Assembly (NCBI GenBank): GCA_905236285.1
Contig: CAJOPN010000019.1
Span: forward strand, 1-38,441
DNA from: an uncultured Selenomonadaceae bacterium
GTDB lineage: Bacteria; Bacillota; Negativicutes; Selenomonadales; Selenomonadaceae
Reading direction: 5' to 3'
DNA: 38,441 nt
Shown: piece after piece, positions 1 to 38,441 of the stretch
Position numbering within the stretch: the stretch's first letter is position 1
Layout: each line of letters starts with the position of its first letter
The notes under the pieces: generated by a model
What the model saw: the letters and a program-made list of their open reading frames with translations, nothing else
What the model was told of the DNA's origin: nothing
The model's database searches: none
Translations under genes and position numbers: made by a program

Positions 1-959
1 GATTTAAGATAATCACCGTAAGGCATCATAACTTCAATATTGCGTCCATATTTTTGAGCCGCTGCAAATTTCAACGCTGCATTGAGCATCGCAGGATTTT
101 CCCAAATATTATCATTTTGGCAAGCCTCATCCATATGGCGAGCACCTTCCAAAAATTTTTCAATATCCATTCCGATAACTGCCGCCGTCGTAAGTCCGAC
201 TTCACAGAAAATTGTAAAGCGTCCGCCGACTCCGTCAGGAACTGCAAACGTCTGCCAATTATTTTCAACGGCGAGTTGTTTCAAAAGCGTCTTCTTTTCC
301 ATATTCGGATCAGTTACCGCGACAACTTCAACTTCAATATTATTTTGTTTGAGAAGATCATCGTACATAACCATGAAATTACTCATTGTGTCGAGAGTTC
401 CGCCGCTCTTTGAAATTACAATCAACATTACTTTATATTTGCGATGTTCGTGTGATTCGGTCGTCGCCGCCATTGCTTTAAGATGATTTATGATGTCACG
501 AGTGCGGCGCGTGTCAATATTTTGTCCGCTGAAATAAACTTTCGGCAATCCGTGACGCTGTTCCTTCGTCCATGTATTCCAAAATTCTCCGCAGAATACA
601 TCAAAAAGAACTTTGTTGCCGAGAAATGAGCCGCCGATTCCGAGAGAAACAACCGCATCAACATTATTGCGAATACGTTCTGTAAAATCGTGCAATCTTT
701 GAATACTTGCAGGCGAATTAAGATTTAATTTTCCGTTTTCTTCGGTAATGTACGGAAGTTTTGAAAAATAAACTTTTTCGGGATTACCGTCTTTTGAAAG
801 ATGCGCTTTGATAAATCCGTCTCTGCGCATGATTTTCATTGCTTCATGAGCTTTTTTCAAATCTTCTGCATAGCTGTCAAGATCAGCCTGAGTTACTTTG
901 CCTTCGCCGAAGAGATTATCATAATCGAACGAAAAGCCTGACAACAATTTCAATGCCAT
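1..959 (-). CDS. pgi: Glucose-6-phosphate isomerase, C-terminus truncated by window edge
   Basis: Not in the ORF track because there is no stop inside the window. Reverse-strand translation from ATG at 959 gives MALKLLSGFSFDYDNLFGEG...NNVDAVVSLGIGGSFLGNKVLFDVFCGEFWNTW...VISKSGGTLDTMSNFMVMYDD..., with PGI-family motifs (GIGGSxLG, SKSGGT). Confidence 0.93.
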   Translation of the reverse strand, partial: MALKLLSGFSFDYDNLFGEGKVTQADLDSYAEDLKKAHEAMKIMRRDGFIKAHLSKDGNPEKVYFSKLPYITEENGKLNLNSPASIQRLHDFTERIRNNVDAVVSLGIGGSFLGNKVLFDVFCGEFWNTWTKEQRHGLPKVYFSGQNIDTRRTRDIINHLKAMAATTESHEHRKYKVMLIVISKSGGTLDTMSNFMVMYDDLLKQNNIEVEVVAVTDPNMEKKTLLKQLAVENNWQTFAVPDGVGGRFTIFCEVGLTTAAVIGMDIEKFLEGARHMDEACQNDNIWENPAMLNAALKFAAAQKYGRNIEVMMPYGDYLK

Positions 960-986
960 AAAAATATCACACTCCCAAAAAACTAT

Positions 987-1625
987 TTAAATTAAAAAAT
1001 CTACTGAAGAAAAATTTTTTTCGTCACTTTTATTTGAATTTAATTCATTCATTCGACTTTGTGCGCGTTCAATCATTCTTTCAACTTTTTTGACTTCTTC
1101 CTCGTCACACATATTATTTTGAAGTCCGCTTTTACATTCATCAAGATCATCTTTTAAAAGAGCCATCAATTTTTGCAAATCGTCAACGGTTTTGACTGCC
1201 GCAAGTTGAGCTGCTCTTTTCGATTCGTTAAATGTGACTGTCGATTTTGCTGAAGTTATCGTAATATTTCCGTCTTTATCTATTGAAACAGATCCGCCTT
1301 GAAATCCGATTTCACCTTCACGACTTTTTAAATATTCATTCGCCGATTTTAATTTTTCTGCAATTTCTTTTTGTTTTGCAATTTTTTTATCGGGATCATT
1401 CGCCATTTCTCTTAAAATATTCGGCGAAATTGAAATATTATTTGTGCCGCTTGAGTTGAATGGTTGAGTTCCGATGCTGAATTTTGTTTCTTTGAATTGT
1501 TTTTTCAATGAATTTAAAACATTTTCAGATTTTGATTTTGATTTTTCATCGACTTGATTTTTTGCATATTCAAAAGCCGATTCCGAAACGTAAGAATTGC
1601 CGATTTTTACTCCCATGTAAATCAA
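987..1625 (-). CDS. Hypothetical protein (possibly DUF6033-like)
   Basis: Intact 212-aa ORF, Lys/Glu/Ser-rich. 'SPNILREMANDPDKK...SIDKDGNITI' loosely recalls DUF6033-type proteins; the family is not certain. Confidence 0.6.
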   Translation of the reverse strand: MIYMGVKIGNSYVSESAFEYAKNQVDEKSKSKSENVLNSLKKQFKETKFSIGTQPFNSSGTNNISISPNILREMANDPDKKIAKQKEIAEKLKSANEYLKSREGEIGFQGGSVSIDKDGNITITSAKSTVTFNESKRAAQLAAVKTVDDLQKLMALLKDDLDECKSGLQNNMCDEEEVKKVERMIERAQSRMNELNSNKSDEKNFSSVDFLI

Positions 1626-1648
1626 TCCTTCCGTGTGAAAAAACTTTT

Positions 1649-3025
1649 TTAAGAGCGAATAATTTTTAAAAGTTCGTCAGTTTTTTCCTTGAGCAATTTT
1701 TTGTCGCCGCGTGTCTCAACATTCAATCGGATATACGGTTCAGTTCCCGACGGACGCAAATTAAATCTCCAATCATCAAAATCAATACTGATTCCGTCAA
1801 TTTTAATAACTTCTCTGTCTTTGCCGTAAATATTTTCTACTTTTTTCAAAATTTCGCCGACAGCTTCAAGGCTTGCAACTTTGCTGTTGAGTTCGCCGGA
1901 GACGGGATATTTTTTCTGGCGATCGTCGACCATTTGAGAAAGAGTTTTATCTGATTGACTCAAGAGTTCCAAAATCAAAAGCCAGGGAATCATTCCGCTG
2001 TCACAATAATAAAAATCTCTGAAATAATGATGTGAGCTCATTTCACCGCCGTAAATTGCATTTTCGTCACGCATCATATTTTTTATGTATGAATGTCCGC
2101 TGCGACACATTAACGGCACGCCGCCCATATTTTTTACAATATCCGTTGTATTCCAAATTGCACGCGGATCATAAATAATTTTTTCGCCGTGATTTTTACT
2201 CAAAAAATTTTGTGCCAACAGTCCGACAAGATAATAACCTTCAATAAATCCGCCTTTTTCGTCAAACAAAAAACAACGATCAAAATCTCCGTCGAAAGCA
2301 ACGCCGCAGTCTGCATGATTTTCAACGACTGCCTTTGAGGTCACTTCTCGATTATCTTGCCTGAGCGGATTCGGTACACCGTTCGGAAAATTGCCGTCGG
2401 GATCATTGAAAATTTTTATAATTTCAAACGGCAAAAATTTTTCAAGCTCATTGATAATCGGACCTGCCGCACCGTTTCCGCTGTTGATCACAACTTTAAA
2501 CGGCTTGAGATTTTTCACGTTGATATATGAAAGAATTTTTTTTATGTAATCGGACATTATATCAATCCGAAAAATATTTCCTGATGCTTTTCGATATGAG
2601 AAGTCAAAATTTTCATCGGCGACGGCATCACGCAATTTGAAAAGTCCGGTATCGGGAGTAAGCGGACGAGAATTTTTTAAGACACATTTTAAACCGTTGT
2701 CATCTTTGGGATTATGACTCGCAGTTATCATTATTCCGCCGTCAAAATTTTTAAATCCCGTCGTGAAATAAATCATTTCCGTGCCGCATTGTCCAATGTC
2801 GAAAACGTCACATCCTGATTCCGAGAGACCGCGAGCAAGTGCATCGCTGAGAGTCGGACCTGAAAGTCTTATGTCGTGTCCGATTGCAATTTTTTTTGCA
2901 TTGAAAAGTTTTGGAAAAATTCGACCGACTTTGTAAGCAAGTTCTTGATTGATTGTCTTCGGATAAATTCCTCTCACGTCATACGTTCCGAATGCACGCT
3001 TATCTATCGACATTTTTTCATGCAC
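1649..3025 (-). CDS. Phosphomannomutase/phosphoglucomutase (alpha-D-phosphohexomutase family)
   Basis: TASHNPKDDNGLK active-site serine loop, DGDFDRCFLFDE metal-binding loop, GGEMSSHHYF sugar loop, RPSGTEPYIR phosphate loop. Real start is probably the internal MSIDKRAFGTYDVRG. Confidence 0.93.
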   Translation of the reverse strand: MHEKMSIDKRAFGTYDVRGIYPKTINQELAYKVGRIFPKLFNAKKIAIGHDIRLSGPTLSDALARGLSESGCDVFDIGQCGTEMIYFTTGFKNFDGGIMITASHNPKDDNGLKCVLKNSRPLTPDTGLFKLRDAVADENFDFSYRKASGNIFRIDIMSDYIKKILSYINVKNLKPFKVVINSGNGAAGPIINELEKFLPFEIIKIFNDPDGNFPNGVPNPLRQDNREVTSKAVVENHADCGVAFDGDFDRCFLFDEKGGFIEGYYLVGLLAQNFLSKNHGEKIIYDPRAIWNTTDIVKNMGGVPLMCRSGHSYIKNMMRDENAIYGGEMSSHHYFRDFYYCDSGMIPWLLILELLSQSDKTLSQMVDDRQKKYPVSGELNSKVASLEAVGEILKKVENIYGKDREVIKIDGISIDFDDWRFNLRPSGTEPYIRLNVETRGDKKLLKEKTDELLKIIRS

Positions 3026-3111
3026 TCCAATCTCATTTCAATTTCATTTTTTATTTCAACGCAAAAAAAAATTTTCCTCTAATTTACAGAAAATTTTTAT
3101 TTATTTTAAAT

Positions 3112-3621
3112 TTAATTTTTATCGTCGGCAATTCTCAAAAGTTTTAATTCGCGTGAATCATCATCTGACGGCGGTGAATGATGTTTTGCAATAATTTTTG
3201 CCTCGCGATACAATCCGATGTCCTGCAATTTTTTTGCTCCGATTTCTGCGTGATGACGATAGATATAAATCATATGATTGCCGTTTCGTTCCAATTTATC
3301 CGCAAAATTTTTTGAAACTGCACTTATCAAAACAACAAAAACTTTTCCGAAAGTACTCATATCACCTTTGACGCGTCCAATATCGTGAAGGAGTGCGCAA
3401 CGTATCAAAAATTCTTTGTCGATGCCTTGACTGTCTTCAATGACAAATCGCTCAATGGTATATGCGACACGAATTGAATGATATTGATCAACAACGTCCA
3501 TCGCAAAAAATAATTTTTGTTCCTTAGGAGAAAGGTGAGTTGAAATATATTTTTTGTCGTCAATCGTCAATTTCGCGCTGATTGCTCTGAAAAATTGTTT
3601 AATTCTTTTTATAACGGACAT
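3112..3621 (-). CDS. HD/HDIG-domain phosphohydrolase
   Basis: 169-aa ORF with CALLHDIGRVKGD and YRHHAEIGAKKL...AKHHSPP, typical of HD-domain proteins. Confidence 0.75.
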   Translation of the reverse strand: MSVIKRIKQFFRAISAKLTIDDKKYISTHLSPKEQKLFFAMDVVDQYHSIRVAYTIERFVIEDSQGIDKEFLIRCALLHDIGRVKGDMSTFGKVFVVLISAVSKNFADKLERNGNHMIYIYRHHAEIGAKKLQDIGLYREAKIIAKHHSPPSDDDSRELKLLRIADDKN

Positions 3622-3673
3622 TCATTTATCACCTGTCAAGAAAATTTGAGCTTTCGTTAAGGTTTTTATTTTA

Positions 3674-6205
3674 TCATTTATCGTCGTTGGTTTCAAGATA
3701 ACGTTTGCCTTCTTCGACGAGCTGATCATATAATTTCATACATTCACCATGATGAATTTGAATATATTCAATGCTTTCATGTTTCTCAAGTTCCGAAGAT
3801 GAATCCGAAATTATCATTTTTCCGGCAATTTCCAAATTCTTGGCAGATTCCGAACATTTTTCGCCGCCGATTTGCAAACTCGTTGATTTAAGTGCGTGAA
3901 TTAAAATCGTATAATTTTGCCAATCCTCATTTTCAAATGTTTCGTTTAATTGTTTCTGCTTTTCATTTTTTAAATTACAAAACATTTCCAAGATGCTTTT
4001 ATAAACGTCTTCCATTTCCGCACTATAATCTAATCCAAGTTCAACATTTAAATATTTATAATTTTCCTCTTTTGATTCTTTAGTTTCAATTTTTGCTTCC
4101 GAATTATTTTCTGGTGAATGAATTTTTTCGAGAGGCAAATATTCAACCAGCATTTCTTCAAATTGTCTTGCATTAATCGGCTTGCTTAAATAATCCGTGA
4201 AGCCTTCTTTCAAAAACATTTCTCTTGCTCCGCTGATTGCATTTGCGGTAAGTGCTACAGTCGGAACTCCTCTGCTTTTATTTTCCTGCATTTCCTGCGC
4301 CATTTTAAATGTTTGTATTCCGTCGAGACTGGGCATCATTTGATCAAGAAAAATAATGTCATAATGAGTCTCCGCCATTTTTTTGAGTGCACTCATTCCG
4401 CTGATTGCCGTATCAACTTGAATTTTCGTTGCTTTTAATAAACTTGTTGCTACAAGCAAATTCATTTCGTTGTCATCTACCACCAATATTTTTGCGTCAG
4501 GTGCTACGAATGAAACTTTGTAAGCCTCTTGTTTTTTTGTCGAAGATAATCTTTCGGAGAAGCTGCCGATTTTATTTTCACCGATAATTTTTTGCGGCAA
4601 AATTACCGTAAATGTTGAACCTTCTCCGTAAATACTGTCAACTTTAATTTCTCCTCCCATCATTTGCATAAGTTTATAAGTTATTGCAAGTCCGAGTCCG
4701 GTTCCTTCAATATTTTTATTTTTTTTGTTGTCGAACCGCTCAAAATCTTTAAATAATTTTTCTTTGTCCTCTTCTCTTATTCCGATTCCCGTATCTTTCA
4801 CGCTAAATATTAAATCGACCCATTCCGAATTTCGCATTTTACATTCGACATTAAAATTTATTCCGCCGGTGTGAGTATATTTAACGGCATTAGTCAAAAA
4901 ATTTACGACGACTTGTCTTATTCTCACACTATCGCCGAAAAGTTCATTAGGAATATTTTCGTCAACACTTACGCTGAAATATAATCCTTTATTTTCTGCG
5001 CGAGGTTGAATCATATTGACGAGATTTTTTATCAAATCGTCCAAATGATAATTTTCTTCTACGAGTTCCATTTTGCCGCTTTCTATTTTTGAAAAATCCA
5101 AAATGTCATTAATTAAACTTAAAAGAGCATCACTCGCGGCGGCGGCATTCTGTGCATATTTTATTATATCCGGTTCTTTCGATTCGCGCAAAATCATTTC
5201 ATTCATTCCGATTACTGCATTTATCGGCGTTCGGATTTCGTGCGACATGTTCGCCAAAAATGCACTCTTCGCTTGATTCGCCTGATCTGCCGCTACTTTT
5301 GCCTGTTGAAATTTTTCGGATTGTTTCGCTTTCTCATTGATTAAAAACATGTAAATACTTACAATTAAAAATAACATCAGCAATGATGCCGTCACAATGA
5401 AAATCATAATATTTGCACGTGCGATTGTTCCGGCGACAGCACTCCACGGCATATATCCAATTATAATGCAATCTGTATTCGGCAAATCTGCCTCAAACAA
5501 AAAAAATTCTCCTTGCGAACTGCTGCAATAAACTGCCGCCGATCTGTCAAATTTCATTCGTTCATTTAATTTTTTTAAGCCGTTTATAACTTCCATTTCC
5601 ATCAAAAAATTTTTATTACTGTAATTATCATCAGGCAGTATTATTTGAGAATTTTTGTCTTGAATCGTGATTTTACTGATTGAATCATATTCTCCCAAAT
5701 CAAATAAATCTGCCAAAATTTTTTCGTCGTAAAGTCGATAAATTATTGCACGAATATTATTTCCGTTCATAATCGGAACTGCAAACAAAAGTCCTCTTCC
5801 TGTGCAGAAATCCACAACTTCATTTCCGAAATATGCATGAGGCAGTCTTTTAAAATCCGCACTCGAAACAAATTCTCCGTGAATCGGCTGTCCGTTTACT
5901 CTCAACATTCCGACATGTACATTTTTATTTGATGATTGCAATTCCTTCAAAAAATTTATTTCAGTTTCTTTACCAGGATGAGCTGAAATATAACTCGACG
6001 CAAGTTTTAATTGATTCAATTCGTTTCTGAATCTCTCTTCAGTAATTCCTGCCATGTCCGCTGTTTGTCTTGCTATCATTTGTTCCAACGCAAAATTTAA
6101 CATGTTGCTGACTTTGTACTGCATTACAAATCCGCCTGCCGCCAATAACAATATCAGCGCGAAGAATCTTAACAAAATTTTTTGATATTTACTCAAGGAA
6201 TTCAA
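3674..6205 (-). CDS. Membrane hybrid sensor histidine kinase (TM - extracytoplasmic domain - TM - HisKA - HATPase_c - REC - HPt)
   Basis: Two hydrophobic segments flank about 230 extracytoplasmic residues. H-box SHEIRTPINAV, N-box VVNFLTNAVKYT, G-boxes DTGIGI/GTGLGLAI, receiver ILVVDDNEMN...IIFLDQMMPSLDG, HPt-like ILIHALKSTS. Confidence 0.95.
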   Translation of the reverse strand: MNSLSKYQKILLRFFALILLLAAGGFVMQYKVSNMLNFALEQMIARQTADMAGITEERFRNELNQLKLASSYISAHPGKETEINFLKELQSSNKNVHVGMLRVNGQPIHGEFVSSADFKRLPHAYFGNEVVDFCTGRGLLFAVPIMNGNNIRAIIYRLYDEKILADLFDLGEYDSISKITIQDKNSQIILPDDNYSNKNFLMEMEVINGLKKLNERMKFDRSAAVYCSSSQGEFFLFEADLPNTDCIIIGYMPWSAVAGTIARANIMIFIVTASLLMLFLIVSIYMFLINEKAKQSEKFQQAKVAADQANQAKSAFLANMSHEIRTPINAVIGMNEMILRESKEPDIIKYAQNAAAASDALLSLINDILDFSKIESGKMELVEENYHLDDLIKNLVNMIQPRAENKGLYFSVSVDENIPNELFGDSVRIRQVVVNFLTNAVKYTHTGGINFNVECKMRNSEWVDLIFSVKDTGIGIREEDKEKLFKDFERFDNKKNKNIEGTGLGLAITYKLMQMMGGEIKVDSIYGEGSTFTVILPQKIIGENKIGSFSERLSSTKKQEAYKVSFVAPDAKILVVDDNEMNLLVATSLLKATKIQVDTAISGMSALKKMAETHYDIIFLDQMMPSLDGIQTFKMAQEMQENKSRGVPTVALTANAISGAREMFLKEGFTDYLSKPINARQFEEMLVEYLPLEKIHSPENNSEAKIETKESKEENYKYLNVELGLDYSAEMEDVYKSILEMFCNLKNEKQKQLNETFENEDWQNYTILIHALKSTSLQIGGEKCSESAKNLEIAGKMIISDSSSELEKHESIEYIQIHHGECMKLYDQLVEEGKRYLETNDDK

Positions 6206-7331
6206 CTCCTTTCACAAACCAATCAATTTTTTCAAGCAGTACATGTTCGTTGACCGTCTCTCCGGCTGCACATCTCAAATTATTTTGCGTGTCATAAATC
6301 GGTCCTGCGAATACTTTTTTTGAATTTATTATTTCCTGTTTCAAAAATTCTATTCTGCTCTTCTGCTTTTGCGTCACCGAATCCGAATATCTCGATAAAG
6401 TTACCGTTCCTTCCTTTATTCCGGTCCAATAATTTTTCACCGTGTTCAATTCTTTTTTCAAATACATTTTCAAAATATCTTTATAAAAAATATCCCAATT
6501 ACAAATTACCGAAGTCAAATAATGCTCCGAATATCCTTCAAGTTTTAAATTGTAAGCGATAAAATCTGTTCCCGTTTCTTCGCACGTATCGGCAACTGCT
6601 TTATAAAAATCCAAATGATAAGTGATAACGTCTGCATTTGCTTTTTTTATTAAATTTAAAGTTTTTTCCGTTTCGATTTCGTCATTTCTCCAGCTTCCCG
6701 TCCAGGCAACCATTACTTTTGCATTTGAATTTGTTCTTTGAACTCCGAGCGTAAAAGCATTTATTCCGCGACAAACTTCAGTATTCATCATTGCGGCGAC
6801 ATATCCGATTACATTCGTTTTCGTTCTCATTCCTGCCAATGCTCCCGCCAAATATCTGCCTTGATACATTCGCGCAAATGCTCCCGTCATGTTTCGCGCA
6901 CTTAATTCTGATGAATTTGCAACAAATTCTATATTTTTTTTCTCAAGTATTAAATTTTTTGCCTCAAGCGGATAATTGTAACTCATCATAAAAATAATTC
7001 CTGCGTCTTCGTCTTCCAATTCTTCAATAACGAGAGGACATTGACCGCTGTTTTCAATAACATCATTTCGCGTCAGCAATTCCAATCCGAATTCATCGCA
7101 AGCCGCTTTTAATCCTTTGTAATGTTCATTGCTCCAGCCGGGTTCTTCTATTTTTCCGATATTGAAATAACCGACTTTTTTTTGTGATCTTTCATTCAAT
7201 TTAATTTCAAATCCGAACATCAAAACGAAAATTAAAGTCATGATGATACAACCGCCCATTGCCACTAATAATTTCAATCGCTTGTCTTTGAGCGACACAT
7301 TAAATATTGCGTCCAAATTTATTTTTTGCAA
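6189..7331 (-). CDS. Membrane-anchored BMP-family (PnrA/Med-like) substrate-binding protein
   Basis: N-terminal TM segment (LLVAMGGCIIMTLIFVLMFGF), then VGYFNIGKIEEPGWSNEHYKGLKAA...GRYLAGALAGMRTKTNVIGYVAAMMNTEVCRGINAFTLGVQ..., typical of the BMP family. Overlaps the kinase start by 17 bp. Confidence 0.85.
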   Translation of the reverse strand: MQKINLDAIFNVSLKDKRLKLLVAMGGCIIMTLIFVLMFGFEIKLNERSQKKVGYFNIGKIEEPGWSNEHYKGLKAACDEFGLELLTRNDVIENSGQCPLVIEELEDEDAGIIFMMSYNYPLEAKNLILEKKNIEFVANSSELSARNMTGAFARMYQGRYLAGALAGMRTKTNVIGYVAAMMNTEVCRGINAFTLGVQRTNSNAKVMVAWTGSWRNDEIETEKTLNLIKKANADVITYHLDFYKAVADTCEETGTDFIAYNLKLEGYSEHYLTSVICNWDIFYKDILKMYLKKELNTVKNYWTGIKEGTVTLSRYSDSVTQKQKSRIEFLKQEIINSKKVFAGPIYDTQNNLRCAAGETVNEHVLLEKIDWFVKGVEFLE

Positions 7332-7368
7332 TTATTTTTCCTCCGATTGAGATTTTAAATTTTTTTTG

Positions 7369-7397
7369 TTGCGTTCAAAAATTTTTTCCATTATACT
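7369..7397 (+). promoter_or_regulatory. Putative sigma-A-type promoter for the NhaC gene
   Basis: TTGCGT (7369-7374), 17-nt spacer, TATACT (7392-7397); RBS-like AAAGAGG and ATG at 7429 follow. Confidence 0.5.
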
Positions 7398-7428
7398 TAT
7401 TTTGAATAAAATTGAAAGAGGTTTTTTT

Positions 7429-8958
7429 ATGGAAATATCATCGTTGTCGATTATTCCGCCTTTGATTACAATTATTCTTGCTCTCGCAACAAAAGAAGTT
7501 TACGTTTCACTTTTGATCGGAATTTTTTCGGGTTCATTGATTTTTAACGGCGGAAATCCTTTTCAAGCAATCTTGACAATGTTTTCAATCATGGGAGACA
7601 AAATCGGCGGCAATGTGAATATTTTAATTTTTCTCGTGATTCTCGGAATATTGGTTGCGGCAATTTCAAAATCGGGAGCAACTCACGCTTACGGAGAATG
7701 GGCACGCAGGAAAATTAACGGCGAAAAAAGTGCATTGGGACTTACTTCGTTGCTCGGAATTGTAATTTTCATCGACGATTATTTTAATTGTTTGACTGTC
7801 GGAGCTGTAATGCGTCCCGTTACCGATAAATTTAAAATTGCCAGAACGAAACTTGCATATATAATTGACGCAACTGCCGCTCCGATTTGTATAATTGCAC
7901 CTGTTTCAAGCTGGGCTGCTGCCGTCGGTTCATCTCTTCCCGAAGATTCAAAAATTGACGGTTTTTCATTATTTCTGCAAACGATTCCTTATAATCTTTA
8001 TGCTTGGCTTACGATTATTTTTGTTGCTTACATAATTTTTACAGGCAGAGATTTTGCTACAATGAGCGATTCAATCAAAGCCAATCGAAAAAAATTTTTA
8101 ATTCCCGAAGAATACAAATTAAATGTTGAAGCTGAAGAAAATATTTCGGGCAACGGAAAAATTATTGATTTGGTTCTGCCGCTGATTGTTTTGATTGTCT
8201 CGTGTATCATCGCGATGATTTATACAGGCGGTTTCTTTGACGGAAAATCTGTTGCCGATTCTTTTGCGGATTGTGATTCATCTCAAGCTCTCGTTTTGGG
8301 TTCTTTCATTGCATTTTTATTTGTTGCCTTTTTATATATTCCGCGAAAAATTATTTCTTTTAAAATTTTTTGCGAATCATTCCGACAAGGTTTCAGAGCA
8401 ATGATGCCTGCGATTTTAATTTTGTGTTTAGCTTGGACGCTTTCGGGAATTTGTTCAAAAGATTATTTGAATCTCGGCGGATATGTCGGAGCAATCGTCA
8501 ATCAACATTCTTCATTGATGATTTTTCTTCCAATGATTTTATTTGTCGTTGCGGCGGCTCTTGCATTTGCGACGGGAACGAGTTGGGGAACTTTCGGGAT
8601 TTTGATTCCGATTGCATTTGAAATTATTACAAAAAGTACTCAAGTCAGATTTTCCGAAATGCTTGTAATTTGTATTGCAGCAATTTTGTCGGGAGCAGTC
8701 AGCGGAGATCATGCCTCGCCGATTTCTGATACAACAATTCTTGCCTCTGCCAGTGCTCAATGCGATCATCTCGATCACGTCGCCACTCAACTGCCTTATG
8801 TTATCGTCGTCAGTACCGGCTGCATACTCGGTTATTTTGTTGATGGCTTGACTGAAAACGGATGGATCGGACTCGTCGCAGGTTTAATTTGCGTTTTGTG
8901 GCTTTTACAAACTCTTTCTTCAACAAACGAAAAATTTGAACAAATTCACAACGATTAA
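7429..8958 (+). CDS. NhaC-family Na+/H+ antiporter
   Basis: Multiple TM segments; IDDYFNCLTVGAVMRPVTD and AILSGAVSGDHASPISDTTILAS are NhaC-family motifs. Start trimmed from ORF 7366 to MEISSLSII because of the RBS at about 7415. Confidence 0.92.
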   Translation: MEISSLSIIPPLITIILALATKEVYVSLLIGIFSGSLIFNGGNPFQAILTMFSIMGDKIGGNVNILIFLVILGILVAAISKSGATHAYGEWARRKINGEKSALGLTSLLGIVIFIDDYFNCLTVGAVMRPVTDKFKIARTKLAYIIDATAAPICIIAPVSSWAAAVGSSLPEDSKIDGFSLFLQTIPYNLYAWLTIIFVAYIIFTGRDFATMSDSIKANRKKFLIPEEYKLNVEAEENISGNGKIIDLVLPLIVLIVSCIIAMIYTGGFFDGKSVADSFADCDSSQALVLGSFIAFLFVAFLYIPRKIISFKIFCESFRQGFRAMMPAILILCLAWTLSGICSKDYLNLGGYVGAIVNQHSSLMIFLPMILFVVAAALAFATGTSWGTFGILIPIAFEIITKSTQVRFSEMLVICIAAILSGAVSGDHASPISDTTILASASAQCDHLDHVATQLPYVIVVSTGCILGYFVDGLTENGWIGLVAGLICVLWLLQTLSSTNEKFEQIHND

Positions 8959-10256
8959 AATTTAAATTCAGTCAGAATCAAATCAAGAGCATTAAGAATT
9001 TCATTTACATTTTCTTCGGTGATGACAAGCGGAGGTTGAAAAGCCATGACATTGCGGCCGATTCCGTTTTTGCCGATTATAAAGCCGCGATTTTTCATTT
9101 CTTCCAAAATTTTATCGAGTTCGACAAATGCGGGAGATTTATCGGCGTGAACAAATTCCGCTCCGATCATCAAGCCGAGTCCGCGAACGTCTCCAATAAT
9201 TTTGTGTTTCTTCGACAATTCGAGGAGACCTTTTTTTAATTGTTCGCCGCGATTTTTTGCATTTTCAATCAAATTATTTTTTTCAATGTAATCGAGAACG
9301 GCGAGCCCTGCGGCTGATGAAACGGGATTTCCTCCTAAAGTAGAGGCACCGGGACGAGTATAAGTGTCTGCAATTTCTTCAGTCGAAATAAATGCACTTA
9401 TCGGCTGACCGTTTCCGAGTGCTTTCGCCACGCTCATTATATCCGGTACGACATCAAAATTTTCAATCGCAAACATTTTTCCGCTGCGTGCAAATCCCGT
9501 TTGAACTTCGTCGATTATCAACAGCGCGTTATATTTCTGCAAAATTTCTTTGACACGTTTGAAATAATTTTTAGGCGGTACAACTATTCCTGCATTACCT
9601 TGAATTGATTCCGCAATCAATGCCGCAATTTTTCCGCTCGTATAATTTTTAATGATTTCTTCAATTTTGTTTGCACATTCCAAATCACATTCGGGATAAT
9701 TTTTGCCGAGAGGACAGCGGTAACAATAAGGATTCGGAGCAAAATTAATTCCGCCGACGGGATTCGGATCAGTCCTCCACATTCCTATACCTGTCAAACT
9801 CATCGTTAATTTCGTTCGACCATGAAGACCGTTTTGAAGTGCAATAAATTCGCTGCTCTTTGTATAAATCGACGCGAGAAGTAAAGCACCTTCATTTGCC
9901 TCAGTACCGGTTGAACAGAAAAAACTTTTTTGAAGATTGCCCGGAGTAACTTCAGATAATTTTTCGGCAAGGTTTACAAAATTTTCGGTGAGATAAATAT
10001 TGCAAACATGCTGAAGATTTTTAATTTGCTCGATCATTTTTGAAATAATTTCTTGATTGCAATGACCGCAATTTATGACGCTCACGCCTGCGTAACAATC
10101 CAAATATTTTTTTCCATTAACGTCGTAAAGATATTGCATATCTCCTTTGACGAATTGCGGCGGATTTTGATAAAAATGTCCGAGACACGGCATTATATAT
10201 TTTTTCTTCTTTTCGATGATTTTTTCTGCGCCGATGAATTGATTTGAATTTGTCAA
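8955..10256 (-). CDS. Class-III (PLP-dependent) aminotransferase, 4-aminobutyrate/alanine-glyoxylate aminotransferase-like
   Basis: STGTEANEGALLLA, LLIIDEVQTGFARSGKMFA, DIMSVAKALGNGQPISAF (PLP lysine), STLGGNPVSSAAGLAVL. TTG start just after the gmd stop, with GAGGTG RBS. Confidence 0.9.
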   Translation of the reverse strand: MTNSNQFIGAEKIIEKKKKYIMPCLGHFYQNPPQFVKGDMQYLYDVNGKKYLDCYAGVSVINCGHCNQEIISKMIEQIKNLQHVCNIYLTENFVNLAEKLSEVTPGNLQKSFFCSTGTEANEGALLLASIYTKSSEFIALQNGLHGRTKLTMSLTGIGMWRTDPNPVGGINFAPNPYCYRCPLGKNYPECDLECANKIEEIIKNYTSGKIAALIAESIQGNAGIVVPPKNYFKRVKEILQKYNALLIIDEVQTGFARSGKMFAIENFDVVPDIMSVAKALGNGQPISAFISTEEIADTYTRPGASTLGGNPVSSAAGLAVLDYIEKNNLIENAKNRGEQLKKGLLELSKKHKIIGDVRGLGLMIGAEFVHADKSPAFVELDKILEEMKNRGFIIGKNGIGRNVMAFQPPLVITEENVNEILNALDLILTEFKF

Positions 10257-10257
10257 T

Positions 10258-11307
10258 TTATGTCACCTCAAAAATTTTTTTTAATTGATTTAAATCGGCT
10301 CTCACCATCATTTTTACAAGTTCTTCAAAGTTGACTTTTCTTTTCCAATTTAAAATTTTTTCAGCTTTCGACGGATCTCCCAAGAGAAATTCAACTTCGG
10401 CGGGACGGAAAAATTTAGGATTGACATCAATTAAAAGTTTATCGGTCTTTGAGTCATAACCTTTTTCATTAATTCCTTCGCCACGCCATTTAATTTTAAT
10501 TCCGACTTCATCAAATGCGGCATTTACAAAATCTCTGACTGTATGAGTTTCGTTAGTTGCCAAAACATAATCATCGGGATTATCCTGCTGTAACATTAAA
10601 TACATTCCTTCAACATAATCTCCTGCGAATCCCCAATCACGTTTTGCATTGAGATTGCCGAGAGATAATTTTTCCTGATTGCCTTTGATTATATTTGCAA
10701 CTGCCAAAGAAATTTTTCTTGTAACAAAATCTTCACCGCGTCGAGGTGATTCGTGATTAAACAAAATTCCGTTGCAAGCAAACATTCCATAAGATTCACG
10801 ATAATTTACAGTAATCCAGTAACTGTATAATTTCGCCGCACCATAAGGACTTTTCGGATAAAAAGGAGTTTTTTCGGATTGAGGAGCCGTTGAAGGGATT
10901 CCGCCGAATAATTCTGAAGTGGAGGCTTGATAAAATTTCGTATCGACTTTATTTTGCCTTATTGCCTCAAGAAGTTTAATTGTACTTACTCCCGTTGCTT
11001 CTGCAGTATATTCCGGCACTTTAAATGATACTCCGACATGTGATTGAGCTGCCAAATTATAAACTTCATCAGGTTGAATTTCACGAATTATATTTGATAA
11101 ACTGCATGAATCTGTTACATCTCCGTAATGTAAAAAAAATTTGTCTTTGTATTTTGCATCATCAATTAAATGTTGAATTCTTTCCGTTCCCTTGAAACTG
11201 TGACGACGAACTATTCCGTGAACTTTATAATCTTTCGACAAAAGCAATTCCGACAAATAAGATCCGTCTTGACCGGTGATTCCTGTTATCAATGCAATTT
11301 TTTTCAT
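10258..11307 (-). CDS. gmd: GDP-mannose 4,6-dehydratase
   Basis: [107 protein letters not shown]. Confidence 0.96.
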
Positions 11308-11358
11308 TAAAAACCTCCGAAAAATTTTTCAAAAATTTTTTTATTAATAAGCAAAATT

Positions 11359-11388
11359 ATTATATCACCTTTGCATTAAAAATATCAA
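11359..11388 (-). promoter_or_regulatory. Putative sigma-A-type promoter for gmd
   Basis: On the minus strand: TTGATA (11388-11383), 18-nt spacer, TATAAT (11364-11359), about 50 bp upstream of the gmd start. Confidence 0.55.
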
Positions 11389-11404
11389 ATTTATTTTCTG
11401 CAAC

Positions 11405-11436
11405 AAAAAAAGACGATTCAAAAAAAATTCGTCTTG
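11405..11436 (-). terminator. Rho-independent terminator downstream of the P-loop/Asp23 gene
   Basis: Minus strand: AAGACGA-ATTTTTTTTGAA-TCGTCTT followed by a T-run; stem arms at 11410-11416 and 11429-11435. Confidence 0.75.
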
Positions 11437-11447
11437 AAAAAATTTTT

Positions 11448-12305
11448 TTAGTGAGCAGTTGCCATCTGATCGACGTAAAGAGCACGAACAATTATATTTA
11501 TTGAATGAACTGCAAGACCTGTACTGAATTCGACGACTTCACGAACCTTTGACTGCGTTTGAGAAATCAGCGTCGGAATATGACTGCCATAATTTAAAAT
11601 AACTTCGCATGAAATTGAAAGTCCCTGATCGTCATCGCCCTGAAAAATATGTTTTATGTTTACGTTTTTAATTTTTTTAACCGATTCTTTTGCCTTAACG
11701 GTTTTTTCAACAATTTTTGTAATCACGCGATCATCAATAATCAATTTACCGTAATAACTGAAAATCGGACGGACGATAGATTTTTCACCGAGTTTGCGGC
11801 GTTTAACTCGCGAATGTTTAAAAAGAGACTGCAGCGGATCAATTAAAAATCCCGAAAAGTGCGGCTTGAGTTCAATCGTCGGAACCGGAATAATATGTTT
11901 TCCTTCTTTAAGCCGATGAAATTGTGCCTCAGCCATTTCGTTTTTGCTTGCAATGTCTTCAATACGAATTATTAATTGAATCGTCGGCAATCCGAGAGTT
12001 TTGGCAATTTTATGAACCATATTTTCCGAAGTGCCGATTATTAAAATTCTGTGCGGATTTGTTTCTTTAATTGCTTTACTGACTTCTTCGGCATGTCCGG
12101 GCAAAATAAAAATTGCACGTCGAACTGCCATAATTTTACTTTTTTCGGTTTTTGCCGATGCTCCCGCAATAATTTTTCCGTCCTCGATCAAAATGCCATC
12201 ATCAATAATAGCATCAGCCTTATGATCTTTTGCAACCTGCAATGCACGATGACTTTTGCCGGTGCCGCTCGGTCCTACCAATGCTATAACATCCAATTTT
12301 GTCAT
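11448..12305 (-). CDS. P-loop ATP-binding N-terminus fused to Asp23/Gls24-like C-terminal domain
   Basis: N-terminal ALVGPSGTGKSHRAL (Walker A). C-terminal VITKIVEKTVKAKESVKKIKNVNIKHIFQGDDDQGLSISCEVILNYGSHIPTLISQTQSKVREVVEFSTGLAVHSINIIVRALYVD resembles the Asp23 family. Confidence 0.75.
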   Translation of the reverse strand: MTKLDVIALVGPSGTGKSHRALQVAKDHKADAIIDDGILIEDGKIIAGASAKTEKSKIMAVRRAIFILPGHAEEVSKAIKETNPHRILIIGTSENMVHKIAKTLGLPTIQLIIRIEDIASKNEMAEAQFHRLKEGKHIIPVPTIELKPHFSGFLIDPLQSLFKHSRVKRRKLGEKSIVRPIFSYYGKLIIDDRVITKIVEKTVKAKESVKKIKNVNIKHIFQGDDDQGLSISCEVILNYGSHIPTLISQTQSKVREVVEFSTGLAVHSINIIVRALYVDQMATAH

Positions 12306-12328
12306 CTCCTCAAAAAAATTTTTTTTAT

Positions 12329-13193
12329 TCAGTAATTTGCCGATGTGTTAAACAAATATTCTTCAAGAATTACGCTTTCGGTTATTGAGCCTGCGATATG
12401 TCCCCAATTTTTCCCAAATAATTTATCAAATTCTGCAATCAATCGGTCAACTTCATAGGATTTAATTACCCCCCCCCCTACTTCTCCAAGAAATACTTTC
12501 CATTCCGTCATAATGAAGTGTCAGACGATCAATTTGTATTCTTAAAACTGCAACTTTTTTATCAACGAAAAATAAATGTCTTCTGATTTCATTATCGTTG
12601 TTCGGCAAATTTATCTCTTCTTTTTGAATTGAAGTTGAATTGAGAATTTGAGCAATCATATTAATAATAAAATTTTCATGTTTGACAAAAATTTCATAAT
12701 CAATTACACCTGTCAAAAATCTGCGAAGCCTGTTGCAAAGTAAAATATATCTGTTGATAACTTCATTCATCAAATTTTGCGGATAATCGGAATATTTTTC
12801 AATAGCATTAACAGGCGACCATTGTCGCATCAGAAATTGAACCGGCACAAAAATATTTTCGTTTTTGCTCAACAAATAACCCAGTCTGTGAGTTCCGCCG
12901 ATTAACCAAATTGTTGGTTGAATTGAAACATCAATTGCAGAAATTTCAGGATTAAATCCCGACGAGTTGATTCGATTTAAAAATCTTATATATTTTTCAT
13001 CGGCAATATTTTTTTCTTCATCAGAAAATTTTTGTTCAGTTTTATCATACTCATTGTTTGCTGTGTGCCAAAATAAATTTTCACCGCGAAAATATCTTTC
13101 GGTGTCTAACATTCTCGTTACTACTATAAATTGAACATAATTAAAACCGAATGCACTCGGCAACATTAAATCACTTGCATGAACAAATTGCAT
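12329..13193 (-). CDS. Phase-variable gene of unknown function (ParB-like 'GGTHRLGYLL' motif), frameshifted at a G10 tract in this sequence
   Basis: Upstream ORF 12462..13193 stops immediately after the tract (..AGT AGG GGG GGG GGT AAT TAA). ORF 12329..12511 supplies the continuing frame (GVIKSYEVDRLIAEFDKLFGKNWGHIAGSITESVILEEYLFNTSANY). Loss of one G, or gain of two, joins them. Confidence 0.72.
12469..12478 (-). repeat. Homopolymeric G10 tract (C10 on + strand), candidate slipped-strand contingency tract
   Basis: Direct count: ...TTAATTA-CCCCCCCCCC-TACTTC... Confidence 0.95.
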
Positions 13194-13223
13194 AAAAAAT
13201 TTCTCCTTACTGACTTCAAAACG

Positions 13224-14360
13224 TTAATTACTGCCATAGAGCAAATAATATAAACGAGCAACAATTTTTTCTGCATCAAAATATTCACGCGCATAATGAT
13301 ATGCGAATACCCCCCCCCCTAGTAACTTATTTGAATCGTTGCAAACTTTTTTAAAAGTATCAGCGAGAGAAGGAATATCATTAAGCGGAACAATTTCACC
13401 ACAGCGACCTTCGGCAGTTGCATCTTCTTCACAACCAAAATCAGTTACAATCATATAACAGCCTGCAAAAAGTGCTTCGGAGGTAACGTTCGGAGTACCT
13501 CCTTCAAATGTTGATGTCAATGTAAAAATTTTTGCCTTACGAAATTCTTCATTTAATTTTGCTTTGTCATCAATTTGTCCGACAAATATCACGCGGTTTT
13601 TTAAATGCGGATTTTTTTCAAAATATTTTTCAATATAATCATTAAATTTTTTGTCAATGCCGCCGACAAGTCTTACCTTCCAATCAGGAATTTCATCACA
13701 GCATTGAGCGAAGGCTTCAAGAAGCATTTGATTATTTTTTTGATCCGTGCCGATTCTTCCGACCGTTAAAATTATATTTTCTTTCTGTTCGAATAAATTA
13801 TCAAAACTTACTTTTGGAAAATTATACCAACCGTTGCGAATACATTCAACAGTCACAGGCCATTTTGAATTTAAAAATCTTTGAGTTTCTCGACCGCTTG
13901 CTCCAACGACATCAATTAATTTTAAAAAATTTTTCCACTCCGGAAATTGAAAATGAATTGAATCCATCCAACCGAGATTTGCATCGGTAGCAAGATAAAT
14001 TTTTCCGTCGGGACGAACTTCTTTATAAAAATTTACTATCGGAATATTATCCTCGCCTGCGCCGTATAAAATCAATAAATCAATTTTTTGAGCACGGCTT
14101 TCAATATATTTAAAACGAGTCTCCAAAGTATCATCAGGCAAATATTCAATCTTCAAGCCTTTAACATAAGTTTGAAGATACGGCATACTTGGAATGGGAT
14201 CATTGTAACCGACCAACACCGAATTAAAATTATGATTTTTGTATAACATATAAGGAATTATTCCGATGTCTTTTAAAAGTCCGATATTGCCCCAGCCGCC
14301 TTTAGGTCGTATGAGATATGCACCGCGTTTTCCGTCTTTCAAATAAATCTCTTCTTTCAA
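13224..14360 (-). CDS. Glycosyltransferase family 4 (GT-B), with a poly-G tract near the 3' end and in frame in this sequence
   Basis: ENIILTVGRIGTDQKNNQMLLEAFAQCCDEIPDWKVRLVGG...VIFVGQIDDKAKLNEEFRKAKIFTLTSTFEGGTPNVTSEALFAGCYMIVTDFG is GT4-like. CTA GGG GGG GGG GTA TTC continues to ...AREYFDAEKIVARLYYLLYGSN*. Confidence 0.92.
   Translation of the reverse strand: MKEEIYLKDGKRGAYLIRPKGGWGNIGLLKDIGIIPYMLYKNHNFNSVLVGYNDPIPSMPYLQTYVKGLKIEYLPDDTLETRFKYIESRAQKIDLLILYGAGEDNIPIVNFYKEVRPDGKIYLATDANLGWMDSIHFQFPEWKNFLKLIDVVGASGRETQRFLNSKWPVTVECIRNGWYNFPKVSFDNLFEQKENIILTVGRIGTDQKNNQMLLEAFAQCCDEIPDWKVRLVGGIDKKFNDYIEKYFEKNPHLKNRVIFVGQIDDKAKLNEEFRKAKIFTLTSTFEGGTPNVTSEALFAGCYMIVTDFGCEEDATAEGRCGEIVPLNDIPSLADTFKKVCNDSNKLLGGGVFAYHYAREYFDAEKIVARLYYLLYGSN
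13310..13319 (-). repeat. Homopolymeric G10 tract within the GT4 gene
   Basis: Direct count: GCGAATA-CCCCCCCCCC-TAGTAAC on the + strand. Confidence 0.95.
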
Positions 14361-14372
14361 AAGTAAAAAAAA

Positions 14373-15395
14373 TCAGAACTCAACAGCAAAATCATCTCGT
14401 GCAGTCATTTCATGCAGGACAAATTTGTATCGTTCCAATATTTTATCATAAAAAACCGATTTAAAATTTTCGTCGTCAGTCAAACGATAATCAATCAATG
14501 CTTCTTTCAATTCATTAAAATATGTTTTTGTATATCTCGAATTTAATTCGGCATAAATTTCATTGAAAATTTTTTCACTCTGCGCTATTGATGAAATGAT
14601 TCCGTCCAAAGTATTTTTGCGTTCATCATCAGCCATAAATTCCAATTTGTAAATAATTTTTGACAACTCTTTTATGCTTCGTACTATTTGATTTTTTTTG
14701 CGATTTAAATTTTCATTGTCGGATTGTGCAAAAATATTTGCTTTTAAATTTGCTCTTAACGTGAACGACATCAAAGAATAATTTTGAGTAACTTTAAATT
14801 CTTTTGAAACCTTAACGAACGGCTGAGGAATTGAATTTGGATGCGCAATAAAAAATATCTTTCCGAAATTTTTTAAAGACAAATAAATTTCACGAGGAAT
14901 ATTTTCCAATGAACCTATATTCACATTGTCGAAAAAAACTGCGTCAAATTTTGAATTCGGCAGATTTAAATCATTGATATTCATCGACATGAAAGAAACA
15001 TGTTGAAATTCTTCTTCGGTTTTATTGTCAGTCAGGCAATATAATTGACTTCTTACGTCGAAAACTTTCAAAATATATGCAAGATGAGAAGTAAATTTGG
15101 AAGGAGTACCGATTTGAAGAAATTTATAAATTTTCGGCTTTTGAGTTAATTCATTAATCACAGACAAAAATGTTATAATACGAAACATTGCCATCGGTGA
15201 TTCGTCATTTATTTCGCGAACAGCTTTACTTATTTCAGCAAGCAAGAAAAAATTTTTTCCGCCGATTTGAAATGGCCTGAAAGAAATTGCGCTGTAATCG
15301 GAAGTAGTAACAAGTAAATTATCCGTTAAAAAATGTTTCACTCCGTCATCTTCCGCAAAAATAAATTTGCCGTTTTCCATGTATACTGCACTCAA
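14373..15395 (-). CDS. Class I SAM-methyltransferase-like protein
   Basis: Rossmann-like succession KIYKFLQIGTPSKFTSHLAYILKVF..QLYCLTDN...FDAVFFDNVNIGSLENIPREIYLSLKNFGKIFFIAHPN. Part of the same gene block; no poly-G tract. Confidence 0.6.
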   Translation of the reverse strand: MSAVYMENGKFIFAEDDGVKHFLTDNLLVTTSDYSAISFRPFQIGGKNFFLLAEISKAVREINDESPMAMFRIITFLSVINELTQKPKIYKFLQIGTPSKFTSHLAYILKVFDVRSQLYCLTDNKTEEEFQHVSFMSMNINDLNLPNSKFDAVFFDNVNIGSLENIPREIYLSLKNFGKIFFIAHPNSIPQPFVKVSKEFKVTQNYSLMSFTLRANLKANIFAQSDNENLNRKKNQIVRSIKELSKIIYKLEFMADDERKNTLDGIISSIAQSEKIFNEIYAELNSRYTKTYFNELKEALIDYRLTDDENFKSVFYDKILERYKFVLHEMTARDDFAVEF

Positions 15396-15401
15396 AAATA
15401 T

Positions 15402-16205
15402 TCACCACTTTAAAAAATTATTTATCGGCTGACATTTTTTCAGCAACGAGACGATCATAATCAAGCTGCAGAAGAGATTGACGAAATACCCCCCCCCCCT
15501 AGTTGCATTACCTGAGAAACAACCGGCAATTAAATTTCTGTCGAGAGGTCTTTTTGAAAAAATATGAATTGCATTCGTGCCAAGATAATCCATTTTAAAA
15601 TGATTCGCCAAAATTGAAAGACTTTTATGTGTATAAAAAGTTATGTGTTGTCCTGTCAACGGCGAAAAGTACCACCAATCAGAAATTTTTTTCACATTAT
15701 CAGGAATAATTTGAGTCGTAAAAATTAAATTATTCGTGCAATTAACAACTTCTCTTAATTCAAGACGAGGATTTTCGACATGTTCAAAAACTTCAAGAGC
15801 AGTAACTACATCAAACGAGTCATCAATTTTTTTCAAATCGACAAAGTAAGGATTAAAAATATCTTTTGAATATTTATCGTAATAAAAAAAATCGTAGCCT
15901 CTGTCTCTCATCATTCGTACCCAAACTCCGTAACCTCCGGCAAAATCCAAAAATTTACCCGGTACACCGTAAGGCAACAAAACATCAATCAATCTTTGAA
16001 ATATCGGAAGAAAATCAATATTTCTTGATATCAGACCAATGTCTAAACTTGAAATACTTTCTGAATATGCTTCATCAAGCCAATATGGCGATTCAGTAAA
16101 AATTGTTCCGCAATCTGTGCAACGATAATATTTTATTTTATGTTTTTGTAAAATTACAGCTTCATCAAAAATTACAGCTTTTTTGTTGCAAATTCTACAT
16201 TTCAT
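15402..16205 (-). CDS. Class I SAM methyltransferase with N-terminal zinc-ribbon-like CxxC...CxxC, carrying a poly-G tract near the 3' end and probably out of frame in this sequence
   Basis: MKCRICNKK...YYRCTDCGTIF; GKFLDFAGGYGVWVRMMRDRGYDFFYYDKY; SFDVVTALEVFEHVENPRLELREV. After the G11 tract the ORF reads YFVNLFCSLIMIVSLLKKCQPINNFLKW*. A 9- or 12-G tract would instead give GVFRQSLLQLDYDRLVAEKMSADK*, ending at 15418. Confidence 0.88.
   Translation of the reverse strand: MKCRICNKKAVIFDEAVILQKHKIKYYRCTDCGTIFTESPYWLDEAYSESISSLDIGLISRNIDFLPIFQRLIDVLLPYGVPGKFLDFAGGYGVWVRMMRDRGYDFFYYDKYSKDIFNPYFVDLKKIDDSFDVVTALEVFEHVENPRLELREVVNCTNNLIFTTQIIPDNVKKISDWWYFSPLTGQHITFYTHKSLSILANHFKMDYLGTNAIHIFSKRPLDRNLIAGCFSGNATRGGGYFVNLFCSLIMIVSLLKKCQPINNFLKW
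15489..15499 (-). repeat. Homopolymeric G11 tract within the methyltransferase gene
   Basis: Direct count: ACGAAATA-CCCCCCCCCCC-TAGTTGC on the + strand. Confidence 0.95.
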
Positions 16206-16223
16206 TTAAATCAAGTCCTTAAA

Positions 16224-17063
16224 TTATAATTCCTTATAAAATTTTTCGGCAAAATTATCTTCAATCGTAAATTCGCCTAAATTTTTTACGTAACGTGAAT
16301 TTGTTCCGTGAAAATCAGATCCGCCGGTTACAAGCAAATTATATTTTTCAGCCAAATTCATATAACGCAAAGTATCTTCGAGATTATGAAAAGGATAAAA
16401 AACTTCAAGCGCGTCAATATTATGATTGCTGCAAATTTCTTCGACCAAATTATCATCACAAATTAATTTCGGATGAGCAAGAGAAACTATGCCGCCTGAG
16501 TTATGAACCAATTCGACAATTTCATCAATTTTTAAAAGATAACGCGGAAAATAAGCAGGTTTTCCTTTCTGGAGTATTTGTTCAAAAGCATCGCGAACGG
16601 TTTTGAAACATTCGTTGCGAACAAGAGCGCGGGCAATATGTGCACGACCGATTGATTTGCTTGTATTTGCGATTTTTAAAACGTCCGCTTCATTAATTTG
16701 AAATCCGAGTTCCTGAAGTTTTTCGACGATATTTGAAAATCGAGTCCAGCGAGCCTCAATCACGTCATTTAATTTATCTTGCAAATCACCGTCATAAATG
16801 TCAATATTGTATCCGACGAGATGAACATCATGCTGAGGATTTTCCGCGCTGAATTCGATACCCGGAATAATTTTGATTCCTTTATTGGGATAAAGTCCGT
16901 TTTCGTAAAGATGAATTATGCCGTCAACAGTATCATGATCCGTGATGGCGATATATTTTAATCCGATCTCTTTAGATGCGTTTACGAGTTCTTCGGCAGA
17001 AAAACTTCCGTCCGAAAAATTCGTGTGCATATGCAAATCACTTGCCATTAAAAACTTCTCCAC
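16224..17063 (-). CDS. PHP-domain phosphoesterase (YciV/TrpH, RNase AM-like)
   Basis: SDLHMHTNFSDGSFSAEELV, AITDHDTVDGI, IIPGIEFSAE, VSLAHPKL, GGSDFHG are PHP-domain motifs. Confidence 0.88.
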   Translation of the reverse strand: MEKFLMASDLHMHTNFSDGSFSAEELVNASKEIGLKYIAITDHDTVDGIIHLYENGLYPNKGIKIIPGIEFSAENPQHDVHLVGYNIDIYDGDLQDKLNDVIEARWTRFSNIVEKLQELGFQINEADVLKIANTSKSIGRAHIARALVRNECFKTVRDAFEQILQKGKPAYFPRYLLKIDEIVELVHNSGGIVSLAHPKLICDDNLVEEICSNHNIDALEVFYPFHNLEDTLRYMNLAEKYNLLVTGGSDFHGTNSRYVKNLGEFTIEDNFAEKFYKEL

Positions 17064-17109
17064 TTTGAAAGTTAAATTATTCTATTGCCAAAAAATTATA
17101 TAAAACAAA

Positions 17110-17153
17110 ATGCGTAATGCGCAGATAAGAAAAATTAACTAAGCATTACGCAT
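17110..17153 (-). terminator. Perfect 11-bp inverted repeat, probable terminator after spoVS
   Basis: ATGCGTAATGC (17110-17120) and GCATTACGCAT (17143-17153) with a 22-nt loop; followed on the minus strand by TTTGTTTTATATAATTTTTT. Confidence 0.5.
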
Positions 17154-17189
17154 CATAAAGAAGGCAGTAAAAAAATTTATTTTTTAAAT

Positions 17190-17450
17190 TCAACGAGGTT
17201 CAACGATCAATCTAATAGCCGTACGTTCGCTACCATCGATTTCAATGTCGGTGAAAGCGGGAATGCAGATTAAATCTACGCCGTGCGGGGCAACGAAACC
17301 GCGTGCAATAGCAACCGCCTTGACCGCTTGGTTCAGCGCACCGGCACCTATCGCCTGCATTTCTGCACTTCCGCTTTCGCGAATTACTCCGGCGAGAGCT
17401 CCGGCGACGGAATTTGGATTTGATTTAGCTGATACCTTTAAAATTTCCAT
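17190..17450 (-). CDS. spoVS: Stage V sporulation protein S
   Basis: 86 aa MEILKVSAKSNPNSVAGALAGVIRESGSAEMQAIGAGALNQAVKAVAIARGFVAPHGVDLICIPAFTDIEIDGSERTAIRLIVEPR; strong GAGGAGG RBS before this ATG. Confidence 0.97.
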   Translation of the reverse strand: MEILKVSAKSNPNSVAGALAGVIRESGSAEMQAIGAGALNQAVKAVAIARGFVAPHGVDLICIPAFTDIEIDGSERTAIRLIVEPR

Positions 17451-17651
17451 ATCTGTTCCTCCTCTCTTTGCTGCATTAAAACGATTGCTGGTTCTCCGGT
17501 TGCTGCGGCTTCTTCTGCGTCTAAGTTTTCCTATTCGTTTATTATTCTGCAATCCTTTTATAAATCCTGCAGAAATAATTTTCAGTTTTCAAAATTTTTT
17601 TAATCATAAACTTTTTATTAATTTATAAATTTTTTTTAAACTTTTTTTGAA

Positions 17652-20600
17652 TTATGCCGCATCTTTTAAAAGTGCATTTATTTTTTCCCAATCCAATTTT
17701 GCGGCTGCATTTTTTATTTCTTTATAAATTTTTGATTTATCTTCAGGCAATTTGTAATCATCGAGCGATTGAATTACAAACATTAAAGAATCATAATCGA
17801 ATGAGGCAGAAATTTCTTTCATTGCTTCAAATGCTTCAGCCAATTCCGCATCGTCAATCAGCGGTTTATTTGAATCGTCCTCTTCAGGCTTGAGTAACGG
17901 CGACAATTTTTTTTCATAACTTGAATAAAGTTCCAATAATTCCGATGTACAATCTTTTATTTCATTTATATAACCGGAATTTCCCGCATCTTCAAGTCGT
18001 TTTGCTCTTTCGGATAATTCTTTTGCACCTATTACCCTTGCCGAACTTTTCAAGGCGTGAACTTTCGTCGTGTAATTCTTCCAGTCTTCATTGTCAAAAA
18101 AAGTTTTTATTTCGTTTACTCCGTTTGAAACCGATTGAGCAAATACGTTAAGTGCATCCATATATGATTCGACTCCGCCGCAATGAACTATTCCTTCAAA
18201 TGTATTTAAGCCGTCAATATATTTAAGCCATTCAGGTAATTTTTTATTGGATTTTATTTGTTCAGCCTCTTGCTCCTCTTTTGAAATTATAACTTTTTCT
18301 TTCGGCAGATAATGAATTATCATTGATTCGAGTGAGGAAGAATTAATTGGTTTTGTCAAATAATCGCTGAATCCTGCATTCATATATTCAGTTCTTGCTC
18401 CGCTGACTGCATTTGCCGTGAGAGAGATAACCGGCGTTTCTTTATTTAAATTATGTGGAAGTTCTTTCATTTTTTTAAGAGTTTCAATTCCATCAATTCC
18501 TGGCATTCGATGATCCAAAAAAATTATATCGTATTTATTTTTCGTGACGAGATGGAGACATTCATAACCACTTTCTGCCGTGAAAATTTGAATTTGTGTT
18601 TGTTTCAAAAGTCCTTTGACTACTGTTAAATTCATTACCGTATCATCGACGACTAAAATTTTTGCTTTTGGTGCAGTAAATTTTTCATGATATTCTTTAT
18701 GTTGAGCAATGCTGTGACGATAATTTTCTTCAAAATCTCCAATCGGCTGCCAATTCATTACTTTTTGTTCAAGTTCAAATGAAAATACAGAACCTTTTCC
18801 GTAAATGCTGTCAACCTCAAGTTTTGATCCCATTAATCTTAAAATTTGTTGAGTTATGCTCATTCCTAAACCTGTGCCTTCAACATTACGATTTCTTTTT
18901 TCTTCAATCCTTTCAAATGCACTGAAAAGTTTTTCAATATCTTCTTCTTTAATTCCAATACCTGTATCTTTCACGCTGAATTTTATTAAAATTTTATCGT
19001 CGGATTCTTTTTCAAAACCGATAACCATTCTTACCGAGCCTTTTTCGGTATATTTGACGGCGTTTGTCAAAATATTTGTCGCCGCCTGCTTGATACGAAT
19101 TTCATCACCAAAAAGAATTGTCGGCAATTCGGGATCCGCATCGACAATAAATTCAAGTCCTTTATCTTGCGCTCGTTTTTGAATCATATTGACCAAATCA
19201 TTTAAAAGAGAACTCAACGCATATTCGACAGGAATTATTTCCATTTTTCCTGCCTCAATCTTTGAAAAATCCAAAATATCATTTACTAGACCTAGAAGAC
19301 TATTTCCGGCATTATGAATATTTTCGGCGTATTCGATTATTGTTTTGTCTTTGCTCTCGCGGAGAATCATTTCATTCATTCCGAGTACTGCATTAATCGG
19401 CGTACGAATTTCATGGCTCATATTAGATAAAAATAATGATTTCGCCTGATTTGCAGACTCAGCTTCTTTTGCCATTTTTCTTAATTTGTGATTCGATTCC
19501 TGCACAACTGTAACCAAATCTTTTAATTCGTCAGTCGTCGCTTTTAAAAATGTTGCAAGCCTGTCAATAAGCGGTATTGCATGATTTTCATTGTCGCTGT
19601 AATGCGGGGAAACGCTGCCGTCACATATCAAATTTAAAGGTTCTTCACATTCCCTCATGCCGACTGAAATTATTGCTCCGTTTAACATTCCGCCTTTTTC
19701 TTTGTATCTGTATATTTCGGCATTTCCGTAGCATGCCATTGTTGCTTTATGAAATCTCAAATAATCTTTCAATTCGACTTTCGCCAAATCATTTAAAAAT
19801 ACATTTCTTGAACCGCATACATATAAAAATATCGCTTCCGGTCCGAATTTTCTCATTCGTTCGCTTGCCTGCCATGTCTCGTTCAAAACTTCCTGTGGAT
19901 TGCCGTAACTCAGACGAATTTTTTCACCTTCATAGACATCCGAGCCAAAATATAACCAGCCTTTTTCGTCATAAACCGGCGGAATTCTTGCTATCGTACA
20001 GCCGTTTCTTTTCAACAAAAGCGGAAATTCACATATATTTAAAAGAAAAAATTTGTCCGGCTCTACGTTTAAATATTTTTTATATATGTGCGCCGCAGGA
20101 ATTTTATCAATTTCGGCTATGCAGGTACTTCCTACCGTTTTGGTTATTTTCATTTCTTTTCCCAAAGGTTTCCAGCCGAGATGATATTCACTCTCCACAT
20201 GCAAATCATTTCCGCTGTAAACGATTAGAATTATTCCGTCCGTGTAATAATTTGTACCGAGAATATATTGAATTGAATTATCGGTACTATATTTCTTTTG
20301 AAAATTGTTTAATCCAAGATTGAAATTTTCCTTGTCCACTTCGACAAATCCGGCTTCAGCTCCGAAAAAAGGAACGTCATCGTAATTTTTGCTTATATCT
20401 TCGACAAATGACGGAATATAACGAGCCTTGCCTGCACAAAGTACCTCAACAGCTTTTATTTCGGAAAATTTTTTTAATTGGTTTCGGAAATATGCTGTTG
20501 CCTCTCCGTTTTCCATCATCTCCTCGCCGCATTCCAAAATCGTAACGTCGGATCTTTCAAAGTAACAGCACGAAATAATTATATACCGTTGATAATATCT

Positions 20601-20852
20601 CGTTGAATAGGCCACATCATTTTCAAAATTTTTGCGTCCAAATGTGGTCAGCGACATTCCGACTACTTTCGCTTTCGGCAATGACTCTCTCAAAAGTTCG
20701 TGAGCGTTTTGCAAACCAATCGCCAAGAAGTGTGAAGTTAAAACTTTTATAAAAACACAATGAGCATTTTTATATTCTTCGCTCATTTTTATTTCTTCAA
20801 GCCATGTTACATAATCGGCTTTATTAGTTATTTTGTAAGTTTTTTGTATCAA
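17652..20852 (-). CDS. FIST-domain hybrid sensor histidine kinase (FIST N/C - HisKA - HATPase_c - REC - HPt)
   Basis: N-terminal about 430 aa without TM, FIST-like (AVEVLCAGKARYIPSFVEDISKNYDDVPFFGAEAGF; RMRKFGPEAIFLYVCGSRNVFL). H-box SHEIRTPINAVLGMNEM, receiver ILVVDDTVMN..IIFLDHRMPGIDG, HPt KVHALKSSARVIGA. Confidence 0.9.
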   Translation of the reverse strand: MIQKTYKITNKADYVTWLEEIKMSEEYKNAHCVFIKVLTSHFLAIGLQNAHELLRESLPKAKVVGMSLTTFGRKNFENDVAYSTRYYQRYIIISCCYFERSDVTILECGEEMMENGEATAYFRNQLKKFSEIKAVEVLCAGKARYIPSFVEDISKNYDDVPFFGAEAGFVEVDKENFNLGLNNFQKKYSTDNSIQYILGTNYYTDGIILIVYSGNDLHVESEYHLGWKPLGKEMKITKTVGSTCIAEIDKIPAAHIYKKYLNVEPDKFFLLNICEFPLLLKRNGCTIARIPPVYDEKGWLYFGSDVYEGEKIRLSYGNPQEVLNETWQASERMRKFGPEAIFLYVCGSRNVFLNDLAKVELKDYLRFHKATMACYGNAEIYRYKEKGGMLNGAIISVGMRECEEPLNLICDGSVSPHYSDNENHAIPLIDRLATFLKATTDELKDLVTVVQESNHKLRKMAKEAESANQAKSLFLSNMSHEIRTPINAVLGMNEMILRESKDKTIIEYAENIHNAGNSLLGLVNDILDFSKIEAGKMEIIPVEYALSSLLNDLVNMIQKRAQDKGLEFIVDADPELPTILFGDEIRIKQAATNILTNAVKYTEKGSVRMVIGFEKESDDKILIKFSVKDTGIGIKEEDIEKLFSAFERIEEKRNRNVEGTGLGMSITQQILRLMGSKLEVDSIYGKGSVFSFELEQKVMNWQPIGDFEENYRHSIAQHKEYHEKFTAPKAKILVVDDTVMNLTVVKGLLKQTQIQIFTAESGYECLHLVTKNKYDIIFLDHRMPGIDGIETLKKMKELPHNLNKETPVISLTANAVSGARTEYMNAGFSDYLTKPINSSSLESMIIHYLPKEKVIISKEEQEAEQIKSNKKLPEWLKYIDGLNTFEGIVHCGGVESYMDALNVFAQSVSNGVNEIKTFFDNEDWKNYTTKVHALKSSARVIGAKELSERAKRLEDAGNSGYINEIKDCTSELLELYSSYEKKLSPLLKPEEDDSNKPLIDDAELAEAFEAMKEISASFDYDSLMFVIQSLDDYKLPEDKSKIYKEIKNAAAKLDWEKINALLKDAA

Positions 20853-20906
20853 TGAAAGTCAATCCTCCAATTCATTGATTTTTATTTTCGAACAAATTTT
20901 CATATT

Positions 20907-20935
20907 ATGATAACAAAAAAATTTAAAACATTCAA
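20907..20935 (-). promoter_or_regulatory. Putative sigma-A-type promoter for the FIST kinase
   Basis: Minus strand: TTGAAT (20935-20930), 17-nt spacer, TATCAT (20912-20907). Confidence 0.45.
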
Positions 20936-20944
20936 GAAAAAATT

Positions 20945-20980
20945 AATGCAAAAAAATGCCGCTCAAAATTTTTCAAGCGA
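20945..20980 (-). terminator. Rho-independent terminator after the LysR gene
   Basis: Minus strand: TCGCTTGAAAAATTTTGAGCGGCATTTTTTTG hairpin with G-U pairs, then a T-run. Confidence 0.6.
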
Positions 20981-20998
20981 TTAAATTTTTTTTAAAAT

Positions 20999-21883
20999 TC
21001 AATTTGATAAAACATCGGTAGGATTTTTACAGAAATTTATAAATGCCTGAGCGGCTTTTGAAACGTAACGTTCTTTTTTCCACGCAAGACCAATATCAAC
21101 GAAAATCGGATCGCTTAGAGGAAGTGCACAAATATTTTTTGAATCGTTTGCAATGAAGTCAAGCAAAAATGCAATTCCCACTCCGTGAGCAACCAGACCT
21201 TTAATAGTCGTAATTTGTCCCGATTCAAGAACGATATTCGGAGAAACATTTATTGAACGAAGACGCTCCTGAACTATTCTGCGAAGATATGAGCCTTCTT
21301 TCATAACAATTAAATCTGAAGAGGCAATATCCGAATTTGAAATTTTTTTCTTTTTTGCAAGTTTTGAAGATTTGGGAACACATGCGACGAGTTGAGAACG
21401 AGTCATTGGCAAAATATTTAAACTCGACGGCGCATTTGAAGTTATGACAATTCCAAAATCCAATTCATCACGTTCAAGCATGTCAAGAATTGCAATCGAT
21501 CCTTCCTCAAAAAGCAAAACATCTAAAGCGGGATGAATTGTCTGAAAGCCTGAAAAAATTTTCGGGAACAAAATTGCTCCCATCATCGGCGGAATTCCAA
21601 TTTTTATTACGCCTTTTTGAAGTTGTTTAAAATCATTCACTTCAATCAAAGCATCATTGAGACAGCGAAGAGCAACATCAACGCGACTTAAAAAAACCGA
21701 TCCTTCCGGAGTTAATGTTAATTGTTTTTGACTTCGATCAAATAATTGTATTTCGAGTTCCGATTCTAATTTTTTAATTGCAACGGTAATATTCGGCTGA
21801 GAAACTTTTAAACGTTTTGCGGCTCGTGTAATATTATGAAGGCGACTTGCCATTTGAAAATATTCTAATTGTCTGAGTTCCAT
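20999..21883 (-). CDS. LysR-family transcriptional regulator
   Basis: MELRQLEYFQMASRLHNITRAAKRLKVSQPNITVAIKKLESELEIQLFDRSQKQLTLTPEG, an N-terminal LysR HTH; LysR_substrate-like C-terminus. Confidence 0.95.
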   Translation of the reverse strand: MELRQLEYFQMASRLHNITRAAKRLKVSQPNITVAIKKLESELEIQLFDRSQKQLTLTPEGSVFLSRVDVALRCLNDALIEVNDFKQLQKGVIKIGIPPMMGAILFPKIFSGFQTIHPALDVLLFEEGSIAILDMLERDELDFGIVITSNAPSSLNILPMTRSQLVACVPKSSKLAKKKKISNSDIASSDLIVMKEGSYLRRIVQERLRSINVSPNIVLESGQITTIKGLVAHGVGIAFLLDFIANDSKNICALPLSDPIFVDIGLAWKKERYVSKAAQAFINFCKNPTDVLSN

Positions 21884-22019
21884 ATCTTTTGATCCTCCAA
21901 AAATAATTAAAACTTATTATCACATTTTACAACGAAAAAATTTTTTGTGCAATAAGCAGGAAAAGTTTTATTTATCGTGAATTTAAAATCAAAAGTGAAT
22001 GAGCGAATGGGGTGTTTGT

Positions 22020-22727
22020 GTGAAATATAAACGAATCATTTTAAAATTAAGCGGCGAATCATTGGCAGGCGATGAAGATTACGGAATAAAACCGGAAGTA
22101 GTTGAAGCACTCGCAAAACAAATCAAACGCATTCACGATAGCAAACTTGAAGTTGCGGTTGTCGTAGGAGGCGGAAATATTTGGAGAGGACTAAGTGGAA
22201 GTGCGAAAGGAATGGACAGAACTGCAGCTGATTACATGGGAATGCTTGCAACTGTTATGAATGCTCTTGCACTTCAGGACGCACTCGAAAAAATGGGCGT
22301 GTTCACTCGCGTACAAACTGCAATCGAAATGAGGGAAGTGGCAGAACCTTATATAAGAAGAAGAGCAGTCAGACATCTTGAAAAAGGTCGCGTTGTGATT
22401 TTCGGAGCAGGAACCGGTAATCCGTATTTTTCGACTGATACAACTGCTGCATTGAGAGCGGCGGAAATTGAGGCCGACGTAATTTTGATGGCGAAAAAAG
22501 GAACTGACGGAATTTATGACAAAGACCCGAATAAATGTTCCGACGCTAAAAAATTTGAAAAACTTTCTTATATTGAAATTTTAAATCGCGGTCTTCATGT
22601 AATGGATTCGACTGCAACCTCTCTTTGTATGGATAATGAAATTCCTCTTGTCGTCTTCAGCATTGATGAATACGAAAATATTTTCAAGGCGGCAATGGGT
22701 GAAGAAATCGGCACAACGGTAGGATAA
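22020..22727 (+). CDS. pyrH: UMP kinase
   Basis: [21 protein letters not shown]...[11 protein letters not shown]...[17 protein letters not shown]...[10 protein letters not shown]. Likely GTG start at 22020. Confidence 0.96.
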
Positions 22728-22760
22728 AAAAATTTTTTTTAATTGAAAGGCAGATGCAAA

Positions 22761-23318
22761 ATGATTGATGACATAATGAAATCGCAAGAAGAAAAAATGA
22801 AAAAAACTCTCGAAGGTCTAAAAAAAGAATATGGAACACTCAGAGCAGGTCGAGCCGCTCCTTCTCTTCTCGATAAAGTTATGGTTGATTATTACGGAAC
22901 TCCCACACCTGTCAATCAAATGGCAGCCGTTACAGTTCCCGAACCGCGAATGATTATGATTAAGCCTTACGATAAAAGCAGTATCAAAGAAATTGAAAAG
23001 GCAATTCAAAAATCAGATCTCGGACTCACTCCAAATTCTGACGGTACTACAATTCGTCTTGCAATTCCTCAACTCACTCAGGAGAGACGCAAGGAAATTG
23101 TAAAAGTCGTAAACAAAAAAGCCGAAGAGGCGAAAGTTGCAATGAGAAATATTCGCCGCGATGGTAATGAAGCAATCAAAAAAGCCGAGAAAAACAAAGA
23201 AATTACTGAAGACGACAGAAAAGACGCGCAGGAAAAAATTCAAAAACTTTTGGACAAATATATAAAATCCATTGACAGCACTAAAGCAGCGAAAGAAAAA
23301 GAAGTCATGGAAGTTTGA
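22761..23318 (+). CDS. frr: Ribosome recycling factor
   Basis: [59 protein letters not shown]...; start trimmed to MIDDIMKSQ. Confidence 0.97.
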
Positions 23319-23321
23319 TTA

Positions 23322-24071
23322 ATGCAGAATGAAATGACCGAAAAAAATAATTCCGAATTACCGAATCATGTCGGAATAATAATGGACGGCAACGGAAGAT
23401 GGGCCGAAAATTTAGGCTTGATGAGAAGTGCCGGGCATTTGGCGGGAGTAAAAACCTTAAAGCAAATTATTAAAACTGCCGTGAATATAAATTTAAAAAC
23501 ATTGACCGTGTATGCTTTTTCAACCGAAAATTGGAAGAGACCGCATACAGAGGTTGATTTTCTTATGCACTTGTTCAGCGAATATCTTGAAAAAGAAAAA
23601 CGAGAACTTAATGAAAAAAATGTAAAAATTCATTTCATCGGACGAATTAACGAATTGCCGCAAAGTTTAATAAGTCAAGCACATGATGCGGAAGAGATGA
23701 TGAAAAAAAATACCGGCTTAAAATTCAATGTGGCAACGAATTACGGCGGACAAGATGAAATAGTTCGTGCGACAAAAAAAATTGCTGAAAAAATTTTGAA
23801 CGGCGAATTGAAGATTGACGAAATTGACGCAAAAATTTTTGAATCGCAGCTGGACACGGTCGGCGATCCTCCGATAGATTTATTAATCAGAACCGGTGGT
23901 GATCTTCGTATCAGTAATTTTATGTTGTGGCAGTCGGCTTACTCTGAATTTTGGTTTACCGAAACGAATTTTCCAGAATTTACTCCCGAAGAATTTTTAA
24001 AAGCATTGAAAGATTTTTCAAAACGTGACCGGCGTTTCGGCAATGTTAAAACCTCTCAAACAAAAGGGTGA
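23322..24071 (+). CDS. uppS: Isoprenyl transferase (undecaprenyl diphosphate synthase)
   Basis: HVGIIMDGNGRWAENLGLMRSAGHLAGVKTLK...YAFSTENWKRP...DLLIRTGGDLRISNFMLWQSAYSEFWFTETNFPEF. Confidence 0.97.
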   Translation: MQNEMTEKNNSELPNHVGIIMDGNGRWAENLGLMRSAGHLAGVKTLKQIIKTAVNINLKTLTVYAFSTENWKRPHTEVDFLMHLFSEYLEKEKRELNEKNVKIHFIGRINELPQSLISQAHDAEEMMKKNTGLKFNVATNYGGQDEIVRATKKIAEKILNGELKIDEIDAKIFESQLDTVGDPPIDLLIRTGGDLRISNFMLWQSAYSEFWFTETNFPEFTPEEFLKALKDFSKRDRRFGNVKTSQTKG

Positions 24072-24969
24072 AAAAATATTGATAATAAGAATAATAAGCG
24101 GCATAATCGGAATAAGCATCGCCGCAATCGTGATTCAACTCGGCGGCTTACCATTTGCGGCATTTGCAATTCTTTTGAGTTTAATCGGCTGGTTTGAATA
24201 TTCAAAAATGATGAAGTCGAAAGGTCTGGACATAACATTTTTTTCAGGCGTGCCGATTTTAATATTGATGCTTTGTTGCGCTTGGCTCGGAAATATAGAA
24301 GAAATTCTTGCAGTACTGACAATCGGAATGCTTTTTATTTTTTTGATGACGGTTTTTCTTCACGGTTCGGTAAGACCTATAGACGCTTGCGCTTCCGTTG
24401 CAGGCGTTTTGTATATAGGACTGCCGTTTTCTCATTTAATTTTGTTGAGATTTTTGGACGATGAAAGAATTGAAATGCCTATGGATACCGTTACAAATTT
24501 GATGAATGACGGTTTTGCATTTGAACAGACTTTGAAAACTTTGACGGATTTTAATTTTGATGTCGGAAGTGCTTTAATTTGGATTTTATTTATTTGCACA
24601 TGGTCGAGCGATACATTTGCTTATTTCGTCGGAGTGACAATCGGCTCGCACAAATTGGCAAGTTCAATAAGTCCGAATAAAACGATTGAAGGATTTATCG
24701 GCGGAGTACTCGGAACGACTGCAATGGCTGTTTTGGTCGGACATGTTTTTTTTAATTTTCCTTTGATTGAAATGGCGATACTCGGTTTTATTCTGGCAAT
24801 CGTCGCAACTCTCGGCGATCTTGTTGAATCGGTCATAAAACGTTTTGCAGGTGTAAAAGATTCGGGAATACTTTTACCAGGACACGGCGGAATGCTTGAT
24901 CGCTTCGACAGTATTTTTTTCACCGCACCGATTTTTTATTATTTCATAATTGTTGCAGGTTTAATATGA
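24043..24969 (+). CDS. cdsA: Phosphatidate cytidylyltransferase
   Basis: Polytopic; C-terminal SPNKTIEGFIGGV...LGDLVESVIKRFAGVKDSGILLPGHGGMLDRFDS signature. Overlaps the uppS end. Confidence 0.94.
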   Translation: MLKPLKQKGEKILIIRIISGIIGISIAAIVIQLGGLPFAAFAILLSLIGWFEYSKMMKSKGLDITFFSGVPILILMLCCAWLGNIEEILAVLTIGMLFIFLMTVFLHGSVRPIDACASVAGVLYIGLPFSHLILLRFLDDERIEMPMDTVTNLMNDGFAFEQTLKTLTDFNFDVGSALIWILFICTWSSDTFAYFVGVTIGSHKLASSISPNKTIEGFIGGVLGTTAMAVLVGHVFFNFPLIEMAILGFILAIVATLGDLVESVIKRFAGVKDSGILLPGHGGMLDRFDSIFFTAPIFYYFIIVAGLI

Positions 24970-25751
24970 GTGCAAAAATTTCAGTTTTGATTCTTGCCAA
25001 GAATGAAGAAAAATTTATCGGAGCTTGCATTGAATCCGTCAAAAATTTTGCCGATGAAATAATTGTTATTGATGACAACAGCACCGACGAAACTGCACAG
25101 ATTTCAAAATCGCTGGGAGCAAAAATTATTACTCATTCGTTAAACGGAGATTGGGGAAGTCAACAGACGTTTGCAATTCAACAGGCAACGCATGATTGGA
25201 TTTTTTTTATTGACGCGGATGAACGAACGACCGAAAAACTTTCAAATAAGATTAAAAAAATTCTTGATGAAGATGATCGGCGTTTTGCATATTTAACGGC
25301 GCGATTAAGTTATTTCTGGGGACAACCTCTGAAACACGGCGGCTGGTTTCCCGATTATGTCGTCAGAATTTTCCCGCGTCAAGGTTCTTACGTCACAGGT
25401 TTTGTTCATCCGAAAATTTGTCACGATTATATCGAAAAAAAATTGCCTGAAGACGAATATTTGATTCATTATCCCTATCGCGATTGGAATCATTATTTCA
25501 ATAAATTAAACTTTTATACGACTTTAGCCGCAAAAAAAATGAAAGAAAACGGAAAATCTGCAAATATTTTCGATATGATTTTGCATCCGATTTGGGCTTC
25601 ATTCAGAATGTATTTTTTGAAAGGCGGATTTTTGGACGGTCGAATCGGTTTCGTTCTTGCAAGTTTTCATTTTTTTTATACTATGGCTAAATATGTTAAA
25701 CTTTATTATCTCGACAAAGAAAATATTCATGTGACTGAAAATAAAAATTAA
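24966..25751 (+). CDS. Family 2 glycosyltransferase (WaaE/KdtX-like)
   Basis: SVLILAKNEEKFIGACIESVKNFADEIIVIDDNSTDETAQISKSLGAKI...DWIFFIDADERTT, a GT2 N-terminus; cdsA stop overlaps its ATG. Confidence 0.88.
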   Translation: MSAKISVLILAKNEEKFIGACIESVKNFADEIIVIDDNSTDETAQISKSLGAKIITHSLNGDWGSQQTFAIQQATHDWIFFIDADERTTEKLSNKIKKILDEDDRRFAYLTARLSYFWGQPLKHGGWFPDYVVRIFPRQGSYVTGFVHPKICHDYIEKKLPEDEYLIHYPYRDWNHYFNKLNFYTTLAAKKMKENGKSANIFDMILHPIWASFRMYFLKGGFLDGRIGFVLASFHFFYTMAKYVKLYYLDKENIHVTENKN

Positions 25752-25755
25752 TGAG

Positions 25756-26247
25756 GTGATTGAGATGAAACGAATTTTTATTTTGACGACATTTTTAATT
25801 TTTTTGATTGTTCCCAAAGTTTCGGCTGAAGTTTATGGTCAAGTACTCGTTACTTTAGATGAGCCTGACAGTTCAAATTTTGCTGAAGAAGTTTTGAGAC
25901 TTTGCAATATTGAACGCGCAAATTATGGAATTGCTCCGCTCGAACTTGATGAAAATTTAATTGAATGTGCAGATATAAGAGCCGAAGAAATAGTTGAAGA
26001 ATTTTCACACACAAGACCTGACGGTACGAGTTGTTTCAGCGTTTTGAAAGGAATTTCTTATTATACATGCGGCGAAAACATTGCGGCGGGACATTCAACT
26101 CCTGAAGAAACGGTTGATCAATGGATGAATTCGGCAGGTCACAGAGCAAATATTTTAAACGGCGAATTTACAAAACTCGGAGTCGGTTACTGTTACGATG
26201 AAAACGGAATGTATAAAAATTACTGGGTTCAATTATTTATCGGTTGA
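25756..26247 (+). CDS. Secreted CAP-domain (SCP/PR1-like) protein
   Basis: Signal-peptide-like N-terminus; CNIERANYGIAPLELDENLIECADIRAEEIVEEFSHTRPDGTSCF...CGENIAAGHSTPEETVDQWMNSAGHRANILN. Confidence 0.9.
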   Translation: MIEMKRIFILTTFLIFLIVPKVSAEVYGQVLVTLDEPDSSNFAEEVLRLCNIERANYGIAPLELDENLIECADIRAEEIVEEFSHTRPDGTSCFSVLKGISYYTCGENIAAGHSTPEETVDQWMNSAGHRANILNGEFTKLGVGYCYDENGMYKNYWVQLFIG

Positions 26248-26786
26248 CTGCCATGAAAAATTTTTTTATTTCTTTTAAAAAACTCCAAATATTTTCGTCA
26301 GCCGCGATTTTTGCATTGATTTTGATTTTAAATTCGTCAACCGTTTTTTCTGAAACGCTGACATCATCAACGAAAACTGAAATTACAAGAGAAGAGGCAA
26401 TAGAAAGAATTGTTGAACTTGTAAATATCGAACGCAAAAAAGAAGGATTGAAACCGTTGAAACTTTCGCGCGAACTTTTGAGACCTGCAGCAATTCGTGC
26501 AAAGGAAATTACAAAATTATTTTCACATACCAGACCGAACGGTTTACCTTTCAATACGGCTTTTTACGGAATTGATTATGAAATGGCAGGAGAAAATATC
26601 GCGGCGGGACAAACAAGCTGCGAAATGGTTATGCAACAATGGATGGATTCGCCGGGACATCGTGCAAATATTTTAAATAAAAATTACGATCGAATCGGTA
26701 TCGGTTATCTTTACGACAAAAAAACCGCTTATAAACATTTTTGGGTTCAACATTTTACAAAATCGAAAAAAACTTCTCGACGTTAA
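26244..26786 (+). CDS. Secreted CAP-domain (SCP/PR1-like) protein, tandem paralogue
   Basis: VNIERKKEGLKPLKLSRELLRPAAIRAKEITKLFSHTRPNGLPF...AGENIAAGQTSCEMVMQQWMDSPGHRANILNKNYDRIGIGY. Confidence 0.9.
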   Translation: MTAMKNFFISFKKLQIFSSAAIFALILILNSSTVFSETLTSSTKTEITREEAIERIVELVNIERKKEGLKPLKLSRELLRPAAIRAKEITKLFSHTRPNGLPFNTAFYGIDYEMAGENIAAGQTSCEMVMQQWMDSPGHRANILNKNYDRIGIGYLYDKKTAYKHFWVQHFTKSKKTSRR

Positions 26787-26799
26787 AAAAATTTTCGAG

Positions 26800-28269
26800 G
26801 TGAAAACTTTGAATAAACGATTGGTATCGGCATTGCTCGGCTATTTAACTTTATTTTGCGGCGCGGCAATGATACCACCGTTAATATTTGCGGCAGCAGC
26901 GAAAGAAATCGGCGGAGTCTGGGCTTTCCTGCTGTCAATGTTTTTGTGTCTCGCGGCAACTTTTGAACTTGAAAGATTCGGCGGAGTTAAAGGCAAAGAC
27001 AATCTCGGAGTGCGTGAAGGAATTGCAATAACCGTTATCGGCTGGATTTTAATTTCAATTCTCGGAATGATTCCGTATTTTGCAAGCGGTTATTTAAATT
27101 TGCTTGACAGTTTTGTTGAATCGGTTTCGGGATTCAGCGGAACAGGCGCAACTGTTTTTGAAGATGTTGAAATTTTGCCGCGAAGTATTTTAATTTGGAG
27201 AAGTCTTTCAAATTGGGTCGGCGGTCTCGGAATAATTGTAATTTTTATGGCAATTCTTCCGCAATTCGGTCGCGGCGCAATGTATGTTATAAGAGCGGAA
27301 AGCACAGGACCGACCAAAGAAAGACAAATGCCACGAATCAGAGACAATGCAAAGGCACTTTTTTTAATTTATGTCGCATTGACCGTTTTATGTTCTGCGA
27401 CTTATTTTTTATGCGGACTTGATTTGTTCGCGGCAATCAATCATGCAATGACTACGATAGCTACGGGAGGATTTGGAATTTTTAACGGAACGGTTGACGA
27501 TTACGGAAACGGCTGGCTTGAACTTGCAATGACATTTTTCATGCTCGTTTCAAGCGGAAGTTTTGCCATGTATGTTGTTGCATTTCGTCGCGGTGCTCAC
27601 ATAATTTTAAAAAATACCGAATTTGTGACTTATCTTTGGATCGTTTTAGTCGCTGCCTCAGTCGTCACGATTGATTTATTTGTCGAAACAGATATGAATT
27701 TTTTCACGGCTTTCAGATATGCAGGTTTTCATGTGGCATCGCTTTCATCTACGACAGGTTTTGTTGCGACTGATTTTGATACTTGGCCTCCTCTTTCCAA
27801 AGGTTTTTTGATGATGACAATGTTTCTCGGAGGCTGTGCAGGTTCGACGGCAGGAGGTTTGAAAGTTGCAAGAATAGTTTTGCTTTTTAAAATGCTTAAT
27901 GTAATCGTGCAACAAAAAATTCACCCGCAAAGTTTAACTCAGGTGAAAATGAACGGTCAACTTGTTGATGATGAAATTGTTTTCGGTGCAGCGAGATTTT
28001 TTTTCGCAATCGTCGTTATGGATATTTTGTTTGCATTCGTTATGATGATTGACGGAATTGATCTCATCAACAGCGTGAGTGTAAGTGTATCGACAATGGC
28101 AAGCGTGGGACCCGGATTTGGAATTGAAGGAGCTACCAGCGGTTATTCATTATTGCCCAGTCTTTCAAAAATTTTTGCCTGTATGTTCATGTTTTTGTCT
28201 CGTCTTGAAGTTTTTGTTGTCCTTGCTCTGATTTCTCCTTCATTCTGGCATAAATCAAAAAATTGGTAA
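26800..28269 (+). CDS. trkH: TrkH-family potassium uptake protein
   Basis: Polytopic; VSGFSGTGATVFEDVE, SNWVGGLGIIVIFMAILP, TTIATGGFGIFN, GCAGSTAGGLKVARI selectivity-loop motifs. Start is GTG 26800 or TTG 26809. Confidence 0.92.
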   Translation: MKTLNKRLVSALLGYLTLFCGAAMIPPLIFAAAAKEIGGVWAFLLSMFLCLAATFELERFGGVKGKDNLGVREGIAITVIGWILISILGMIPYFASGYLNLLDSFVESVSGFSGTGATVFEDVEILPRSILIWRSLSNWVGGLGIIVIFMAILPQFGRGAMYVIRAESTGPTKERQMPRIRDNAKALFLIYVALTVLCSATYFLCGLDLFAAINHAMTTIATGGFGIFNGTVDDYGNGWLELAMTFFMLVSSGSFAMYVVAFRRGAHIILKNTEFVTYLWIVLVAASVVTIDLFVETDMNFFTAFRYAGFHVASLSSTTGFVATDFDTWPPLSKGFLMMTMFLGGCAGSTAGGLKVARIVLLFKMLNVIVQQKIHPQSLTQVKMNGQLVDDEIVFGAARFFFAIVVMDILFAFVMMIDGIDLINSVSVSVSTMASVGPGFGIEGATSGYSLLPSLSKIFACMFMFLSRLEVFVVLALISPSFWHKSKNW

Positions 28270-28270
28270 A

Positions 28271-29797
28271 TCACGAATCAAAATCAATGTCGTTTCGCAA
28301 TTTGATTGCCTCTCCTATGTGAACATTGTCAATTACTTTACTGCCTTCAAGATCGGCTATAGTCCTGCCGACTTTTTTTATTCTGTCAAACGATCTTGCA
28401 GACAAATTTTTTCTTTTATAAACCATTTCCAATAATTCCGACGCTCTTTCAGTCATCAAACAAAATTTTTCAATCAATGCATGATTCATCTGTGCGTTGC
28501 AAAATAATTTATATTGCTTGAGTCTTTCAATTTGAATTTCTCTCGCTGCAGTTACTCTCTGACGAATTGTCGCCGATGATTCACTCTTTCGTTTAGATGT
28601 CAAATCTTTGTATTCAACTTTCGGCACACGAATGTGAATATCAATTCTGTCGAGCAGCGGTCCGGAAATTTTTCTTGTGTAACGTTTAATTTCGTTCGGA
28701 GTACAGCGGCAAGGATGATCGGGATCTCCGTACCAGCCGCACGGACACGGATTCATTGAACAAATTAAAATTATGCTTGAAGGAAATGTAATTGTTGCAC
28801 TCACACGTGAAATTGTAACTTTTCTTTCTTCGAGAGGTTCACGCAATGCCTCTAAAGTTTCCTTGCTGAATTCAGGAAATTCGTCCAAAAATAAAACGCC
28901 GTGATGTGCAAGCGTAACTTGTCCGGCTCTCGGAATTGTTCCGCCGCCTATCATTGCTGAAGTTGATGCGTCATGATTAGGACTTTGAAACGGACGTTTT
29001 TTCATCAAGCCGCCGTTTGCTCCCAATTTTCCTTCGACGCTGTAAATTTTTGTTACTTCCAATGCCTCTTCTTTAGTCAATTCAGGCAATATTGAACTCA
29101 TTCTTTTTGCAAGCATTGTTTTTCCGGATCCTGGTACTCCGACCATCAAAACATTGTGACCGCCTGCCGCTGCTATTTCGAGCGCACGTTTCGCCATGAA
29201 TTGTCCTTGCACGTCAGAAAAATCATCTTGAAATTCTGCAATTTCTTCAACTTCATAATATTTTTTTGTTTCAGGCGACATTTCTTTGTAACCTTGAAGA
29301 TATTGAACCAAATTTGAAAGATTAACCGGCGCGAAAACTTCTATTCCGTCAACCAATAATGCCTCATTTGCATTTTCTTTTGAGACGAAAATTTTTTTGA
29401 AACCTTTTTCGCGAGCGGTAACGACCATCGGCAATACTCCGCTGACTGATCTTAAATTGCCTTCGAGCGACAATTCAGCCGTGAAAAAACATTTTTCAAT
29501 CTTTTCTGAAGAAATTGTTCCTTGTGCCGCGAGTAATCCTATTGCAATCGGAAGATCAAGACCCGGCGAATCTTTTTTTAAATCTGCGGGTGCTAAATTT
29601 ATTGTAATTTTTTCAGCCCTGAGCAACAAATTTGAATTTCTTATTGCCGTTCTTACTCTTTCTTTCGATTCTTTTACTGCTGTATTTGGCAGACCGACTA
29701 TGTCGAATGAAGGCATTCCGTTACTGCTGTCAACTTCTACATTTATAATTTGTCCGTCTACTCCAAGCGTCGTTGCTCCAAAAGTTTTAGCAAACAA
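28271..29797 (-). CDS. comM: YifB/ComM-family Mg-chelatase-like AAA+ ATPase
   Basis: MFAKTFGATTLGVDGQIINVEVDSSNGMPSFDIVGLPNTAVKESKERVRTAI...NVLMVGVPGSGKTMLAKRM...GVLFLDEFPEFSKETLEALREPLEE...CSMNPCPCGW. Confidence 0.95.
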   Translation of the reverse strand: MFAKTFGATTLGVDGQIINVEVDSSNGMPSFDIVGLPNTAVKESKERVRTAIRNSNLLLRAEKITINLAPADLKKDSPGLDLPIAIGLLAAQGTISSEKIEKCFFTAELSLEGNLRSVSGVLPMVVTAREKGFKKIFVSKENANEALLVDGIEVFAPVNLSNLVQYLQGYKEMSPETKKYYEVEEIAEFQDDFSDVQGQFMAKRALEIAAAGGHNVLMVGVPGSGKTMLAKRMSSILPELTKEEALEVTKIYSVEGKLGANGGLMKKRPFQSPNHDASTSAMIGGGTIPRAGQVTLAHHGVLFLDEFPEFSKETLEALREPLEERKVTISRVSATITFPSSIILICSMNPCPCGWYGDPDHPCRCTPNEIKRYTRKISGPLLDRIDIHIRVPKVEYKDLTSKRKSESSATIRQRVTAAREIQIERLKQYKLFCNAQMNHALIEKFCLMTERASELLEMVYKRKNLSARSFDRIKKVGRTIADLEGSKVIDNVHIGEAIKLRNDIDFDS

Positions 29798-29821
29798 AAA
29801 TTATCATCTCAATTCTTTAAT

Positions 29822-30856
29822 TCAATTCGCATTGCTCATCTCAATAAATTCATTTAATTTTTGCATCGCCAAGCCGGAAGAAATCATATTTCGCGCAACT
29901 TCAAGAGCATCTTTCAATGAATCTGCCTCGCCTCCGATATAAATTCCCGCCGCCGCATTCAATAATACTATATCTGTCTTAGGTCCCGGCGTTCCGCTTA
30001 AAATATATTTTGTAATTTTTGCATTTTCTTCGGGAGTTCCTCCGACAATTTCAGATTTGTTTGCAAGATTAAATCCGTATTCTTCGGGATTGATTACATA
30101 TCTTTGATAAGTTCCGTCCTTGAGTTCGCAAACGGAAGTCGGTGCACTTATTGAAATTTCATCAAGGCAATCTTGTCCATAAATTACCATTCCGCGTTTT
30201 ACTCCGAGATTCGTCAAAACTTTCGCCAAAAGTTCAAGAAGATATTCATCATACACGCCTAAAATATAAAGTTGCGGTTTAGCAGGATTTGTAAGCGGTC
30301 CGAGAATATTAAAAACGGTTCTTATTCCGAGCTCTTTTCTGATTGAGCCGACATATTTCATTGACGTGTGATATTTTTGTGCAAAGAAAAAACAAATTCC
30401 GATTTTTTTTAGGAGGTCGACACATTTTTCAGGCTCAAGATTAATATTTATTCCGAGTGCCTCAAGACAATCCGCTGCTCCCGATTTCGATGATGCCGCT
30501 CGATTTCCATGTTTTGCAACTTTTATTCCCGCCGCCGAAATTATAAATGATGCCGTCGTCGAAACATTTATTGAGCCCGAATGATCTCCTCCCGTTCCGA
30601 CTATTTCCAAAATATCGCCGACCTCCTGCGTATCAACTTTGATTGCATGTTCTCTCATTGCCGCCGCCGAACCTGTTATTTCTTCTATCGTCTCAGCTTT
30701 TGCACTCTTCGTTGAAAGTGCCGCAAGATACGCCGCATTTTGAACTGCCGAACTTTCTCCATTCATTATTTCGTTCATTACGGTATATGCCTCATCGTAA
30801 CTTAAATCTTCTTTTGCAACTATTTTTTTTATCGCCTCTGCGATCATACATTTCAC
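29822..30856 (-). CDS. trpD: Anthranilate phosphoribosyltransferase
   Basis: [56 protein letters not shown]...[18 protein letters not shown]. Confidence 0.95.
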
Positions 30857-30869
30857 CTCAAAAAATTTT

Positions 30870-31253
30870 TTACATAATTTTTTTTATTGTAGCCGCCTCG
30901 CTCGCACGCTGTTCGATTTGTTCCAATGTTGCTCCTTGATTCGATTCTATTGCCGCAACTACTGCTCCTTCAACGAGCGGACAATCTACCAATTTCATTT
31001 TTGGTTTATCGAACATTTCCATCGCCATTTCTGCTGTCATTACTGCGCTGCCTATGTCCATCAAAATTGCAACTCCGTCGTCTGAATAAACTTGCGTCAT
31101 TGCTCCGAGAATTTTTTTGCAACTCGTTCCCGTTGAATTGTCTTCAAGTCCTCCTGCCGCCGCTATCGGAACATTCGGGGCCATCATTTTCGCCAATTCA
31201 ACGACACCTTCAGCCAATCTGCAACTGTGTGATGCTACCACTATTCCTACCAT
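30870..31253 (-). CDS. dhaM: PTS-dependent dihydroxyacetone kinase phosphotransferase subunit DhaM (EIIA-like)
   Basis: [52 protein letters not shown]...[23 protein letters not shown]. Confidence 0.9.
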
Positions 31254-31266
31254 TTCCGCTCACTCC

Positions 31267-32250
31267 TTATTTTTTAAGTGCGAAAGTGTCTGCTGCTGCA
31301 TCATAATATTTTTTTAATTCTTCGTCCAACTTCAAAAGTGTTATTGAAAAGCCGGACATTTCTATTGATGTCATATAATTGCCGATCATCGTATCATAAA
31401 TTTTTATTTCATTTTTTTCGAGATATTTTTGAACGAAATTATTTACAATCAAAAGTTCCATTAACGGAGTTGCTCCCATTCCGTTTATCATTACCGCAAC
31501 TTCTTGATTTTTATAATTTAAATCGTTCAAAATTTCGTCGAGAATTTTTTTTGTAATTTCGTCGGCATTCAAAATTTTTTCGCGTTTTATTCCTGCCTCT
31601 CCGTGAATTCCTATTCCGATTTCCATTTCATCTTCCGAAAGCTCAAAACTTGCAACGCCGCTCGCAGGAATTGTGCAAGGTGAAATTGCCATTCCCATTG
31701 AGCGAACATTTTCGATTGTACGTTGAGCAATTTCTTTGACTGATTTTAAATCTGCACCCGTCTCGGCAAGTGCACCTGCTATTTTATGAACAAAAATTGT
31801 TCCTGCTACTCCGCGTCGTCCTATTTCCGAATTTTGAGTTGCAACGTCATCCGCAACAATTACATATTCAACATTTATTCCTTCATCTTTCGCCATGTCA
31901 ATCGCAGTTTCAAATGTCATTACATCGCCGCTGTAATTTTTCACTATGCACAGCACGCCTTTTTTATTTTTGACTTCTTCAATCGCTTTGAACACGGGAA
32001 GAGCTGCCGGAGAAGTGAAAATTGAACCTGCAACTGCACAATCAAGCATTCCGAAACCGACGTAACCGAAATGTGCAGGCTCATGTCCGCTTCCGCCGCC
32101 GCTTATCAATGCAACTTTATTCGGATTTAAATTTTTTCTCAGTATCACGTTTAAATTTCCGAGTCTCTTAACTTTCTCTTTTTGCGCCGCAACAAATCCT
32201 TCAATCATTTCATTTTCAACATCAGCGGGATTATTAATGATTTTCTTCAT
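31267..32250 (-). CDS. dhaK: Dihydroxyacetone kinase subunit DhaK
   Basis: MKKIINNPADVENEMIEGFVAAQ...VALISGGGSGHEPAHFGYVGFGMLDCAVAGSIFTSPAALPVFKAI...VKNYSGDVMTFETAIDMA...GIGIHGEAGIKR. Confidence 0.95.
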   Translation of the reverse strand: MKKIINNPADVENEMIEGFVAAQKEKVKRLGNLNVILRKNLNPNKVALISGGGSGHEPAHFGYVGFGMLDCAVAGSIFTSPAALPVFKAIEEVKNKKGVLCIVKNYSGDVMTFETAIDMAKDEGINVEYVIVADDVATQNSEIGRRGVAGTIFVHKIAGALAETGADLKSVKEIAQRTIENVRSMGMAISPCTIPASGVASFELSEDEMEIGIGIHGEAGIKREKILNADEITKKILDEILNDLNYKNQEVAVMINGMGATPLMELLIVNNFVQKYLEKNEIKIYDTMIGNYMTSIEMSGFSITLLKLDEELKKYYDAAADTFALKK

Positions 32251-32362
32251 TAAAAATTTCGACCTCCACACTTTCGCATTTATTTTTATTTTGAAAAAAA
32301 TTATTCGCGCTTAAAAAAAAATTTCCTGCAATCGTTATCAATATTTGAATTGTGAATTTTAC

Positions 32363-32391
32363 TTGTAATTTTTTTGAGTTAATGATAAAAT
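32363..32391 (+). promoter_or_regulatory. Putative sigma-A-type promoter for murF
   Basis: TTGTAA (32363-32368), 17-nt spacer, TAAAAT (32386-32391); RBS CGGAGG and ATG 32436 downstream. Confidence 0.45.
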
Positions 32392-32435
32392 TTGAAAAAA
32401 TTTTTTAAAAAATTTGTCGGAGGTTTTTTAATAAG

Positions 32436-33728
32436 ATGCCTAAATTTATTTTTGAAGATATAATCACGGACAGCAGAAAAATTTCAAAAGGTTCAATGTT
32501 CATAGCAATCAAAGGAGAAAAATTCAACGGCGAAGATTTTGCGATTGAGGCGATTGAAAAAGGAGCGGCAGGAGTAATCGTCAATGAAAATTGTCTCGAA
32601 GAAAAATTGCCGAAGACCGGATTAATTTTAAAAGTTGCCGATACTCTCGCGACGTATCAAAATTTTGCACGTGCCTGGCGAGAAAATTTTAAAATACCGC
32701 TTGTCGCAATTACCGGATCGAACGGAAAGACGACAACGAAAGATTTAACGGCGGCAGCACTCGGAGGATTGGGAGAAATTCAAAAAACTTCAGGAAATTT
32801 CAACAACGAAATGGGAGTGCCGATAACACTTTTGGGAATCAATGAAAATCATAAAGCAGCAGTAGTTGAAATCGGAATGAGAGGACTCGGACAAATCGAA
32901 TCGCTTTCAAAAATTGTCAAGCCGAATATCGGAATTGTTACGAATGTCGGTGAAACTCATATTGAATTGCTCGGTTCGATTGAAAATATTGCAAAGGCAA
33001 AAAGTGAACTCGTTGAAGCAATTCACGAAGGCGGAATCGTAATTTTAAACGCCGATGATTCAAATGTCATTAAAATGAAATCGAAGGTCAAAAGCGGAGT
33101 AAAAATAATTACATTTGGAATTGATAACGACGCTGACATTAAAGCTGAAAAAATTACAAGCGATTCGGCGACGACAAAATTTTTCGTAAACGATTTTGAA
33201 TTTGAGATTCCGATGCTCGGTCGGCATAATGTTCTGAATGCACTTGCCGCGATTTGTGCAGGTATCGCCGTGAATTTGACATTTGAAAAAATAAGAGACG
33301 GTTTAAAAAATCTCAATAAAACAAAAATGCGATTTGAAATTGAAGAAAGAAACGGCTTAAAAATTATAAATGATGCTTACAATGCAAGTCCGGCATCAAT
33401 GAGAGCGGCACTTCAAACGACTGCACAGATTGCCGAAGGAAGAAAGATTGCGGTATTGGGCGACATGCTCGAACTCGGCGAAATTTCCGAAAAGGCACAT
33501 CGTCAAGTCGGTGAAGAAGTTTTCAAGAATAATTTTGATATTTTGATAACTTACGGACAACTTGGAAAATTTATTGCGGAAGGAGCAGTCGGAGTCAAAA
33601 AAATTTTTACTTCAGATACACATGAAGAAGCGGCAAATTATTTGAAAAAAATTTTACAATCGGGAGATACAATTTTATTCAAAGGATCAAGAGGAATGCA
33701 AATGGAAAAAATAATAAATTTGATTTGA
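32436..33728 (+). CDS. murF: UDP-N-acetylmuramoyl-tripeptide--D-alanyl-D-alanine ligase
   Basis: DSRKISKGSMFIAIKGEKFNGEDF...VAITGSNGKTTTKDLTAAAL...TSGNFNNEMGVPITLLGI...INDAYNASPASMRAAL...AVLGDMLELGE. Confidence 0.95.
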   Translation: MPKFIFEDIITDSRKISKGSMFIAIKGEKFNGEDFAIEAIEKGAAGVIVNENCLEEKLPKTGLILKVADTLATYQNFARAWRENFKIPLVAITGSNGKTTTKDLTAAALGGLGEIQKTSGNFNNEMGVPITLLGINENHKAAVVEIGMRGLGQIESLSKIVKPNIGIVTNVGETHIELLGSIENIAKAKSELVEAIHEGGIVILNADDSNVIKMKSKVKSGVKIITFGIDNDADIKAEKITSDSATTKFFVNDFEFEIPMLGRHNVLNALAAICAGIAVNLTFEKIRDGLKNLNKTKMRFEIEERNGLKIINDAYNASPASMRAALQTTAQIAEGRKIAVLGDMLELGEISEKAHRQVGEEVFKNNFDILITYGQLGKFIAEGAVGVKKIFTSDTHEEAANYLKKILQSGDTILFKGSRGMQMEKIINLI

Positions 33729-33742
33729 GGAGGTAATTATTT

Positions 33743-34918
33743 GTGGAAAGCAGATTTGGAAAATACGGCGGTCAATATGTACCTGAAATAGTAATGCCTG
33801 CGCTTAAAGAGACAGAGACAGCTTACAATGAAGCTAAAGACGATCGCGAATTTCAAAACGAATTTAAATTTTATCTTAAAAATTATGCAGGACGACCGAC
33901 ACTCCTTTATGAAGCAAAAAAATTGACTGAACATTACGGAGCAGGCCGAATTTTTTTGAAGAGAGAAGATTTATTGCATACAGGCGCACATAAAATTAAT
34001 AATGCACTCGGTCAAGCACTTTTGGCGAAACGAATGGGAAAAACAAGAATAGTTGCAGAGACCGGAGCAGGTCAGCACGGTGTGGCAAGTGCAACAGTCG
34101 CGGCTCTTTTCGGAATGGACTGCATAGTTTTCATGGGCGTTGAAGATATGAGACGGCAAGCGTTGAATGTTTTCAGAATGGAACTTTTAGGCGCAAAAGT
34201 TCAAGGAGTCGAAAGCGGAACGGGTACACTCAAAGATGCGACGAGTGAGGCAATTCGATATTGGGCAACGAATATTGAAGATACATATTATTTAATCGGT
34301 TCATGCGTCGGACCTCATCCGTATCCGACTATGGTCAGAGATTTTCAATCTTGTATCGGTCGTGAAATTCGAGCTCAATGTATCAAAGATTATGGCAGAC
34401 TTCCAACTCATGTTGTTGCGTGTGTCGGAGGTGGTTCAAATGCAATCGGAACTTTTTACGAATTTCTTGAAGATAAGCGCGTCAAAATGATCGGAGTTGA
34501 AGCAGGAGGCAAAAACAGTTTTGAAAATGCAAAAACATTGAGCGGAAGAGGTCGCCCGGGAGTTTTGCACGGAGCTTATTCATATTTGTTGCAAACGCCT
34601 GAAGGTCAAGTTATCGAAGCGTATTCCGTCAGCGCAGGCTTGGATTATCCCGGAGTCGGTCCAGAACATTCATTCTTTAAAGATGAAAAAATTGCATTTT
34701 ATGATTCTGTTAGTGATGAAGAGGCACTTGAAGCATTTAAATTTTTGTCGAAAACTGAAGGAATAGTTCCTGCATTGGAAAGTGCTCATGCGATTGCATA
34801 TCTTGAAAAATTGATGCCGCAGACGAAAGAATCGGACATGATAGTAGTATGTTTAAGCGGACGCGGCGACAAAGATGTTTCTCATGTTGCAGAAATTTTA
34901 AAGAACAGCGGGAGGTGA
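33743..34918 (+). CDS. trpB: Tryptophan synthase beta chain
   Basis: [17 protein letters not shown]...[64 protein letters not shown] start with GGAGG RBS. Confidence 0.98.
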
Positions 34919-34924
34919 AAATAA

Positions 34925-35740
34925 ATGTCGAGATTGGAATCAAAATTAAATGAACTTAAAAATCAGGGACGAAAGGCATTAAATATTTATATTACTGCCG
35001 GAGCTCCCGACGTTGAGACGAGCAAACGAGCAATAATTGAAGCGACGAAAGCAGGAGCAGATATAATTGAAATCGGAATACCTTTCAGCGATCCGCTTGC
35101 AGACGGTCCTGTTATTCAAGCGAGTTCAACGGCAGCAATTAAAAACAGAATGAGTCCTTATCGTGTCGTAAGCATTATTAAGGAATTGCGTAAAAATATT
35201 GACAATCCATTAATCGGAATGGGATATATTAATTCTCTGATGAGTTACGGTTACAGATACGGAAATGATTACAACGGCTTTGAAAGATTTGTGACTGAGG
35301 CGAAAATTGCAGGAATGGACGGCTTGATAATTCCTGACGTTCCGCACGAAGAGAGTACTCAAATTAAGGCGACAAGCCGAAGAAAAGGAATCCATTTAAT
35401 TGAATTTGTAACTCCGTTGACGACGATTGAAAGAATGGAATCGACTTGCAAAGATGCAACGGGATTTATTTATTGCGTATCAAATACGGGAGTAACCGGC
35501 GTTAAGGAATTGGATTTTTCAAAAATAGGAGAAGTTACAAATCAGGCACGTGAATTTACTCAAACACCTTTGATGATCGGATTCGGAATAGGAACTCCTC
35601 AAGCAGCAGCTAATGCGGCAAAATTTGCTGACGGTGTAATTGTCGGAAGTGCAGTTGTAAAAAGATTGCAGGAAAATAAATTTGATGAAGCGATGGATTT
35701 AATTCACTCAATGAGAGTTGCTCTTGATCAATCAAAATAA
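34925..35740 (+). CDS. trpA: Tryptophan synthase alpha chain
   Basis: YITAGAPDVETSKRAIIEATKAGADIIEIGIPFSDPLADGPVIQASSTAAI...GMDGLIIPDVPHEES...GFGIGTPQAAANAAKFADGVIVGSAVVKRL. Confidence 0.97.
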   Translation: MSRLESKLNELKNQGRKALNIYITAGAPDVETSKRAIIEATKAGADIIEIGIPFSDPLADGPVIQASSTAAIKNRMSPYRVVSIIKELRKNIDNPLIGMGYINSLMSYGYRYGNDYNGFERFVTEAKIAGMDGLIIPDVPHEESTQIKATSRRKGIHLIEFVTPLTTIERMESTCKDATGFIYCVSNTGVTGVKELDFSKIGEVTNQAREFTQTPLMIGFGIGTPQAAANAAKFADGVIVGSAVVKRLQENKFDEAMDLIHSMRVALDQSK

Positions 35741-35779
35741 ATTTTTTTCAAAATAAAAATTAAAATTAAAATTAAAAAT

Positions 35780-35812
35780 GACGAGCCGAAATGAACTCGT
35801 CAAATTTTTTTT
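35780..35812. terminator. Rho-independent (probably bidirectional) terminator between convergent trpA and ymdB
   Basis: GACGAG (35780-35785), 10-nt loop, CTCGTC (35796-35801), then AAATTTTTTTT; A-run on the opposite flank. Confidence 0.8.
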
Positions 35813-35814
35813 AT

Positions 35815-36594
35815 TCAATCAATCGTTTCAAAAATTCTTTCAATGCTCGTGACTTTATTTGCTTTGTCGTCAATTTCCAAAATTATGCCGCAATATATGC
35901 AAGGTTTTTCACCAATTTCAAAAAGTGCAGGCAATCCGTTAAGAAATTTTTCAATGATAATTTCAGACTTAATTCCGAGTACAGAATTTTTCGATCCGAC
36001 CATTCCCAAATCTGTAATATAAGCCGTGCCTTGAGGTAAAATTCTTTCGTCGGCAGTCTGCACATGCGTATGTGTTCCCCATATCGCCGTAATTTTTCCG
36101 TCAAGATAATATCCCATTGAAACTTTTTCGCTCGTCGCCTCTGCATGAAAATCAATTAAAATTATGTCACAATCTTTTTGAATTTGTTTAACAATTTCAG
36201 CCGCCTTTGAAAACGGACAATCAATCGCCGGCATGAAAGTTCGTCCCGAAAGATTTATAACTCCGATATTTTTTGCACGAAACGGATAAATACAAAAACC
36301 GTGTCCCGGTACACCTTCGGGATAATTTGCAGGTCTGATTAAAAACGGTTCTTGATCTATTATTTCAAAGACTCCTTTATTGTCCCAAATGTGATTTCCC
36401 GATGTAACAATATCCGCTCCGCCCGAAAGTAATTTTCTGAAAGTGTCGGGAGTTAATCCTCGTCCGTGTGCCGCATTTTCTCCGTTTACTATCACCACGT
36501 CAATTTCTTTTTCTTTTTTTATTTTCGGAGTGTAAGAAAAAAAAGCCGCTCGACCTGATCGACCGACTACATCTCCGACTATTAATATTCGCAT
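35815..36594 (-). CDS. ymdB: YmdB-family (TIGR00282) metallophosphoesterase
   Basis: MRILIVGDVVGRSGRAAF...VIVNGENAAHGRGLTPDTFRKLLSGGADIVTSGNHIWDNKGVFEII...IILIDFHAEATSEKVSMGYYLDGKITAIWGTHTHVQTADERILPQGTAYITDLGM. Confidence 0.95.
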   Translation of the reverse strand: MRILIVGDVVGRSGRAAFFSYTPKIKKEKEIDVVIVNGENAAHGRGLTPDTFRKLLSGGADIVTSGNHIWDNKGVFEIIDQEPFLIRPANYPEGVPGHGFCIYPFRAKNIGVINLSGRTFMPAIDCPFSKAAEIVKQIQKDCDIILIDFHAEATSEKVSMGYYLDGKITAIWGTHTHVQTADERILPQGTAYITDLGMVGSKNSVLGIKSEIIIEKFLNGLPALFEIGEKPCIYCGIILEIDDKANKVTSIERIFETID

Positions 36595-36613
36595 TTATTT
36601 TTTTCTCCTTTTT

Positions 36614-37138
36614 TTAATTATTGTATACTATTACTCTTTCTCTCTCTCTAACTCCCACTAAGCGATTTTCTATTCTTATTTGTCGGATATTGCTTAACAT
36701 CTGTTCCAAATAATCTATCTGTTCCAAAATATATTCTTCATCATTTGCACCTTCGGCAATTTCTTCAATGAGTTGTTCGCCGAAATAATTAAATGCAAGT
36801 TCTGTCAACAAATTTAATTCGCCGCAAGTCATGGTTACAATATCGCGTCGAACATTTATAAAACAAGTATCATAGATGCCTTCAACATTCAATTCAATGG
36901 TTGCATCGCCGAGTCCTTCAATCGAATGATACGCCTCGACACTTTCGGCAACGTAATTTAAAAAGCCGTCAAACATTTCCTTTGTGAAGGCACCTCTGAG
37001 CGCAAAGGAAAGCTCAAGCATACCGTCCTTTGGGTCATAACTAACCGCCTGCACCGACGGATATACAACCAGTATTGCAGCGAGCAATCTGCTGGCATCA
37101 AGATTTGGCTTTTTATTTTGATTCAAAAAGTCAAACAT
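36614..37138 (-). CDS. Hypothetical protein located between rny and ymdB
   Basis: Intact 174-aa ORF, RBS-like CCTCCC (reverse of GGGAGG) just upstream; no family recognised. Confidence 0.75.
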   Translation of the reverse strand: MFDFLNQNKKPNLDASRLLAAILVVYPSVQAVSYDPKDGMLELSFALRGAFTKEMFDGFLNYVAESVEAYHSIEGLGDATIELNVEGIYDTCFINVRRDIVTMTCGELNLLTELAFNYFGEQLIEEIAEGANDEEYILEQIDYLEQMLSNIRQIRIENRLVGVRERERVIVYNN

Positions 37139-37169
37139 TATCGCTTAAACCTCCCTTAAAAAAATTTTT

Positions 37170-38441
37170 TTATTTTGCGTAATCTATAACGCGAGTTTCA
37201 CGAATTAATGTTGCTTTTATTTGTCCCGGATAATCCAATTCTTTTTCAATCCGTTTAACAATATCGTGTGCAAGAGAAACCGCCTCAAGATCATCAATTT
37301 TATCCGGCTTGACCATAACGCGAATTTCTCGACCTGCTTGAATTGCAAAACATCTGTCAACACCTTCAAATGATTCTGCAATATCTTCAATCATTTTGAG
37401 ACGTTTCAAATACATTTCAAGGCTTTCACGTCTTGCACCGGGACGAGCTGCCGAAACTGCATCCGCCGCCGCAACCAAAACTGCCTCAATCGTCGTCGCC
37501 TCAATGTCACCGTGATGTGATGCAATGGCATTTATTACATTTTTATTTTCGCGATAACGTTTTGCAAGATCTGCGCCTATTGTGACGTGAGGTCCTTCAA
37601 CTTCGTGATCGACTGCCTTGCCTATGTCGTGAAGAAGTCCCGCGCGTTTTGCAAGTGTCGGATCAACTCCGAGTTCCGATGCCAAAATTCCTGCCAGTTG
37701 TGCAACTTCGATTGAATGATCCAAAACATTTTGTCCGTAACTCGTGCGATATTTGAGTCGTCCGAGAAGTTTTATCAACTCGGGATGTATTCCGTGAATT
37801 CCGACTGCAAAAGTTGCCTGTTCTCCTGCTTCCTTGATTCGATTGTCAACATCTCTTTTGGCTTTTTCAACCATTTCTTCAATTCTTGCAGGATGAATTC
37901 TTCCGTCCGAAATTAATTTTTCGAGAGCCACACGAGCAATTTCGCGGCGAATCGGATCGAATCCCGAAAGAATGACTGCTTCAGGAGTATCGTCAATAAT
38001 TAAATCAATTCCCGTTAATGTTTCAAGCGTACGAATATTTCTGCCTTCGCGTCCTATGATTCTTCCTTTCATGTCATCGCTTGGAAGTTCGACGACGCTT
38101 ACTGTTGTTTCCGCTACATGATCCGCTGCACAACGTTGAATTGCTATGCTTAAAATATCACGAGCTTTTTTTTCGGATTCTTCTTTAATTTGTGCCTCAT
38201 ATTCTTTGATTTTTATAGCTTTCTCATGTTTCAAGCCTTCTTCTGCTTCTGTCATCAAAATATTTCTGGCTTCTTCTCTGCTCAATGCCGCTATTCTTTC
38301 CAATTCGGCATTTTCTTTTTCCTGCATTGAATCAAGTTGAGTTTGTGATTCGTTTAATCTGGCTTCTTTTTTGTTTAAAAAAACTTCTTTTTTTTCTATT
38401 GATTCAAGTTTTCTGTCAAGATTTTCTTCTTTTTGAGTTAC
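37170..38441 (-). CDS. rny: Ribonuclease Y, N-terminus truncated by window edge
   Basis: Coiled-coil, KH ([45 protein letters not shown]) and HD ([19 protein letters not shown]...[10 protein letters not shown]) domains. The frame stays open to 38441. Confidence 0.97.

Follow-up and report, generated by a model that had tools for sequence, protein, structure and literature searches.

A tract of ten guanines on the minus strand interrupts a gene in the 38,441-nucleotide stretch of DNA from an uncultured Selenomonadaceae bacterium that was analyzed here (the window), and this gene is, in our assessment, very probably a poly-G contingency locus acting at the level of translation, with about fifty such loci in the genome. 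Tract and frames were found as the original prediction had described them. From its ATG, the minus-strand frame runs to AGA AGT AGG GGG GGG GGT AAT TAA, ending in SRGGGN and a stop at the assembled length of 10 Gs (SRGGG and a stop with 11), and a second, overlapping frame carries a tail with its own stop codon (Table 1). Including the tail, the whole gene extends from 13193 down to 12329; the interval originally given, 12462-12511, is limited to the tract and its immediate surroundings. Translation with 8, 9, 10, 11, 12 and 13 Gs yielded 241, 287, 243, 242, 288 and 244 residues, respectively. The tail is joined to the ORF only with 9 or 12 Gs (287/288 residues), in agreement with the predicted assignment of 9 and 12 Gs as ON and of 10 and 11 Gs as OFF, and one-unit changes in length toggle between the full-length product and a premature stop. 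The tract is located late in the gene, with 241 of the 287 residues being read in every frame, and the short form ends at a stop without any alternative tail. In the ON frame, the stop (12329-12331) precedes the start codon of the following gene (ATG, 12305) by 23 nt; in the OFF frame, the distance is 156 nt. A chance origin of the long G runs is excluded, because three G or C runs in the window reach 10, 10 and 11 nucleotides and all others are 4 or shorter; eight-G words occurred 10 times as compared to 0.14 expected, and none of 100 shuffles contained as many.

Table 1. Features of the window around the three poly-G tracts
Feature	Coordinates	Strand	Remark
Tail, about 46 codons, other frame, own stop	12329..12468	-	Protein conserved in homologue, 21/41 identical
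ORF, 243 codons, N-terminal part up to the tract and premature stop	12462..13193	-	No Pfam/NCBIfam family
G10 tract (C10 on the plus strand)	12469..12478	-	Out of frame as assembled
GT4 glycosyltransferase group 1 gene with second tract	13224..14360	-	PF13692 E=3.5e-21, PF00534 E=3.6e-21
Second G10 tract, C-terminal part of the GT4 gene	13310..13319	-	In frame as assembled
SAM methyltransferase gene with third tract	15402..16205	-	PF13489 E=1.1e-15
Third tract, G11, near the methyltransferase C-terminus	15489..15499	-	Length selects among different short C-termini: 28 residues with G11, a different 22 with another length

According to the mechanism we propose, slippage during replication would add or remove one or a few Gs. 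A tract of 9 or 12 Gs would allow the full protein of 287-288 residues to be made, whereas 10 or 11 Gs would impose a stop at the tract and cost the protein the approximately 45 residues of its conserved C-terminal segment. A mixed population would be expected, from which the assembly sampled an OFF state. As read from the sequence, switching would take place within one population and the short form would lose its function; with most of its residues kept, it might still be working.

The relationship between the two frames was addressed by homologue searches. Among 65 further genomes of the genus, none had a homologue of the 243-residue part, and a single one was found in 383 genomes of the class, contributed by another genus of the same family (G233); the gene is present in 2 of the 383 genomes. 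When 189 genomes of the family were searched with the joined protein, G233 was once more the only hit, as two pieces on one contig. At this locus (L209), the N-terminal part aligned at 27% identity over about 190 residues (identity range 27-36%), and the tail (SYEVDRLIAEFDKLFGKNWGHIAGSITESVILEEYLFNTSA versus SYTIDDLSGKLDEILGEDWGYIASTITESVTLEGRLFDLSA) was identical at 21 of 41 positions (E=8e-10), in a reading frame other than that of the N-terminal part. A G9 tract (L209 positions 1200-1208) separates the two frames, which, as found, are not joined. With about 50% identity versus 27% for the rest of the protein, the tail is the best conserved segment. Its conservation as protein in the other frame of G233 shows that the tail is a real, conserved coding sequence and bears out the proposal that the downstream frame is part of one gene. 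The search for homologues spanning the junction, which the original prediction had suggested, was run in the 383 class genomes and returned this one homologue, its tail conserved but encoded in a frame different from that of its N-terminal part; homologues that stop at the tract, with the tail unconserved, were looked for and not seen. The tracts of the window and of G233 were probably gained independently in the same gene, because that of G233 sits about 30 codons further upstream. At the window's tract site, the G233 homologue has no tract and is five residues shorter, and at the tract site of G233 the window protein is ten residues shorter.

With a single homologue, and neither of the two known copies in frame as assembled, an intact copy of the gene was therefore not seen. 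Such rarity, together with the frame of both copies, would be in keeping with a dead gene, that is, a frameshifted pseudogene that does not switch reversibly. We consider this highly improbable, given that both frames are open over their full length in both genera apart from the G tract, that the tail has retained about half of its residues, and that some 49 other tracts of the genome are alike, one third of them in frame. A further reading is that the tract selects between 243- and 288-residue forms that are both stable and functional and differ in their properties. The late position of the tract and the large portion of the protein that is always read fit this reading, as do the second and third tracts of the window, which are likewise found near gene ends. 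There is also a precedent in Helicobacter canadensis, where a poly-G tract near the 3' end alters the C-terminus only and C-terminal phase variation was proposed (PMC2823697). Our gene resembles that case in having its tract in the last part and in most of the protein always being made. In contrast, no part of the protein is more conserved than the tail lost here, and the short form would lack this most constrained segment while offering no alternative to it. This conservation favours ON/OFF switching over a choice of C-terminus, which we regard as unlikely.

The protein itself gave few clues to its function. Neither Pfam nor NCBIfam contained a family for the 243-codon ORF at relaxed thresholds, no phage homologue of the protein was found, and a contig-database scan with the target sequence gave no match. 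A single-sequence AlphaFold2 model was useless (pLDDT 35). The stretch GGTHRLGYLL may be reminiscent of ParB-like DGxHR motifs, a resemblance that no profile supports. The gene belongs to a glycan gene cluster that also contains the two other tract-bearing genes of the window, and from its neighbours we infer a role in a surface glycan.

We next consider the tract in its genomic context. The host genome, a draft metagenome assembly of 2.07 Mb in 199 contigs that is 81% complete, contains 49 tracts of at least nine Gs plus a few of eight. Its gene content would fit a diderm Firmicute of the class Negativicutes. Run lengths were bimodal in the 194 kb around these tracts, with 796 runs of G3, 63 of G4, two of G5, none of G6 or G7, and 50 of G8-G12; genome-wide, 237 of the 266 six-G words came from known tracts, leaving few other runs of 6 to 8. 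Among the 37 tract genes whose reading frames are open over 40 codons or more to either side of the tract, 13 were in frame (p=0.86 against 1/3), consistent with the rate of one third predicted by random switching. Tract genes with a recognised family mostly belong to glycan chemistry. They comprise glycosyltransferases of families 2, 4, 9, 10 and 11, FkbM and other methyltransferases, a DegT aminotransferase and a hexapeptide acyltransferase, as well as UDP-GlcNAc 2-epimerase, NAD epimerase, PIG-L deacetylase, radical SAM and AMP-binding enzymes. The coding strand carries C at 10 of the 46 tracts with a long ORF; some of these 10 may be intergenic. In several paralogous genes of this genome, tracts occupy similar protein positions (L094, 1196-1203 and 2318-2327; L095, 2571-2580 and 3944-3953; L067, 2271-2280, and L080, 4460-4468), which suggests that genes were duplicated together with their tracts or that tracts were gained repeatedly at sites coding for glycine.

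The tracts are not confined to this genome. Nine-G words were present in all 25 genus genomes examined (4 to 370 each), as compared to 0 to 11 per genome in 16 genomes of other families. A 192-kb sample of G233 held five tracts of at least nine Gs, and the feature therefore extends to a second genus. Loss of MutS was rejected as the cause of tract abundance in the host genome, which has a full-length mutS1; the same holds for most relatives, with full-length mutS1 in the 35 of 41 genomes over the cut-off and the remainder being drafts. Outside this lineage, a rumen Treponema metagenome-assembled genome (G082, L097) has eight listed tracts of at least nine Gs, several followed by TA, and is possibly another uncharacterised phasome.

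Tract variation was apparent between the related species G004 and G006, whose orthologous tracts lie in matching stretches of 79-88% nucleotide identity. For an orthologous acetyltransferase, reading the printed alignment by eye indicated that the G11 of G004 leads into the conserved C-terminus YKDLNWYAIIN in the correct frame, whereas the G9 of G006 does not. A tract in a second gene had slid by two bases at constant total length, and TA again followed it. One pair showed GGCGGGGGGGC, with an interrupted GG-C-G7-C run, in G006 versus ATA-G9-TATT in G004, which resembles an intermediate of tract growth in place. Clean insertion of tracts into older genes received mixed support, with zero net indel against some homologues and 3-5 extra residues against others. 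Promoter repeats that alter the spacer between hexamers drive transcriptional phase variation in Neisseria and Haemophilus. Some sister-species tracts are similarly located between -35 and -10 hexamers, unlike the tract at 12469-12478, which is inside coding sequence. The spacer was TTGCAA-16-TATAAT in both G004 and G006 at one promoter, and at another the spacing from TTGACA to TATTAT was 19 in G004 versus 17 in G006. Tracts between the two hexamers were seen at L184 (G004)/L192 (G006), at L181 (G004)/L287 (G006) and at several loci of G003, for example L107. To judge from these sequences, transcriptional phase variation is likely at the sister-species promoter tracts.

These comparisons also bear on two further readings. 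As long homopolymers can make polymerase or ribosome slip, a fixed G10 could produce a set ratio of short to long protein in every cell, by programmed frameshifting or transcriptional slippage. However, the site is not conserved in position, given that the homologue has its tract elsewhere and none here, orthologous tracts differ in length and some tracts are in promoters, which makes this explanation very unlikely. Alternatively, the tract length could be a homopolymer artefact of sequencing or assembly, the true length being different and the gene intact. For a draft metagenome assembly of the given completeness, the G10 consensus may indeed be one off. However, the tracts are limited to the genus and its relatives rather than being general to assemblies of a similar kind, and they recur at the same places in orthologues of different species, in promoter spacers and with species-specific flanks. 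A wrong length would, moreover, alter only the sampled state and leave the tract in place, and we thus give an artefact equally little credence. Contingency switching through tract length remains the reading we favour.

The sequences bordering the tracts followed a pattern of their own. In the host genome, A directly preceded 48 of 50 tracts and TA directly followed 45 of 50, giving the consensus AANNA-Gn-TATT, with weaker preferences reaching to about -9 and +4. Ordinary G3-G4 runs, in contrast, have C/T before and A after. Growth of tracts from ordinary G runs with unchanged flanks is thus unsupported, since the flanks differ at p about 1e-38 (before) and 1e-49 (after). A preceded the tract in 34 of the 36 cases whose coding strand carries G and in all 10 whose coding strand carries C, and all codon phases were alike; that codons or protein set the flanks was accordingly rejected. 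Being independent of coding strand and codon phase, the flank preference resides in the DNA itself rather than in protein or mRNA. Different flanks were seen in other species: a pyrimidine before and CA after in G003 (YC-Gn-CAR), CW before and AT after in G009 (CW-Gn-AT), GT before the tract in G010, and T after 14 of 14 tracts in G002. Across 13 species, differences were strongest at -1 and +1 (26 and 32 SD above label shuffles) and faded outwards; with some within-species tracts being paralogous, these values treat the tracts as somewhat more independent than they are. Modal tract length varied as well, being 10 in the host genome, 12-13 in G003 and 9 in G004 and G006. Since flank positions within the host genome vary almost independently, copying from a few founder tracts is unsupported. 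Mutation at the tract edges could be biased in a species-specific way, mutability could be under selection, or a sequence-specific factor could be involved. A DNA-level process with species-specific sequence preference, be it a specific factor or edge mutational bias, might create, reposition or maintain the tracts; we rate this proposal as improbable, and, if true, it would account for flanks that disregard strand and frame and for the TA that again follows the tract displaced by two bases. A scan of the contig database for AANTAG10TATT returned 10 scattered records from other phyla, none of them assignable to the genus, and near records may be masked. In the literature searched, the limited coverage of which makes this a weak statement, no description of the flank pattern was found. 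In the distant genome of Cocleimonas flava (G090, L106), around half of the tracts listed have AAGTA before them; preferences of this kind may be more widespread and also occur in unrelated bacteria.

The closest counterpart to this tract set is found in Campylobacter, whose phasomes consist of tracts of mostly 9 and 10 Gs, mostly in ORFs and with G on the coding strand (PMC6321876; PMC4965091). The phasomes covered by the PhasomeIt survey (PMC6321876) and that of C. jejuni NCTC11168 (PMC4965091) also have many tracts per genome and an in-frame fraction near the neutral expectation. The host genome is similar in tract lengths, coding-strand bias towards G, number per genome and near-neutral in-frame fraction. 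It differs in belonging to another lineage, in having a full-length mutS1, in the strong species-specific flanks and in the larger proportion of tracts whose coding strand carries C. The mechanism is already known from Campylobacter, Helicobacter and Neisseria, whereas its occurrence in this lineage, its scale here and the flank pattern are new; no report of poly-G contingency switching in this lineage was found in the literature searched.

Taken together, the bacterium and its relatives probably switch surface-chemistry genes on and off at random by means of about fifty tracts, as far as their sequences reveal. Large-scale poly-G contingency switching would thereby be extended to mostly uncultured bacteria that retain mutS. 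Surface glycans are predicted to vary among the cells of one strain, and assembled genomes would list many such genes as truncated. The species-specific flanks raise a testable question, namely what sets the site and the sequence context of contingency tracts.
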